From assembly GCA_029781975.1 (NCBI GenBank), contig JAKOVQ010000005.1, forward strand, positions 62,001-126,000: DNA of 64,000 bases, written 5' to 3'. The translations under genes were made by a program, and so were the position numbers. The notes beneath the pieces are model-generated. The model did not search any database and had not been told where the DNA came from. It worked only from the letters and a program-made list of their open reading frames with translations. Positions 1 to 64,000 of the stretch are shown here, piece after piece. Numbering within the stretch: the first letter of the stretch is position 1; each line of letters opens with the position of its first letter. This DNA is from Acidobacteriota bacterium. Lineage in GTDB: Bacteria; Acidobacteriota; Thermoanaerobaculia; UBA5066.

Positions 1-348
1 CTTCAGCATCGAGGAGGTCTCGGACTCGTAAACCAGGTGGTGGAGGCCCCTCCAGGAGGACTCGAGCTTCTGGTATTGCTCGTTGTGCAGGATCGCGTTC
101 ATCTGCGCCGACAGCAGGCGGTCGATCTCGGCGATGCGGGCCTGGATGGAGGTCTCCAGGTTCTTCCCCATCACCATCTGCCCCTGCATGGCCTGCTGGA
201 CGAACTCCGCGATCATGTCCTTGGCCCCTTGCAGCTGGCTCTCGTGCTGGACGAGGCGCCCCTCGTCGAGGATCTTCGACAGCAGGTCGACCTCGCCGAC
301 CTGCTCGCGGACGATCGCTTCGCCCTTGCGCTCGGAGGCGTTGCTCAT
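1..348 (-). CDS. tssC: T6SS contractile sheath large subunit TssC (VipB), N-terminal part only
   Basis: TssC pairs with TssB to form the contractile sheath that drives the Hcp tube out of the cell. Only the first 116 codons are present because the gene runs off the left edge of the window. The start is the ATG at 346-348, preceded by a strong AAGGAGG-type ribosome site. One base separates its ATG from the tssB stop, so the two genes are co-transcribed and probably translationally coupled. The visible N-terminus carries the family segment that leads into the sheath core, including residues reading SSWRGLHHLVYESET. The tssA-tssB-tssC order is a common T6SS arrangement. The identification is firm, but the C-terminal half cannot be judged. 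Confidence 0.93.
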   Translation of the reverse strand, partial: MSNASERKGEAIVREQVGEVDLLSKILDEGRLVQHESQLQGAKDMIAEFVQQAMQGQMVMGKNLETSIQARIAEIDRLLSAQMNAILHNEQYQKLESSWRGLHHLVYESETSSMLK

Positions 349-349
349 G

Positions 350-874
350 TCACTCCTCCTTCTTCGGGCCCGTCTCGAGCCCGAGCGCGCTGGCGAGCTG
401 CTCCTGGGTGGACGAGTTCTTCAGGATGTCGGTCAGGGCCTTCTCCAGCTTCTCGTTGCCGTCGGCCTTCGAGAGGATGTCGTTCAGCCGCTGGCGCGCC
501 TCGACCAGCTTCCGCATCGGGTCGACCTGCTGGGCGATCCGGTCCGGCTCGAAGTCCTCGAGGCTGTTGAACTTCAGCTCGACGCCCATCTTGCTGCCGT
601 CGCCGGCGAGCTTGTTCTCGACGGGCATCTGGAGGCGGGGAGCCATCCCGGCGAGGACCTGGTCGAAGTTGTCCCGGTCGATCTCCACCATCTTCCGGTC
701 CTTGACCTTCGGCAACGCCGTCTCGGGCATCCCGGAGAAGTCCCCGAGGACGCCGACGACGAACGGGAGCTCCTTCAGCTCGATGGCGCCGCCGATCTCT
801 ACGTCGTAGGTGATCTGGACCCGCGGCGGCCGGATCCGCTTCAGTTTCTGCTGGATACTTTCCTTCTTCGGCAT
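350..874 (-). CDS. tssB: T6SS contractile sheath small subunit TssB (VipA)
   Basis: This 174-residue protein has the usual TssB length. Its N-terminus has the family pattern IQQKLKRIRPPRVQITYDVE followed by IELKELPFVVGVLGDFSG. TssB wraps with TssC around the inner Hcp tube in the cytoplasm, and the sheath is later disassembled by ClpV. The gene lies between tssA and tssC on the same strand, with 38 bases after tssA and one base before tssC, so the three form an operon. A ribosome site (GAGGTGG) sits just before the ATG. Nothing is missing from the coding sequence. Confidence 0.96.
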   Translation of the reverse strand: MPKKESIQQKLKRIRPPRVQITYDVEIGGAIELKELPFVVGVLGDFSGMPETALPKVKDRKMVEIDRDNFDQVLAGMAPRLQMPVENKLAGDGSKMGVELKFNSLEDFEPDRIAQQVDPMRKLVEARQRLNDILSKADGNEKLEKALTDILKNSSTQEQLASALGLETGPKKEE

Positions 875-912
875 TGCGCCACCTCCTCAGGTTCCTGCCG
901 GCTCACCCGGAG

Positions 913-2028
913 TCACTCGGTCTGTCGGATGCCGAGAGTTTCCCGGATCTTGTCGAGCGTACCTGTGTCCTTGATCACATCTACGAGCCATGCCTCGAGG
1001 GGCATCCGCCCCCAGCCGACCGCCCTGTCGACGAGGTAGGCGACCGGGCTGTGGGGCTCGGACCTGCGGAAGAACTCCGCGACCTCGGAAAGCCGCTTGA
1101 GGGCGTCCTCCCGCGAGCGGATGGGACCCGACGTCCCGGCGACCCCGGCGACGAGGACCATCCCCTCGCCGCCGGCGGCCTCCCCCGCCTCGGTGCCCGG
1201 CTCGGCGGCCGACGGCTCGAGGGCCCGCTTCTCCTTGACGAAGCGCTCCACGACGATCTGGATGTCCGCGAGGGTCTTCTTGAGCTCCCCGAGGCCGGGC
1301 GTCTGGCGGGCGAACCGCTCGTCCATCGCCTTGTCGAGCCCCTTGAACTCCTCCATGCACTCGGAGAGGCAGGTCGAGAGGTCCTCGTAGAAGACCCTCG
1401 GGGTAGCGTTCTTGGCCTTGCGGAACTCCTCCCCCGAGAGCTTCTTCTCCTCCTCCGCCTTCTGCCTCAGCTCCGAGAGCTTGCCGGCGGTGTCGGGGTC
1501 GGGAGGGAGGCCCGTGTCGCCCGGGACGTCGTACGGCCGCGACTCCTGGTACTGAGCGAAGCCGTAGGCGCCGCCCGCCGCCCGGGTGAGCGGCGCGAGC
1601 TTCAGGGACGTCGAGATCTCGCGGTCGAACCAGGCCATGACGTTCGCCCGCGCCTCCATGTCCCCCTCGTCGATCTCCGGGTAGAGGGTGTCCCAGAAAC
1701 GTTCATGGAGGCCCCTGAGGACCTTGAGGGCGTCGCGGCACCCCGTGAACCCGTGGAGCCGCGTGACCGCCTCGGCCAGCCAGGCGGCGATCTGCAGGTC
1801 CTTGGTCTTCTTCAGGATCGCGTCGGCCGCAAGGTCGAACTCCTGCTCGAAGTCCGCGACCTTGAGCTCCCGCTTCCACTCGCCCTGGTTCATCTCGTCG
1901 TCGGCGCGGCGGGCCTCCCGGATCTCGTCGTACAGACCCGAGTACTGCAGGCTCTCGCCCGACGGGTTTTCGCCCGGGATGGGGACGAGCAGCGCCTCGA
2001 CGTCGAGAACTGGGGCTGGGGATGTCAT
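913..2028 (-). CDS. tssA: T6SS baseplate/sheath cap protein TssA (ImpA N-terminal domain)
   Basis: TssA primes baseplate assembly and coordinates growth of tail tube and sheath. The 371-residue product begins with an ImpA-type N-terminal domain at about residues 8-140, with the family signature PIPGENPSGESLQYSGLYDEI and a segment around LKVLRGLHERFWDTLYPEID. A Glu/Lys-rich linker follows, then a shorter C-terminal domain ending near residue 371. The length fits the shorter TssA classes rather than the long E. coli type. The ATG at 2026-2028 has GGAGG seven bases upstream. It is the first gene of the tssABC unit and is transcribed away from tagJ. The subclass of the C-terminal domain is not resolved by eye. 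Confidence 0.92.
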   Translation of the reverse strand: MTSPAPVLDVEALLVPIPGENPSGESLQYSGLYDEIREARRADDEMNQGEWKRELKVADFEQEFDLAADAILKKTKDLQIAAWLAEAVTRLHGFTGCRDALKVLRGLHERFWDTLYPEIDEGDMEARANVMAWFDREISTSLKLAPLTRAAGGAYGFAQYQESRPYDVPGDTGLPPDPDTAGKLSELRQKAEEEKKLSGEEFRKAKNATPRVFYEDLSTCLSECMEEFKGLDKAMDERFARQTPGLGELKKTLADIQIVVERFVKEKRALEPSAAEPGTEAGEAAGGEGMVLVAGVAGTSGPIRSREDALKRLSEVAEFFRRSEPHSPVAYLVDRAVGWGRMPLEAWLVDVIKDTGTLDKIRETLGIRQTE

Positions 2029-2075
2029 CTCGCATCCTCCAAGTCGTTTGCGGTTGACGGGGACTTTACCTCACC

Positions 2076-2104
2076 CTTATCGTCCTCGCCAACTCACGTT
2101 GCAA
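2076..2104 (-). promoter_or_regulatory. Putative sigma-70-type promoter for tssABC
   Basis: Read on the minus strand there is a TTGCAA -35 box (2099-2104), a 17-base spacer and a GATAAG -10 box (2076-2081). Transcription would start near 2069, leaving a leader of about 40 bases that contains the tssA ribosome site. The site lies in the 164-base gap between divergent tssA and tagJ. This rests on pattern match only. Confidence 0.45.
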
Positions 2105-2192
2105 GCGAAACGCCTCGGTGCGATCGAGGAGGCCCGGCACGCCCCGGCTCGGCCCGGGCCTCCGACGCGGGGACCGGAGGCAGGAGGAACAG

Positions 2193-3005
2193 ATGTCGAC
2201 ACCGAAGAGCCTTCTGGACGACGGCAACCTCGGCGGCGCCCTGGAGCAGCTGACGAAGGAGGTCCGGTCCGACCCGACGAACCTCCAGCTCCGGACCTCC
2301 CTCTTCGAGCTCCTCTCCCTCACCGGGGAGTGGGACCGGGCCGAGAAGCAGATCCAGGCGACCGCCCAGGAGGGGAACCCCCAGTCGCAGATCGCGGCCG
2401 GGGTCTACCGCGCGAACCTCCAGGCCGAGCGGGACCGGGCGCAGGTCTTCGCCGGGAAGGCCCGGCCCCAGCTCCTTCGCCCCGCCCCGGAGTACGTCGA
2501 GCTGCACCTCTCGGCCCTCCAAAGGATCGGGGAGGGGAAGCTGGAGGAGGCCCGGGCCCTCCTCGACCGGGCCGAGGAGGAGCGCCCCGCCCTCCCCGGG
2601 AAGGCCGGGGAGCGCGCCTTCGAGGACTTCCGCGACTACGACGACCGGACGGGCGGCGTCCTGGAGATGGTGGTGAAGGGGAAGTACACCTGGCTCCCGC
2701 TGGAGCAGCTCCGCCGGATCGAGATCACCCCGCCGAAGAAGCTCCGCGACCTGATCTGGCCGGGCGCCCGCGTCGAGGCGGACGACGGCACCTCGGCCGA
2801 CGTCTTCCTCTTCGGCCTCTACGCCGGCACGCCCGCCTACCCGGAGGACCGCGTGAGGCTGGGCCGGATGACGGAATGGAAGGCCCTGTCGGCCGACCTC
2901 CAGGTGGGGGCGGGCCTCCGCTGCTTCCTCCTCGACGAGCACGACGCCGCGATCTTCGAGCTCAAGGAGATCGAGTTCGACGCGAGGGTCGAGCCGACGA
3001 ACTGA
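2193..3005 (+). CDS. tagJ: T6SS accessory protein TagJ (ImpE/SciE family)
   Basis: The 270-residue product matches the ImpE/TagJ family. It has an N-terminal helical, TPR-like region beginning SLLDDGNLGGALEQLTKEVR and continuing to about residue 125. A C-terminal domain follows, with the typical stretch around YTWLPLEQLRRIEITPPKKL and a DLIWPGARV motif. TagJ binds sheath subunits and, in some systems, helps couple them to ClpV. The frame is open further upstream, but the ATG at 2193 has a clean AGGAGG site and lines up with the family N-terminus. It runs opposite to all other T6SS genes here, head-to-head with tssA and converging on hcp. No clpV is visible in the window. Confidence 0.9.
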   Translation: MSTPKSLLDDGNLGGALEQLTKEVRSDPTNLQLRTSLFELLSLTGEWDRAEKQIQATAQEGNPQSQIAAGVYRANLQAERDRAQVFAGKARPQLLRPAPEYVELHLSALQRIGEGKLEEARALLDRAEEERPALPGKAGERAFEDFRDYDDRTGGVLEMVVKGKYTWLPLEQLRRIEITPPKKLRDLIWPGARVEADDGTSADVFLFGLYAGTPAYPEDRVRLGRMTEWKALSADLQVGAGLRCFLLDEHDAAIFELKEIEFDARVEPTN

Positions 3006-3006
3006 A

Positions 3007-3128
3007 GTGAATCGGGGGGAACCGCGGCCCTTCGGGCCTGACGCCGGTTCCCCCCGAGCCCCCCTCCGACCGGGCTGACTCGTTTCGGTGAATCGGGGGG
3101 AACCGCGGCCCTTCGGGCCTGACGCCGG
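3007..3128 (+). repeat. Two direct 41-base repeats downstream of tagJ
   Basis: An identical 41-base segment occurs at 3007-3047 and 3088-3128, 81 bases apart start to start. It begins GTGAATCGGGGGGAACC and ends CTGACGCCGG. In the first copy the flanks extend it into a 12-base-arm hairpin (3012-3057) with a smaller internal stem GGCCCTTCGGGCC. The second copy keeps the inner stem but has a different right flank. The first copy starts two bases after the tagJ stop, so it could act in transcript ending or stability. Copies elsewhere in the genome would mark it as a dispersed repeat. Confidence 0.8.
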
Positions 3129-3188
3129 CTCCCGCGTGGCATCCCTCGAAAGAGGGGGGCCCCGCGGGAGAAACCCGAGGAAAGAGAA

Positions 3189-3216
3189 AAGCCGGCTTCC
3201 CGAGGGAAGCCGGCTT
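3189..3216. terminator. Bidirectional terminator between tagJ and hcp
   Basis: A perfect 11-base-pair stem (GCCGGCTTCCC, two-base loop, GGGAAGCCGGC) is flanked by an A-rich run on the left (AAAGAGAAAA) and TTCGTCGTT on the right. It can therefore serve both strands. It sits where rightward tagJ and leftward hcp converge. Confidence 0.75.
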
Positions 3217-3246
3217 CGTCGTTGCCGCAGCCTGCAGCGGGCCGGG

Positions 3247-3735
3247 TCAGCTCGCCTTCATCGTCTTGAGGTCGTAGCCGAACTTGATCGGCCCGCCGAG
3301 CGTCCCGTCCTTCTGCTGCTCCTTGTACTCGTATTCCATCTTCGAGTAGTTGAGCGAAACCTGGTCGACCGGGATCGGAGCGCCCTCTCCCGAGCCGCTC
3401 ACGTTGTACGACGAGACGAGGAGGTCGCTGAAGACCACCTTCAGGTACTTCTGCTGGTCTCCGCCGGCCTTGCGGGCGTTGAGCTCGGCCTTCGGGACGT
3501 GCTTGCCGTTGCAGCAGTGCAGGAAGAGCTTCGGCGTCGCCTTGCACATCTGCATCGTGAAGTGGAAGTCCTGCATCTGGACCTTCCCCGCGCCGCCGCC
3601 GCCGCCGGCGGCCATCGTCCCGCCCTGCTGCTCGCTCCAGCTCCAGGAGTCGATCTGGATGTGGTTCTTGAACTCCTTGTCCTTGCTCTCGCCATCGATC
3701 CCATCGATCTTCAGAAAGTAGTCAACGGCTGCCAT
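3247..3735 (-). CDS. hcp: Hcp family T6SS tube protein, second copy in transcription order
   Basis: Hcp hexamers stack into the inner tube and bind effectors in their lumen. The 162-residue product starts MAAVDYFLKIDGIDGES, the standard Hcp N-terminus, and has the DFHFTM and LVSSY strands and the C-terminal KMEYEYKEQ segment. A glycine-rich loop (GGGGGAGKV) lies near residue 45. Two adjacent cysteines (LHCCNGKHV, about residue 75) are absent from the neighbouring copy. The ATG at 3733-3735 has AGGAGG nine bases upstream. It lies 156 bases downstream of the first hcp and may share its transcript. The two copies clearly arose by duplication but have diverged over much of their length. Confidence 0.95.
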   Translation of the reverse strand: MAAVDYFLKIDGIDGESKDKEFKNHIQIDSWSWSEQQGGTMAAGGGGGAGKVQMQDFHFTMQMCKATPKLFLHCCNGKHVPKAELNARKAGGDQQKYLKVVFSDLLVSSYNVSGSGEGAPIPVDQVSLNYSKMEYEYKEQQKDGTLGGPIKFGYDLKTMKAS

Positions 3736-3891
3736 GGTTCGAATCCTCCTGTCGTGCCTTTCTTTCTCTATTCAGCTTCTTGTTCCAGAAGACGACCCGC
3801 CTGCTTCCAGGGGAGGGGGCGAATGCGGGGGCCGGTCCTGGCCGGTTCCGCGGCCGCGAGGCCGGGGAGCCGGCGGATCCCGGGCGCCGGA

Positions 3892-4383
3892 TCAGCCGCC
3901 CTGGTTCTCCTTGACGTTCCACCACATCGGGATGGGTCCGCCCAGCGTGCCGTCGGCGTTCTGCTCCTTGTACTCGAGCTCGATCTTGGTGAAGTTGAGG
4001 GAGATCTGGTCGAGCGGGACCGGGATGTCCCCGTGGCCGGACCCGCCCGAGCTGTAGGACGACACGAGGAGGTCGGTGAACTTGATCTTGAGGTACTCCT
4101 GCTGGTCCTTCCCGGCCTTCCGCGCGATGAAGGTGGCGTTCTTGATGTGCTCGCCGTTCGCGCAGGCCCCCATCAGCTTCGGCGTCGCCTTGCAGGCCCG
4201 CATCGTGAAGTGGAAGTCCTGCATGGAGACCTTCCCGGCGCCACCGCCCCCGCCGACGCGGGAGCTGCCGGTCTGGTGTGCTCCGAAGTTGAAGGCGAGG
4301 ACCTCGATCTCGTTCGAGTGCTTGCTGTCCTTGCTCTCGCCGTCGATCCCGTCGATCTTCAGAAAATAGTCGGTCACTGCCAT
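3892..4383 (-). CDS. hcp: Hcp family T6SS tube protein, first copy in transcription order
   Basis: This 163-residue Hcp starts MAVTDYFLKIDGIDGES. It shares with its neighbour the glycine-rich loop (GGGGGAGKV), the DFHFTM strand, the LVSSY strand and the IELEYKEQNADGTLGG end. In place of the CC pair of the other copy it has a single cysteine (GACANGEH). The ATG has AAGGAGA nine bases upstream and a good promoter about 40 bases beyond. A hairpin separates it from tagF, so hcp expression is probably set apart from the structural operon, as expected for the most abundant T6SS part. Confidence 0.95.
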   Translation of the reverse strand: MAVTDYFLKIDGIDGESKDSKHSNEIEVLAFNFGAHQTGSSRVGGGGGAGKVSMQDFHFTMRACKATPKLMGACANGEHIKNATFIARKAGKDQQEYLKIKFTDLLVSSYSSGGSGHGDIPVPLDQISLNFTKIELEYKEQNADGTLGGPIPMWWNVKENQGG

Positions 4384-4419
4384 GGCTTGCGTTCTCCTTT
4401 CAGCCGACGCTCTTCCTAT

Positions 4420-4448
4420 AACGTACGGAGGGGCAGGCGACTTTTCAA
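4420..4448 (-). promoter_or_regulatory. Putative promoter for the hcp pair
   Basis: On the minus strand a TTGAAA -35 box (4443-4448) is followed by 17 bases and a TACGTT -10 box (4420-4425). Transcription would begin about 30 bases before the first hcp ATG. Pattern match only. Confidence 0.5.
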
Positions 4449-4476
4449 GTCCGCTCGTCGCCCAAGCGACAGCCCT

Positions 4477-4504
4477 GTGACGGCTCGCACCCTCCGGCCG
4501 TCAC
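4477..4504 (-). terminator. Hairpin downstream of tagF
   Basis: An 8-base stem (GTGACGGC with GCCGTCAC) lies 18 bases past the tagF stop and just before the hcp promoter. There is no clear T run, so it could be a weak or factor-dependent terminator. It could also be an mRNA-end stabiliser. Confidence 0.4.
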
Positions 4505-4521
4505 GGGGCGTCAGGACGCGA

Positions 4522-5727
4522 TCACGCGCCTTCGAGGAGCTTCGAGAGCGGGTCGTCCCAGCCGGAGAGAGGAGCGGAAGAAGCCGCTGGGGGAGCGGGT
4601 TTCGGCCCCGCCGTGCCTTCGCCCGCCGCTGCCGCGCTTCCGTCCGCGGGCGCGCCCGCGGAGATTTCCGTGACGCTCGCCGAAGCGTCGGAGAGGGCCG
4701 ACGCCGCCGCGCCGGATCCCTCTTTCGAGGGGGGTACGGACTCGGCCTCGAGCGGCGCGGGCGTCTCGGACGGCTTCGGAGGCGCGGGCTCCGCGTCGTC
4801 GCTCCAGCCTTCCGGCTGCGGCGCCGGCCCCAGCTCCTCGACGAACTCGTAGTCGGTGCTCCACGGATGGAGGAGGAGGAAGTCCTCGGGCCGCACGTCG
4901 CGGAAGAAGAGGACGGCGCGGCCCCGCTCGCCGGACCGCTCGAAGAGGAACCCCTTCAGGGCGCCGTCCCGCAGGGCGTTCCGCTCCTTGAGCCAGGCGA
5001 TCCAGAACTGGAGCTGCAGCTCCGGGGGGAGCTTCTCGCCGATCGGGATCCGGATGGCGCCCGGCCCCTCGTCGGCCGCGGCCGCGACGTGCTCGGGCAG
5101 CTCCTTCAGGAAACGGGGCCACAGGGTCGCGGCCTCCTTGCCGAAGACGCCGGCGGCGAACTCGCCCACGGAGATCTCCGCCCCGACGTCCACGAGGTCC
5201 TTCGCGATCCTCCCCGCGCTCCGGATCGGCAGGCTGATGCGCGAGCCGCGGAACGTGGCGTAGAGGTTCCCGAGCGTCTGCCCCGAGTGGAAGTTCCGCC
5301 GGACGTAGTCGCCCCTCTCGTCGAAGGCGGCGAGGTGCGACAGGGCGACGAACGGGTCCGACGCGGGGCGTCCCGGGGAGAGCGACGCGAAGAGGGTGAA
5401 GGGGAACGGGCGGAGCCCCCCCTCGTCGTGGCTCCCCCAGAGCGTCCCCGCGATGACGCGCCGGGAGGCGGGCAGCGGCAGGAGGAAGCCGTGGCGGGGG
5501 ATGACGACCGCCTTGTAGCCCTCCTGGTAGGCCCAGCGGCGGGAGAAGCCGTTCCCGATCCACTCCCGGAACTCCTTGGCTCCCTCGTCCGCCAGGCCCG
5601 CCTGGATGAAGTCCTTGTAGATCGGGAGCTTTCCGTAGAGGTGGAGGGGGACGACGTCCGCGCGGCCCGTCGGCTCGTCCCCCCCCGCACCCGAGAGGCT
5701 CCGCTTCAGGAGATCGAAGAGACCCAC
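4522..5727 (-). CDS. tagF: T6SS-associated protein TagF
   Basis: The 401-residue product carries the TagF domain in its first 260 residues. Diagnostic segments are HLYGKLPIYKDFIQAG near residue 30, RRWAYQEGYKAVVIPRHGFL, and a later WIAWLKERNALRDG. In Pseudomonas TagF is a post-translational brake that acts on Fha and holds T6SS firing off. After about residue 300 the chain becomes a Pro/Ala/Ser-rich tail with no recognised domain. The GTG start at 5727 has a GAGG site and lies seven bases after the tssM stop, so it is the last gene of the tssJKLM operon. The nearby FHA and kinase-like genes fit a TagF/Fha control circuit. Confidence 0.9.
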   Translation of the reverse strand: MGLFDLLKRSLSGAGGDEPTGRADVVPLHLYGKLPIYKDFIQAGLADEGAKEFREWIGNGFSRRWAYQEGYKAVVIPRHGFLLPLPASRRVIAGTLWGSHDEGGLRPFPFTLFASLSPGRPASDPFVALSHLAAFDERGDYVRRNFHSGQTLGNLYATFRGSRISLPIRSAGRIAKDLVDVGAEISVGEFAAGVFGKEAATLWPRFLKELPEHVAAAADEGPGAIRIPIGEKLPPELQLQFWIAWLKERNALRDGALKGFLFERSGERGRAVLFFRDVRPEDFLLLHPWSTDYEFVEELGPAPQPEGWSDDAEPAPPKPSETPAPLEAESVPPSKEGSGAAASALSDASASVTEISAGAPADGSAAAAGEGTAGPKPAPPAASSAPLSGWDDPLSKLLEGA

Positions 5728-5734
5728 GGCCGCC

Positions 5735-8700
5735 TCACCGCGCCAGGATGCCGGGCATCGGCTCGTCGAAGGCCAGCTCGAAGACCCCTTCGAGCGGCTC
5801 GTCCCGCTTCTGCGCGTTCGGGATCTGGACGCGGATGGTCCAGATCTTGTCCTTGTCGCGCTCCTTCTCCGGGTCGTCGCCCCACTCCCGCCGCTCGCGG
5901 TCCTCGGCCGCGATCCTCACGAAGTAGAAGAACTTCAGCGGGCCTCCGTAGATGTCGAGGCTCCCGGTCCAGCCGTCCTTCGACTCCTCGTCGCGCCCCG
6001 TGATGGAGATCGGGGCGTCGGGAGGGCCGAGGCGCCAGACGTAGGGGTTCGGCGACCGGCCGGTCTTGAAGTCGGTCGACGGCCGGACGACGACGTTCCG
6101 GTCGAAGAGGAAGAGGGCGTTGACGCGGTCGCCCATGAACCGCTTGCCCGGGCTCGGCGTGAAGTTGGTCACCGGCCGGATCTCGATCTTGTGCTCCTTG
6201 ATGACGGAGGACCCGCGGGCGCCGGCGCCGCCGAAGATGAAGACCTGCCAGCCGCGTCCCACCGCGAGGAGGGGCCGGTTGGCGTCGCCGACGAAGTCGA
6301 AGTCGGGCTCCCAGCCCCAGAGGATCGGGTCGATCGCGTACTCGTCGGCGAGCGCGCCCACGTCCGACAGCGGCCCGGAGAAGTGGGTCTGGCCGATCGT
6401 CGGGAGGTCGATCCTGTAGGTCGCCGTGTTGCCGGCGCCCCCCTGCTTGAAGTAGGAGCCGTCCGCGTACTTGACCCGCTCGGTCCGAAGCTGGGCTTCC
6501 CCGATGAACGGGAACTGCCCCATGCACTGCTCGCGCAGCCGCTTCACCACCGGCTCGGCGGCCTGCTGGAACGACGGGCGGATCGCGTCGCGGATGAGGT
6601 TCGCCCCCTTCCGCTCGACGAGCTCGAGCGAGGAGCGGTACTGGCTCCGCCTCACGACCGGGTTGCGCGAGAAGGCGTGGTAGCCCTTCAGCGACACCTG
6701 GTCCTGGTGCGTGGAGAGCTGCCGCCACGCCTTCAGCTCCTGGTCCGACAGCGGCAGGACGTTGTTCTTGAACTGGTTGACCGCGGCGATGACCTCCTGG
6801 GGAGCCTTCGCCGCGGGGGCGCGGGCCGCGCGGCTCGCCCCCTGCTTGCTCCGGTAATAGTCGAGGATCCGGCCGAGGTAGCGGGTGTTCTTCCCCGCCA
6901 TCATCTCGACCTCCGCCTGCGTCAGGGCCCCGGCCGGGTCGCCCGCCGGGAGCGACGCGGCCTCCTCGCCCCCTCCGCCCCCCTCGGGGCTCCAGCGCTG
7001 GATCACCTGCTGGAAGGTCCGCCAGCTCTGAGCCTGCTGGACGGCCTGGACGGGGACGTAGAAGCCCCCGCCGCCCGTCCGCACGGGCCGCCCCGAGAAG
7101 CGGTCGATGTACCGGACGAGGTACTGGTACATCAGGTCGCCGAGCGCCGCGCCCATCTGCTGGACGTCGGTCCGGGTGTTGACCTTGGCGTTCTCGGTGT
7201 CCGAGATGGCCGTGACGCCGAAGTCGACCATCGCCAGCGCGTGCGCCTTGTTGAAGCAGAAGGCGTCGCAGCCGGGCCCGATCTCCTTCTCGAGGTAGGT
7301 CTGCGTGTAGGGGATGGTCCGGTAGATCAGCGCGAGGGTCGGCGTCCGGTCGACGAACGCCTGCAGCTGGGTCGCCTTGAAGGCGTTGTCCCCCTGGGCG
7401 TCCGGCGGGATCGCCGGTATCGCCTTGGCGTTCGCGATCGCCGCGTCGCGCTCGGCGCGCTGCTTCGTGTTGAAGTCCTCGAGCGTCTTCTTCCGGTCGA
7501 GCGACGACGACTTGGCGGCCGCGTCCACCAGGACCTGGTCGGGCTTCTCGTTCGCCTTGAAGGCGTCGAGGTCGGCGTAGTCGGAGATGGCGACGAGCAT
7601 CGGCGAGAGGGCGGCCGCCGACGGCGTCCACGCCTTCTTCGCCTTGTTCGCCGGGTCGTCCTGCACGAGGTAGGCGTACTGGGTGCTCGTCGAGTTGAGC
7701 GTGAGGTAGTCCGCCTTCATCTGGCCGACGATCTGCTCGCGCCTGTTCTCGTTGACGAGCGCGGGCATCACCGGCTTGTAGGGGAGGATCTTGTCGTAGT
7801 CGACGCGGAACCACCTCTCCCACGCGTCCGGCGTGAGCCCCGGGAAGTCGACCGAGGCGACGCGCGGCGTGGCCAGGTGCTTCGTCGTGTCGTCGTAGAT
7901 CTTCTTGAACTCCTTCCCGGTCCCCGCGGCGCGCGCGAGGAGGGAGGTCGACGTCGGGTCGTCGGCCACCGCGATCAGCTCGCGGTACTTGCCGGCGTAG
8001 AGCCCGAGGAGGAGGTTCAGCTTGAAGTCCCAGCGGAGGAGGTTCGAGACGGTCCAGTAGTCCTCGAACTTCCGCACCGCGCGGTCGGGCCCGGGGAGCT
8101 TGAGCTTCTCGGCGTCGGCCCGGTCCTTCACGACGGACGCGAGGATCAGGTCGGGCGTGCCGTCGCTCTGGACCTGGGCCGCCCACTCGTCCACCTCGGC
8201 CGACCGGGCGGTGTACGGGACCCCCTTGGTCGCCAGGATCAGCGGCACCGTCGCCGCGCCGAGCTTCAGCTCGTCGGGCTTGACGATCGGCTTGTCGCCC
8301 GGGAAGGGCTTCTGGATGGCGACCCAGCGGAGGTGGTTCTCGAACGCCGGGAAGAACTGGGCGCGGTAGTCGACTCCCTTCTCCCAGTCGAGAGCCCCGA
8401 GCCGGGCCTCCGCGTCGACGAGGACGGGTCCGGCCACCTTGTCGAAGTAGAGCTTCCTGTTGACCTTCGTGAGCAGCTCGGCGAGCTCGCTCGACTTGGC
8501 GCCCCGGAAGAACATCAGGAAGAGGAGCGACTTCTTCGAGATCCGCTGCTGGTCGTCGTAGAGGCTCCGGGAGATGGCGTAGGCGTCGGCGATCCGGCAC
8601 GGGGTCTTCCCCGTGACGCACTCGTTCGCCTTCTGGACGTGCTCCTTGATCGGCGTGAGGTAGCGCCTGAGCGACAGGTACGGGACGATCAGCCCCAGGA

Positions 8701-10048
8701 CGACCATCAGGACGATCGCGGCCGAGAGGGCCCAGACCGTGATCCTCACCTGCTTCTCGCGCTTCTCGGCCGCGCGGGTCCGGGCGATGAGCCCCTGCTC
8801 GGGGAAGACCTTCTTCTCGTAGAAGTCCTTGATGAAGAAGGCGCGCGAGCGCTTGAAGATCTGCTCGAGGTTCTCGATCGCCCCCTCGCCCGACCCGCCG
8901 AGGAGCTCGCGGGTGGCGCGCGCGATCGGCTTGCCCTGCTGGACGCCCGAGGAGATGTAGAAGCCGCGGAACGAGAACGGCTCGTCGTACCGGGTCTCGA
9001 CGAAGATCCCCTGGAAGTAGCGCTTGATCGGCTCCCTCAGGGCCCGGAGCTCCTCGGGGAAGACGAAGATCCGGTCGACGTTCTGGACGATCTCCTCGTT
9101 CGCGGTGAAGCGCAGGCGCAGCTTGTGGATCCGCGTCAGCATGTCGTCGAACGCGCCGTCGAACGACTTCAGGTCGTAGCTCTTCTCCGGCCCCAGCTGG
9201 TTCGACCACCCGACGAGCTGCTTCTGGTCGACGGGGTCGAGCTTGGAGAAGAACTCCGAGAAGCCGAGGATCCGGTCCGCCTTGGTGAACATGACGAAGG
9301 TCGGGAACCGGATCTCGAGGACCCGCTGGAGGTTGATCAGCTTCGCCCGGATGTTCGCGGCCTTGCGGTCCTGCTCCTCGGGCGTGTCCTCGAGGAGCGA
9401 GGTCGCCGGGATGACGACGAGGACGCCGTTGATCGGGCAGTACTTCCGGAACCGCTTGATGAGCTTGAGGAAGCTCGACCACTCGGAGGCGTCCGGGGCG
9501 TTCTCCTCCTGGAAGGTGAAGCGGCCGGCGGTGTCGAGGATCACCGCCTCGTTCGCGAACCACCAGTCGCAGTTCCGCGTGCCGCCCGTGCCCGAGAGCC
9601 CGTCGTTGCCGACCGGGAACTCGAGGCCGGAGTTCTTCAGCGTCGTCGACTTGCCCGACTGCGGCTCGCCGATGAGGAGGTACCACGGGAGGGAGTAGAT
9701 CGAGAGGCCGGTCCCCTGGAGCTGCTTGACCGCCTCGTTCCACTTCGTCGAGAGCTCCTTGAGGGCCTCGCGGACCTCCTGCTTGGAGGCCCCGCCTCCG
9801 CGCTCCGAGTCGCGCTTGAGCTCCCCGGCGAACTGGTCCCCCTTCCTCTTGTCGCCCCGCTTGACGAACTCGTCGAAGACGAAGACCGCGACGGCGATGA
9901 AGATGATCCCGCCCATCACGGCCCACCAGTACTTCCCGAGCCCCATGGCCCGCGTGATGACCAGGGCCAGCGGGAGGACGATGAAGACGGCGCCGATCGT
10001 CCGGACGGGCTTGGGGAGGCGCTGGAGGAAGTCGAGAAGCTCGTACAC
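5735..10048 (-). CDS. tssM: T6SS membrane complex protein TssM (IcmF)
   Basis: TssM spans the inner membrane and periplasm and, with TssL and TssJ, anchors the T6SS. At 1437 residues it is slightly longer than most homologues. Two membrane segments lie at about residues 17-33 and 41-58. A cytoplasmic NTPase domain follows with an intact Walker A motif (GEPQSGKST, residues 127-135). A third membrane segment lies near 425-450, followed by the long periplasmic domain. The end of the chain (VFELAFDEP) resembles the beta-rich C-terminus that contacts TssJ. The start is GTG at 10048, directly after the tssL stop. A Gln/Gly/Ala-rich stretch around residues 1000-1070 may be a linker. Confidence 0.95.
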   Translation of the reverse strand: MYELLDFLQRLPKPVRTIGAVFIVLPLALVITRAMGLGKYWWAVMGGIIFIAVAVFVFDEFVKRGDKRKGDQFAGELKRDSERGGGASKQEVREALKELSTKWNEAVKQLQGTGLSIYSLPWYLLIGEPQSGKSTTLKNSGLEFPVGNDGLSGTGGTRNCDWWFANEAVILDTAGRFTFQEENAPDASEWSSFLKLIKRFRKYCPINGVLVVIPATSLLEDTPEEQDRKAANIRAKLINLQRVLEIRFPTFVMFTKADRILGFSEFFSKLDPVDQKQLVGWSNQLGPEKSYDLKSFDGAFDDMLTRIHKLRLRFTANEEIVQNVDRIFVFPEELRALREPIKRYFQGIFVETRYDEPFSFRGFYISSGVQQGKPIARATRELLGGSGEGAIENLEQIFKRSRAFFIKDFYEKKVFPEQGLIARTRAAEKREKQVRITVWALSAAIVLMVVLGLIVPYLSLRRYLTPIKEHVQKANECVTGKTPCRIADAYAISRSLYDDQQRISKKSLLFLMFFRGAKSSELAELLTKVNRKLYFDKVAGPVLVDAEARLGALDWEKGVDYRAQFFPAFENHLRWVAIQKPFPGDKPIVKPDELKLGAATVPLILATKGVPYTARSAEVDEWAAQVQSDGTPDLILASVVKDRADAEKLKLPGPDRAVRKFEDYWTVSNLLRWDFKLNLLLGLYAGKYRELIAVADDPTSTSLLARAAGTGKEFKKIYDDTTKHLATPRVASVDFPGLTPDAWERWFRVDYDKILPYKPVMPALVNENRREQIVGQMKADYLTLNSTSTQYAYLVQDDPANKAKKAWTPSAAALSPMLVAISDYADLDAFKANEKPDQVLVDAAAKSSSLDRKKTLEDFNTKQRAERDAAIANAKAIPAIPPDAQGDNAFKATQLQAFVDRTPTLALIYRTIPYTQTYLEKEIGPGCDAFCFNKAHALAMVDFGVTAISDTENAKVNTRTDVQQMGAALGDLMYQYLVRYIDRFSGRPVRTGGGGFYVPVQAVQQAQSWRTFQQVIQRWSPEGGGGGEEAASLPAGDPAGALTQAEVEMMAGKNTRYLGRILDYYRSKQGASRAARAPAAKAPQEVIAAVNQFKNNVLPLSDQELKAWRQLSTHQDQVSLKGYHAFSRNPVVRRSQYRSSLELVERKGANLIRDAIRPSFQQAAEPVVKRLREQCMGQFPFIGEAQLRTERVKYADGSYFKQGGAGNTATYRIDLPTIGQTHFSGPLSDVGALADEYAIDPILWGWEPDFDFVGDANRPLLAVGRGWQVFIFGGAGARGSSVIKEHKIEIRPVTNFTPSPGKRFMGDRVNALFLFDRNVVVRPSTDFKTGRSPNPYVWRLGPPDAPISITGRDEESKDGWTGSLDIYGGPLKFFYFVRIAAEDRERREWGDDPEKERDKDKIWTIRVQIPNAQKRDEPLEGVFELAFDEPMPGILAR

Positions 10049-10051
10049 GGC

Positions 10052-10726
10052 CTAGACCCCCATCGCGTCGGCGTAAGCCCGGATGTCGCCCATCAGGGTG
10101 CTCCAGAGGAGGATCGTGATGATCCAGTAGAGGATCAGGAAGCCGACGCCGATGATCGCGACGCGCCCGAGGGTGACGACCGGGTTGAAGCGCTTCGCCA
10201 GCCCCGGCGAGACGTGGTAGGCCTCGGGGGTGATCTTGTCCCCCGAGGTCGCGAGGTAGTCCGCGAGGAGGCGGTAGACGTTCTTCCTCACCTCCGCGAG
10301 CTTCTCCGGCCGCTCGCGGTACTTGCCCCGGAACCCCAGGGCGAGCCCCGCGTAGATGATGCCGGCGAGCTCCACGTCCTCGGGACGGAGCTCCTTGGCG
10401 ATCGCGAAGAACTGGTCCCCGCCGATGTTCGACCGGAAGTACTTCTCCTCGAAGATCCGGTCCTGCCACTCGCGGGAGAACTCCCAGCCCGAGTAGATCA
10501 GGATCTCGTCCGCGAGGACGACGAGCGGGTACCGGGCCTGGTCGTACAGGGCCTGCAGCCGCGGGTCGCTCCGGACCTCGGCCGCCTGGTCGCGGAAGAT
10601 CTCCTCGAGGTCTGCAGCGACGTCGTCGATCTCCACGCGGATCCCCTTGCGGACCTTCTGCCGGAACGCCGAAAGGAAGAGGAACTCCCTCGAGGCGACG
10701 CGGAACAGCTCCTGCACGTAGTCCAT
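10052..10726 (-). CDS. tssL: T6SS membrane protein TssL (DotU family), no peptidoglycan-binding domain
   Basis: The ATG at 10724-10726 gives a 224-residue TssL. The DotU domain fills the cytoplasmic part, with the signature YPLVVLADEILI and a later GYRGKY-like LGFRGKYRERPEKL. A single C-terminal membrane anchor lies at about residues 190-215. There is no OmpA-like peptidoglycan-binding extension, so cell-wall anchoring must come from another protein if it occurs. The frame is open far upstream into tssK, but translation upstream of this ATG gives arginine-rich shadow sequence only. The ATG follows the tssK stop by two bases, which implies coupling. tssK-tssL-tssM is a conserved order. Confidence 0.94.
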   Translation of the reverse strand: MDYVQELFRVASREFLFLSAFRQKVRKGIRVEIDDVAADLEEIFRDQAAEVRSDPRLQALYDQARYPLVVLADEILIYSGWEFSREWQDRIFEEKYFRSNIGGDQFFAIAKELRPEDVELAGIIYAGLALGFRGKYRERPEKLAEVRKNVYRLLADYLATSGDKITPEAYHVSPGLAKRFNPVVTLGRVAIIGVGFLILYWIITILLWSTLMGDIRAYADAMGV

Positions 10727-10728
10727 GG

Positions 10729-12090
10729 TCAGTTGCCTCCGGGCTTCGTGATGATGTACAGGGCGAACTTGAGCTTCGGGTCGAGCGCGTCGGAGAGCGC
10801 GACGACCTTCTCCTTCGTCACGTTCGTCCAGTACGGCCCTTCCTTCTCGACCTTGAAGTAGAAGTAGTCCTCGCGCTGCGGCAGCCCCGTCGGGGTCCGC
10901 TTCATCATCTCGAGGTCCAGGCCGAAGAGCCGGCGCTGGCGCAGGATCGGGATGTCGCGGACCGAGCCCATCTTCATGGTGATGATCCGGTTGCGCAGCT
11001 CCTTCTCGTCGCTCTGCGTCTCGATGCAGAGGTAGATCTCGGTCTTCGGCTCGAGCCACTCGTCCATCAGGTCGGCGCAGAGGAGCTCCTCCCTCAGGAC
11101 GAACTCGACCTTGACGAAGCGCGAGGCGACGATCTTCTCGAGGAGCGCCTCGATGACGCGGCACGTCTCGTAGAAGCAGGGGCCGAGCTTGTCGTGGTCG
11201 TACGTCGGGATGACGATCGCCTTCCGCCCGTCGTCGAAGATCGAGAGCTCCCCCGCCAGGCGGCAGAACTCCGTGTAGACCTGGAACGGGTGGACCCGAG
11301 GGATCCGGGTCAGCTGCTGGAAGAGGAAGAGGAAGCTGCCGAGGATCTGGAGCTTGATGATGGTCTGCCAGCCCGAGGTCCCCTCCGACTGGACGGTGAG
11401 GCGTCCGGACGCCACGTCCGACAGGAGGATCCGGTGCTTGGCCTCGAGCCGGTTCGTGACGCCGTCGCACAGGGCCTGGAGCGCCCGCGCGGCGCCGATC
11501 TCGGTGACCGACGGGATGAACTCGCGCGAGAGGACGGGCGCGTTCCGCCCCGAGCCCGAGCGCTCGACGACGGCCACCTCGAGGCACTCGTAGCCCTCCT
11601 GGCTCTCGCTCCCGAAGATGAGCCGGCCGTTGCAGCGCTTGATCCCGACGGGCTGCGGGTTGCCCCCCGTGTTCTCGTCCAGCTGGTCCGCGTTCTCGGC
11701 GATCCAGCGCCGGTCCTGCCCGCCCGCGCTCTCGCCCGGGGCGAAGACGTTCGGCGCCGCGTCCCGCCGCGCCGGGACGCCGAGGAAGACGCGCATCTTC
11801 CCGCCGGCCCGGTCGAGCTCGTTCTTGAAGCCGCGCGGCGAGACGTGCAGGGTCGACCCGAAGTCGAGCGCCGTCCCGTCCTTGAGCTTCAGCGAGGCGT
11901 CCTTGATCTCGAAGACGAAGTTCTCCAGCTGGTCCGGCGCCACGTCGAGCGACGCCAGGCCGTACGAGAAGGGCTGGACCCTCTGGATCTCCCGGGCGAG
12001 GGCCTCCTCCCGGTAGCGCTCGGCGGTCTGGAGGTGGTGGGGCCTCAGGAACATCCCCTCGGCCCAGAGGACCTGCGGCGTCTTCTTCAT
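10729..12090 (-). CDS. tssK: T6SS baseplate adaptor TssK
   Basis: TssK forms trimers that link the baseplate (TssF/TssG) to the TssL/TssM membrane complex. The 453-residue product has the family N-terminus VLWAEGMFLRPHHLQ and the expected full length. The C-terminal receptor-binding region is intact, ending near YIITKPGGN. The ATG lies 13 bases after the tssJ stop on the same strand. No frameshift or truncation is seen. Its partners TssE, TssF and TssG are not encoded in the visible window. Confidence 0.95.
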   Translation of the reverse strand: MKKTPQVLWAEGMFLRPHHLQTAERYREEALAREIQRVQPFSYGLASLDVAPDQLENFVFEIKDASLKLKDGTALDFGSTLHVSPRGFKNELDRAGGKMRVFLGVPARRDAAPNVFAPGESAGGQDRRWIAENADQLDENTGGNPQPVGIKRCNGRLIFGSESQEGYECLEVAVVERSGSGRNAPVLSREFIPSVTEIGAARALQALCDGVTNRLEAKHRILLSDVASGRLTVQSEGTSGWQTIIKLQILGSFLFLFQQLTRIPRVHPFQVYTEFCRLAGELSIFDDGRKAIVIPTYDHDKLGPCFYETCRVIEALLEKIVASRFVKVEFVLREELLCADLMDEWLEPKTEIYLCIETQSDEKELRNRIITMKMGSVRDIPILRQRRLFGLDLEMMKRTPTGLPQREDYFYFKVEKEGPYWTNVTKEKVVALSDALDPKLKFALYIITKPGGN

Positions 12091-12103
12091 GGCGCCCCGC
12101 GCG

Positions 12104-12577
12104 TCACCAGCGCCGCTCGATCGACAGCTCGCGCTCCAGGACCGAGACGAGGACCTTCTGGCCGATCCACTTCTCGCGCGGCAGGACGATGACCGTCTTG
12201 GTGGGGTCGGTGTTCTGGAACTTGTAGTCCGCGATGATCACCAGCTGGCGCTCGCCCTTGGCCACCGGGACGGTCACCGTCTTGTCGCAGGGCCCCGTCC
12301 CGGCGCCCGTCGTGAAGGTGACCGTCTGGAGGCGCCCCTGCCCCTGGATGTTGTAGCGGGTCGAGTCGTAGAACCACTGCTCGCCCTTCTGCTGGATGGC
12401 CTGGGCCTCCTGGTCGGTCGCGCGGATCACGTCGACGGCCAGGGCGAGGCCGCCGTTGATGTCGGGGCCGCAGCGGAACTGGATCGTCCCCGAGCTCGCG
12501 CCGCATCCGGGGAGGACGGCGGCGCTCCCGAGGAGGAGCCCCAGGGCGGCCAGGAGGTTCGTCTTGCGGGTTCTCAT
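12104..12577 (-). CDS. tssJ: T6SS outer-membrane lipoprotein, probable TssJ
   Basis: The product of about 157 residues has a lipoprotein signal: MRTRKTNLL, a hydrophobic stretch, and the lipobox VLPGC. This places it on the outer membrane facing the periplasm. The remainder is beta-rich, and its position (between the FHA gene and tssK) is typical for tssJ. Sequence similarity to well-known TssJ proteins is weak by eye, so the call leans on the lipobox, the size and the context. An in-frame GTG at 12592 is possible, but the ATG at 12577 has GAGG nine bases upstream and gives a normal signal peptide. Confidence 0.75.
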   Translation of the reverse strand: MRTRKTNLLAALGLLLGSAAVLPGCGASSGTIQFRCGPDINGGLALAVDVIRATDQEAQAIQQKGEQWFYDSTRYNIQGQGRLQTVTFTTGAGTGPCDKTVTVPVAKGERQLVIIADYKFQNTDPTKTVIVLPREKWIGQKVLVSVLERELSIERRW

Positions 12578-12581
12578 CGCG

Positions 12582-14702
12582 TCACACCTCACTCGTGTTC
12601 TTTCGAAGCTTCTCGAGCTCCTCCCGGGCGATGCGCGCCACCGCCTGGAGGATCTGGTCCTTGACGACGTCGGGTCCGAGCTCCCGGACCGCGAGCTTAT
12701 AGAGGTCCCACCATTCCGCGGCCTCGCCGCGCAGCTTCCACCCCGCGCTGCGGGGAGCCGACTCGATCGTGCTGGGGTTGATCCGGCGCCAGAGCTTCTC
12801 GAACCAGTCGGTCGGCGCCTGGTGGAAGGCGGCCAGCAGCGCCACCTGCCACCGCTTCACCTCCTCCAGGTACTTGTGGACCCGCTCCGTGTTGACGGCC
12901 TTCCCCTGGTCGAGCGCCGTGAGGAACGACCGGAGCGTCTCGCGGTAGTTCGGCAGGCGGAAGGCGACGGTCTCGTTCCCGGGCATCGTCAGCGACTGGA
13001 CGAGGCCGAGCGTCATCCCCTCCATCGCCAGCGCGTACTCGATGGTCTGCCGCAGGACGACCGCGCTCTTGTCCGAGCTCGCGAGGTCCTCGCCGGTCAG
13101 GAGCGTGTGGACGGAGACGGCGTCCGCCGGGGGGGCCGCCCCCTTGACGCGGGCCGGAGCGGGCGCTTCCGCGGCCTCGCGCTCGCGCGCGCTCTCGAGC
13201 TCCTTGATCTTCCGCTTGAGCCTGGGGACCTCCTCGGCGGGCCCCGGCTCGCCGGCGGCCAGGACCGGGAAGCGGGTCCTCACCAGCTCGAGGAGGAGGC
13301 GCCGGCTCTCCGGGGGGAGAGAGGCGAGCTCCCGGGCAAGCCGCGCCTTCACCGCCTTCCTCCGGTCCGCCGCCGTGCCGAACCGGTACTGCGCGGCGAC
13401 GTCGGCCAGCTCGGCAGCCAGCTCGTGCGCCTTGGCCTCGAGCGCCAGCTCGAGGGGCGTCCGCGGGGCCCAGGCGGGGCCGGCGGGTGCGGGTGCGGCC
13501 GCGGGCGCCGCCGCGGCGGAGACCGCCGACCGCTCCACGGGGCGCCTGACCGACTCCTCGAGCCGCGCGGGCGGGCCGCCGAGGTCGCGCCGCTGCTCCG
13601 GCTGCTCCTCCTCCGGGGGGCGGGCCGCCGCCGGGGAGGGGAGCGCCTCGGAGAGGACCGGCGGCGGCGCGGGAGGGACGGGCGGCGGGACGGGGTGCCG
13701 CTCGTGCACCTCGGAGAGGGCCGACGGGGAGATCATCGTGGTGGCCTTCCCCTTGCCGGTCATCGTCGCGGAGACCCGGATGCCGCTCGGCGGGGTCTCG
13801 TCGCTCGTGTGCCCCCGGTCGCGCCTGCGGGCGTGCTCGGGGACCGGCGCGGCCCCCGACGACTCGACCCGTTCCAGGGTCAGCCCCCGCGCCAGGAGCC
13901 ATGCCCCGACGGGCCCGCCCGGGTCCTGGAGGAGGCCCGCCAGGAGGCGTCGGGCCAGCTGCGGCGTCCGGGCGGAGGGGACGGTCGCGGTCACCTTCGT
14001 CCGGGCGGAGTCGAGGAGGCGCGAGACCCGGGGCGAGACCACCGCCCCGGCGGTGGACGCCGACATCGCCACCGGCTTGCCCAGGATGTCGGCGAGCCAG
14101 GCCTGGGAGCCGGTGTAGAGGGCCTTGGTCCAGAGCTCGGCGAGGGCCTGCGTCCGCGACCAGCCCGAGTCGGCGAACGAGCGGTCGAGCTGCTCGTCCG
14201 GGACCCTGAGGAGCGCGTCGAGGAGGTGCCGGGTGTCGATGTGGCGCTCGCCCCGCCGGCTGGCCGCCTCCGCGGCGAGGGTCAGGACGACCTGCCACGC
14301 CGGGTCCTCCCACGTCGCCACCGAGACGGGCTCGAAGGGAGGAGGCGAGACGAGGGGCTCGGTGACGAAGATCCGGATCGGGGTCAGCGAGACGAGGAAG
14401 ATCTCGCCTTCCGCGACCTCGGCCTCGGCCGTGATCGCCTGTTGCTGGGCGAAGGTGCCGTTGGAGCTCCCCAGGTCCCGGAGGTAGAAGCGGCTCGAGA
14501 CGTACCTCACCTCCGCGTGGCTCCCGGAGACCCCGGCGGCCGCCGAGAGGACGAGGTGGTTCCGCTCCTTGCTCTGGCGGTCGAAGGGGAGGCGGCCGAT
14601 CCGGAGCGTCTGGGGTCCGCTGCGGGCCTCCGCGACGTGCTTGAGCCCCTCCATCGGGCCGAGCCAGACCTCCAGGCCGAGGCTGCGGAACGCCGGGCTC
14701 AC
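12582..14702 (-). CDS. T6SS FHA-domain protein (Fha/TagH type) with Clp-N-like helical repeats
   Basis: The 706-residue product starts with an FHA domain: GR at 36-37, SGSH at 59-62 and DLGSSNGTF at 77-84 are the phosphothreonine-binding landmarks. Residues about 133-280 look like the double helical repeat of Clp N-terminal domains (RHIDTRHLLDALLR, then RTPQLARRLLAGLLQ). A low-complexity Pro/Ala region follows. The C-terminal 170 residues (from about VSVHTLLTGEDL) resemble the conserved tail of T6SS FHA proteins. Fha reads phosphorylation by a T6SS kinase and promotes firing, and TagF can hold it back. The start is GTG at 14702 with no ribosome site, and it overlaps a short upstream ORF by GTGA. 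tssJ follows immediately. Confidence 0.85.
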   Translation of the reverse strand: MSPAFRSLGLEVWLGPMEGLKHVAEARSGPQTLRIGRLPFDRQSKERNHLVLSAAAGVSGSHAEVRYVSSRFYLRDLGSSNGTFAQQQAITAEAEVAEGEIFLVSLTPIRIFVTEPLVSPPPFEPVSVATWEDPAWQVVLTLAAEAASRRGERHIDTRHLLDALLRVPDEQLDRSFADSGWSRTQALAELWTKALYTGSQAWLADILGKPVAMSASTAGAVVSPRVSRLLDSARTKVTATVPSARTPQLARRLLAGLLQDPGGPVGAWLLARGLTLERVESSGAAPVPEHARRRDRGHTSDETPPSGIRVSATMTGKGKATTMISPSALSEVHERHPVPPPVPPAPPPVLSEALPSPAAARPPEEEQPEQRRDLGGPPARLEESVRRPVERSAVSAAAAPAAAPAPAGPAWAPRTPLELALEAKAHELAAELADVAAQYRFGTAADRRKAVKARLARELASLPPESRRLLLELVRTRFPVLAAGEPGPAEEVPRLKRKIKELESAREREAAEAPAPARVKGAAPPADAVSVHTLLTGEDLASSDKSAVVLRQTIEYALAMEGMTLGLVQSLTMPGNETVAFRLPNYRETLRSFLTALDQGKAVNTERVHKYLEEVKRWQVALLAAFHQAPTDWFEKLWRRINPSTIESAPRSAGWKLRGEAAEWWDLYKLAVRELGPDVVKDQILQAVARIAREELEKLRKNTSEV

Positions 14703-14800
14703 CGCGCCCCTCGACTCGTGGCGGGGCCGCGCCCGTCAGCCGGGACCTGGACCCGGGACCCTTTCCCCGACGCCGGGGGCCGTCGCACCCACCTCATCAT
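14699..14800 (-). CDS. Possible 33-residue leader or coupling ORF upstream of the FHA gene
   Basis: An ATG at 14798-14800 with a strong AAGGAG site opens a 33-codon frame starting MMRWVRRPPASGKG. Its TGA overlaps the GTG start of the FHA gene as GTGA. The FHA gene has no ribosome site of its own, so this short frame could deliver ribosomes to it. The peptide is basic and matches no family I recognise. Codon use alone cannot show that it is a functional protein, but the ribosome site and the exact overlap favour real translation. A TAAGAT hexamer sits 20 bases before its ATG. Confidence 0.4.
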   Translation of the reverse strand: MMRWVRRPPASGKGSRVQVPADGRGPATSRGAR

Positions 14801-14820
14801 GACTCCTTCGCGTGGTCGAA

Positions 14821-14826
14821 ATCTTA
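14821..14826 (-). promoter_or_regulatory. Candidate internal -10 element before the FHA gene
   Basis: TAAGAT on the minus strand fits the TANNNT -10 pattern seen before many genes here. It lies in the 160-base gap between the kinase-like gene and the FHA gene, which otherwise holds only the short ORF at 14699-14800. No convincing -35 box is present. Confidence 0.3.
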
Positions 14827-14862
14827 CCTTCCGCGCCCCGTGAGCGCCACGAAGGCATCCCG

Positions 14863-17052
14863 TCAGCGCGAGCCGGGTGAAAGGGACTCCTCCTCGAGGA
14901 CCTCCAGCAGGATCCCCTGCATCTCCGCGTGGAGCCCCTGCCGGTGGAAGAGGATCGTCCGGAGCTCCGCCTCGATCCGCTCCACCTCCCGCAACGTCTC
15001 GTCGATGCGCGCCGTCGGGTCCTCCGGGGAGAAGTCGCCCGGGGCGGTGCAGAGCGAGAAGCCGGGGATCCGCAGGACGAGGCGAAGCGCCAGGACCACG
15101 GCCCGCTCCCACAGCGCAGGCGGGATCGCGTTCGGCCGGCCCGGGGTCCGGTCGATCTGCTTCCAGAAGACGGAGGAGCGGTCGAAGATCCCCGCGAGCG
15201 CCGGCTCCTCGGCCACGGCCCGCTTCACCCGGTCGAGCGGGTCCCCCTCGGAGCTCCGCTGGGCCGCGCTCGTGACGCGCGCGAGCCCCTGCAGCATCGG
15301 GACGAGCTCGGTCCCCTCGCCGACCGCGAGCGTCCGGAGGAGGACGACGCCGAGGGCGTAGACGTCGGACGGCGCGCCGAAGCGGGGGAAGACCTTGTAG
15401 CGCGCGCCGGGGATCCGCACGCCGAACGTCCGGCGCAGCTTCTTGACCGCGGCGTCGTCGAGCGACAGCGGCTCGGAGAGGAACGCGAGCTCCTCGTAGG
15501 TGGCCGGCTTGTCCGGCTGCTTGCGCAGCGTCACGCTGGCGAGGCCGATCCCGAGAGCCTCGTCCGGGAAGGTGACGTGGATCCAGTCGGGGTCCTCGGG
15601 CTTCGGGAAGAGGCCGTTCGGGTCGGAGAGCCGCCCCTCGAGCCGGACCCGGCGCTCGGGGTCGCCCTCCTCCGGGACCACGTCGGTCACGTAGACGTCC
15701 CCCGGCCGCCTCCCCGCCAGGCGGAACTCGAGCATCTCCGGCGCCGCGTAGGGGAAGAGCGGCTCGTAGGGCGGCAGGACGACGTCGACGCCGAACGCGC
15801 TCGTCCTGGAGGAGGCGGCGACGCCGTGGAGCCTCACCTGGAACGTCCAGAGCGCCGGCAGCGCGTCCCCGGTCCCGTAGGTGTCGACCAGGAGGTGGGC
15901 GGGCTTCACGTCGAGGTGCGGCTGGGCCGCGACCCGGTAGAACTGGAGGACGGCCGAGACCGCCTGGCGGAACGCCGTCACCTTCAGGGCCAGCGCCTCC
16001 ACCGCGTCGAGGCCGGTCCCGTCGTGGCCGAAGAAGAGCCGGCCGTTCGCCGGGAGCGTCTCCTCGAGCCACGCGAGGCGGAGCCGCGCCGAGAGCGTCT
16101 CGAGCGTCTCCGGCGCCCCCGGCGGGACGAGCGACGCCTCGTCCCGCCCGCCGACGAAGTCGGCCCACTCGTCGATCCGGACCGGGGAGAGGCCCGTGAC
16201 GACCACGGGCGACGGGGTGAAGCTGAAGGGGACCAGGCGATCGGTGAACTCGGAGACCGACGCTCCGCGCTCGCGCCTCATCCGGAGCGCCTCCTCGCGG
16301 CAGCCGCTGCAGCCGAACGAGGCGACGCCGTCCTCCTCCCAGTCGCGGACCATGCCGCGGGACAGGGCTTTCAGGAGCTCGTCCGGGCTCCCGACCGGGA
16401 CGCCCCCCCCCTCGACGGGGGCGAACGACCAGAGGGCGAGGTTCGCGTCCGAGCGGGCGCACTCGGGGCACCAGAGGATCCGCTCCAGAGAGTCCCGGTG
16501 CGACGGGAGCTTCCTCGCCGCCAGGAACTCCTCGTCGGCGCAGGTCGAGAGCCCCCCCCGGCACGTCGGGCAGACGGGCTCGACGAAGGTCCGGTCGGCC
16601 CGGCAGTAGAGGAGCGCGGGCAGCTCGGCCAGGGGCCCGTCCTTCCCCCCCGGCTGGATGAGCCGCGGGAAGAGCCGGCTGGTCTCGCGGAGGGTCCGCA
16701 GCCGGTCGCGCTCCTTCTCGAAGCGCTTCGCGAGCGTCTCGTTCGTGGGGCGCCCGGCACTCTCGGCGAGCCCCTCGGGGAAGGCGTTCGCCAGCAGCTT
16801 GACGGCGGCCAGCTCGAGGACGCTGTCCGGGGCGCCGCGGAGGGCGGCGAGGTAGACGCGGGTGGCCCCGTCCTCGGTGGAGAGCGGCAGCGGAACCGGT
16901 CCGAGCTCGTCCGAGCCCGGGACGCTCCCGAGGACGAGGTGCAGGCCGTAGGGAGAGGGGGCGTCCCCCGTCGGGAGGATGCGGGCGGTCTCGAGAGGCT
17001 TCACGCCTGCGCGCTCCCGACGGGCCAGGAACCAGCTGCGATGCGCCAGCAC
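14863..17052 (-). CDS. T6SS-linked kinase-like protein with zinc-ribbon insertion, probably catalytically altered
   Basis: This 729-residue protein has the outline of a Ser/Thr kinase. AAVK at residues 82-85 resembles the ATP lysine motif, FEKERDRLRTL (from 111) resembles helix C, and HLDVKPAHLL (379-388) resembles the catalytic loop HRDLKPxNIL, with Asp381 and Lys383 kept. APE occurs at 447-449 and SDVYALGVVLL (from 562) resembles subdomain IX. Two features are odd. Cysteines at 150, 161, 164, 171, 195, 198, 248 and 251 form zinc-ribbon-like pairs inside the kinase fold. About 115 residues also separate APE from DVYALG. No DFG is found where expected and the catalytic-loop Asn is His. Its place ahead of fha suggests the PpkA role, active or pseudo-kinase. 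No PppA phosphatase is visible. The start (GTG) is uncertain. Confidence 0.7.
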   Translation of the reverse strand: MLAHRSWFLARRERAGVKPLETARILPTGDAPSPYGLHLVLGSVPGSDELGPVPLPLSTEDGATRVYLAALRGAPDSVLELAAVKLLANAFPEGLAESAGRPTNETLAKRFEKERDRLRTLRETSRLFPRLIQPGGKDGPLAELPALLYCRADRTFVEPVCPTCRGGLSTCADEEFLAARKLPSHRDSLERILWCPECARSDANLALWSFAPVEGGGVPVGSPDELLKALSRGMVRDWEEDGVASFGCSGCREEALRMRRERGASVSEFTDRLVPFSFTPSPVVVTGLSPVRIDEWADFVGGRDEASLVPPGAPETLETLSARLRLAWLEETLPANGRLFFGHDGTGLDAVEALALKVTAFRQAVSAVLQFYRVAAQPHLDVKPAHLLVDTYGTGDALPALWTFQVRLHGVAASSRTSAFGVDVVLPPYEPLFPYAAPEMLEFRLAGRRPGDVYVTDVVPEEGDPERRVRLEGRLSDPNGLFPKPEDPDWIHVTFPDEALGIGLASVTLRKQPDKPATYEELAFLSEPLSLDDAAVKKLRRTFGVRIPGARYKVFPRFGAPSDVYALGVVLLRTLAVGEGTELVPMLQGLARVTSAAQRSSEGDPLDRVKRAVAEEPALAGIFDRSSVFWKQIDRTPGRPNAIPPALWERAVVLALRLVLRIPGFSLCTAPGDFSPEDPTARIDETLREVERIEAELRTILFHRQGLHAEMQGILLEVLEEESLSPGSR

Positions 17053-17082
17053 GGATTCACGATTCCCTGACCTCCGGAGGAC

Positions 17083-17088
17083 AGTCTA
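17083..17088 (-). promoter_or_regulatory. Candidate -10 element for the T6SS kinase-fha-tssJKLM-tagF operon
   Basis: TAGACT on the minus strand (TANNNT) lies about 30 bases before the proposed GTG start, with a GGAGG between them. It is in the 133-base gap between this operon and the divergent methyltransferase gene. No clear -35 box. Confidence 0.35.
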
Positions 17089-17185
17089 AGACATCCCCGA
17101 TCCGGTCGAGCCCGTCGCTGCTCCGGTCCGCGGGGCTCCCGGAGGGGCGAGAATCGGCGGGTCCCGGAACCCGGAGGGAGGTTGC

Positions 17186-18292
17186 ATGTCGGACGCACCG
17201 TCGGCGAGCAAGGGGAAGAGCGGCAGTCGATCTCGCCCCTCCAGCGGGGGGGGGGGGGGACGCTACGGGTCGTACTGGGGCCCGGCCGGGGAGCAGGAGT
17301 CGAGCGCGCTCGCGACGACCTACGTGACGTCGAGCGAGGCGGACTACGTCGCGCGCGGCCGCTGGGGCGACGCGAACTCGTTCGGAGCCGAGACGCTCGT
17401 GGGCCTCGCGGGCCTCGACCGGTCGAGCCGGGTCCTGGAGATCGGGTGCGGCATGGCGCGGGTCGGCCGCGAGATGGCCCCGCTCGTCGGAGAGTGGCAC
17501 GGCGCCGACATCTCCGCCGGGATGCTCGAGCGCGCCGCCCGGAGGACCGCCCACCTGGCGAACGTGGTGCTCCACCCGCTCGGCGAGGACGGCCTCACCT
17601 CCTTCGCCGATGCCTCGTTCGACTTCGTCTATGCCACGACGGTCTTCATGCACCTCGACAAGGAGGACCTCTTCCAGTACCTCGTCGAGATGAGGCGGGT
17701 GCTGAAGGACGGCAGGATGGCCTTCTTCGACACGTGGAACCTGGCGCACCCCGACACCTACCGGCAGTGGCGCCAGAGCCAGCACCACAACCAGGCGGGC
17801 CGCAAGTCCCCGGGGCGGATCCAGTTCTCGACGGCGGCAGAGATCCGGTGCTACCTCGACGACCTCGGGTGGGAGCCGGTCCGCGTCGACGAGGACCGGC
17901 TCCTCCGCGTCCTCTGCCGGAAGGGGGCCGTCCGCCCTCACGAGCCCGACGACGGCCTTCCCCCGTTCGGCTGCGTCGACTTCCCCCCCAACGCCGCCGA
18001 GCTGCCCGGCTCGGTCGGCGTCTGGGGGTGGGCCCTCGACGCCGTCGAACGGGTCGAGCTCGTGGTCGACGGGACCCGGAGCGCCGGGACGTCCCCCCTC
18101 GACGTCCCCCGCCCGGACGTCGCTCCCCTCTTCCCGCGCTACCCCGGCGCGGCGACCTGCGGCTTCCGCATCGAGCTCGACCTCCGCGACCTCGAGCCCG
18201 GGCTCCACACGCTCCAGGCGATCGCGATCGATCGGAACGGGAAGCGGACCGACCTCTCCGGCCAGCACCGCTGCTTCTCCGTGACCCGCTAG
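17186..18292 (+). CDS. SAM-dependent methyltransferase with C-terminal Ig-like domain and a 14-G tract
   Basis: The 368-residue product has a class I methyltransferase core at about residues 65-230: motif I VLEIGCGMARVG, an acidic motif II (GADIS), and FDFVYATTVFMHL. Its substrate is unknown. After about residue 255 comes a segment of the kind seen in bacterial Ig-like (Big_17-type) domains, with VGVWGWALDAVERVELVVDG and a late GLHTLQAIAIDRNG, which is unusual on a cytosolic enzyme. The ATG at 17186 has an AGGGAGG site. Codons 21-25 are an unbroken run of 14 G, so single-base slippage would knock out the frame. The gene diverges from the T6SS operon and converges on the DUF3999 gene. Confidence 0.8.
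   Translation: MSDAPSASKGKSGSRSRPSSGGGGGRYGSYWGPAGEQESSALATTYVTSSEADYVARGRWGDANSFGAETLVGLAGLDRSSRVLEIGCGMARVGREMAPLVGEWHGADISAGMLERAARRTAHLANVVLHPLGEDGLTSFADASFDFVYATTVFMHLDKEDLFQYLVEMRRVLKDGRMAFFDTWNLAHPDTYRQWRQSQHHNQAGRKSPGRIQFSTAAEIRCYLDDLGWEPVRVDEDRLLRVLCRKGAVRPHEPDDGLPPFGCVDFPPNAAELPGSVGVWGWALDAVERVELVVDGTRSAGTSPLDVPRPDVAPLFPRYPGAATCGFRIELDLRDLEPGLHTLQAIAIDRNGKRTDLSGQHRCFSVTR
17246..17259 (+). repeat. 14-base poly-G homopolymer inside the methyltransferase gene
   Basis: Fourteen consecutive G lie within codons 21-25. This is the longest mononucleotide run I noticed in the window and is of a length prone to slipped-strand errors. Gain or loss of one base would move translation out of frame within the first 30 residues. 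It could be a phase-variation switch or a sequencing or assembly length error. Confidence 0.9.
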
Positions 18293-18307
18293 GGCCGGCC
18301 CTCCCTC

Positions 18308-20398
18308 TCAGCCCGCGCCTGGAGAGTCCCCTCCCCCCGCCGGCCGGAGGAGGCGGGCGACGAGCGCGAGGAGGGCGATCACCGCGACGGCGAGCGCTCC
18401 CCAGAAGAGCGAGCGGGGCAGCTGCGCGCCCGAGCCGCCGGGCTCGGGCGCGCTCCCCGGCGCGAGCGCGGTCTCGACGGCCGGCTCGCCGAGGAGCCGG
18501 GGGGCGAGGAGAGCCAGGTCGTAGCGGGGCGGGGCGAGCGCGGGGTTCCCGTAGAGGAGCCGGAGCTCGCCCGACGCGGGCCGGACGAAGCGGAGCCGCC
18601 GGGACGGAAGGAGGAGCGTCGGGGAGGAGACCGGCAGGGGGCTGTTGTCGCCGTCGTCCACCGCGAGGTAGAGCTCCCTTCCGGGCACGGGAGGGACCGG
18701 GAGCGTCAGCCGCGGCGCCGCGCTCTCGGGGTCCGCGTGGCTCCACTCCCCGGAGGCGATCGCGTCGAACGACGCTCCCGGCTCGGCTTCGGTCGCGTGC
18801 CCGGGCCGCCGCTCGACGAAGAGGGTCACGCTCCGGCGGAAGACCCGCGCCGGCGTCTCCAGCGCGAGACGCGCCGAGGGGAGGTCGGGGTACGGCAGAG
18901 CTAGCCGGTAGAACGTCAGCCGTCCGCCGGCCGCGTTCGACCCGTCCGGCCGCGGACGCGGGTCCGGCACCGGCGCCGGCGCCGCGAGCGGGACCGCGAG
19001 CGGCTCCTCCCGCGTCTCGAGGAGGTACGGGACCTGGCGGGCGTCCTCGCCGACGATCCGGACGTCCGCGAGCGACGGGCTGGCCGAGAGGACCGCCGCG
19101 TCGAGCGCGAGGGCCGTCAGGCCCGGCGGCCCGGGGGAGATCGGGCGGGCGACGCGAAAGCGCGACGACTCGACCGGTGCCGCGGGTCCCGCGGCGTCGG
19201 GCCCGGACGAGGCCGGGGCGGCCGCGGCGGCGGGGCGGTCCCGGAGCGGGCCCCACGCCGCCTCGGCGATCGGCCCGACCCGGGCGTCTCCGCGGGAGAC
19301 GGCCGGGCGGATCGCCTCGAGGTCGTACCGGGGAGCCTCGACGCCGCGCGCCCCGAAGCGCGCCACGAGAGGGGCCCCGCCCGCGCTCTCGAAGTAGATC
19401 CAGGGGAGGGGGGAGAGGACCGCGTCGACCTCCTTCAAGGCGAGCGGCGGGTTGCTCCCGTCCTCGACGACGAGCTCGAGCTCGGCCTCGGCCGGCGTCG
19501 CCACGGGGATCTCGAGCGACGCCGCGACCAGCCCGTCCCTCTCGGCGCGCCGCAGGACGCCGCGTCCGAGGACGACGGGAACCACCTCGCCTCCCGACAG
19601 GCGCGCCTCGAGGACCCGGACCGGGCGAAGGACGTTCCCTCCCTGCGGGACGACCTCGATCGCCTCGATCGGGAGGCCCGCAGCCGGGAGGCGGAGCCGG
19701 TAGCGGCTCGTCCCCGGCTCGCTCCCCCGCTTCTCGACGGGCAGGGCCGCCCGGAGCCGGGGGGGCGCCGGCGGCCCGGGGGCCTTGCGCGCCGCGACCG
19801 ACCGCGGCAGCGGGACGCGGCCGCTCCGGGTGTCGTCCCAGGTGACCCGGAGGTAGCGGAGCTCCTGGCGCGGGAAGGCCAGCTCGGTCCGCGCGAGCCC
19901 CTCGTCCGGCAGGTCGAAGAGGGTCCCCTCGGCCGCGAGGAGGGTCCAGCGGGCCCGGTCCCCGCTCCCCTCGAGCCGCACCCTCTTGAGGAAGGGGGCG
20001 GGAATGCCGTCCACCCGGAGGCGGTCGACCGGGAGGGGGCGGCCGAGGTCCGCCTCGAAGCCGCTCGACGTCTTCGTCGCGGCGATCGGGAGGAGGCGCG
20101 CGGGCGCCCACTCGGGGGCCGGGGAGGGGGGCGCGATCAGGAGGTACGGGACCTCCGCGCCGTCCGCGGCGTAGATGCGGAGATCGGAGAGGAGGCCGTG
20201 CGGCGCGTCGGTCCGGCGCGCCTCCGACCCGGCGAGGAGCGTCACGTCCACGGCCAGGCGGTTCGCGCCGCGGGCCCCCGGGGTCACCGGACGCTCGTGG
20301 CGGAAGGGGGGCGGAGCCCCTTCCAGCCGCGGGACGGCTCCGAGGACGAGCAGCGCGAGCGGGGCGAGGCGGGCGCTCCGGAGTCCCCGGGGCGTCAC
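18308..20398 (-). CDS. DUF3999 family exported, membrane-anchored protein
   Basis: The 696-residue product has a signal peptide (LAPLALLVLGA, cleavage near residue 30). A long beta-rich extracytoplasmic region follows, with two similar halves containing segments such as LRYLRVTWDD. A single C-terminal membrane helix (about residues 660-680) is followed by a short cytoplasmic tail. These are the features of DUF3999, whose role is unknown. The start is GTG at 20398, overlapping the stop of the DUF2339 gene by GTGA. The frame is open far upstream, but that translation is the shadow of the DUF2339 gene. The two families are commonly neighbours, which suggests a shared envelope role. Confidence 0.85.
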   Translation of the reverse strand: MTPRGLRSARLAPLALLVLGAVPRLEGAPPPFRHERPVTPGARGANRLAVDVTLLAGSEARRTDAPHGLLSDLRIYAADGAEVPYLLIAPPSPAPEWAPARLLPIAATKTSSGFEADLGRPLPVDRLRVDGIPAPFLKRVRLEGSGDRARWTLLAAEGTLFDLPDEGLARTELAFPRQELRYLRVTWDDTRSGRVPLPRSVAARKAPGPPAPPRLRAALPVEKRGSEPGTSRYRLRLPAAGLPIEAIEVVPQGGNVLRPVRVLEARLSGGEVVPVVLGRGVLRRAERDGLVAASLEIPVATPAEAELELVVEDGSNPPLALKEVDAVLSPLPWIYFESAGGAPLVARFGARGVEAPRYDLEAIRPAVSRGDARVGPIAEAAWGPLRDRPAAAAAPASSGPDAAGPAAPVESSRFRVARPISPGPPGLTALALDAAVLSASPSLADVRIVGEDARQVPYLLETREEPLAVPLAAPAPVPDPRPRPDGSNAAGGRLTFYRLALPYPDLPSARLALETPARVFRRSVTLFVERRPGHATEAEPGASFDAIASGEWSHADPESAAPRLTLPVPPVPGRELYLAVDDGDNSPLPVSSPTLLLPSRRLRFVRPASGELRLLYGNPALAPPRYDLALLAPRLLGEPAVETALAPGSAPEPGGSGAQLPRSLFWGALAVAVIALLALVARLLRPAGGGDSPGAG

Positions 20399-23300
20399 GG
20401 AGCCACCTCCCCGGGGGCCGTCCCGGCCGGCCCGTCCCCTCCGCTCCCCTCCGCCTCGCGTTCGCCGGACTCGTCGGGACGGGCGAGGACGAACCTCTGG
20501 AGCGCCAGGGCGACGAGCGCCAGCGAGACGGCCAGGCCGACGAACGAGGCGACGCGGTAGAGGCCGCCGAGACGGCCGAGGTCGTGGAGGAAGGCCTTCA
20601 GCGCCGTCACGGCGAGGAGGACGATCGAGGCGACCCGGGCGGCGCGGCTCCTCGCCACGACGCCGGCCGCCAGGAGCGCGATCGCGAAGAGAGCCCACGC
20701 GAGGGTGTACGCGAGGTCCTGCGCGAGGGAGGCCCCGCGGGTGAAGTTGAAGGTGACGACGGCGCCGGTCGAGTAGAAGTCGGCGACCTCGATGTTGACG
20801 AGGACGAAGAGGAGGACCGTTCCGAAGACCGGGAGGAGGCGCGACGCGCGGAGGCGCCCGGCGGTCAGCTCGTCGGCCGTCCTCGCGAGGAGCCAGGCGG
20901 CGCCGAACGCCGAGGCGGCCGCGACGAGGTAGGTGTAGAGGTACCAGTTCAGGATCGGGACGCCGCTCCTCGGGTGGTACGCGAGGACGGCGTCGTTGAG
21001 GGTGAGCCGGACGAAGACGGCGGCCTGCAGGCCGGTGGACCACCAGAGGAGCCCCTTGTGCGGGATCCTCGTGTAGAGCCAGGCGAGCGCCACCCCCTCG
21101 ACCGCCCAGCCGATCGTGATCCACTCCTTGTCGAGCTGGAGCGGGATCGCCAGCGTCACGAACGCCAGGGCCGCGCCCGCCACGAGGGCGAGGCGCCCCA
21201 GGGTCCTCTGCGCGGGGGGCTCGAGAGCGAGGAGCCGCGCCAGGAGGACGACGAGGGCCGCCGCCTGGGCGAGCGGAAGGAGGCCGATCGCCCCGCCCCA
21301 GCCGGCGTCGAGGATGGAGGAGCGCGCGAGGAAGAAGAACGGGACGCTCGCCAGGACGGCCGCGAGGTAGGGCCCCTTCTTCCTCCCCGCCCTCTCCCCG
21401 ACCGCGAGCGGGTAGACGAGGAAGGCGAGGTAGAGGAGCCCCTCGAAGAGGAGCCGCGTCGCCCAGAGCGGCTCGGTCGGCCGCGGCAGGACGGTCTCCC
21501 AGACGAAGTCGGCCTGGAAGGCCGGGAGGATCGCGACGACGGCGAGCGCGTGCCACCCCTTCCACCCCGCGACGACGAGGAGCCCCGCGAGGAGGAAGAG
21601 CTGGGACCCGATGACGACCGCGGGCGCCGGGAGGCCGGGCCGGAGCGAGGCGACGACGCCCGTCAGCTGCCCGAGGATGAAGGCTGCCGCGGCGCCGGCG
21701 GCGAGGGCCACGCGGAGCCGGTCCGCGCCCGGGCCCTCCCGCCGCTCCCCGAGGAAGGCGACGGCGAGGCCGAACGCCGCCACGGCGCAGGCCGAGAGGA
21801 GCGCGACGCGGGGCCAGGGAGCCGCCCCGTTCGCCCCGGCGAAGACCATCAGGACGGCCTGCGACGCCGCCAGCGCGACGGCGAAGAGCTCGCCCCGGCG
21901 CGCGGCGAGCGCGGCGGCGGCGGCCGCGAGGTCGAGGACGGCGAGGATCCCCAGGAGCGGGCCGGGAGGGACGGCGAGCGACGGCTGGGCGGCGACGAAA
22001 GCCAGGAAGACGTGGCCGACGAGGCCGAGGAAGAGGGCTCCCCCGAAGGTCCCGGAGCCCTGCTCCGACTGCCTCTGGGCCCAGACGTTGCCGCCGAAGG
22101 TGAGGGCGCCGAAGCCCGCCACGACGGCGAGCGCCGGGACGAGGACGGTCGCGACCGGCGCCGTCAGCCACCAGACCACGAGGACGAACCACGAGAGGAC
22201 CATCCCGGCCACGGTCAGGCCCGGGAGGCCGCCCGACGTCCCCTCGAGGAAGAGCCCGGCGTTGAGGACGGCGAGGAGGAGCGCCAGCCCCCAGAGGGCG
22301 TTCGGCGCGGCCGGCCCCGCCGCGAGGAAGAGGAGGAGCCCGAGGGCGCAGAGGAGGAGGACCGCCCCGCTCCCGGCGGGCCGCAGGGGCCGGCCGATCC
22401 GCCGGGCGCCCAGCGGGACGCCGAGGTAGAAGAGCGAGAAGAGCGCGTAGAGCGCGAGGCCGGAGAGGAGCCGGTCGGGGGTGAGGTACCGGGCCGACCA
22501 GACCGCCTCGGCGGCCAGCACGAAGAAGGCCGAGAGGAAGTAGACCGTCCCCTCGCCCCGGACGAGCGCGAACGCCGTCGCCCCGACGAGGAGGGCGAAG
22601 AGGAGGCCGAACACGAGGCCCGGCGCGGCCGCGAGCGGCTCGAGGGCGATGACGGCGGGGAAGACGCCGAGGAGGAGCGGCGCGGCGTAGACCGCGCGGC
22701 CGCCGAGGTCCTGGAACGGGCGGCCCGCACGCTCGGCCACGAGAGGCGCCAGGAGGTGGAACGCGAAGAAGAGCGCCGCGAAGAGGAGGATCGAGGGCCA
22801 CGCCGCGGCGGTGTACGAGCGCGAGAAGAAGGCCGCGAAGACGACGAGAACGGCCCCGGCTCCCCAGAGGTGGAGCCCCTCCGGTCCCCGCCAGATCGCC
22901 ACCGCGAGGAGCCCGGCCGAGACGAGGAAGAGGAAGCCGAAGAGGAGCCCCGCCTGCGCTCCGAAGCCGGGCGAGGCGGCGAGGTAGAAGGCGAAGAGGA
23001 GAGGGAGGAGCGAGGCCCCCTGGGCCGTCCGGGCGAAGAGGGCCCCGGCGCCGTCCGCCGGCCGGCCCCTCTCGCCGAGCTCGAGCGCCGCGAGGAGCGC
23101 CACCGGGAAGACGAGGAAGACCGCCAGGGCGAGCGGGACCTTCGACTCCGTCAGGAACTTCGCGACCCATCCCCACTGGTAGACGGCCGTCAGGACGACG
23201 CAGAGCGCCGAGAGGACGGGCCAGCGCTTGCGGTGCGCCACCCACGAGAGGCCGACGTTGAGCAGCAGGAGATAGCTGAAGAGGCCGATCGCCCGGTCCT

Positions 23301-24255
23301 CCCCCGTCGAGAGGAGGGCCGGCGTGGCGAAGCCGCCGACGAGGCCGAGGAGCGCGATGAAGAGCGAGTCGCGGCGGATCGCCAGGAGGACGGCCACCAC
23401 CGTCACGAGCGCCAGGAGGAGGAACGTGGGGAAGGCGGGGACGAGCTTCCAGAGCGCGTGCGCCGCGAAGAACGTGGAGAAGAGGACGGCGATCGCGGCG
23501 CCGTCGAGCGCGTTGGCGGTCACGCGGTAGCGGCGGGCCGCCTTCAGCTCGCACGCGACGAGGAGGCCGATCCCGGTCGCGACGCCGATCGCCATCCGGA
23601 CGGGCGGGGTCAGCCAGCCGTGGTCGATCCCGTACCTGAGGAACGAGACGGCGGCGACGACCAGCGCGATCCCGGCGACCCAGGAGAAGAGCTTGACGCC
23701 GACGATCCCCTCCCAGTCGAAGGCCGGCTTCGAAGGCGCCGGCGGGCGGAGGGGGCGCGGCGCGGGGCGAGCCGCGGGCGGAGGGACGGGAGGAGCCGCC
23801 GCCGCATGGACCGGCGGGGGCGCGGCGGGAGCAGGGGCCGGCCCGGGCGCGGGGCGCTCCGTCTGGATCCGCGGCGGGACGGCGAACGGCGAGGCCACGA
23901 CCGGCGGCGCGGCGACCTGCGGAGGCGGCGGCGGGGGCGGAGCCGGGCACGGGGGCTCGGGCGCCGGGGTCGGCGAGGGGGGTCGGGCCACGACCGGCTC
24001 GGGGATCGGGGCCGGCCGAGGCGCCTCCCGGGGCGGGGCCTCGGGGGCGGGGCTCCGGTCGACGGCCCCCGCCCCTTCGACCTCGAGCCGCCGGACCCGC
24101 TCCCGGAGCCCCTCCGTCTCCCCGCGGACCGTCTCGAGGCGCGCCAGCCGCTCCTCGAGACGCCGGAGACGGGAGGAAGCGACCAGGGCGAGGACGAACC
24201 CTGCGATCGGCAGGAGGAGGTAGATCGCCCCCAGGAGGATCGCAACGCTTTCCAT
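20395..24255 (-). CDS. DUF2339 family large polytopic membrane protein
   Basis: The 1286-residue protein begins with a membrane helix at about residues 4-25. A coiled coil follows (LRRLEERLARLETVR onward), then a Pro/Ala-rich linker to about residue 170, then a very long series of hydrophobic helices to the C-terminus, probably well over twenty. This layout is typical of DUF2339. The function is not established. The ATG at 24255 is preceded by GAGAGGA. It is the upstream partner of the DUF3999 gene, with which it overlaps by four bases. The protein must consume much of the membrane insertion capacity, so a structural or transport role is likelier than a soluble enzyme activity. That is inference. 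Confidence 0.85.
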   Translation of the reverse strand: MESVAILLGAIYLLLPIAGFVLALVASSRLRRLEERLARLETVRGETEGLRERVRRLEVEGAGAVDRSPAPEAPPREAPRPAPIPEPVVARPPSPTPAPEPPCPAPPPPPPPQVAAPPVVASPFAVPPRIQTERPAPGPAPAPAAPPPVHAAAAPPVPPPAARPAPRPLRPPAPSKPAFDWEGIVGVKLFSWVAGIALVVAAVSFLRYGIDHGWLTPPVRMAIGVATGIGLLVACELKAARRYRVTANALDGAAIAVLFSTFFAAHALWKLVPAFPTFLLLALVTVVAVLLAIRRDSLFIALLGLVGGFATPALLSTGEDRAIGLFSYLLLLNVGLSWVAHRKRWPVLSALCVVLTAVYQWGWVAKFLTESKVPLALAVFLVFPVALLAALELGERGRPADGAGALFARTAQGASLLPLLFAFYLAASPGFGAQAGLLFGFLFLVSAGLLAVAIWRGPEGLHLWGAGAVLVVFAAFFSRSYTAAAWPSILLFAALFFAFHLLAPLVAERAGRPFQDLGGRAVYAAPLLLGVFPAVIALEPLAAAPGLVFGLLFALLVGATAFALVRGEGTVYFLSAFFVLAAEAVWSARYLTPDRLLSGLALYALFSLFYLGVPLGARRIGRPLRPAGSGAVLLLCALGLLLFLAAGPAAPNALWGLALLLAVLNAGLFLEGTSGGLPGLTVAGMVLSWFVLVVWWLTAPVATVLVPALAVVAGFGALTFGGNVWAQRQSEQGSGTFGGALFLGLVGHVFLAFVAAQPSLAVPPGPLLGILAVLDLAAAAAALAARRGELFAVALAASQAVLMVFAGANGAAPWPRVALLSACAVAAFGLAVAFLGERREGPGADRLRVALAAGAAAAFILGQLTGVVASLRPGLPAPAVVIGSQLFLLAGLLVVAGWKGWHALAVVAILPAFQADFVWETVLPRPTEPLWATRLLFEGLLYLAFLVYPLAVGERAGRKKGPYLAAVLASVPFFFLARSSILDAGWGGAIGLLPLAQAAALVVLLARLLALEPPAQRTLGRLALVAGAALAFVTLAIPLQLDKEWITIGWAVEGVALAWLYTRIPHKGLLWWSTGLQAAVFVRLTLNDAVLAYHPRSGVPILNWYLYTYLVAAASAFGAAWLLARTADELTAGRLRASRLLPVFGTVLLFVLVNIEVADFYSTGAVVTFNFTRGASLAQDLAYTLAWALFAIALLAAGVVARSRAARVASIVLLAVTALKAFLHDLGRLGGLYRVASFVGLAVSLALVALALQRFVLARPDESGEREAEGSGGDGPAGTAPGEVAP

Positions 24256-24331
24256 TCAGTCCTCTCGTCCGGAACGCCCCGTCCGGGCGCTCCACCGCTC
24301 CTGACCTGGAGAAGGGGAAGGGACCCCGTCC

Positions 24332-24553
24332 CTAGTCCTCGGCGAGCCCGTCCTCGTCGACGTCGCCCCCGAAGAAGAACGAGTCGCCGCACGGGCGGCC
24401 GCAGTAGGTCCGGGAGCCGACGCGGTACCCGCAGAAGGTGCAGTAGCGACGTCCACAGATCGGACAGATCGACAGCTCCACCGGCTCGCACTCCCGCCCG
24501 CATCGCGAGCAGACGTTCTGAACGCCGGTCTCTTCCGCATCGTAGAGGACCAT
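24332..24553 (-). CDS. Small zinc-ribbon protein, unknown role
   Basis: The 73-residue product has CSRCGREC, CPICGRRYC, CGYRVG and CGRPCG, enough cysteines for two zinc sites, then an acidic tail (GGDVDEDGLAED). No family is recognised with confidence. It could be a small nucleic-acid- or protein-binding zinc protein. The ATG has a TATCAT hexamer only six bases upstream and no ribosome site, suggesting a leaderless mRNA. It is divergent from tRNA-Met and lies 76 bases ahead of the DUF2339 gene. Confidence 0.75.
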   Translation of the reverse strand: MVLYDAEETGVQNVCSRCGRECEPVELSICPICGRRYCTFCGYRVGSRTYCGRPCGDSFFFGGDVDEDGLAED

Positions 24554-24559
24554 GCCGCC

Positions 24560-24565
24560 ATGATA
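24560..24565 (-). promoter_or_regulatory. -10 element for a leaderless zinc-ribbon mRNA
   Basis: TATCAT on the minus strand ends six bases before the ATG at 24553, so transcription would begin at or next to the start codon. Confidence 0.55.
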
Positions 24566-24618
24566 CCTCCGGGCTTCCTGCTATCATCCGCGGCCCGCCC
24601 GGGGGCGGGACCCGGCGT

Positions 24619-24694
24619 GGCGGTGTAGCTCAGTCGGTAGAGCGGGGGTCTCATAAGCCCTGTGTCGGCGGTTCGAGTCCGCCCACCGCCACCA
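24619..24694 (+). tRNA. tRNA-Met (anticodon CAT), elongator-like
   Basis: A complete cloverleaf can be drawn. The acceptor stem is GGCGGTG with CACCGCC, the D arm spans about 24628-24643, and the anticodon loop CTCATAA has CAT at 24652-24654. The T arm is GGCGG-TTCGAGT-CCGCC, and CCA is encoded at 24692-24694. The acceptor sequence and the loop resemble elongator methionine tRNAs. A tRNA-Ile with CAT later modified to lysidine is the alternative, of some interest because tilS, whose product makes lysidine, follows 41 bases later. Confidence 0.93.
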
Positions 24695-24723
24695 CCTCCG
24701 GGGCGGCCCCGGCCCGGTCCCGC

Positions 24724-24729
24724 TACCAT
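24724..24729 (+). promoter_or_regulatory. -10 element for leaderless tilS
   Basis: TACCAT ends six bases before the GTG at 24736. The spacing matches several other genes in the window. Confidence 0.5.
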
Positions 24730-24735
24730 CGCCGC

Positions 24736-25740
24736 GTGGACGCCTCCCCAATGCCGTGCGCCGGCGGGGCCCGCGACCTTCCCGACAGGCTGCGGGCCCA
24801 CCTCGACGCCACGCGCCTCCTCGAGGGAGCGGCGCGCGTCGTCGTCGCCTGCTCCGGCGGCGGCGACTCGGTGGCGCTCCTCCACCTCCTCCACGCCGTC
24901 GCGGGCGCCCGGACGGTCCTCGTCGCGGCCCACGTCTCCCACCAGCTCCGGGGCGGGGAGGGGGACGCCGACGCCCGCTTCGCCGCCGACGCCGCCGGGG
25001 CGCTCGGCCTCCCCTTCGTCCTCAGGTCGGTCGCGGTCCGCGACCTGAGGCGTCCGTCCGAGAGCCTCGAGGCCGCATCCCGCCGGGTCCGGTACGCCTC
25101 GCTCCTCGCCCTCTCCCGCGACCTCGGCCCCGGGACCCTCGTGGCCACGGGGCACACCCTGGACGACCAGGCCGAGACGGTGCTCCTGAGCCTCGAGCGC
25201 CACCTCGGGAGGAGCCGGGGAGGGATCCGGGCCCGCCGCGGCGACGGCGTCGTCCGGCCCCTCCTCCCGTTCCGGAGGGCCGAGCTGCGGACGTTCCTTG
25301 AGGCCCGGGGCGAGGGCTGGCGCGAGGACTCCTCCAACCTCGACGAGAGGTTCGCCCGCAACCGCGTCCGCCGGAGGGTCCTCCCCGCGCTCGAGGAGCT
25401 CTGGCCGGGGACGACCTCACGCCTCGCGCGGGCCGCCGAGGCCTGGAGCCTTCGCCTCGATCGCCTCGACGAGAGGATCGGCGCGGCGCTCGGGGCGGCG
25501 GGCGCCGGTGAGGGCGGACCCTGGCCGCGCTCGCTGTTCCGGACGGTCGGCGAGGAGGCGGCGGCGCGAATCCTCCTGCGCGCCTCGGGAGCGCTCGGCC
25601 GGAGCCCCGGTCGCGTCCAGCTCTCGCGTGCGGTGGCCCGGATCCTCGGGCCCGAGGAGCGGTTCCGCGAGGGGATCGCGGGCGGGCGCGTCGAGGCGGA
25701 TCGGCGGGTCGTCCGCCTCCTTCCCCCCGGGACGTCCTGA
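24736..25740 (+). CDS. tilS: tRNA(Ile)-lysidine synthase TilS
   Basis: TilS adds lysine to C34 of tRNA-Ile(CAU), changing both charging and codon reading. The 334-residue product has the N-type ATPase P-loop [12 protein letters not shown] near residue 38, the [14 protein letters not shown] region, and [13 protein letters not shown], all typical. The C-terminal domains are short compared with E. coli TilS. The start is either GTG at 24736 or ATG at 24751. I chose the GTG because a TACCAT -10 box lies six bases before it, as in other leaderless-looking genes here. tilS-hpt-ftsH is a conserved order. Confidence 0.92.
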
Positions 25741-25746
25741 TACACT
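25741..25746 (+). promoter_or_regulatory. -10 element for leaderless hpt-like gene
   Basis: TACACT begins immediately after the tilS stop and ends six bases before the ATG at 25753. No ribosome site is present. Confidence 0.5.
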
Positions 25747-25752
25747 GCTGCC

Positions 25753-26316
25753 ATGAGCCTCGTGTACGACGAGCGGTTCGGCCCGGGCGAGATCGCGAGC
25801 CGGGTCCAGGCGGTCGGCAGCAAGATCGCAGCCGACTTCCCGTCGGGCACCATCGTCCTGATCGCGATCCTCAAGGGGGCCGCCCTCCTGACCGCGGACC
25901 TCGCCCGCGCGATCCCGCGACCCGTCCGGCTGGAGTACATCGACGTGATCCGCGGGGGCGAGGAGGAGATCGTCGACTTCCACTTCGTCACCCCGTTCAA
26001 CGTCCGCGGCGCGGACATCATCATCGTCAAGGACGTCATCCGGAGCGGCATCATCGAAAGCTACCTCGCGGACCAGCTCCGCGAGGAGGGGCCGAGCTCC
26101 GTCCGCTTCGCGGCCATCGTGGACCGGCCGCAGGAGCGCAAGAGCTCCCTCCTGGTCGACTACGTCCTCTTCCCGTCCGAGGAGGGGGTCCTGGTCGGAT
26201 ACGGGATGGAGTACCAGGGCGAGGGAGGGAACCTCGCCTTCATCGGCAAGGTCCGGACGGCCGGCGAGGCGCCCTTCGAGCAGCGGACGGGACCCCTGAA
26301 GGTCCCGCGGGACTGA
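25753..26316 (+). CDS. hpt: Hypoxanthine phosphoribosyltransferase-like protein with altered active-site residues
   Basis: The 187-residue length and fold landmarks fit HPRT: the pyrophosphate loop [12 protein letters not shown] at about 39-50 and a GYGMEY segment near 167. However, the PRPP loop reads [13 protein letters not shown] (89-101) where active enzymes have VEDIIDTG/SG. The conserved Glu is Lys93 and the catalytic-base Asp is Arg97. The usual Lys in the LLDKP-type strand is Arg (VDRPQERK), GYG-x-DY is GYGMEY, and RNL is GNL. Purine salvage is therefore uncertain, and a regulatory or changed-substrate role is possible. Its place between tilS and ftsH is the classical hpt position, with an apparently leaderless start. 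Confidence 0.8.
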
Positions 26317-26360
26317 ACCGAGGGGCCCGCCCGGACGTAACGGACCTCGAAGGGCTTACC

Positions 26361-28292
<1,932 letters not shown>

Positions 28293-28360
28293 CCCGGGAG
28301 CCGGCGGCCGCCCCCGGGTCCGCGTGGCCACGACCCGCCCCCCTGACGCGAGGATCCCTC

Positions 28361-28398
28361 CCGGCCCGCTCCGGATCCGGAGCGGGCCGGTTCGCTTT
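28361..28398 (+). terminator. Terminator downstream of ftsH
   Basis: Bases 28361-28390 form a perfect 30-base palindrome (CCGGCCCGCTCCGGA and its complement) followed by TTCGCTTT. It lies 68 bases after the ftsH stop. A palindromic operator is possible, but the trailing T-rich stretch favours a terminator. Confidence 0.65.
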
Positions 28399-28407
28399 CC
28401 CCGCCGG

Positions 28408-29130
28408 ATGGCGGCGCCCCGCCCCTCCGGCCCCCCCCGGGACCTCCGGCGCTCCGTCCGCCACCCCCTCTTCGGCCACGTCCCGGTCCTGAGCGCCGCG
28501 GACGGAGGAGCCCCCGGCGCCGTCCCGACCTACCGGTTCGACCCGGACTACCGTCCCCCCCTCCCTGCCGGGGCCGTCCGGGGCGACCCGAGGCGGCAGA
28601 TCTTCTGCTGCGACGTCCCGCGCTACTTCTACGTCGACCTCGACCGCACCTGCCGCGACTGCGGCGAGCGGTTCGTCTTCTCGGCCCGGGAGCAGAAGCT
28701 TTGGTACGAGACGCTCGGCTTCCGGCTCGACGCCACGGCCGTCCGGTGCCTCCCCTGCCGGAGGCGCTTCCGCGCCACGCGAGGCGTCGTCCGCGCCGTC
28801 TCGGACGCCTCGCGGGCCCTGGCCGACTCGCCGCACCACCCTCCGGCCGTCCTCGCCTACGCCCGGGCTGCCGTCGCCCACCAGGAGCGGTTCGGCCACG
28901 CGCCCCTCGACGCCGCCCTCGCCGCCCTTCGCGCGCTCGCGCGGAGCGGGGCCGGCCTCCTCGAGGCCCTCTACTGGGAGGGCCGCTGCCACGAGGCGGC
29001 CGGCCGCGCGCGGCGGGCGATCGCCTCGTACGGGCGCTTCGCGGCAGAGGCCGCCTCCTCGCGTCGGCTCGCCGTCCTCCGCCGCGACGCCGCCCGGCGG
29101 AGGACGCTCCTCGAGGAGACGTCCGCGTGA
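28408..29130 (+). CDS. Zinc-ribbon domain protein (zf_Tbcl-like) with helical C-terminus
   Basis: The central segment (about residues 65-120 of this 240-residue product) has CRDCGERFVFSAREQKLWYE, then GF, then CLPCRRRFR. This is the pattern of the probable zinc-ribbon domain PF13451, usually found in short proteins of unknown function. The C-terminal half is alanine-rich and helical, resembling TPR-type repeats (LEALYWEGRCHEAAGRARRA). An earlier GTG at 28324 is in frame but lies before the ftsH terminator, so the ATG at 28408 is preferred. The stop overlaps the folP GTG as GTGA, suggesting coupling. Its insertion between ftsH and folP breaks an otherwise classical order. Confidence 0.75.
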   Translation: MAAPRPSGPPRDLRRSVRHPLFGHVPVLSAADGGAPGAVPTYRFDPDYRPPLPAGAVRGDPRRQIFCCDVPRYFYVDLDRTCRDCGERFVFSAREQKLWYETLGFRLDATAVRCLPCRRRFRATRGVVRAVSDASRALADSPHHPPAVLAYARAAVAHQERFGHAPLDAALAALRALARSGAGLLEALYWEGRCHEAAGRARRAIASYGRFAAEAASSRRLAVLRRDAARRRTLLEETSA

Positions 29131-30002
29131 GGTGGCGGCTCGACCTCCCGTCCGGGCGCCGGCTCCAGGCGGGGGCGCACCCGGGCGTGATGGCGATCCT
29201 CAACGTCACCCCCGATTCCTTCTCCGACGGCGGCCTCCTCGCCGACGCCGCGAAGGCGGTGGAGGCGGGCCTCGGTTTCGCGGCCGCGGGGGCCGCGCTG
29301 CTGGACGTCGGAGGGGAGTCGACGCGGCCCCGGGGCGCCGCCTACGGGGCCGGAGCCGGCGACGTCTCCGCCGCCGAGGAGCTGGCGCGGGTCCTGCCGG
29401 TCGTCGAGGGGATCCGGAAGGGGAACGCCTCGGTCCCGATCTCCGTCGACACCCGGAAGACCGAGGTCGCCCGCGCCGCGCTCGAAGCCGGCGCGGACGT
29501 CCTGAACCTCGTCACGGGGCTCGACCCGCCGGAGGGCTACCTCGACCTCGCGGCCTCGACGGGCGCGCCGGTCGTCCTGAACCACTGCCGCGGGACCCCG
29601 GCGACGACCTTCGCGGTCTCGAGCTTCGGAGACGTCGTCGACGAGGTGGCACGGGACCTGGCGCGCGCCCGCCGGACCGCCCTCGCCGCGGGCGTCCGCC
29701 CGGACAGGGTCCTCGTCGACCCGGGCCTCGGCTTCGGCAAGGACGCGGAGCAGTGCTTCGCCCTCCTCGGAGGGCTCGACCGGCTCGCGCCGGCGGGCGC
29801 GCCGCTCGTCGTCGGCGCCTCGCGGAAGGCCTTCCTGGGGAGCCTCGCGAGCCGCCCGCCGCTGGACCGCCTCCCGGAGTCGCTCGGGGCCGTGGCCGCG
29901 GCCGCCCTCGCGGCCCCGCGCCGTCCCCTCCTCGTCCGCGTCCACGACGTCGGGGAGACCCTCCGCTTCCTCGCGGTCGTCGCGCGCACCCTCGGCCCCT
30001 GA
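29127..30002 (+). CDS. folP: Dihydropteroate synthase FolP
   Basis: FolP joins p-aminobenzoate to hydroxymethyl-dihydropterin diphosphate in folate synthesis and is the sulfonamide target. The 291-residue product has all family signatures: NVTPDSFSDGG near residue 26, LLDVGGESTRP, ISVDTRK, DPGLGFGK, GASRKAFLG and RVHDVGETLRFL. The start is GTG at 29127, overlapping the preceding zinc-ribbon gene by GTGA. The frame is open upstream, but that part overlaps the zinc-ribbon gene out of frame. glmM follows after 68 bases, as in E. coli ftsH-folP-glmM. Confidence 0.96.
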   Translation: MRWRLDLPSGRRLQAGAHPGVMAILNVTPDSFSDGGLLADAAKAVEAGLGFAAAGAALLDVGGESTRPRGAAYGAGAGDVSAAEELARVLPVVEGIRKGNASVPISVDTRKTEVARAALEAGADVLNLVTGLDPPEGYLDLAASTGAPVVLNHCRGTPATTFAVSSFGDVVDEVARDLARARRTALAAGVRPDRVLVDPGLGFGKDAEQCFALLGGLDRLAPAGAPLVVGASRKAFLGSLASRPPLDRLPESLGAVAAAALAAPRRPLLVRVHDVGETLRFLAVVARTLGP

Positions 30003-30055
30003 GCGCCGTCCGGCCCGGTCAGGGTGTCGAAAACGGGCGGTAGCCGCCGATCGTC

Positions 30056-30061
30056 TAAACT
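30056..30061 (+). promoter_or_regulatory. -10 element upstream of glmM
   Basis: TAAACT lies nine bases before the glmM ATG at 30071, leaving a leader of a few bases at most and no ribosome site. Confidence 0.45.
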
Positions 30062-30070
30062 CGGCACCCC

Positions 30071-31402
30071 ATGCGCTCCCTGTTCGGTACAGACGGAATC
30101 CGCGGCCGCGCCGGGACCTACCCGCTCGACGACGAGACCGTCGGCCGGATCGGCCGGGCGCTGGCCGGCTCGCTCGGGGCCGGGACGGACCGTCCCGCGA
30201 CCGTCCTCGTCGGGTGCGACACCCGCGAGTCCTCCGAGGGGATCGTGGCGGCCCTGGCGGGAGGGCTCGAGGCCGGCCAGGCCCGGGTCGCCTTCGCGGG
30301 CGTCGTCCCCACCCCGGCCGTCGCCCAGCTGGCGCGAGAGACCGGCGCCGACGCGGGGGTCTCGGTCTCCGCGTCCCACAACCCCTGGGAGGACAACGGC
30401 GTCAAGGTCTTCGCCGGGTCGGGCCGGAAGCTCCCCGACGAGGTCGAGGCGGCGATCGAGAAGCAGATCCACGGGGCCGTCACCGCCCCGCCGGCGCACC
30501 ACGTCGCCCCGGATCCCTCGCTCGCGGAACGCTACGTCGACCACCTGGTCTCGGTCGTCCCGGCGCGGCTCGACGGCCTGAAGGTGGTGATCGACGCCGC
30601 CCACGGCGCCGCCTACCGGGTCGCCCCCGAGGCGTTCCGCCGGGCCGGGGCGCGCGTCGTCGAGCGGAACGTCTCCCCCGACGGCAGGAACATCAACGCG
30701 GGGTGCGGCGCGCTCCACCCCGAGGCGATGGCCCGGGCGGTCGTGGAGGAGGGGGCCGACCTCGGCCTCGCCCTCGACGGCGACGCCGACCGCTCGATCC
30801 TGGCAGACGGCGACGGGCAGCTGCTCGACGGGGACGAGGTCCTCTACCTCTGGGCGGTCGAGCTCGAGCGCGAGGGACGCCGTCCCGGCGCGGTCGTCGG
30901 AACGGTGATGTCGAACTTCGGGCTCGAGAAGGCCCTGGAGGCCCGGGGGATCCGCCTCGTGAGGGCCCCGGTCGGCGACCGCTACGTCGTCGAGGAGATG
31001 GAGCGCAACGGAGCGGTCCTGGGGGGCGAGCCGTCCGGCCACCTGATCCGGTCCGACCTCTCGACCACGGGCGACGGGACGCTCACCGGCCTCCTCGTCG
31101 CCGCCGCCATCGCCTCCTCGGGCGTCCCGCTCGCCCGGCAGCCCCGGATCGACCGGACTCCCCAGATCCTCCGGAACGTGAGGGTCCGCGAGCGGGTCCC
31201 CTTCGAGTCGATCCCCGGCTTCCCGCGGGTCTACCGCGAGTGCGAGGAGCTCCTCGGCCGGCGCGGGCGGATCCTCCTTCGGTACTCGGGCACCGAGGCG
31301 CTCGCGCGGGTCATGGTCGAGGGGAGCGAGCGCGAGGTCGTGGAGCGGGTCGCCGCCTCCCTCGCCACGGCCCTCGACGAGGCGATCGGCGCGGCCGCGT
31401 GA
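30071..31402 (+). CDS. glmM: Phosphoglucosamine mutase GlmM
   Basis: GlmM converts glucosamine-6-phosphate to glucosamine-1-phosphate for UDP-GlcNAc and hence peptidoglycan. The 443-residue product starts with the GlmM signature LFGTDGIRG. It has the phosphoserine loop SASHNPWEDNG (Ser102), the metal site LALDGDADRS and the C-terminal phosphate-binding RYSGTE. The length is normal and all motifs are intact. ppk1 follows after 16 bases with its own ribosome site, so the two are probably co-transcribed. Confidence 0.97.
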   Translation: MRSLFGTDGIRGRAGTYPLDDETVGRIGRALAGSLGAGTDRPATVLVGCDTRESSEGIVAALAGGLEAGQARVAFAGVVPTPAVAQLARETGADAGVSVSASHNPWEDNGVKVFAGSGRKLPDEVEAAIEKQIHGAVTAPPAHHVAPDPSLAERYVDHLVSVVPARLDGLKVVIDAAHGAAYRVAPEAFRRAGARVVERNVSPDGRNINAGCGALHPEAMARAVVEEGADLGLALDGDADRSILADGDGQLLDGDEVLYLWAVELEREGRRPGAVVGTVMSNFGLEKALEARGIRLVRAPVGDRYVVEEMERNGAVLGGEPSGHLIRSDLSTTGDGTLTGLLVAAAIASSGVPLARQPRIDRTPQILRNVRVRERVPFESIPGFPRVYRECEELLGRRGRILLRYSGTEALARVMVEGSEREVVERVAASLATALDEAIGAAA

Positions 31403-31418
31403 GACCCCGGGAGGACGC

Positions 31419-33722
31419 GTGATCCGGCACGAGCAGCGGCCCCGACGCAAGCGCCCTCCGGAGGCCCTCGTCCTCGACGACGGCCCCGAGAAGGAGCAGG
31501 AGCCCGCCTCGGAGCCGCAGCCTCCCGCGGCCGCCGCACCGTCCGAGCGCCCGGCGGTCCCGGTCCCGCTCCTCAACCGAGAGCTCTCCTGGCTCGCCTT
31601 CAACGACAGGGTCCTCGAGGAGGCCCGCGACGAGCGGTGGCCGCTCCTCGAGCGGCTGAAGTTCCTCGCCATCTCCGAGAGCAACCTCGACGAGTTCTTC
31701 ATGATCCGCGTCTCGGGCCTGAGGGAGCAGATCTCCGTCGAGTTCGCCGAGACCTCGGACGACGGCCTCTCCGCGGGACAGCAGCTGGCCCGGATCCGCG
31801 AGGCCGTCCAGAAGATGGAGGCGGCCCAGACGGCCTGCCTCCGCGAGGACCTCCTGCCGCGGCTCGCCGCGGCCGGGATCTCGGTCCTCGAGTGGGGAGA
31901 CCTCGCCGAGCCCCAGCGCGAGGCGGCGGCCGCCTACTTCCGGCGCAACGTCCTCCCGGTCCTGACGCCGCTCGCCGTCGACCCCGGGCATCCGTTCCCC
32001 TTCCTCTCGAACCTCTCCCTGAACCTCGCCATCGAGGTGAAGGACCCCGAGACGGGGGCTCTGAAGTTCGCGCGCGTCAAGATGCCGGCCGCGATCCCGC
32101 GCCTCCTCTCCCTGCGGGAGATCGTCGAGGGGAAGCGGAAGGTGAGGAAGGAGAAGGCGGAGTTCCTCCTCCTCGAGAGCCTCGTCCAGGCGAACCTCCC
32201 CGAGCTCTTCCCCGGGCTCGAGGTCCTCGCGTCCTACCAGTTCCGGATCACCCGCGACGCCGACATCGAGATCCAGGAGGACGAGGCCGCAGACCTCCTC
32301 GCCACGATCGAGCAGGAGGTCCGCCGCCGCCGCTTCGGCGCCGTCGTCCGGGTCGAGGTGGCCCCGAAGACCCCCAAGCGGATCCGGAAGCTCCTGATGC
32401 GGCAGCTCGAGGTCAACGAGGCCGACATCTACGAGGTGAGCGGCCTCCTCGGCGCGGCCGACCTGATGGCGCTGACGCGGATCGACCGCCGCGACCTGAA
32501 GGACGCCCCCTTCACGCCGGCGGTCCCCCCGGTCCTCGCCGCGTCGGACCTCTCGATCTTCGCGGCGATCCGCCAGGGGGACATCCTCCTCCACCACCCG
32601 TACGACTCCTTCTCGCCCGTCCTCGAGCTGATCGAGGAGGCCGCCGACGACCCGAAGACGCTCGCCATCAAGATGACCCTCTACCGGACGAGCTCCGACT
32701 CCTCGCTCATCCCGGCGCTCATCCGCGCCGCCGAGAACGGCAAGCAGGTGGCGGTCCTCGTGGAGCTGAAGGCGCGCTTCGACGAGGAGAACAACATCGT
32801 CTGGGCCAAGTCGCTCGAGCGCGCGGGGGTCCACGTGGTCTACGGCGTCGTCGGCCTGAAGACCCACGGGAAGATCGCCCTGGTCGTCCGGCGGGAGAAG
32901 GACGAGATCCGCCGCTACGTCCACCTCGGCACCGGGAACTACAACCCCTCGACCGCGAAGGTCTACACGGACGTCGGGGTCCTGACGTGCCGGCCGGAGT
33001 TCGGCGAGGACGCGACCCGCCTCTTCAACACCCTCACGGGCCTCTCCGCCGCGCGTACCCGCTACGAGCGGATCGTCACGGCGCCGCGCGACCTCCACCC
33101 CACCGTCGTCGGCTGGATCGCCCGGGAGACCGAGCACGCCCGCGCGGGGCGAGAGGCCCGGATCCGCGCCAAGATGAACGCCCTCGTCGACACCAAGGTC
33201 ATCCGGGCCCTCTACGAGGCCTCCCAGGCCGGCGTCCGGGTCGACCTCGTCGTCCGGGGCGTCTGCTGCCTGACGCCGGGGGTCCCCGGCATCTCGGACA
33301 ACGTCCAGGTCCGCTCGGTCGTGGGCCGTTTCCTCGAGCACAGCCGCTTCTTCCTCTTCGAGAACGGCGGCGAGAGGGAGGTCTGGGCGAGCTCGGCCGA
33401 CTGGATGCCGCGAAATTTCTTCCGCCGGATGGAGATCGCCTTCCCGATCGTCGACCCGGAGCTCGCGCGCCAGGTCGGGGAGATGTTCGACCTGGTCCTC
33501 TCGGACAACGTCCAGACCCGCGTCCTCATGCCCGACGGGACCTACGTCCGCGCGAAGGCGGGGCCCGGCGAGCCCGCCATCGACTCGCAGGCGACCTTCG
33601 TCGACCTCGCCCGGCGGAAGGTCCTCGCGGCGGCGGCGCTCTTCGAGCACGGGGGCGCCGCGGAGCCGTTCGACGCGCTCCCCGTGCCGGGGGCGGGCGG
33701 CCCCGAGGAAGAGGGCCCGTAA
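31419..33722 (+). CDS. ppk1: Polyphosphate kinase PPK1
   Basis: PPK1 reversibly polymerises the ATP gamma-phosphate into polyphosphate. The 767-residue product has a charged, Pro-rich N-terminal extension of about 48 residues. The PPK N domain follows, beginning VPLLNRELSWLAFNDRVLEEA, with the LKFLAISESNLDEFFMIRVSG segment. The catalytic histidine region is LKTHGKIALVVRR, followed by HLGTGNYN and the C-terminal domain. The start is GTG at 31419 with GGGAGGA in front. It is the last gene of the tilS-to-ppk block. The N-terminal extension is of no known role. Confidence 0.96.
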   Translation: MIRHEQRPRRKRPPEALVLDDGPEKEQEPASEPQPPAAAAPSERPAVPVPLLNRELSWLAFNDRVLEEARDERWPLLERLKFLAISESNLDEFFMIRVSGLREQISVEFAETSDDGLSAGQQLARIREAVQKMEAAQTACLREDLLPRLAAAGISVLEWGDLAEPQREAAAAYFRRNVLPVLTPLAVDPGHPFPFLSNLSLNLAIEVKDPETGALKFARVKMPAAIPRLLSLREIVEGKRKVRKEKAEFLLLESLVQANLPELFPGLEVLASYQFRITRDADIEIQEDEAADLLATIEQEVRRRRFGAVVRVEVAPKTPKRIRKLLMRQLEVNEADIYEVSGLLGAADLMALTRIDRRDLKDAPFTPAVPPVLAASDLSIFAAIRQGDILLHHPYDSFSPVLELIEEAADDPKTLAIKMTLYRTSSDSSLIPALIRAAENGKQVAVLVELKARFDEENNIVWAKSLERAGVHVVYGVVGLKTHGKIALVVRREKDEIRRYVHLGTGNYNPSTAKVYTDVGVLTCRPEFGEDATRLFNTLTGLSAARTRYERIVTAPRDLHPTVVGWIARETEHARAGREARIRAKMNALVDTKVIRALYEASQAGVRVDLVVRGVCCLTPGVPGISDNVQVRSVVGRFLEHSRFFLFENGGEREVWASSADWMPRNFFRRMEIAFPIVDPELARQVGEMFDLVLSDNVQTRVLMPDGTYVRAKAGPGEPAIDSQATFVDLARRKVLAAAALFEHGGAAEPFDALPVPGAGGPEEEGP

Positions 33723-33747
33723 GGCTCCGCCGTCTCGCGGCTCCCCG

Positions 33748-35649
33748 ATGCGCAGCTTCGTCGCCCGCCGACCGGTCCTGGCCGCGTTCCTCCTGGCGGC
33801 GACCGTCCTCGCCCTGACCGCGGACGAGAGGACCTTCGGGCTCCTGACCGACGGGCAGGTGATGACCCGGACGGCCTACTCGATCGCGAAGCTGGGCGAG
33901 CTGGGGACCGCCCGCGGCCACCCGGTCAATCGCGTGCGGCCCGAGGGGGACGCCGTCACCCGCTACGGCCTCGGCCCCTCCCTGGCGCGGGTCCCGGCCG
34001 CCTGGCTCGCGGGTCCGTTCGAGCGGTCGTTCGGGGTCGGCTCCTCCCAGACCCTGTTCGTCGCCGGGCAGCTGCTCTGGATCCTCCTCGCGAGCCTCTC
34101 GGCCGCCGGGCTCGTCCGCGCCTGGGGCGGGTCGCCGGCCGAGGCAGGGCTGTCCCTCCTCGCCGTCGCTCTCGCCTCCCCGCTCTGGGGGTACACCAGC
34201 TCCGACTTCTCCGAGCCGCTCCAGGCCGCCGCGGTGGGCGGGTCCGTCGCCCTGGCCGCGCTTTCCGCGGCCCGCGTGGAGCGGGACCGCACGGGCGATC
34301 TCCTCGCCGCCGCCGCGGGCGCGGCCGCGGGCATCGCCCTCCTCTCGAAGTCGATCTTCATCATCCTCCTCCCGGTCGTCGGCGCGGGGATCGTCCTCGG
34401 GTCCGCGGCACCCCTCCGTCTCCGGCGCGGGCTCCTGGCGCTCCTCGGCTGGCTGCCGGGGGCCGGTCTCTGGCTCGCCTTCGAGGTCGTCCGCTTCGGC
34501 CGGCCCTTCGCGTCGTACGAGGGGGAGAGCTTCAGCCACCCCGTCCTCGACGGTCTCTGGAGGCTGACGGTGGGGCCGAACAAGGGGCTCTTCCTCTACT
34601 TCCCCCTCGCGCTCCTTTCGCTCGTCGGCCTCGCCCGCCTCCTCCGCGCCCGCCCGGCCGCGGCCGGGCCTGCCGCCGGCTTCGCCGCGTTCCTCCTCCT
34701 CACCACCGCCGCGTGGTGGTCGTGGGACGGCGTGTCCGGATGGGGCCCGCGGCTCCTGATCCCGCTCGTGCCGCTCCTGGGCGCCGCCGCGGTCCTCGGG
34801 GCCCGGGGCCTCCCGAGGGCGCTCTTCCGGACCCTCTTCGGTCTCGGGTCGGCGGTGGGCCTCCTGGGAGCCCTCCAGCCAGACGGAGCCACGACCTCCT
34901 TCTACTTCTCCCTTCCGCCGAGGACGATCACCGAGGCCCAGGCGCGCCGATACCCCTCGTTCGCCCTCGAGCCCCACGCCTCGCCCCCCCGGCTCCTCGC
35001 GGTCCACTACGTCCACGAGACGGCGGCCTTCTCCGAGATGCGGACCGCCCTCTGGCTCCTCGGCGTCCGCCTGTCGTCCGGGGACCGTCTCGCCGAGCTC
35101 CGGACGCCGCCGTGGCGCACCGACCTCCCCGGACGCGCCCCTCTCCCTCCGGACCGCGCGATCCCGGCGAGCGCGCTGGTCTTCCTGACCTCCCCGTTCC
35201 GCTGGCCCCACCTCGGGATGTCGCTCTCGCGGACGCCGGGCGAGACCGACACCGTCCTCTCGTACGTCGACTGCGTCTACGACCAGGCGCTGCGCGCCCA
35301 GGACATGCGGCGCGGCGAGAGGGCCGTCGCCTTCGGGGAGAAGCTCTACCGGATGGTCCCCGGACCGCAGTCGGCGGTGGCCTGGTGCGAGGGGCTAAGG
35401 ATCGCGGGGCAGCAGGAGCTCCTCCTCGCGGTCGCACGCGACCTGCCGGTCGCCGACCGTGGGTCGGGAGAGTTCGGGATGGTGCTCGCCCTGGCGGCGC
35501 GCGACCGGGGCGACGACGAGAAGGCCGAGCGGTTCCTCGAGCGCGTCGTCGCGGCCGACCCGAATCCCGCGTTCCGCGCCCTCGTCGGCCGGTCGCCCCG
35601 GGCTTGGCCGGCCACCCTCCGCGACATCCTTCGCTTCCCGGCGCCCTGA
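33748..35649 (+). CDS. Polytopic membrane protein, glycosyltransferase-like, paralogue of 49123-51096
   Basis: The 633-residue protein has a first membrane helix near residues 9-25 and about ten more up to residue 390, then a soluble C-terminal region of about 240 residues. Loop motifs shared with a second copy in this window include SPLWGYTSSDFSEPLQA, VRFGRPFASYEG, GLFLYFPLALLS and WWSWDGVSGWGPRLL. The membrane layout resembles PMT/ArnT-type lipid-carrier glycosyltransferases, but the usual DE/DD motif of the first loop is not obvious. The C-terminal part looks helical and TPR-like (GDDEKAERFLERVVAADP). The substrate is unknown. It starts 25 bases after ppk1 and could be co-transcribed. Confidence 0.65.
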   Translation: MRSFVARRPVLAAFLLAATVLALTADERTFGLLTDGQVMTRTAYSIAKLGELGTARGHPVNRVRPEGDAVTRYGLGPSLARVPAAWLAGPFERSFGVGSSQTLFVAGQLLWILLASLSAAGLVRAWGGSPAEAGLSLLAVALASPLWGYTSSDFSEPLQAAAVGGSVALAALSAARVERDRTGDLLAAAAGAAAGIALLSKSIFIILLPVVGAGIVLGSAAPLRLRRGLLALLGWLPGAGLWLAFEVVRFGRPFASYEGESFSHPVLDGLWRLTVGPNKGLFLYFPLALLSLVGLARLLRARPAAAGPAAGFAAFLLLTTAAWWSWDGVSGWGPRLLIPLVPLLGAAAVLGARGLPRALFRTLFGLGSAVGLLGALQPDGATTSFYFSLPPRTITEAQARRYPSFALEPHASPPRLLAVHYVHETAAFSEMRTALWLLGVRLSSGDRLAELRTPPWRTDLPGRAPLPPDRAIPASALVFLTSPFRWPHLGMSLSRTPGETDTVLSYVDCVYDQALRAQDMRRGERAVAFGEKLYRMVPGPQSAVAWCEGLRIAGQQELLLAVARDLPVADRGSGEFGMVLALAARDRGDDEKAERFLERVVAADPNPAFRALVGRSPRAWPATLRDILRFPAP

Positions 35650-35692
35650 CCGCCTCGCGCCCCGCCCCCCCGGGCGGCTCGCCCGGGGAACG

Positions 35693-35911
35693 CTACCGTT
35701 CCACCTCGAAGCCGGCGGCGGGGGTCAGGACCGGCTCGTAGGCCATCAGCATCGTCCCGTCGACCGGCAGGAGCACCTGGTGGGTGTTGCTCGAGGGGAG
35801 CTGGATGTGGAGCTCGTAGTAGCCGTGGGGAGAGATCGCGATGAGCGTCCCCTCCCGCTGGTTCAGGCCGAACTGCGGGGCGGTGATCACGACCTTCGAC
35901 GGGATGTCCAT
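35693..35911 (-). CDS. Small conserved-looking protein of 72 residues, unknown function
   Basis: The product starts MDIPSKVVITAPQFGLNQREG and is predicted mostly beta-strand, with an internal GYYELHIQLPSSNTHQ segment. No membrane segment, signal or cysteine is present. I recognise no family. It is a credible gene rather than a shadow because its composition is not arginine-rich and its ATG follows purine-rich GGAG sequences. It lies downstream of the NtrC-type regulator on the same strand, 61 bases away, and converges on the polytopic membrane protein gene. Confidence 0.6.
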   Translation of the reverse strand: MDIPSKVVITAPQFGLNQREGTLIAISPHGYYELHIQLPSSNTHQVLLPVDGTMLMAYEPVLTPAAGFEVER

Positions 35912-35972
35912 CTCCTGTCTCCTCTCCGGAACTCCGAACGGCTCTCGGCGCGCATTCTACGGGAGAGGCGGG

Positions 35973-42582
<6,610 letters not shown>

Positions 42583-42586
42583 CGCC

Positions 42587-43183
42587 GTGCCCCCCCGCCT
42601 CGAGCTCCGGTCCCGCACCCCGTCCTCGTGGGCCGCGAGGACGGCCGCGCGGCTCCCGGAGCTCCTCGGGGACCACGCCGCGTGCGAGCTCCAGGCGGCC
42701 GTCTTCGCCCTGGCGCTGGTCGGCAGCTACGCGGCGGACACGCTCCTCGTCGACCGGCTCTCGGCCCTCGCGGCCGAGGAGCTCCGCCACTTCCGGAGGG
42801 TGGCGCGCGAGGCGCGCCGCGCGGGCGGCGGGATCCCGGCCCGGCGGCGGAACCCGTACGTCGCCTCGCTCCGGAAGGCCTGCCGGTCGGGACGCGAGCC
42901 CGAGCAGGGGCTCGACCTCCTCCTCGTCGGGGCCCTCGTCGAGGCCCGGAGCCACGAGCGCCTCGCCGCGCTCGTCCCGTTCCTCGCCGACCAGCGCCTG
43001 GCGCGGCTCTACGACGAGCTCGCGCACGACGAGGAGCGCCACGGCCCCGCCTACGTCGAGCTGGCGGTCCGTCACGCGGGCGAGGACCGGACGGCGTCGA
43101 GGCTCGACGAGCTGCTCGACCTCGAGGCCGCGGCGCTCGCGGCCGCCCGGACGACGGCCGCCGCCGTCCACTCCGCCCCCTGA
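42587..43183 (+). CDS. miaE: tRNA-(ms2io6A37)-hydroxylase-like diiron protein (MiaE family)
   Basis: MiaE hydroxylates the isopentenyl group at A37 of some tRNAs using a diiron centre. The 198-residue product has the expected four-helix pattern and iron ligands: DHAACELQAA near residue 29, LAAEELRHF, LVEARSHERL and LAHDEERHG. The length fits. The start is GTG at 42587, four bases after the previous stop, so it belongs to the M1 peptidase operon or is coupled to it. miaA and miaB are not in the window, so the ms2i6A substrate must be made elsewhere. Confidence 0.85.
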   Translation: MPPRLELRSRTPSSWAARTAARLPELLGDHAACELQAAVFALALVGSYAADTLLVDRLSALAAEELRHFRRVAREARRAGGGIPARRRNPYVASLRKACRSGREPEQGLDLLLVGALVEARSHERLAALVPFLADQRLARLYDELAHDEERHGPAYVELAVRHAGEDRTASRLDELLDLEAAALAAARTTAAAVHSAP

Positions 43184-43249
43184 CCCCGCCGGGTTAGACT
43201 TCCGCCTCCACAGGCACCCTGCGTCACGGGCGGGTGCGGGGGAGGAACC

Positions 43250-44170
43250 ATGGGGCTCCTGAAGGACTTCCTCCGGATCGACGCGGACCGGCGGGCCGCC
43301 CACCAGTCCCTCCGGCAGGACGTGCAGCGGCGGCGCATCCAGATCGAGGAGCTGAGCGTGGAGGCCAGGCGCAAGCGCGACGAGGTCGGCATGCTCGAGG
43401 ACGGCCTGAGGCGGCTGGCCGAGGACATCGCCCGCGCCGAGGAGGAGGTCCTCGAGCTCGAGGCGAAGCGCGAGGAGCACGACCACGAGGCGCTCGAGCG
43501 GAAGATCGAGGCCGTCCGGGCCAACCTCGAGGCGGACCGCGAGGCGGGGGGGCGCGTCGCCGACGAGTTCCGGTCGCTGAGGAGCGAGTTCGAGAGCGAG
43601 CGCGAGCGGCTCCTCTCCCAGGCCGACACCGGCCGGATGATGGACAACTTCTTCCAGATCGAGACGTTCCTCAAGGACACCGCGAAGCCGATCCCGGACG
43701 CCGCCCGCCGGGCCCTCGCGAAGGAGCGGGCGGACCTGATGGCCCGGATCGGCCCGCTCGTCGCCCCTCCGCCGACCACCGCGCGCGTCTTCAAGGGGAC
43801 GATCGTCTACACGGTGGTGGAGGAGGACGAGCCGAAGGCCCTCGTCGCGTTCGGCCTCCCCGAGGAGCTCGACTCCTCGGCGCACGACCTGGCGTCCCTC
43901 CTCCTCTACGGCGCCTACGCCCAGGTCGTGGAGCGCGTCGGCCCCGGGGCGCCCCGGCCCCGCCAGGACGACGGGGTCGTCACCTTCGAGCAGACCGCCG
44001 GCCTCCGGTCGCCCGACGAGGTCGCGCTCGAGCTCTTCCTCGCCGTCGAGGAGGGGCTCAAGAAGGCGACCGCCTCCGTCTCCGTCCCCTGCGAGCTCTC
44101 GGGCGTCTTCGTCGAGCCCGAGATCGCCGCCGCCCTCTTCGCGGCCCCGCGCGAGGCGCGCCGCTTCTGA
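43250..44170 (+). CDS. Coiled-coil protein of unknown function
   Basis: The 306-residue product is soluble with no signal or membrane segment. Residues about 12-125 form a long charged coiled coil (ARRKRDEVGMLEDGLRRLAED onward). The rest is a mixed alpha/beta domain with a strand-rich start (FKGTIVYTVVEEDEP) and a segment ending AALFAAPREARRF. No family is recognised. The ATG at 43250 has a strong GGGGGAGGAACC site. The next gene, also unrecognised, starts 22 bases later, so the two may form a functional pair. Confidence 0.7.
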   Translation: MGLLKDFLRIDADRRAAHQSLRQDVQRRRIQIEELSVEARRKRDEVGMLEDGLRRLAEDIARAEEEVLELEAKREEHDHEALERKIEAVRANLEADREAGGRVADEFRSLRSEFESERERLLSQADTGRMMDNFFQIETFLKDTAKPIPDAARRALAKERADLMARIGPLVAPPPTTARVFKGTIVYTVVEEDEPKALVAFGLPEELDSSAHDLASLLLYGAYAQVVERVGPGAPRPRQDDGVVTFEQTAGLRSPDEVALELFLAVEEGLKKATASVSVPCELSGVFVEPEIAAALFAAPREARRF

Positions 44171-44192
44171 ACCGCCCCCCAAGGAGGTCCCG

Positions 44193-44951
44193 ATGGCCGT
44201 CAAGTGGATCGGCGACGCCGCACGCGAGCTCGGCATGGCACCCCTCGACGCCGTGGAGGCGCTCGCGTCCCGGCAGGAGTACCCGATGAACGGGCTCCTC
44301 GACGAGGACAAGGTCCAGATCCTCAAGCTCGCCCGCCTCGCCAAGGGGAGGACGGAGACCACAGGGAGCTACATGACCGCCGTCGTCGAGAGGTCGTCTC
44401 CCGCGCTCGAGAGCCCCGTGCCGCGCGCGGAGCACCTGGTGCCCGCGGTCGACCGCTCGTCGCCCGGCCTCGCCCGCCCCTCCAATGTCACGGAGCGCCC
44501 GGTCCCCGCGGTCGAGCGGTCGTCCGCCGGCCTCGCTTCCCCCGCCCGGGTCCCGGAGCGCCCGGTCCCCATGGTCGAACGGTCGTCCCCCGGCCTCCCG
44601 CAGCCCGCCCGCCCCGCCGACCGCCCGGACCTGCAGGCGGAGAAGACGACCGCCACGATCGGACGCCCCGTGGCGCCGTCCCCGTTCGCTCCGCCCGCGG
44701 CTCCGCCACCGCCGCCGTCTCCCGCGGCGCCGCCTCCGCCAGCGGCCGCGCGCCCCGCTCCCGTCCCGCCGCCCGCCCCGGCCCAGCCGGTCTCGCCGTC
44801 GCTCGCCCCGCCCGTCGCGACCGTCCCGATCGACGCCCGGCGGGCGACGACGGAGAGCACGTCGGTGACGGCGCCCCTTCCGACGCAGCCGAAGCCGCGC
44901 GAGGGAGAGGAGAGGACGGTCATCCTGCCGCCGTTCGACGAGGGCAGCTAG
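44193..44951 (+). CDS. Unrecognised protein with IF2-N-like head, four 21-residue repeats and Pro-rich tail
   Basis: The 252-residue product has three parts. Residues 1-52 (WIGDAARELGMAPLDAVEAL, then LLDEDKVQILKLARLAKG) resemble the small IF2-N helical domain. Residues 65-148 are four tandem 21-residue repeats built on V(E/D)RSSPGL...ERPVPA. The remainder is a Pro/Ala-rich linker ending in EERTVILPPFDEGS. The head could bind nucleic acid or protein. The repeats carry paired serines and could be phosphorylation or docking sites. This is inference. AAGGAGG precedes the ATG, and the partner gene at 43250 is 22 bases upstream. Confidence 0.65.
   Translation: MAVKWIGDAARELGMAPLDAVEALASRQEYPMNGLLDEDKVQILKLARLAKGRTETTGSYMTAVVERSSPALESPVPRAEHLVPAVDRSSPGLARPSNVTERPVPAVERSSAGLASPARVPERPVPMVERSSPGLPQPARPADRPDLQAEKTTATIGRPVAPSPFAPPAAPPPPPSPAAPPPPAAARPAPVPPPAPAQPVSPSLAPPVATVPIDARRATTESTSVTAPLPTQPKPREGEERTVILPPFDEGS
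44385..44636 (+). repeat. Four tandem 63-base repeats coding for 21-residue units
   Basis: Units begin at 44385, 44448, 44511 and 44574, each starting GTCGA followed by codons for (E/D)RSS. They have diverged at the DNA level, the first and the last most, so the array is not freshly expanded. Confidence 0.85.
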
Positions 44952-44973
44952 CCTGCCCGAGCCCCCGGGGGTT

Positions 44974-44995
44974 GGCCCGGGACCGTCGCCGGGCC
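44974..44995. terminator. Candidate terminator hairpin between convergent genes
   Basis: A 7-base stem (GGCCCGG, eight-base loop, CCGGGCC) followed by TT lies between the repeat-protein stop and the lhgO stop. The T run is short. Confidence 0.35.
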
Positions 44996-44996
44996 T

Positions 44997-46118
44997 TCAG
45001 GGATAGAGGAGCTCGCGGACCCGTTCGGCCAGCTCCAGGCAGCAGGTGAGGCCGGGCGACTCGATCCCGACGAGGTTCACCCAACCCGGGAGGCCGCGGG
45101 CCGACTCCTCGGCGACCACGAAGTCGCGGAACGGCTCTCCGGGGCCCGCGAGGCGCGGCCGGATGCCGGACTGGTCGGGCGACAGGTCCCCCTCCTCGAG
45201 ATCGGGAAGGTAGCGGCGGGCCGCCCGGAGGAAGGCGCCGCCCAGCTCCTCGCGGACGGAGTAGTCCTGGCGCCGCTCGGCGAGCCACTCGAGGTCCGGC
45301 CCGAGCTTCAGCTCGCCGTCGAGGTCGACGGTCACGTGGACGCCGAGCCCGGCCGCCCCTTCGGGGTGGACCGGGTAGAGGAGGTGCCGCGCGACGCCTC
45401 GCTTCCCCGAGCGGATCCGGAAGTAGTGTCCGCGCGCCCAGCGGAGCCGGTAGCCGGCGGCGTCGACGTCGAGACCCGGCAGCCCCGCCACGATGTCGCC
45501 GTCGAGCCCCGCGGCGTTCACGACCCGGGAGGCCGAGAGCGTCACCTCCTCGCCGCCGGGGCCGGCGAAGACGAGGTCGTAGCCGTCCCCGGCTCGCTGC
45601 GCGGCCCGCAGCTCGTGGCGGAACGCGAAGGAGGCGCCGTGGGCCTGGGCGACGACGGCGAGGCTCCGGAAGAGGCCGTGGACGTCGAGGATCCCCGTCG
45701 TCGGGGACCAGACCGCGGCAGCCGCGCGGACCCGGGGCTCCTCGGCCCTGAGCCGCGCGAGCGGGACCTCCTCGAGAGGCGCCCCGTTCGCGCGGCCCTG
45801 CGCCGCCACCTCGGCGAGCCGGCGCTCTTCGTCCGGCTCGACCGCGAGGAGGTACTTCCCGACCCGCCGGAACGGGACGTCGTGCGTCTCGCACCAGGCC
45901 GAGAGGCTCCGGTTCCCCCGGACGCAGAGCTCGGCCTTCAACGAGCCGGACGGGTAGTAGATCCCCGCGTGGACGACCTGGCTGTTGCGTGAGCTGGTCT
46001 CCTGACCGGCCGCCCCGTGGCGCTCGACGAGGACGACGGACCGGCCGCTCCGCGAAAGCTCCGCCGCGCAGGCCAGGCCGACGGCGCCCGCGCCTACGAC
46101 GACGACGTCTGCGTCCAT
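44997..46118 (-). CDS. lhgO: FAD-dependent oxidoreductase, LhgO-like (L-2-hydroxyglutarate oxidase family)
   Basis: The 373-residue product starts with the FAD-binding motif VVVVGAGAVGLACAAELSRSG. It has the LhgO hallmark ETSSRNSQVVHAGIYYP followed by SLKAELCVRG. Known members oxidise L-2-hydroxyglutarate to 2-oxoglutarate and pass electrons to the respiratory chain. A related amino-acid or hydroxy-acid oxidase is the alternative. The end of the chain (NLVGIESPGLT) matches the family's C-terminal FAD contact. The gene stands alone, converging on the repeat-protein gene. No clear promoter or ribosome site is seen before its ATG. Confidence 0.87.
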   Translation of the reverse strand: MDADVVVVGAGAVGLACAAELSRSGRSVVLVERHGAAGQETSSRNSQVVHAGIYYPSGSLKAELCVRGNRSLSAWCETHDVPFRRVGKYLLAVEPDEERRLAEVAAQGRANGAPLEEVPLARLRAEEPRVRAAAAVWSPTTGILDVHGLFRSLAVVAQAHGASFAFRHELRAAQRAGDGYDLVFAGPGGEEVTLSASRVVNAAGLDGDIVAGLPGLDVDAAGYRLRWARGHYFRIRSGKRGVARHLLYPVHPEGAAGLGVHVTVDLDGELKLGPDLEWLAERRQDYSVREELGGAFLRAARRYLPDLEEGDLSPDQSGIRPRLAGPGEPFRDFVVAEESARGLPGWVNLVGIESPGLTCCLELAERVRELLYP

Positions 46119-46441
46119 GCGTTCGGACCGGGCGGGGCGAGCCCGACGACCCGAGGGCTCCCCGCGCCGTTGTCGATGACGGTCAGCGTGCCGACGACCC
46201 GTCCCGTCCCCGTCCCCTCCGCCGGGCGGATCGAGACGGTCAGCCGGTCGGCGCCGGCACCGCCGATCCCGGGCCGCTCGGCCCCGTTCCAGGGGTCGTC
46301 CAGCTGCCCCCTCTCCCCCGCCGCGAGGAGGGTCGGGAGCAGGACGCGGAGCCTCGCCCGGCGGGGGTCCGGAGAGGCTCCGGCCCGAGCGGCGCCACGG
46401 GAGGGGGGACGCGGGGAGGCCCGGCGGCGGAGGAACCTCAC
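46094..46441 (-). pseudogene. Possible relic of a choice-of-anchor D/Ig-like repeat protein
   Basis: The otherwise gene-free stretch 46119-46492 holds a minus-strand frame of 115 codons (GTG at 46441) that ends inside the start of lhgO. Codons 65-104 (46130-46249) translate as LTVSIRPAEGTGTGRVVGTL then TVIDNGAGSPRVVGLAP. This closely resembles the repeating unit of choice-of-anchor D surface domains (GTLTITDNAAGSPQ type). The rest of the frame is arginine-rich and looks non-coding. I read it as the decayed end of a lost surface protein. A short real gene is less likely. Nothing else is visible in this gap apart from a -10 box for the next gene. Confidence 0.4.
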
Positions 46442-46473
46442 CTGCCGATGGTAGCCGCCGGCGCCGGTTGATG

Positions 46474-46479
46474 TATAAG
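46474..46479 (+). promoter_or_regulatory. -10 element for the MFS carrier gene
   Basis: TATAAG lies 13 bases before the ATG at 46493, giving a leader of about seven bases and no ribosome site. Confidence 0.45.
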
Positions 46480-46492
46480 CGCCCGACCAGCC

Positions 46493-47773
46493 ATGCCGAC
46501 AGAGACGGCGCCTCGTGCGCTCCCCGCGGCGACCGTGCGCCTCGCGACGACCGGCCTCCTCGTCCTGACCCTCGTCAACCTCTTCAACTACCTCGACCGG
46601 TTCGTCGTGGCGGCCCTCGTCGAGAGCCTCCGGACCTCGGAGCTCGCCCTCTCGGACACCCAGAGCGGCCTCCTGATGACCGGGTTCATCGTCGTCTACA
46701 TGGTCGCCTCGCCGATCTTCGGCGTCCTGGGCGACCGCGGCCGCCGGCCCCGCCTCCTCGCCGCCGGCGTCGCCGTCTGGAGCCTCGCCACCGCGGCCGC
46801 CGGGCTGGCGAGGAGCTACCTCGCCCTCCTCGGGGCGCGCGCCTGCGTCGGGATCGGGGAGGCGGCGTACGGGACCATCGCCCCGAGCCTCCTCTCCGAC
46901 TACTTCCCCCGCGAGCAGCGGGGACGGGTGATGGCCGTCTTCTTCTCGGCCATCCCGATCGGCTCCGCCCTCGGCTACATCGTCGGCGGCTACGTCGACC
47001 ACCACTTCGGGTGGAGGAAGGCGTTCTTCGTCGCCGGGGTCCCCGGGCTCCTCCTCGCCCTCCTCGCGCTGAGGCTGTGGGACCCGCCCCGGGGGCAGCG
47101 CGACCCCGGTGAGCCCTCGGCGCCGCCCCCGGACGCGGCCAAGGCGGGGTGGCGGTCGTACGGGGACCTCGCCCGCAACCGGCGCTTCCGGCTCACCGTC
47201 CTCGGCTACGCGGGCTACACGTTCGGGATCGGCGGGATGGCCGCCTGGATGCCCGCCTTCCTCGAGAGGGTCCGCGGCGTCCCGAAGGACGTGGCCACCG
47301 TCCAGTTCGGCATCATCGTCGTCGCCACCGGCTTTGCCGGGACCTTCGCCGGGGGCTGGCTCGGGGACCGGCTCCTGAAGCGGACGCCCGACGGCTACCT
47401 CTGGCTCTCAGGGCTCGCGACGCTCCTGGCGGCACCGCTCGCGCTGGCGACGCTCGTCTCGACCCACCGGGGCCTCGCGATGACGTCCCTGGTCCTGGCC
47501 GAGCTCCTCCTCTTCGCCTCGACGGGGCCGGTCAACTCCGCGATCATGAACGACGTCCATCCCTGGCAGAGGGCGACCGCCGTGGCGGCGTGCAACTTCA
47601 CCATCCACGTCCTCGGCGACGTCCCCTCCCCGCCGCTCATCGGGGCCCTCTCCGACGCCTCGTCCCTCGCGCACGCCGTCCTCGTCGTCCCCGTCGCGTT
47701 CCTCGCGGGGGGGGCGGTCTGGACCTGGGCGGCGGCGAGCGAGACGCGACGGAGGAGGCGCGCGGCGGCGTGA
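46493..47773 (+). CDS. MFS transporter, Spinster-like
   Basis: The 426-residue protein has twelve predicted membrane helices and the MFS loop motif GVLGDRGRRPRLL between helices two and three. The N-terminal NLFNYLDRFVVAALVESLR and the following SDTQSGLL segment are typical of Spinster-type carriers, which in other organisms move lysolipids or sphingolipids. The substrate here is unknown, but the overlap by GTGA with a PlsC-type acyltransferase gene fits a phospholipid or lysophospholipid role. That is inference from context. Confidence 0.85.
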   Translation: MPTETAPRALPAATVRLATTGLLVLTLVNLFNYLDRFVVAALVESLRTSELALSDTQSGLLMTGFIVVYMVASPIFGVLGDRGRRPRLLAAGVAVWSLATAAAGLARSYLALLGARACVGIGEAAYGTIAPSLLSDYFPREQRGRVMAVFFSAIPIGSALGYIVGGYVDHHFGWRKAFFVAGVPGLLLALLALRLWDPPRGQRDPGEPSAPPPDAAKAGWRSYGDLARNRRFRLTVLGYAGYTFGIGGMAAWMPAFLERVRGVPKDVATVQFGIIVVATGFAGTFAGGWLGDRLLKRTPDGYLWLSGLATLLAAPLALATLVSTHRGLAMTSLVLAELLLFASTGPVNSAIMNDVHPWQRATAVAACNFTIHVLGDVPSPPLIGALSDASSLAHAVLVVPVAFLAGGAVWTWAAASETRRRRRAAA

Positions 47774-49107
47774 GGCGCCTCCTCGGCGCGCTGGTCCGCC
47801 TGGCCACGCGGATCTTCTTCCGGAGGGTCGAGGTCGACGGCCTCGCCACCGTCCCGGCGAGCGGCCCGACCATCCTCGTCCTCAACCACCCGAACGGCCT
47901 CGTCGACCCCGGGCTCCCCCTCGGCTTCTTCCCGCGCCCCCTCTCCTTCCTCGCCAAGGAGCCGCTCTTCCACGTCCCGGTCCTCGGCTGGGCGATGCGC
48001 CGGCTCGACTCGATCCCGGTCTACCGGAAGAAGGACGCCGCCGATACGGCGAAGAACCGGGCGACGTTCGCGGCGGCGCGCGACCTCCTCCGCCGCGGCG
48101 GGGTCCTCGCCCTCTTCCCGGAAGGGGAGTCGCACGACGACCCGCGCCTGAGGCCCCTGAAGACGGGCGCCGCGCGCATCGCCCTCGGCGCGGCGCTCGA
48201 CGAGCCGATCCAGGTCGTCGCCGCCGGCCTCACCTACACCGCCAAGCACGAGTTCCGGAGCGAGGCCCTCCTCGTTTTCGGGCCGCCGTTCCCCGTGGAG
48301 CCGGTCTCCTGCGGTCCGGACGGCGAGCCGCCCGCCGCCGCCGTCGAGGCCGTGACCGAACGGATCCAGCAGGCCCTCGACGGCGTCACGCTCCAGGCCG
48401 ACGAGCGGCGCGCCCTCGCCCTGTCCGCCGCCGCCGAGGAGCTCCTCCGATCGTCGGGAGCGCCGGAGGGACGGGGACCGCTCGCGGAGCGCGTCGCGCT
48501 CCGGAAGCTCCTCCTCGCGCGTTACGCGCGCCTCAAGGAGGAGCAGCCTGCCCGCATCGCCTCTCTCGAGCGGCGGCTGGCCCGCCTGTCGGACGTCCTC
48601 GCGGGAGCGGGGCTTACGCCCGCGGACCTCGCCGCCGGGCGGCTCGCGCCGGGACGGCTCGTCGCGGAGACCGCCGTCCCCCTCGGCCTCTCGCTCGTCC
48701 TCCTCCCGGCCGCCGCCGCCGGGATCGTGACCCACTGGCCCGCGTACCGGCTGGTGGGAGCGCTGGCGAACCGCCTCGCGAAGGGCGAGGTCGACGTCGT
48801 CTCGACGATGAAGATCCTCTCCTCGTTCGTCTTCTTCCCCGTCACCTGGGTCGTCCTCTCGCTCGCGGTCGGGGAGACGTGGGGCCTCGCACCGGGCCTC
48901 GTCGCGCTGGCCGCGCTCCCGCTCTGCGGCGGCGCCGCCCTCCTCTTCGTCGAGCGGGCCGAGCGGTTCTTCGCGGCCGCCCGCGCCGTCGGCCTCGCCC
49001 TCTTCCGGCGTCGGGGCCTCGCGCGGCTCCGGGCCGAGGCGGACGCCCTCCGCCGGGAGATGCTCGGCCTGGAGGACGAGCTCTCGCGGGAGGACGCCCG
49101 CCCCTGA
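47770..49107 (+). CDS. PlsC-type 1-acyl-glycerol-phosphate acyltransferase family protein
   Basis: The 445-residue product has the acyltransferase motifs NHPNGLVDP (motif I, near residue 38), a substrate-loop arginine region, and FPEGES (motif III). The NHPNG form with one extra residue before Asp is known in glycerol-3-phosphate acyltransferase relatives. The C-terminal half has two membrane helices near residues 300-320 and 355-390 and a final coiled coil (LRAEADALRREMLGLEDEL). It should acylate glycerolipid precursors at the inner membrane. The GTG start overlaps the MFS gene stop by GTGA. Confidence 0.87.
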   Translation: MRRLLGALVRLATRIFFRRVEVDGLATVPASGPTILVLNHPNGLVDPGLPLGFFPRPLSFLAKEPLFHVPVLGWAMRRLDSIPVYRKKDAADTAKNRATFAAARDLLRRGGVLALFPEGESHDDPRLRPLKTGAARIALGAALDEPIQVVAAGLTYTAKHEFRSEALLVFGPPFPVEPVSCGPDGEPPAAAVEAVTERIQQALDGVTLQADERRALALSAAAEELLRSSGAPEGRGPLAERVALRKLLLARYARLKEEQPARIASLERRLARLSDVLAGAGLTPADLAAGRLAPGRLVAETAVPLGLSLVLLPAAAAGIVTHWPAYRLVGALANRLAKGEVDVVSTMKILSSFVFFPVTWVVLSLAVGETWGLAPGLVALAALPLCGGAALLFVERAERFFAAARAVGLALFRRRGLARLRAEADALRREMLGLEDELSREDARP

Positions 49108-49122
49108 GCGGGCGGCCCCGCG

Positions 49123-51096
49123 TCAGGGGACGGGGCCGCGCGGCTCCCCCGCGGTCACCTGCCTGAGGGTCCGCGGCCACGCCGCGACCGGCTCCGCGGC
49201 CAGCCTGCGGAAGGCGGGGGTGGGGAAACGGGCCGCGACCTCGGAGGCGAGCGCGCGGGCCGTCCGCTCGTCGCCCCGGTCCCGCGCCGCGAGCGCGACG
49301 ACGATCCTCACCCCCACGGTCCCCCCGAGCGAAGGGGGGAGCCCGGCGACGAATCGCGCGAGCTCGGCGCCGCGACCGGACGCGCGGAGGACCTCCGCGA
49401 CGAGGACGGCCGTGAGGCCCGAGGGCTGGATGGAGAAGAGCTCGTGCGCGAGGGGCGCGGCCTCCGAGGCCTCGCCGATCTCCACCTTCCGGTAGACCTG
49501 CCTGGCGACCGCGGTGAACCAGCCCGTCCGGTAGGTCGAGCGGTCGTCGGCCAGCAGCGCGGAGAAGAGGTGGGGCCACCGGAACGGCGTCCTCATGTAG
49601 AGGGGGAGCTCGCCGATCCGGGGGATCGCGTCGGGACGCTCCGATCGCCACGGCGGGTCCACGAGCCGCGCCTCCACGGCCTCGCGGCTCCCGCCGGCCA
49701 GCCGCGCCCCGAGCAGGAACAGGTGGACGCGCAGCGGGGAGAGCGCGCCGTCCTCCGCGGCGACGAGATGGCGCGAAGCGGCCGGCCGGCCGTCGGAGCC
49801 CCGGAGCTGGAGCCGCGTCGGGATCCGGGCGGCCTGCGCGGGAGTGAGCCGCGCGGGCGGCATCGCCGCGAGGAACCGGACCGTCGCCGACTCGACCTGG
49901 AAGACGCCGAGCGCGTTCACGGCGGCTCCCAGGACGAGGAGGACGACCGCGACGGCCCGGGTGGCACGGCTGGTGACGGCCGCGCCTGCCACCGCCGCGA
50001 GGACGGGCACCGCGGGGACCAGGAGCCGCGGCCCCCAGCCGACGACGCCGTCCCAGCTCCACCAGGCCGACGCGGGGAGGAGGAGCGCCAGGAAGACTCC
50101 GGCGAGCGACGCGGCCTCGAGGCGCCGCCCCGCGCGTGCGAGGCCCACGAACCCGAACGCCGAGAGGAGGACGAGCGGGAAGTAGACGACGAGCCCCTTG
50201 GCGGGAAGGAAGAGGAGGCCCGCGAGCCCCGCGAGCGGGGGCGTCGTGAAGCCGAAGCCCGCGTAGGAGGCGAAGGGCCGCCCGAAGCGGACCACCTCGA
50301 GCACGAGCCACGACGCGAGCGGGAGGGCGAGGCCCGCCGCCGCGGCGCCGACGGAGGCCAACCTTTCGCGCGCTCCCCGGCCCTGCCGCGATCCCACGAG
50401 CGGGAGGAAGAGCGCCGGCAGGAGCACCAGGTCGAGCGACTTGACGACGACCGCCGCTCCCGCGAGGGTGCCGGCCGCCGCGGCCAGCAGGAGGGGCCGC
50501 GCCGTCCCCCGTTTCGCCGGCTCTCGCTCCGTACGGCGCCAGCCCGGCGGCTCCGACGGGCCAGCCGCCCGCACCGCCGCGAACGCCGCCAGCGTGACGA
50601 GCGCGGCCTGGAGCGGCTCCGAATAGCCTGCCGCCGGGTACGCCCAGAGAGGGGAGGCGAAGACGGCCCCGACAGCGGCCACCACCTCGCCCCACGGCGG
50701 GGCTCCGAGCTCGCGGGAGAGGAGCGTGGCCGCGCCCGCGGCGAGGACGACGAGGAGAACCTGGACGAGCGCGAAGAGGCTCTGCGACGCTCCCGCGCCG
50801 AGGGAACGCTCGACGGGGCCTGCGGCCAGGACCGCGGGCACCTCGACGAGCGGCAATCCCAGCCCGTACAGGGAGACCGCGTCGCCGGCGGGACGCGGGA
50901 CGTTCAGCGTGGGCTCCCGGAGGATCCCGACCTCGCCGAACTCCGCGAGGGAGACCGCCGTCTGGAGCATCGCCTCGTCGTCCGACGTCCCCGACAGCAT
51001 CCGCTCCTCGGCCGTCGCCGCGAGAAATGCGAACGTGGCGACGAGGACCCAGGCGAGCCGCCGTCGGCCCCGGATCCTCGGATCCCTCCCGTCCAT
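49123..51096 (-). CDS. Polytopic membrane protein, glycosyltransferase-like, paralogue of 33748-35649
   Basis: The 657-residue product repeats the plan of the gene at 33748. A first helix (LAWVLVATFAFLAATAEE) and about ten more reach residue 400, then come about 250 soluble residues. Shared motifs are SPLWAYPAAGYSEPLQA, VRFGRPFASYAGFGF, GLVVYFPLVLLSAFGF and WWSWDGVVGWGPRLL, and the PFRWPHL segment in the C-terminal part. Function is unknown, with a lipid-linked glycosyltransferase as the best guess. The ATG at 51096 is supported by a GATAAT hexamer seven bases upstream. The frame is open further upstream as arginine/serine-rich shadow. Confidence 0.65.
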   Translation of the reverse strand: MDGRDPRIRGRRRLAWVLVATFAFLAATAEERMLSGTSDDEAMLQTAVSLAEFGEVGILREPTLNVPRPAGDAVSLYGLGLPLVEVPAVLAAGPVERSLGAGASQSLFALVQVLLVVLAAGAATLLSRELGAPPWGEVVAAVGAVFASPLWAYPAAGYSEPLQAALVTLAAFAAVRAAGPSEPPGWRRTEREPAKRGTARPLLLAAAAGTLAGAAVVVKSLDLVLLPALFLPLVGSRQGRGARERLASVGAAAAGLALPLASWLVLEVVRFGRPFASYAGFGFTTPPLAGLAGLLFLPAKGLVVYFPLVLLSAFGFVGLARAGRRLEAASLAGVFLALLLPASAWWSWDGVVGWGPRLLVPAVPVLAAVAGAAVTSRATRAVAVVLLVLGAAVNALGVFQVESATVRFLAAMPPARLTPAQAARIPTRLQLRGSDGRPAASRHLVAAEDGALSPLRVHLFLLGARLAGGSREAVEARLVDPPWRSERPDAIPRIGELPLYMRTPFRWPHLFSALLADDRSTYRTGWFTAVARQVYRKVEIGEASEAAPLAHELFSIQPSGLTAVLVAEVLRASGRGAELARFVAGLPPSLGGTVGVRIVVALAARDRGDERTARALASEVAARFPTPAFRRLAAEPVAAWPRTLRQVTAGEPRGPVP

Positions 51097-51103
51097 CCCG
51101 CCG

Positions 51104-51109
51104 ATTATC
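51104..51109 (-). promoter_or_regulatory. -10 element for the second polytopic membrane protein gene
   Basis: GATAAT on the minus strand (five of six consensus bases) ends seven bases before the ATG at 51096. No ribosome site is present. Confidence 0.5.
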
Positions 51110-51154
51110 CGGGGAGCGCGGCGCCGGGTCCCGCCCGGCGCCGCGCCCGTCCGC

Positions 51155-52144
51155 TCACGCCGGCGTGGCGGGCGTCGCCAGCACCGTGAGCGCCTCCTCC
51201 ACGACGCCGCGCACGAGGTCGACCTTGTAGCCGTTGCCCGCGAGCGGCGCCGCTCCCTCGACCGCGGCCCGCGCCGCCACCGCGGCCGAGGCCGCGTCGA
51301 GCGGCTTGCCCGCGAGCGCCCTCTCGGCACCCGGCACGCGCCACGGCACGGGGGCGACGCCCGACAGGACGAGCCTCGCGTTCGTGACCTTCCCGTCCGC
51401 GACCGAGACGACCGCGGCCACGCCTGCGAGGGCGAAGTCCCAGGCGGCACGCGAGCGGACCTTCCGGTAGAGGCTCCGGGCTCCGGGCGGAGGCGGCGGG
51501 ACGAGGATCTCCGTCACCAGCTCGCCCGGCGCCAGGACCGTCTCGTGGTGGATGTCCACCGCCGGGAGGACGAAGAGCTTCTCCATCGGGACGCGGCGGC
51601 TCCCCTTCGCGCTCGCGACCACGGCCGTCGCGCCGAGGGCGACGAGGGCCGGGGCGGTGTCGGACGGGTGGACGATGTGGCAGCCGGACCCGCCGAAGAT
51701 CGCGTGGTACTCGTTCTCGCCGTTCTCGGCGTAGCAGAGCTCGCCGCCCTTGCGGGCGCAGAGGAAGTCGCCGCGGAAGTACCAGCAGCGGGGGCGCTGG
51801 CAGACGTTGCCGCCGACCGTCCCCTGGTTGCGCAGCTGCGGGCTGGCCGCGGCCGCCGCCCCCTGCGCGAGGACCGGGTAGCGCGAGACGACGTCGGGGT
51901 GGCGCGCGAGCTCGGCGAGCGTCGCGAGCGCGCCGATCCGGAGCCCGCCGTCCTTCGTCCGCGCGATGCCACGGAGCTCGGCGAGGTCCGAGAGGCTCAC
52001 GACCTCGCGGGCGTCGAAGACGCCGTCGCGCAGGCAGCCGAGGAGGTCGGTCCCGCCGGCGTGGGGATGCGCGCCGGAGGCCGAGAGGCGGGTCAGCGCG
52101 TCCTTCAGGGTCCGGGGACGAGCGTAGCTGAAGCTCGGGAGCAT
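51155..52144 (-). CDS. paoB: Aldehyde oxidoreductase FAD subunit with 4Fe-4S insertion (PaoB/YagS-like)
   Basis: The 329-residue product is the FAD-binding subunit of a xanthine oxidase family enzyme. FAD contacts are AGGTDLLG and NQGTVGGNVCQ. Cysteines in CQRPRCWYFRGDFLCARKGG and ELCYA form the extra 4Fe-4S site that marks PaoB/YagS and related subunits. The ATG lies four bases after the molybdenum-subunit stop, and it is the last gene of a three-gene operon. No accessory gene for cofactor sulfuration (PaoD/XdhC type) follows. Its substrate is probably aromatic or aliphatic aldehydes, by analogy. Confidence 0.88.
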   Translation of the reverse strand: MLPSFSYARPRTLKDALTRLSASGAHPHAGGTDLLGCLRDGVFDAREVVSLSDLAELRGIARTKDGGLRIGALATLAELARHPDVVSRYPVLAQGAAAAASPQLRNQGTVGGNVCQRPRCWYFRGDFLCARKGGELCYAENGENEYHAIFGGSGCHIVHPSDTAPALVALGATAVVASAKGSRRVPMEKLFVLPAVDIHHETVLAPGELVTEILVPPPPPGARSLYRKVRSRAAWDFALAGVAAVVSVADGKVTNARLVLSGVAPVPWRVPGAERALAGKPLDAASAAVAARAAVEGAAPLAGNGYKVDLVRGVVEEALTVLATPATPA

Positions 52145-52148
52145 CGCC

Positions 52149-54443
52149 TCACCCCACCTTCCCGCGCGCGTGGAGGAGCGCGCAGAGCCTCGGCGGCGTG
52201 ATCGGCGAGTCCTTCACCCTCACGCCGACCGCGTTCGCCACCGCGTTCGCGATCGCCGCGGCCGTCGGGATGGTCGCGGGCTCGCCGACCCCCTTGGCGC
52301 CGGTCGTGTTGCAGAGCGTGTCCTTCGGGTCGACCGAGAGGACCTCCTGGGCCGCCGGGACGTCGAGCGCCGTCGGGATCTTGTAGTCGTGCCAGTTGGC
52401 GTTGACCATCTTGCCGGTCTGGCGGTCGAGGACCCGCTCCTCCGTCCGGCCCAGGCCGAGTCCCATGACGAGCCCCCCCCGGACCTGGTTCTCGAACGTG
52501 AGGCGGTTCATCACGCGGCCGCTCTCCTGCGCCGCGACGAGGCGCGTCACCGTGACCTCGCCGGTCCGCTCGTTCACCTCCACCTCGGCGAAGTGCGCGG
52601 CGAACTCGGAGACCACCTTCCCTTCCGCGTTCGGCCCCCGCGTCCCGACCCCGACGAGGACCTGCTGGCGCTGGAGCCCCGGGACGGCCGTCACCGCGAG
52701 CTTCTTCGCGGGGTCCTTCCTCGAGACGACCGAGCCGCCGTCGAGGGCGAGGTCCGCCACGGGGACCTTCATCTCCTCGGCGGCCAGCGCGAGGAGCTTC
52801 GACCGGACCTCCACCGCCGCCGCCCGGACGGCGGGAGAGTCGGACGGGACCGTCTTGGAGCCGCCGCTCGGCGACGCGTACTCCGTCGTCCCCGTGTCGG
52901 CGTGCTCGATCTGGATCCTGTCGAGCGGGACCGCGAGCTCCTCGGCGACGACCATCGCCATGACCGTCTTCGTCCCGGTACCGATGTCGGCCGCGCCCAT
53001 GTTGAGGTTCACGCTGCCGTCCGTGAAGAGCTTCACGATCGCCGTCGAGGGCGGCCCGCCCCCGTAGCCCCAGAGGGCCGCGGCCATCCCGACCCCCTTC
53101 CGGACCGGCCCGGTGCCCTTCGCGCGCGCCCGGGCCTCGTCCCAGCCGAACGCCTTCGCCCCCTGGCGCAGGCACTCGGCGAGGCCGGTCGAGGTGTAGG
53201 GCTGGTTCCCGCGCCTCTGGCTGACCGTGGGGACGTTCTTCAGGCGGAGCGCGACGGGGTCGAGCCCCAGCTTGCCGGCCAGCTCGTCGAGCGCCTGCTC
53301 GAGCGCCCAGGCCCCCTGCGGGAAGCCGGGCGCCCGCATCGGCCGCGCCCGGCCGGCGTTGATCGCCACGTTCTCGTCGACCGCCCGGACGTTCGGGCAG
53401 GTGTAGAGGTCCGTCGCCAGGAACGCGGTCCCCGCACCCGACGGATACGCCCCGCCCGACCCCATCGAGTGGTAGTCGATCGCGGTGAGCGTCCCGTCCT
53501 TCTTCGCGCCCACCCGGACCTTCATCGTGTTGGCCGGGCGGTTGCCGGTGACGAGGAACTCCTGCTCGCGGGTCAGGAAGAGCTTCACCGGCCGCGCCGT
53601 CGCGCGCGCCAGGAGCGCCGCCATGACCGTGTACTTCCCCCCCTCGAGCTTGGAGCCGAACCCCCCGCCCATGTAGGGCCCGATCACGCGGACGTGGGCC
53701 AGCGGGAGCTTGAGGGCCTCGGCCACGGCCTGCTGGACGGCGAAGACCCCCTGCGTCGTGTCCCACACCGTCAGGCGGCTCCCGTCCCACTTCGCGACCG
53801 AGCCGTGGACCTCCATCGGCGCGTGGAGCTCGCACGCGGTCGAGTACGTCCCCTCCACGACGGCGTCGGCCGCGGCGAAGCCGGCCGCCAGGTCGCCCCT
53901 CTCGTAGACGCTCGGCTCGCCGTAACGGTTCCCCCACGCGTGGAGCGAGGGCGCCCCCTTCGCGAGGGCTGCCTCGGGCGTCAGGACGAACGGCAGCTCC
54001 TCGTAGGTGACGCGGATCGCCCTCAGCGCGTCGAAGGCCTGGTCGGGCGTCTCGGCCGCGACGGCGGCCACCTCGTCCCCCTCGTGACGCAGGTGGTCGT
54101 CGAAGAGCCTCGAGGCCGCCTTGTCTCCCCTGCCGTACCAGGGGACGTCCGCGCCGGGCGAGCGGCCGGTGAGGACCGCGCGGACCCCGGGCATCTTCTC
54201 GGCGGCGCTCGTGTCGATCGCCTTCACCCGCGCGTGGGGGTGCGGGCAGAGGAGGAGGGCCGCGTGGAGCATGTCGGGGAGCGTGAAGTCCCGCGGGTAG
54301 ACGGCCGAGCCGCTGACGCGCTCGTAGGCGTCGACGCGCGGCTGCCGCGTCCCGACGACCTTCGTCTCCCCCCACGGGGGCATCTCGGCGGTCGGCGCGG
54401 CGGTCTCGGGGACGGCCCCCTGGAGCCAGTAGAGCTCGACCAC
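52149..54443 (-). CDS. paoC: Aldehyde oxidoreductase molybdopterin-binding subunit (PaoC/YagR-like)
   Basis: The 764-residue product has the two-part aldehyde oxidase/xanthine dehydrogenase large-subunit fold. The N-terminal domain carries VDAYERVSGSAVYPRDF, and the cofactor-binding region has YMGGGFGSKLEGGKY. The catalytic glutamate sits in GAKGVGEPATIP near the C-terminus. The GTG start has GGGAGG just before it and follows the stop of the 2Fe-2S subunit by three bases. The first 20 residues, starting GTG-coded VELYWLQGA, contain no export signal, so export would rely on the Tat signal of the small subunit. Confidence 0.92.
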   Translation of the reverse strand: MVELYWLQGAVPETAAPTAEMPPWGETKVVGTRQPRVDAYERVSGSAVYPRDFTLPDMLHAALLLCPHPHARVKAIDTSAAEKMPGVRAVLTGRSPGADVPWYGRGDKAASRLFDDHLRHEGDEVAAVAAETPDQAFDALRAIRVTYEELPFVLTPEAALAKGAPSLHAWGNRYGEPSVYERGDLAAGFAAADAVVEGTYSTACELHAPMEVHGSVAKWDGSRLTVWDTTQGVFAVQQAVAEALKLPLAHVRVIGPYMGGGFGSKLEGGKYTVMAALLARATARPVKLFLTREQEFLVTGNRPANTMKVRVGAKKDGTLTAIDYHSMGSGGAYPSGAGTAFLATDLYTCPNVRAVDENVAINAGRARPMRAPGFPQGAWALEQALDELAGKLGLDPVALRLKNVPTVSQRRGNQPYTSTGLAECLRQGAKAFGWDEARARAKGTGPVRKGVGMAAALWGYGGGPPSTAIVKLFTDGSVNLNMGAADIGTGTKTVMAMVVAEELAVPLDRIQIEHADTGTTEYASPSGGSKTVPSDSPAVRAAAVEVRSKLLALAAEEMKVPVADLALDGGSVVSRKDPAKKLAVTAVPGLQRQQVLVGVGTRGPNAEGKVVSEFAAHFAEVEVNERTGEVTVTRLVAAQESGRVMNRLTFENQVRGGLVMGLGLGRTEERVLDRQTGKMVNANWHDYKIPTALDVPAAQEVLSVDPKDTLCNTTGAKGVGEPATIPTAAAIANAVANAVGVRVKDSPITPPRLCALLHARGKVG

Positions 54444-54446
54444 GGC

Positions 54447-55085
54447 TCACCTCCCCTTGCGGAGCTCGGCCGCCTTCGCGACCGCGTTGAAGACGTGGGC
54501 GTACGCGCCGCACCGGCAGAGGTTCCCGCTCATCCCGAGCCGGATCTCGTCGAGCGCGGGGCTCGGGTTCGCGCGGAGGAGCCCCTCGGCGGCCATCACC
54601 TGGCCGGGCGTGCAGTAGCCGCACTGGAAGGCGTCCTCCTCTGCGAACGCCCGCTGCGTCGGCCCGAGCTCCTCGCCGTTCATCAGCCCCTCGACCGTCG
54701 TGACCTCCTTCCCGGAGGCCTCGAGTGCGAGGGTGAGGCAGGAGTAGCGCGGGACCCCGTCGATCAGGACCGTGCACGCGCCGCACTCGCCCCTCTCGCA
54801 CCCGGGCTTCGTCCCCGTCAGCCCGAGCTCCTCGCGCAGCACCGACAGGAGGGTCGCGCGCGGCTCGACCAGGACGTGATGGACCCGCCCGTTCACGCGG
54901 AGGGTGGCCTTCAGGGGCTCTCCCGCCTTCGCGACCGGCTCCGCCGGGACCGCCTTCGGCGCGCCCTCCGCCTCCGCGGCCACCGCGACGCCGACCGCGG
55001 CCGGGACGACCGAGCCGAGGAACCCGCGCCTCGAGACGCCCTCGCGCCCGTCGAGACGATCGTCGTCGCCCTTGTCCGATCCCAT
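54447..55085 (-). CDS. paoA: Aldehyde oxidoreductase 2Fe-2S subunit with Tat signal (PaoA/YagT-like)
   Basis: The 212-residue product has a Tat signal (SRRGFLG near residue 18 followed by VVPAAVGVAVA). The two 2Fe-2S clusters of the family follow: CERGECGACTVLIDG with a later C in RYSCLTLAL, and CGYCTPGQV with NLCRCGAY. It passes electrons from the molybdenum subunit to FAD. The ATG at 55085 has GGAGGAGG four bases upstream and heads the operon. Folded-complex export of all three subunits on this one signal is known for PaoABC. Confidence 0.93.
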   Translation of the reverse strand: MGSDKGDDDRLDGREGVSRRGFLGSVVPAAVGVAVAAEAEGAPKAVPAEPVAKAGEPLKATLRVNGRVHHVLVEPRATLLSVLREELGLTGTKPGCERGECGACTVLIDGVPRYSCLTLALEASGKEVTTVEGLMNGEELGPTQRAFAEEDAFQCGYCTPGQVMAAEGLLRANPSPALDEIRLGMSGNLCRCGAYAHVFNAVAKAAELRKGR

Positions 55086-55238
55086 ACGACCTCCTCCGGC
55101 CGGCGCCCTCGAGGGCCGGGGAGCCGGCGGGCAACTGGTCATGTTAGTCCCGGAGGGCGCCTCGGGCGACCGTGGATCGCTCTCCCGGGATCCGCGGCGG
55201 CCGGCGCCCCGGATCGACCGTTCCGGGACCGGCCGGGG

Positions 55239-55244
55239 TAGGCT
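55239..55244 (+). promoter_or_regulatory. -10 element for a leaderless gene at 55251
   Basis: TAGGCT ends six bases before the ATG at 55251, the same spacing as for ligA, hpt and tilS. Confidence 0.4.
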
Positions 55245-55250
55245 TCGGGG

Positions 55251-56186
55251 ATGCCGAGCCGCAGCCGCCCCCCCCGCTCCGACCGCCGCAGCACGTCCGG
55301 GCGCGGTCGCCCTTCCGGCCCCGGCGGCTCCCGCTCCCGCGCGGACGAGCCACCGTCCGACCCCGTCGCGGTCTTCCGCGAGTCCGTGGCCGACTCGCGG
55401 CGCGCAGGGGACCCCGAGGAGGCGGCCCTCCTCGTCGGCGCCGTCTCCGCGCTCGCCGCCTTCACCGCGGCCGAGGCGGAGAGCCCCGACCCGGGTCCCC
55501 TCGTCGAGCCGTTCTTCGACGCCGCCTCGCTCGTCGCCGACGCGTTCGAGGAGACCGGCGCTCCCGAGGAGGCGTTCGTCCACGTCTTCCTCCCGAGGCT
55601 CCCCTTCGACGTCCTCCTGGGCGGCGAGACGCCCCGGACCCTGGCCGACGTCTTCCTCGACCGGTACGACGCGGTCCTCCGGCAGGAGGAGCGGGAGGGC
55701 GTGAGGGCGCTGATCGCGGCCGAGGACACGCTCTGCCGCGTGGAGGGACGCGGCGACGCGAGCCTCGTCGTCGACGTCCTGAGCGGGCGTGCGCTCCCCG
55801 GCCCCGCCGGCGTCTCGTACCCCGACCGCCCCTTCTGGTGCCGCCTCGTCACCTTCCGCGGACTCCACGTCCCCCTCGTCGTCGACCCGGAGGAGGAGGA
55901 TCCCTCGGAGGCGATCGAGGCCGCCGAGCAGGGCGCCGCCGTCGCGTCCGAGTTCCTCGCCGAGGAGGGGATCCGGCTCGCGACGCGCGCCAAGGGGCGG
56001 CTCCTCGGCTTCCTCCTCGCCACGGTGGCCGCCCGCCTCGAAGAGGAGGAGGAGGCCGCGGCCGGCCGCCCGGTGGCCGCACCGGCAGGGAAGCCGGCCC
56101 CCGCGGCGCGCGGCGGGGCCCGCGGCGGCGGCAGGCACGGCGGGCCCGGAGGCGCCGGAGGCCGGAGGCGAGCGGGCCGGAGCTGA
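55251..56186 (+). CDS. Hypothetical protein with basic N-terminus and Gly/Arg-rich C-terminus
   Basis: The 311-residue product has an Arg/Ser-rich first 35 residues and an acidic, mostly helical middle (about 36-265) with VHVFLPRLPFDVLLGG and FWCRLVTFRGLHVPLVVD. The last 30 residues are rich in Gly and Arg (ARGGARGGGRHGG). No family is recognised. RGG-like tails are often RNA-binding, so a role with nucleic acid is possible. The middle domain seems ordered and carries normal composition, which supports a real gene. It is divergent from the paoABC operon. Confidence 0.6.
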   Translation: MPSRSRPPRSDRRSTSGRGRPSGPGGSRSRADEPPSDPVAVFRESVADSRRAGDPEEAALLVGAVSALAAFTAAEAESPDPGPLVEPFFDAASLVADAFEETGAPEEAFVHVFLPRLPFDVLLGGETPRTLADVFLDRYDAVLRQEEREGVRALIAAEDTLCRVEGRGDASLVVDVLSGRALPGPAGVSYPDRPFWCRLVTFRGLHVPLVVDPEEEDPSEAIEAAEQGAAVASEFLAEEGIRLATRAKGRLLGFLLATVAARLEEEEEAAAGRPVAAPAGKPAPAARGGARGGGRHGGPGGAGGRRRAGRS

Positions 56187-56337
56187 CGCGGGAGACGGTC
56201 GCGCCGAGCCTCGCGTCCGCGTCTTCCCTCCGCCCCGATTCCCTGCGGGTCGCCGCCGGCCTCCGGATCCGCCCGGGCGTCGCCGCGTTCGCCGCCGCGA
56301 GTTGACGCGCCGCCCCGCGTACCCGAGCATCCGCCGC

Positions 56338-57264
56338 GTGCCGGCCCCCCAGCCCTTCCCGGACGAGCCCGCGCCCGAGGCCATCACGTTCCGCGCGGAG
56401 GACGGCGTGGCGCTGGCCGGCGCCCTCTTCACGGCCTTCACGCCGCCCGCGCCGGCGCGAAGCGCCATCCTCCTGAGCTCGGCGACGGGCGTCCCGAAGG
56501 AGTTCTACGGGCGCTACGCTTCGTACCTCGCGCGTCGCGGCTCGGTCGTCCTGACCTACGACTACCGCGGGATCGGTGGGTCGCGCCCGCGCTCCCTCCG
56601 GGGGTTCCGGGCACGGATGCGCGACTGGGGCCTCCTCGACATGACCGCGGCCCTCGACGAGCTGGAGCGCCGGGCGGACGGCGCTCCGCTCTTCCTCCTC
56701 GGCCACAGCATCGGCGGCCAGCTCGCCGGGCTCATCGGCGGGGTCGAGCGGCTCCAGGCCGTCGTCAGCGTCGCCTCGAGCGTCGGCTACTGGCCCTGGA
56801 TGAAGGGGAGCTACCGCTTCACCTGCGCCGCCCTCTGGTACGGGTGGGTGCCCGTCACGACGACGCTCCTCGGCTACGCGCCGGCGCGAGCCGTGGGCCA
56901 GGGAGAGGACCTTCCGGCCGGGGTCGTGAGGGAGTGGTCGCGCTGGTGCCGGTCTCCCCGCTACTTCGGCGACCACCTCGACGCCGCCGAGCTGGCCCTC
57001 TTCGACCGCGTGAGCGTCCCCTGGCTCTCCCTCGCCTTCACCGACGACCCGATCTCGAACGAGCGGACCGTCCCGCCGCTCCTCGCCTTCTACCGGAACG
57101 CCCGCGTCGAAAGCCGGATGATCTCGCCGTCCGACGTCGGCCTGGAGGCGGTCGGTCACGTCGGCCTCTTCCTTCCGCGGAGCGCCGGAGCGCTCTGGGA
57201 GCTGCCGCTCGACCACTTCGCCGCGGCCGGCGAGCAGGGAGAGGCGGCGGCGGCCCGCGCGTGA
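56338..57264 (+). CDS. Alpha/beta hydrolase (COG4757-like)
   Basis: The 308-residue product has an alpha/beta hydrolase core with TYDYRGIGGSRP and the nucleophile elbow GHSIGGQ. A likely acid lies in LAFTDDPIS and the catalytic His in GHVGLF near the C-terminus. The DYRGIG and DWGLLDM segments fit the predicted hydrolases of COG4757. The substrate is unknown. The start is taken as GTG at 56338 (VPAPQPFP), because the frame before it reads back into the previous gene's shadow. The gap from 56187 to 56337 shows no other gene. Confidence 0.8.
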   Translation: MPAPQPFPDEPAPEAITFRAEDGVALAGALFTAFTPPAPARSAILLSSATGVPKEFYGRYASYLARRGSVVLTYDYRGIGGSRPRSLRGFRARMRDWGLLDMTAALDELERRADGAPLFLLGHSIGGQLAGLIGGVERLQAVVSVASSVGYWPWMKGSYRFTCAALWYGWVPVTTTLLGYAPARAVGQGEDLPAGVVREWSRWCRSPRYFGDHLDAAELALFDRVSVPWLSLAFTDDPISNERTVPPLLAFYRNARVESRMISPSDVGLEAVGHVGLFLPRSAGALWELPLDHFAAAGEQGEAAAARA

Positions 57265-57343
57265 CGCCGCGCCGCGCGACCGGGCCTCGCCGCTCGTCGA
57301 CCGCCCCGTGACGTCCCGTCTCCCCGTGGCAGAATCCGCCGCG

Positions 57344-58549
57344 ATGGCGAGCGGGGGCGCGGAGACGAAGGCCGTCGCACGGACGGCCTTCCTGGAGCTC
57401 GCCGACGCAGCGATCGAGACCGGGAGGGTCCGGGTCACGTGGCCGGGCGGCGAGGCCACCGTGGGCCGCGGGGCGGGGACGCCCGAGGAGCTCCGCGTCC
57501 ACGAGCCGGCCTTCTTCCCGCGGGTCCTGGCGTACGGGAACCTCGGGATGGGAGAGGCGTACATGGACGGCTGGTTCGACGTCCCGGACGGACGCCTCCC
57601 CGACCTCCTCACGCTCCTCCTCCGCTCGCGGCTGGACCAGGAGGTGGGCCGTCACCCGTCCCTCGCCCTCCGCATCGCGGGCCTGAGGATCGCCAACCGC
57701 GTCCGCCACCCCTGGCGGAACGTCCGGGCCCACTACGACCTCGGCGACGACCTCTTCGAGGCCTTCCTCGACCCGACGCTCACCTACTCGTGCGGCTACG
57801 CCGCCGCCGAGCGGGACGACCTCGCCTCCCTCCAGCGGCAGAAGCTCGACCGGATCTGCGACAAGCTCCGGCTCGCCCCGGGCGAGCGGCTCCTCGACGT
57901 CGGCTGCGGCTTCGGGGGCCTCCTGATCCACGCCGCGCGGGAGCGAGGCGTCACCGGCGTGGGGCTCTCCGTCAGCGAGCGCCACGCCGCGACGGCGCGC
58001 GCCCGCGTCGAGGCGGCCTCCCTCGCGGGCCGGGTCGAGATCCGGCTCGCCGACCACCGGGCGATCGAGGGGACCTTCGACAAGGTCGTCAGCGTCGGGA
58101 TGATGGAGCACCTCCGCCCGCGACAGCTCCCGGGCTTCGTCCGGCGGGTCGCCCGGGCGCTCCGCCCGGACGGCCTCGCGCTCCTCCACTTCATCGGGTG
58201 CGGCCGCTCCCGGAACGAGCACGACCCCTTCATCCAGCGGTACGTCTTCCCCGGCTCGGACCAGCCGCGCCTCTCGCGGGTGGCGGGCGAGCTCGAGAGG
58301 AACGAGATGGCGGTCCTCGACGTCGAGAACCTGATCCGCCACTACGCCCTCACGGCGAGGCGCTGGCTCGAGGCGTTCCGGGCGAACGGGGACCGCCTCC
58401 CTCCCGAGCGGTACGACGCGCGGTTCCGGCGGATGTGGGAGTACTACCTCTCGAGCGGGGTGGCGGCCTCCCTCGCCAGCGACGGCGCGCTCTACCAGGT
58501 CCTGGCGGCGAAGGGATTCGCCGGCCCCCGCCCCCTCGCGCGGGTCTGA
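57344..58549 (+). CDS. cfa: Cyclopropane-fatty-acyl-phospholipid synthase family methyltransferase
   Basis: The 401-residue product matches CFA synthases: an N-terminal lipid-handling domain with MGEAYMDGWFDV, then HYDLGDDLFEAFLDPTLTYSCGY. The SAM site is LLDVGCGFGGLL, followed by VSVGMMEHL and the C-terminal FRRMWEYYL. The family transfers a methylene from SAM to unsaturated acyl chains of membrane lipids. The in-frame GTG at 57308 is possible, but the ATG at 57344 is preferred, with CAGAAT eight bases before it. It converges on groEL and they share a terminator. Confidence 0.9.
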   Translation: MASGGAETKAVARTAFLELADAAIETGRVRVTWPGGEATVGRGAGTPEELRVHEPAFFPRVLAYGNLGMGEAYMDGWFDVPDGRLPDLLTLLLRSRLDQEVGRHPSLALRIAGLRIANRVRHPWRNVRAHYDLGDDLFEAFLDPTLTYSCGYAAAERDDLASLQRQKLDRICDKLRLAPGERLLDVGCGFGGLLIHAARERGVTGVGLSVSERHAATARARVEAASLAGRVEIRLADHRAIEGTFDKVVSVGMMEHLRPRQLPGFVRRVARALRPDGLALLHFIGCGRSRNEHDPFIQRYVFPGSDQPRLSRVAGELERNEMAVLDVENLIRHYALTARRWLEAFRANGDRLPPERYDARFRRMWEYYLSSGVAASLASDGALYQVLAAKGFAGPRPLARV

Positions 58550-58594
58550 CGGCGAGACCGAGCGGGACCGCTCCGCCGCAGCGCCAAAGAGGAA

Positions 58595-58620
58595 ACGGCC
58601 CGGCGTCGCCGCCGGGCCGT
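58595..58620. terminator. Bidirectional terminator between cfa and groEL
   Basis: A 10-base-pair stem (ACGGCCCGGC, six-base loop, GCCGGGCCGT) is flanked by AAAGAGGAA on the left and TCGTCTTC on the right, so it can end transcripts from both convergent genes. Its flanks resemble those of the hairpin at 3189-3216. Confidence 0.75.
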
Positions 58621-58695
58621 TCGTCTTCGGGGTTCGCTTGTCCCGGCTCGCACCGGGAGGGGGGGGGCGCACGGGGCGCCCGCCCGGGACGGAGG

Positions 58696-60372
<1,677 letters not shown>

Positions 60373-60392
60373 TTACCGAGCGGCCTTCCGGC

Positions 60393-60686
60393 TCATTTGC
60401 TTTCGACGATCGCCAGGACCTCGTCCTCCCGGAGGATGAGGAACTCCTGGTCGTCGAGCTTGATCTCGGTCCCCGCGTACTTCCCGATGAGGACGCGATC
60501 GCCCGCCTTGACGTCGAGCGGGATCCGCTTTCCGCTCTCGTCGTACTTCCCCTCGCCGACGGCCTCGACGGTGGCCTCCATCGGCTTCTCCTTGGCCGTG
60601 TCGGGGATGATGATTCCGCCGCGGACCTGCTCCTTGGTCTCGACCCGCTTCACGAGGAGACGGTCATAGAGAGGACGAATCTTCAT
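60393..60686 (-). CDS. groES: 10 kDa co-chaperonin GroES
   Basis: GroES caps the GroEL chamber. The 97-residue product starts [14 protein letters not shown] and contains the mobile-loop segment [14 protein letters not shown] and the [11 protein letters not shown] end. The frame is open 66 bases further upstream, but the ATG at 60686 has an AAAGGA site and gives the standard length. The gene is first in the operon, 73 bases after the CIRCE element. Confidence 0.97.
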
Positions 60687-60758
60687 TTCGTTTTCCTTTC
60701 GGGATTTGAGGTCGACTCGGCGCTTGGCCGTTCGAATCGGCTTTACGGGCATTTTCCG

Positions 60759-60785
60759 TTAGCACTCGCCAACGGCGAGTGCTAG
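60759..60785 (-). promoter_or_regulatory. CIRCE operator (HrcA binding site) for groES-groEL
   Basis: The inverted repeat TTAGCACTC - nine bases - GAGTGCTAG matches the CIRCE consensus at all but one position. It overlaps the expected transcription start of the groES promoter. HrcA would repress here and release on heat shock. hrcA is not in the window. Confidence 0.95.
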
Positions 60786-60786
60786 T

Positions 60787-60815
60787 AATCTAGTACCTGA
60801 GTATCCGATTGTCAA
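60787..60815 (-). promoter_or_regulatory. Sigma-70-type promoter of groES-groEL
   Basis: On the minus strand, consensus TTGACA (60810-60815), a 17-base spacer and TAGATT (60787-60792) sit directly before the CIRCE element. The surrounding 60786-60856 segment is notably AT-rich for this genome. Confidence 0.85.
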
Positions 60816-60856
60816 GAGTGATGAATGGATCACCTAAGCATTTGAAATGGAATCGC

Positions 60857-62008
60857 TTATTCCAGAGAAAACTCGGCCAGCGTGAAGGCCAGGAAGCGCT
60901 TTTGCGCCGCCGTCAGCTCGGGGAAGACGGGGATCGCAAGCGTCTCCCGGGCCGCCCGCTCCGCCTCCGGGAAGTCCCCCTCCTTCCCTCCGAGGTAGGA
61001 GAAACACTCCTGGAGATGGAGGGGGACCGGGTAGTAGATGGCGTTCCCGATCTGCCTCGCCGCCAGCCGTTCCTTCAGCGCGTCGCGCCGCCCCTTGCCC
61101 ACCCGGACGACGAACTGGTTGAAGACGTGGTGCCGGCCCGGCGCCTGGGCGGGGAAGGAGAGGCCGCCCTCCTGGTACGGCCGCCCCCCCATCTCGAGGT
61201 AGAGCGCCTCGATCTCGGCCGCGTTCCGGCGCCGGCCCTCGGCCCAGGAGTCGAGGTGCGGGAGCTTCACGTGGAGGACCGCGGCCTGGAGGGCGTCGAG
61301 GCGGAAGTTCCCGCCGACGAGGCGGTGGTGATACCGGCTCGTCTCGCCGTGCATCCGGAGCGCCTTCAGGGTCGACGCGAGCGCGTCGTCGTCGGTCGTC
61401 ACCATCCCGCCGTCGCCGAAGCCCCCGAGGTTCTTCGACGGGAAGAACGAGAACGCCCCGAACGTCCCGAGCGCCCCCGCCTTCCTTCCCCGGTAGCCCG
61501 CCCCCAGCGACTGGCAGGCGTCCTCGATGACCGGGATCCCCTTCGCGCGGGAGACCTCGAGGATCGGCTCCATGTCGGCGCACTGGCCGTAGAGGTGGAC
61601 CGGCTGGATCGCCCTGGTCTTCGGCGTGACCGCCTTCGCGAGCTTCTCCGGGTCGACGTTGAAGGTCGCCGGGTCGATGTCGCAGAAGACGGGCCGGGCC
61701 CCGAGGCGGGCCACGGCGCCCGCCGAGGAGAAGAACGTGTAGGGCGACGTCACCACGTCGTCGCCGGGACCGACGCCGAGCGCCATCATGGCGGCGAGCT
61801 GGGCGTCCGTGCCCGAGGACATGCCCACCGCGTGCTTCGTTCCGACGTAGGCGGCGACCGCCTTCTCGAACGCCTCGACGCGGGGGCCGAGGATGAACAG
61901 CTGGCTCTCGTAGAGCTCGTCGGTCACCTTCCGGATCTCGTCGCGGAGGGTGGCGTACTGGAGCTTGAGGTCGAGGAGGGGGACGGGGACGGCTTCGGGG
62001 CTCTTCAT
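60857..62008 (-). CDS. DegT/DnrJ/EryC1/StrS family PLP-dependent sugar aminotransferase
   Basis: The 383-residue product starts with the family pattern VPLLDLKLQYATLRDEI. It has the cofactor-binding GMSSGTDAQ, the segment PVIEDACQSLGA, and the PLP lysine Lys192 in FFPSKNLGGFGDGG. Members transaminate nucleotide-linked ketosugars for surface glycans or antibiotics. No other sugar-nucleotide gene is next to it, so its product pathway is not clear. The ATG at 62008 has a TATCCT box 11 bases upstream and no ribosome site. It ends 170 bases before groES on the same strand. Confidence 0.92.
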   Translation of the reverse strand: MKSPEAVPVPLLDLKLQYATLRDEIRKVTDELYESQLFILGPRVEAFEKAVAAYVGTKHAVGMSSGTDAQLAAMMALGVGPGDDVVTSPYTFFSSAGAVARLGARPVFCDIDPATFNVDPEKLAKAVTPKTRAIQPVHLYGQCADMEPILEVSRAKGIPVIEDACQSLGAGYRGRKAGALGTFGAFSFFPSKNLGGFGDGGMVTTDDDALASTLKALRMHGETSRYHHRLVGGNFRLDALQAAVLHVKLPHLDSWAEGRRRNAAEIEALYLEMGGRPYQEGGLSFPAQAPGRHHVFNQFVVRVGKGRRDALKERLAARQIGNAIYYPVPLHLQECFSYLGGKEGDFPEAERAARETLAIPVFPELTAAQKRFLAFTLAEFSLE

Positions 62009-62019
62009 CGCGGCCGAAG

Positions 62020-62025
62020 AGGATA
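62020..62025 (-). promoter_or_regulatory. -10 element for the DegT aminotransferase gene
   Basis: TATCCT on the minus strand ends 11 bases before the ATG at 62008, giving a very short leader. Confidence 0.4.
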
Positions 62026-62069
62026 CGCGAGGCGGGCCCGGTCCGCCTGCCCCCTTGTCACGGGCGGCG

Positions 62070-63185
62070 TTAGACCAGCCCGCGGTCCCTCAGCTCCCCC
62101 TTGACGTAGGCGTAGACGATCGGGGCGAGGACGACACCCGGGACGCCGAAGGCCACCTCGAAGACGACGATCGCCAGGAAGATCTCCCACGCCTGCGCGC
62201 CGATCCGGTTGCCGACGATCCGGGCGTTCACGACGTACTCGAGCTTGTGGACGCCGACGAGGAAGCCGAGCGAGACGAGGGCCAGCCAGGGCGCGACGCC
62301 GAAGGAGATCACGACGATCACCGAGTTCGAGACGAGGTTCCCGACGACCGGGAGGAGCCCCGCGAAGAACGTCACCAGGACGAGGGTCCCCGCGAGCGGA
62401 AGGCGGAAGCCGAGGGCGGGGAGGAGGGCGAAGAGGTAGAGCGCCGTCAGGACGGTGTTGACGAGCGAGATCTCGACCTGCGCGAGGACGACGCGGTCGA
62501 AGGCCTCGGCGAACCGCCGCACCCGACCGGCCATCGCGGCGGCGAGGGGCCGCGGCTCGGGCGGGGCGTGCCGGAGGAAGACCAGGACCGAGGCGAGGAC
62601 GCCCATCAGGACGTGGAGCGCCACCCGCCCCGCCAGGCCCCCGGCGTGCGTCAGCTCGGCGGCGTGCTCGCGGAGCCAGGTCGAGAGAGCGGTCCGGAGC
62701 TGGTCGGCGTTCCCGACGGACGCGAGCGCCTGGAGCGAGAAGCCCAGGCTCTCCAGCTGGGACCGGGCGCGGTCGACGACGTCGGCCAGCTTCGCGAAGA
62801 GGCCCGGCAGGTCGCCGAGGTGCCCGCGCACGAAGGCGAAGAGGCCGAGCGCCGCCGTCGCGGCGACGCCGGCCGAGAGGACGACGACGAGCGCCAGCGC
62901 GACGACGCGCGCCGCGCCGTGCGAGAGACGCGGGCCCTTGAGGACGCGCGCGGTCCTCGCGAGGACGAGGTGCGTGAGGAGCCCGGCCACGAGCGCCGGG
63001 ACGAGGTGGGTGTGGAAGACGAAGAGGAGCGCGGCCCCCGCCAGGACGAAGGCGGCGGTCTCGTGTCGGCGGTCCCCTCCCGCCGGGAGGTCCCGCCGCG
63101 GATCGGGAGCAGGCGCCGGCGTCGGCCCGGCGGTCTCTTCCCCGCCGACGAGCCCCGGACCTGCCGGGGTCGCGCTCCCGGTCAC
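62070..63185 (-). CDS. AI-2E family (UPF0118) membrane transporter
   Basis: The 371-residue protein has paired helices near residues 35-60 and 75-105, then a soluble middle region. A C-terminal block of helices carries the family segments FFAGLLPVVGNLVSN and VFGVPGVVLAPIVYAYVKG (here VAFGVPGVVLAPIVYAYVKG). Members export small molecules, and some act as sodium/proton antiporters, so the substrate is open. The N-terminus is a Pro/Gly-rich 30-residue stretch. The GTG start at 63185 overlaps the rhomboid stop by GTGA. Confidence 0.88.
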   Translation of the reverse strand: MTGSATPAGPGLVGGEETAGPTPAPAPDPRRDLPAGGDRRHETAAFVLAGAALLFVFHTHLVPALVAGLLTHLVLARTARVLKGPRLSHGAARVVALALVVVLSAGVAATAALGLFAFVRGHLGDLPGLFAKLADVVDRARSQLESLGFSLQALASVGNADQLRTALSTWLREHAAELTHAGGLAGRVALHVLMGVLASVLVFLRHAPPEPRPLAAAMAGRVRRFAEAFDRVVLAQVEISLVNTVLTALYLFALLPALGFRLPLAGTLVLVTFFAGLLPVVGNLVSNSVIVVISFGVAPWLALVSLGFLVGVHKLEYVVNARIVGNRIGAQAWEIFLAIVVFEVAFGVPGVVLAPIVYAYVKGELRDRGLV

Positions 63186-63880
63186 CGGATCCACGCCCGC
63201 GCCGCCGGTCGGCGCGCCGGCTTGAGGAGGGGGAGGAGGAGGATCCCGGTCGCGAACCCGCCGACGTGCGCCCACCAGGCGACGCCCCCTGCCGCGCCCC
63301 CCTCGGCCACCAGCGACGAGGTCCCCATCCAGAACTGAAGGAGGAACCAGAGGACGAGATAGAACGCGGCCGGGATCTCGACCAGCGGGAAGAGGAAGAA
63401 GAGGGGGACCAGCGTCAGGACGCGCGCCCGGGGGTGGAGGACGAAGTACGCCCCGAGGACCCCGGCGATGGCTCCGGAGGCCCCGACGAGCGGGATCGGA
63501 GAGGAGGCGGAGAGCGCCCCCTGCACGAGGGCGGCGGACGCCCCGCACGCCAGGTAGAAGACGAGGTAGCGGGCGTGGCCGAGGGCGTCCTCGACGTTGT
63601 CGCCGAAGATCCAGAGGTAGAGCATGTTCCCCGCGACGTGCCAGAGGCCGCCGTGGAGGAACGTCGAGCTGACCAGCGTCACCAGCTCCGTTCCCATCGT
63701 CGCGCCGAACCGGGCCGGGTGGAAAAACCGGACGGGGACGAAGCCCCAGGAGACGATGAAGGCCTGCGCGTTGGGCCCTTGCAGCACCTGGAAGAGGAAG
63801 ACGACGCTGCAGGCGACGATCAGCGCCACGTTCACGACCGGTGGCGATCGGTGCGGGATGTCGTCTCGAAGAGGGATCAA
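63182..63880 (-). CDS. Rhomboid family intramembrane serine protease
   Basis: The 232-residue protein has six membrane helices. The family N-terminus is IPLRDDIPHRSPPVVN, the WR-like loop region is STFLHGGLWHVAGNMLYLW, and the catalytic serine is in GASGAIAG (Ser135). The catalytic histidine is in AWWAHVGGFATG (His205). It cleaves substrates within the inner membrane. The best start is TTG at 63880, because homologues begin M-(I/F)PLRD and a TATCAT box lies eight bases upstream. An ATG at 63976 is in frame but gives an arginine-rich extension. The rest of the window, 63895-64000, shows nothing supportable. Confidence 0.9.
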   Translation of the reverse strand: MIPLRDDIPHRSPPVVNVALIVACSVVFLFQVLQGPNAQAFIVSWGFVPVRFFHPARFGATMGTELVTLVSSTFLHGGLWHVAGNMLYLWIFGDNVEDALGHARYLVFYLACGASAALVQGALSASSPIPLVGASGAIAGVLGAYFVLHPRARVLTLVPLFFLFPLVEIPAAFYLVLWFLLQFWMGTSSLVAEGGAAGGVAWWAHVGGFATGILLLPLLKPARRPAARAWIR

Positions 63881-63888
63881 GCCGCCGG

Positions 63889-63894
63889 ATGATA
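63889..63894 (-). promoter_or_regulatory. -10 element for leaderless rhomboid gene
   Basis: TATCAT on the minus strand ends eight bases before the TTG at 63880. It supports the short form of the protein. Confidence 0.5.
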
Positions 63895-64000
63895 CGGGCA
63901 GAGCCTCCGGGCGCGCGCGCCGACGCCGGCGCGATCGTGGGACGCGGCCGACGGCGGAGCGCGACGGAGACGACAAGAGGACGTCCCGGACCGTGCCGGG

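Follow-up and report, generated by a model that had tools for sequence, protein, structure and literature searches.

The window analyzed here is a 64,000-nucleotide stretch of an Acidobacteriota genome (contig JAKOVQ010000005.1), and its minus strand holds a complete type VI secretion system (T6SS) operon opened by a gene for a kinase-like protein of 713 amino acids (PSK; positions 14863 to 17004). Downstream, on the same strand, follow Fha (12582 to 14702), in which Pfam recognized an FHA domain and, below its cut-off, a T6SS FHA C-terminal domain; a 162-amino-acid protein without a Pfam match, at the place usual for TssJ (12104 to 12592); TssK (10729 to 12090); TssL (DotU; 10052 to 10729); TssM (IcmF; 5735 to 10048); TagF (4522 to 5727); two tandem Hcp genes (3247 to 4383); and TssA followed by TssB (350 to 2028). 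The annotation bore out the preliminary description: PSK comes first in a T6SS operon that also encodes an FHA protein and TagF. Beyond the left edge of the window, the cluster continues with TssC, TssF, ClpV, two VgrG, and, beside the two VgrG, a likely T6SS effector in which PAAR is joined to a Peptidase_M91 domain (L027:1326-2684). Inside the minus-strand operon, a plus-strand gene encodes an ImpE protein with TPR (2118 to 3005). Upstream of PSK lies a divergent methyltransferase gene (17186 to 18292; plus strand). A zf_Tbcl treble-clef zinc-domain protein at 28324 to 29130 is unrelated to the T6SS.

The PSK start was set at the GTG at 17004 from the aligned starts of 11 orthologues, with a GGGAG ribosome-binding-site-like sequence upstream. 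The open reading frame first given (14863 to 17052), which is on the minus strand, thus stands except for its start, and all residue numbers are 16 lower than before (Lys85, Asp381, and Lys383 are K69, D365, and K367). The source genome has a single copy. Intact frames in all relatives, together with dN/dS values of 0.09 to 0.28 in close pairs, rule out a pseudogene; PSK is conserved under purifying selection. A Pfam scan gave no match at E 1, the Pkinase (PF00069) gathering score was not reached, and PSK is absent from the 55 Pkinase matches found by Pfam in its own genome. Searches with NCBIfam, PADLOC, and phmmer (the last against the PDB) returned zero matches, and a PDB profile search returned only sub-threshold kinase and unrelated matches (E 0.68 and above). 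Relatives are referred to below, by similarity and gene context, as clade 1 (own family), clade 2 (the f11/f12 relatives), and clade 3 (remote).

Pfam and NCBIfam were silent, but comparison of the PSK family profile with 20 kinase domains of the same genome (hhalign) placed the protein with kinases. The profile of the whole family matched at the catalytic loop (90%); with both inserts removed, the match spanned the kinase domain (97.6% local, 99.1% global), and the score was 91.6, whereas 60 shuffles reached at most 19.4 and the reversed profile 17.1. Unexcised, the profile scored 56.2 versus at most 28.8 for its own shuffles. The excised stretches were picked with motif positions already known, which makes the random-excision control important: random excisions of equal length had a median score of 56 and reached at most 89.5, and other excisions that removed part of the same stretches scored close to 91.6. 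Three separate segments each matched the correct kinase region. Clade 1 alone and clade 2 alone each reached 97 to 98%, and two clade-3 sequences alone only 21%. The order of the motifs (AAVK, HLDVKP, PYAAPE, and DVYALG) is kinase-like and beat shuffling and reversal controls.

An AlphaFold model from 14 sequences (pLDDT 83.7; pTM 0.84) superseded an earlier run with 11 sequences (pLDDT 53), which had matched only barrels. Foldseek gave no match at E 0.001 with the 14-sequence model, so the structural assignment rests on re-alignment of its candidates with VIA-align; among the matches listed, all were kinases, with PknS at the top (Z 15.7, 257 residues, rmsd 4.0) and the IRAK3 pseudokinase also matched (Z 14.6). 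Profile comparison and predicted structure together show that PSK has a protein-kinase fold of the Hanks type with two inserted modules. The earlier proposal that the protein derives from a Ser/Thr kinase is thus supported by profile comparison and by structure prediction, two of the kinds of check suggested with it.

Active Ser/Thr kinases were defined by a glycine loop, the VAIK Lys, the alpha-C Glu, the HRD Asp with its Asn, and the DFG Asp, a set that is incomplete in PSK. A GxGxxG loop was found in none of the 14 sequences of the class, all of which also lack the Asn and the DFG Asp and have the HRD Asp. The beta-3 Lys, K69 (16798 to 16800, minus strand, as are all features of the protein), is kept in 11 of 11 clade-1 members; clade 2 has K, R, or Q at this position, and two of its three members have lost the Lys. 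The alpha-C Glu, E98 (16711 to 16713), is likewise kept throughout clade 1 (11/11) and is lost in clade 2. The catalytic loop reads H-L-D365-V-K-P-A-H370 (15895 to 15918), with the Asp in 14/14 and, as first described, His in place of Asn (14/14). The end of beta-8 and the DFG position lie in VRLHGVA (residues 390 to 396; 15817 to 15837); the DFG place falls right after beta-8 (VRLHG), with G394 where the Asp would be in one register, and none of the 14 sequences has an acidic residue there. The DFG reported as not found has thus lost its Asp, but its position can be placed. Further along are an APE motif (A421-P422-E423; 15736 to 15744; located by hhalign and residue alignment) and DVYALG, the alpha-F DxxxLG motif (15349 to 15366), whose D547 and G552 are invariant. 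The three motifs on which the preliminary description relied are therefore all present and in kinase order. The Lys that it counted among the kinase features (K367, two residues after D365) is present but found only in the window's PSK, its relatives having His, Asn, or Ser.

In the remote relatives, the PSK of L082 keeps HLD, has VDLA at the DFG place, and has lost the catalytic-loop Asn; in L083, the HRD Asp is replaced by Gly (HLG); and in L099, the catalytic loop is unrecognizable. The lineages differ in which residues have decayed, a pattern expected after loss of activity by an ancestral kinase. The lost catalytic features noted before are seen in all 14 sequences of the class, and the pseudokinase scaffold proposed on their account is one that we, too, infer. 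Judged by its residues, PSK would no longer transfer phosphate in the canonical metal-dependent way. A pure scaffold would have no need of the invariant D365 or, in clade 1, of the retained K69 and E98; PSK may bind nucleotide or have an unusual activity.

The two inserts lie apart in the fold. One, between beta-4 and beta-5/hinge (16219 to 16647; delimited by hhalign and AlphaFold), carries a zinc-ribbon-like site, C145-x2-C148 ... C179-x2-C182 (16459 to 16572). The other, a beta-barrel-like insert between APE and alpha-F (residues 431 to 541; 15382 to 15714), was delimited by AlphaFold strands; its PDB matches are to a common barrel arrangement (best Z about 7), and we infer no function from them. 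A zinc ribbon and some 115 extra residues had been described within the kinase fold; both are there, but as separate modules, the barrel of about 110 residues being the one between APE and DVYALG.

A zinc ribbon was defined as two CxxC knuckles about 30 residues apart and conserved as a unit. All four Cys are present in 12 of the 14 sequences and none in the other two (L011 and L062), where they were lost together, and loss of all four at once is expected of a single metal site. The four Cys recur in L082 and L083; L099 lacks the region, which AlphaFold modeled confidently in PSK. By this Cys pattern, the site is real and old, and it may bind zinc. The site is not essential to the role of the family, since three lineages have lost it whole while the gene still lies with the T6SS. 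Three or more CxxC pairs had been counted (residues 150 to 251, earlier numbering); three occur in the window's protein (as in 2 of 20,000 shuffles, with two or more in 77), but only 145/148 and 179/182 are family features. The third (C232/C235; 16300 to 16311), complete within clade 1 in the window's PSK only, lies in the same alignment stretch as a CxxCx5C motif of clades 2 and 3 and is probably a relic of it. That motif follows the zinc ribbon, is intact in most members of clade 2 and in two of clade 3 (L022, L061, L082, and L083), and is a possible second metal or iron-sulfur site.

A single-sequence search found no relatives of PSK beyond its taxonomic family, and an alignment query led to 11 loci. 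The gene is present in 11 of 19 genomes of the order and in 14 of 149 of the class; its relatives number 13 in the class (Thermoanaerobaculia) and three remote ones elsewhere in Acidobacteriota, and all but one are in genomes with T6SS genes. The remote relatives (G439, G185, and G059) came from profile searches outside the class. Matches to G439 and G185 are full length (E 2.8e-162 and 2.5e-172), by construction, as both were included in the profile; G059, outside the profile, matched at E 5.8e-10. No homologue of a remote relative was found on the plasmids searched.

PSK is a conserved component of T6SS gene clusters in Acidobacteriota, tied to them by genomic association. Within the class, TssB occurs in 13 of 14 genomes with PSK (the exception is 75% complete), and 7 genomes have TssB without PSK (Fisher p 6e-13, ignoring relatedness). 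In its own family, PSK is present in all 10 TssB-positive genomes and absent from three TssB-negative ones. Where TssB-positive genomes without PSK were readable, no Fha or TagF match was found around TssK, in stretches often cut by contig ends. In clade 1, fha lies directly downstream of PSK in 10 of 10 informative loci. In clade 2, the gene directly before PSK is a TssC/TssB-like paralogue, next to tssB-tssC; in both genomes examined, fha and tagF are found with tssK at another place. In clade 3, all three remote relatives have PSK just upstream of tssK. The constant neighborhood with fha that had been proposed as a check thus holds for clade 1 and fails in clade 2. For the remote relatives, the evidence of a neighboring FHA-C-terminal-like partner was weak (L099, E 5e-6 with a custom profile; none in L082 or L083; no Pfam match), and we do not claim one.

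In the source genome, the T6SS island ends, on its far side, in a TssC/TssB-like paralogue (G000:C14:44734-46104, L066:3734-5104; VipB, E 1.5e-52; VipA, E 9e-9), to which the paralogue preceding PSK in clade 2 is related. A conserved 259-amino-acid protein of no known family adjoins this island-end paralogue in four genomes. Also beside it in the source genome is a canonical Ser/Thr kinase of 523 amino acids (G000:C14:42265-43836, L066:1265-2836), a candidate for phosphorylating Fha; in G176 and G308, no such kinase was seen beside the paralogue. In G305, a PP2C phosphatase gene (L069:6351-7130, minus strand) is convergent with the TssC-like paralogue and is a PppA candidate. Canonical kinase genes also occur 1.2 kb downstream of PSK in G398 and divergent from fha in G326.

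These data bear on three alternative explanations. PSK might be a decayed PpkA, catalytically dead but still beside fha, with control passed to other kinases or left to TagF alone. Its operon place with fha and TagF is as expected for a phosphorylation pathway, and the window has no PpkA-like kinase directly beside fha; against this, PSK has no transmembrane or periplasmic part, clade-2 PSK lies by the TssC-like paralogue with fha elsewhere, and a canonical kinase occurs near PSK in the same cluster in two remote relatives (24 bp upstream in G059 and about 4.4 kb upstream in G439). The last observation argues that PSK is not simply a decayed PpkA, and we consider this explanation unlikely. The divergent PpkA of the preliminary description, right about a gene encoded with fha in a T6SS cluster, is doubtful for the same reasons and for the missing catalytic set.

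An active atypical phosphotransferase, with D365 as base and a noncanonical residue such as H370 binding or replacing the metal, would fit the invariance of both residues and the clade-1 retention of K69 and E98, as well as the DLHK pseudokinases, predicted ATP binders that keep the HRD Asp without metal motifs (PMC12599244). It is nonetheless improbable, given the general loss of glycine loop and DFG Asp, the absence of E98 and frequent loss of K69 in clade 2, and the decayed loops of L083 and L099. We give very little credence to a metal-responsive switch, in which zinc bound by the ribbon would control the pseudokinase and hence the T6SS: the four-Cys site does extend across clades and to two remote relatives in a confidently modeled region, but L011, L062, and L099 keep the T6SS link with the site lost whole, and Cys alone cannot separate a structural from a sensing site. 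The suggestion that PSK senses through zinc thus keeps its conserved site but finds no support beyond it.

Known systems resemble PSK in part. PpkA, the Ser/Thr kinase of the T6SS threonine phosphorylation pathway, has a kinase fold, and its gene shares a T6SS cluster with fha and tagF, but it is catalytically active, sits in the inner membrane, and has a periplasmic domain (PMC12607579), whereas PSK is soluble (no transmembrane segment; maximum 19-residue hydropathy, 1.71), carries two inserts within the fold, and is without the metal-binding Asp and Asn. MviN with FhaA (ActPs3 family), like PSK, pairs a pseudokinase with an FHA-domain protein; MviN lies in the membrane, serves peptidoglycan synthesis, and has every motif degraded and the activation loop deleted, and its family is often membrane bound (PMC12599244), whereas PSK keeps the HRD Asp, has a long insert after APE in place of a deletion, has no transmembrane segment, and has no sequence match with MviN. 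EssB/YukC is likewise a noncatalytic kinase fold serving a secretion machine, but a different machine, and it is membrane anchored with a short activation loop. The DLHK pseudokinases share solubility, the HRD Asp, and degraded ATP- and metal-binding motifs with PSK; they keep the catalytic-loop Asn, have lost the beta-3 Lys, and are linked to helicase domains (PMC12599244), in contrast to the His, the clade-1 Lys69, and the T6SS association of PSK. PknS of Xanthomonas citri (9EED) shares only the fold, being an active transmembrane kinase that acts on a sigma factor (PMC13147305). None of the papers searched describes a T6SS pseudokinase.

We think it fairly probable that PSK is a soluble cytoplasmic pseudokinase dedicated to an FHA/TagF-type T6SS, where it would serve the Fha branch of posttranslational control as a scaffold or an allosteric switch. 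PSK would bind Fha directly; alternatively, a canonical kinase of the genome would phosphorylate PSK, to which the intact FHA domain of Fha would then bind. The phosphothreonine-binding motifs of Fha (GR, SxH, and NG) are kept in 10 of 10 sequences, which makes such binding plausible. The zinc ribbon and barrel would act as binding surfaces, and PSK would help place or license TssK/TssL/TssM assembly against TagF repression. Fha need not be the direct partner, as clade-2 PSK lies beside the TssC-like paralogue with fha elsewhere. Precedents exist for the separate elements: MviN, once phosphorylated by PknB, recruits the FHA domain of FhaA, and EssB/YukC is the pseudokinase scaffold of the T7SSb (PMC12599244), while PpkA, besides binding Fha, forms condensates to which T6SS parts are recruited (PMC12607579). 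Rather more tentatively, PSK may be an undescribed T6SS accessory of Acidobacteriota, a kinase-derived zinc-ribbon pseudokinase that works beside an active T6SS kinase as a pair, without replacing it, and bridges Fha and the membrane or baseplate complex during its assembly.

Pseudokinase scaffolds are already known from type VII secretion (EssB/YukC), and an FHA-recruiting one is known from mycobacteria (MviN). PSK is a new pseudokinase variant tied to the T6SS and matched in none of the sequence libraries searched. If the proposed role is correct, kinase folds would be usable in T6SS control without catalysis, and PSK would offer a direct test of which part of the PpkA role is essential, phosphorylation or the recruitment of Fha. 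The T6SSs of Acidobacteriota, which have been little studied, would also gain a regulatory part.

Follow-up and report, generated by a model that had tools for sequence, protein, structure and literature searches.

The window, by which we mean the whole 64,000-nucleotide stretch of DNA that was analysed, carries a reading frame that we term hptX between the genes for tRNA(Ile) lysidine synthetase (tilS) and the membrane protease FtsH. The order tilS-hpt-ftsH is widespread. An initial annotation had described hptX as an HPRT with altered catalytic residues, an intact frame and the classical gene position, and both the frame and the position between tilS and ftsH were recovered here (Table 1).

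Table 1. Features of the tilS-hptX-ftsH locus in the window
Feature	Position	Strand	Remarks and basis
tilS, tRNA(Ile) lysidine synthetase	24751..25740	+	Start codon chosen by the analyst; stop 12 bases 5' of hptX
Extended -10-like element, TGATACACT	25738..25746	+	Just 5' of the hptX ATG; sequence comparison
hptX, probable HPRT-fold pseudoenzyme	25753..26316	+	187 aa, frame intact; ORF, profile scores, alignment, structure, class residue table
Loop III (PRPP loop) segment of hptX, residues 91-105	26023..26067	+	Lys93, Asp94, Arg97, new Glu102; coordinates counted from sequence
TGAACC-N16-CGTA, possible ECF-type promoter of ftsH	26314..26339	+	Overlaps the hptX stop codon; pattern and conservation
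ftsH, AAA+ membrane protease	26361..28292	+	Begins 44 bases after the hptX stop

HptX and the canonical HPRT of the genome

The AF2 prediction of HptX (pLDDT 89.6, pTM 0.83) superposed on the solved HPRT structure 3o7m_A over 166 residues, with a Z of 25.8 and an rmsd of 1.6 Å. By this model and its superposition HptX has an HPRT fold, in line with the earlier remark that the fold landmarks are kept. The protein scored 43.6 bits against Pfam Pribosyltran, above the cut-off of 26.3, and 92.9 bits against the NCBIfam HGPRTase equivalog (TIGR01203), below the curated cut-off of 150. Position alone should not earn genes at the tilS-hpt-ftsH locus the label of HPRT.

The initial annotation had also raised the question of a second, canonical hpt. 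The window genome indeed encodes an ordinary HPRT (184.6 bits) on another contig (L001), and this copy carries FEDVVDTG, GYGLD and YRNL. Neither tilS nor ftsH was found on the L001 stretch around it; it is adjoined, at approximately 1097-1500, by a reading frame that we take by resemblance to be RidA-like. An HPRT above the cut-off was present in 58 of the 60 genomes searched, the window genome included, and a second copy of 74-119 bits recurred in the same search. Two genomes with hptX from the class of Acidobacteriota studied here, G009 and G015, had no HPRT above the cut-off; neither had G064, and these three genomes may lack HPRT salvage or be incomplete.

Forty-four such second copies were retrieved with their flanks and, with those of the window and L010, gave 46 copies for comparison with 47 unlinked HPRTs. 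A profile (A1) built from 42 of the 46 detected hptX in 93 of 148 genomes of the class, with no hptX at the threshold used in the remaining 55, and this search yielded 47 further copies that were retrieved and read by residue. The class residue table holds 94 rows. These count as 93 genomes, since L010 and L233 agree in length and are apparently one contig. Omitted from the residue tables were L005-L009, which look like repeats of G-coded genomes, and L011 and L012, whose analysed stretches show neither tilS nor ftsH. L085, which reads N over part of its length, was excluded from A1 and the trees and counted where letters exist. Codes such as f1 and g17 are analysis labels and not taxon names, and the scan of genome contigs covered close relatives. 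L012 is a record labelled Deltaproteobacteria; when 148 genomes from its phylum were searched with A1 and judged by bit score, no match exceeded 161.3 bits.

Active-site residues

The PRPP loop of HptX reads VKDVIRSG. Lys93, Arg97, Arg125 (in VDRP), Glu153 (in GYGMEY) and Gly159 (in GGNL) fall in the columns that hold the canonical E, D, K, D and R of the 47 unlinked HPRTs from related genomes, which confirms at the level of alignment columns each substitution listed in the initial annotation. The possibility that canonical residues had merely moved to shifted positions was rejected on this alignment and on the superposition of the HptX model on 3o7m_A over the length given above. That annotation had not mentioned that the Tyr of loop II is gone, that Glu102 is newly fixed, or that Asp94 and the loop I Lys (LKG) are retained. 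Here D193, R199 and K165 follow human-HPRT numbering, and residues are discussed under the roles we take them to have.

The initial annotation had asked whether related genomes share the substitutions. They are common to the 93 class genomes that carry hptX, and are thus far beyond chance. All 47 unlinked HPRTs are canonical at the loop III Glu and Asp, the base Asp, the loop II Tyr, the loop I Lys, the purine Lys, D193 and R199. In HptX, position 93 is Lys in 93 of 94 class rows and Arg in the other, so that the acidic Glu-Asp pair opening the PRPP loop is absent and Lys93-Asp94 stands in its place; Asp94 is found in every row (94/94). The catalytic-base Asp is kept in a single row of 94 and is elsewhere replaced by His (38), Ser (18), Arg (12, as in the window), Ala (11), Thr (9), Asn (2), Val (2) or Gly (1). 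The Tyr of the loop II Ser-Tyr pair is retained in none of the 94 rows, that of the window among them, and the R199 equivalent likewise in none (Gly in the window), while the D193 equivalent persists in 2 (Glu in the window) and the purine Lys in 22 (Arg in the window); the last three positions drift to many residues. Seventy rows retain the loop I Lys; the other 24 have lost it, and it is missing from whole families (GGS, SGS and others).

Other positions have become fixed. Glu102, where the unlinked HPRTs have Leu, Met or Ile, occurs in 94 of 94 class rows, and Arg52, Lys93, Glu102, Tyr104, Leu105 and Arg129 are among the residues fixed to at least 97% in class HptX but not in unlinked copies. 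Over 187 rows, Lys at position 93 was paired with Glu102 in 93 and never with another residue, and Arg with Glu102 in 1. This covariation would be consistent with a contact between Lys93 and Glu102, although it represents few independent events because the rows are related. Read from the alignment, the changes in HptX are the replacement of one motif by another (basic 93, Asp94, Glu102) and not plain decay.

Gene order and putative promoter elements

The order tilS-hpt-ftsH on a single strand holds in the window and in the class genomes, with tilS or ftsH lying off the stretch or not found in a few, and hptX copies have tilS and/or ftsH adjoining. On the first-retrieved stretches ftsH was present in 46 of 46 and tilS in 44 of 46; on the later ones the counts were 46 and 42 of 47, the stretches without a visible tilS or ftsH being cut or too diverged to tell. 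Of the 44 first-retrieved stretches that include tilS, 31 have an hptX start within the end of that gene, and 18 of these are 4-base ATGA overlaps; overlaps other than ATGA are less sure, since start codons were picked by script. In two g3 genomes (L078, L083) about 1.5 kb separates tilS from hptX, so the link between the two genes is not absolute. Seven genomes that lack hptX (G018, G024, G027, G039, G048, G051 and G057) have tilS directly followed by ftsH with no HPRT match between, and neither TilS nor ftsH therefore needs HptX there. In G008, where hptX was not found, the place upstream of ftsH is taken by another reading frame (L112); its HEFGHHFAG stretch is presumably that of a metallopeptidase. 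TilS is short in the window and its same-family relatives (approximately 294-335 aa with the chosen starts, vs. approximately 424-510 aa in most other class members).

At the -10-like site, TGCTAGACT is found in 10 of 12 same-family copies and a variant in the other two, one of them that of the window; the element is retained even where another gene separates tilS and hptX. Such an element would suggest a leaderless hptX-ftsH transcript. Further downstream, TGAACC-N16/17-CGTA is kept in 8 of the 12 copies. The pattern occurs once in the window vs. 0.01 expected, and four times in the genome vs. none for the reversed pattern; we take it to resemble an ECF-sigma promoter. The hptX-ftsH intergenic region differs in length among the 12 sequences, and inspection of these by eye for a shared RNA element revealed the promoter-like pattern alone.

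Phylogeny, second copies and selection

In unrooted FastTree phylogenies (supports are FastTree local values), 67 linked copies of the phylum split from 72 unlinked ones with a support of 0.94. The separation persisted (0.79) in a tree of 113 linked and 72 unlinked copies from which 63 columns around the active-site loops had been dropped, and in that tree the class hptX set formed a clade (0.98). Survival of the linked clade after this removal led us to reject the idea that it is an artefact of lost active sites.

Outside the class, the state of the linked copy matches the presence of a second HPRT, counted as any other HPRT above 100 bits in the same genome. Twenty-two genomes were read by residue (G089, G080, G104 and G124, of 26, are uncounted). 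Where the linked copy is the sole HPRT, Glu-Asp-Asp is intact in 14 of 16 genomes (G144, G184, G219, G246, G061, G113, G070, G065, G134, G101, G240, G198, G176 and G084), the exceptions being G092, with Ser for Glu, and G064, with VGTVIDTG. Where a second HPRT is present, Glu-Asp-Asp is intact in none of six (G121, G128, G160, G299, G408 and G409; Fisher p 0.0004, uncorrected for kinship). Three of the six (G121, G160 and G408) show the mild change of Glu to Asp and pass under a looser rule of any acid, Asp, Asp. In loop I, LKG survives in 15 of 16 sole-copy vs. 0 of 6 two-copy genomes.

Among the ten nearest same-family pairs, dN/dS of hptX was 0.017-0.234, similar to that of the unlinked gene (0.08-0.29); values up to 0.42 came from pairs with higher dS, for which the estimates are rougher. 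Selection on hptX is purifying. Decay of hptX as a pseudogene was considered and rejected on these values, which lie far below 1.

Discussion

In the current study, we describe an HPRT paralogue at the tilS-hpt-ftsH locus that very probably lacks normal HPRT activity, judging from its residues. The loss of catalytic residues, the selection acting on the gene and the ordinary copy elsewhere in the genome together indicate that HptX has probably kept only a second, non-enzymatic job. The initial annotation had proposed loss or change of activity without random decay, perhaps toward a sensor of PRPP or nucleotides. Loss of activity without decay is strongly favoured by the class-wide fixed substitutions, the purifying selection and the canonical HPRT, and the proposed sensor finds no such backing, the contact residues being missing.

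A plausible course of events is that purine salvage passed to a second, unlinked HPRT and the linked copy was so freed from catalysis, after which HptX would have lost its PRPP, pyrophosphate and purine contacts while retaining the fold. Within the class, it would then have fixed a new loop III signature of basic 93, Asp94 and Glu102. The retained job would most likely be a regulatory or scaffold role at the protein level within the tilS-hptX-ftsH unit. That HptX is a catalytically dead paralogue kept for such a role is, taken as a whole, a proposition to which we give an even chance. As a candidate mechanism, HptX might form a complex with co-translated TilS and set ftsH expression, as is reported for TilS-HprT in B. 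subtilis; gene order, the overlap with tilS and the activator reported in that species point tentatively to a role toward TilS or ftsH, one that we regard as somewhat short of probable. Weighing against such a role are the 55 of 148 class genomes without hptX and the seven in which tilS runs directly into ftsH. The correspondence between a second copy and loss of the motif likewise has its counter-examples, namely G064 and G092, which are sole-copy without Glu-Asp-Asp, and G009 and G015.

An alternative is that HptX is an enzyme with another substrate or chemistry; it might be a phosphoribosyltransferase that has been remodelled, or might hydrolyse a phosphorylated nucleotide. In favour of this, HptX keeps Asp94 and the [ST]G phosphate turn, and in most rows the loop I Lys; the fixed Arg52, Lys93, Glu102, Tyr104 and Arg129 have the appearance of a new site; and other phosphoribosyltransferases do without the catalytic-base Asp. 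However, the first acid of loop III, the PRPP residue most generally shared across the superfamily, has given way to a basic residue in all copies, about a quarter of the rows have lost the loop I Lys (24/94), and the equivalents of the purine Lys, D193 and R199 drift in a manner unlike a working HPRT site. We consider an enzyme of this kind unlikely.

Slightly less likely still is a ligand sensor in which the former active-site pocket would bind PRPP, ppGpp, GMP or a related phosphate, with ftsH or TilS receiving the signal. HPRT is a known target of ppGpp, and backbone amides contribute to the binding of 5'-phosphates by its loop III (PMC6783271); the fold, Asp94 and the phosphate turn are all kept in HptX. 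The side-chain contacts to ppGpp are given in the same source as Glu99, Asp100, Arg165 and Lys131 (PMC6783271). By alignment, Asp100 alone is kept in all HptX copies. Glu99, which makes contact with the ribose and the 5'-phosphates, has been replaced by Lys or Arg throughout, no copy has Arg at the Arg165 position, and Lys131 is conserved in 22 of 94 rows; the loop I Lys, moreover, is gone from whole families. A sensor of PRPP or ppGpp is thus unsupported by the residues because the needed contacts are missing, and HptX may bind some other phosphorylated ligand. Drift of most catalytic residues and absence of the gene from several lineages would suit a decaying pseudogene, but the frames are open in nearly all copies across many families, new residues are fixed and dN/dS is low, which makes this reading very improbable. 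An ordinary HPRT with tolerated substitutions is equally improbable: the fold and the classical gene position would fit, but several catalytic residues are lost together in every class member, the family score falls well under its cut-off, and a canonical copy exists elsewhere.

A bolder version of a non-enzymatic role is that a moonlighting enzyme was split, the linked HPRT shedding catalysis wherever a spare took over and becoming a dedicated TilS-partner regulator of ftsH with a fixed Lys-Asp-Glu site; we think this possible, though doubtful. If the split is true, HprT has at this locus an old non-enzymatic role that does not depend on purine salvage and can be tested separately. A linked copy that is without catalytic residues, is under selection and shares its genome with a spare enzyme is a natural separation-of-function variant, and would allow a clean test of the second role. 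To our knowledge, the claim of a second job for HprT at this locus rests on work in B. subtilis, and our literature search recognised no report of a non-catalytic HPRT at the tilS-hpt-ftsH locus.

According to a review that cites Lin et al. (2014), the B. subtilis TilS-HprT complex activates ftsH by acting at its promoter, and the two inverted-repeat binding sites there share no consensus (PMC8152036). An operon of S. mutans with tilS and hpt likewise ends in ftsH (PMC8112672). B. subtilis HprT resembles HptX in its fold, in the order tilS-hprT-ftsH and in genes that overlap or nearly so. The TilS-HprT activation of ftsH reported for it (PMC8152036) is the candidate point of likeness in function. 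It differs in being an active enzyme. In comparison, HptX is without equivalents of the loop II Tyr, the first PRPP acid, the base Asp, the purine Lys, D193 and R199, and is accompanied by a separate canonical HPRT elsewhere in its genome. The linked HPRTs of other Acidobacteriota classes (L155-L157, L159, L161, L162 and others) have the locus and the clade in common with HptX, and loop II is already altered in most of them. Unlike HptX, those of most sole-copy genomes retain an intact loop III (e.g., VEDILDTG), the purine Lys, GYGLD and the Arg of RNL. Vertebrate PRTFDC1 (PDB 2jbh) is an HPRT paralogue that exists beside the canonical enzyme, with an altered catalytic base and most other active-site residues kept; HptX is likewise a paralogue beside a canonical HPRT, but has lost nearly all active-site residues and has Lys93-Asp94-Glu102 fixed. 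In Bacillus PurR, a phosphoribosyltransferase fold with the PRPP motif kept has been turned to regulation together with a DNA-binding domain, whereas HptX is a single HPRT domain in which the PRPP motif is broken.
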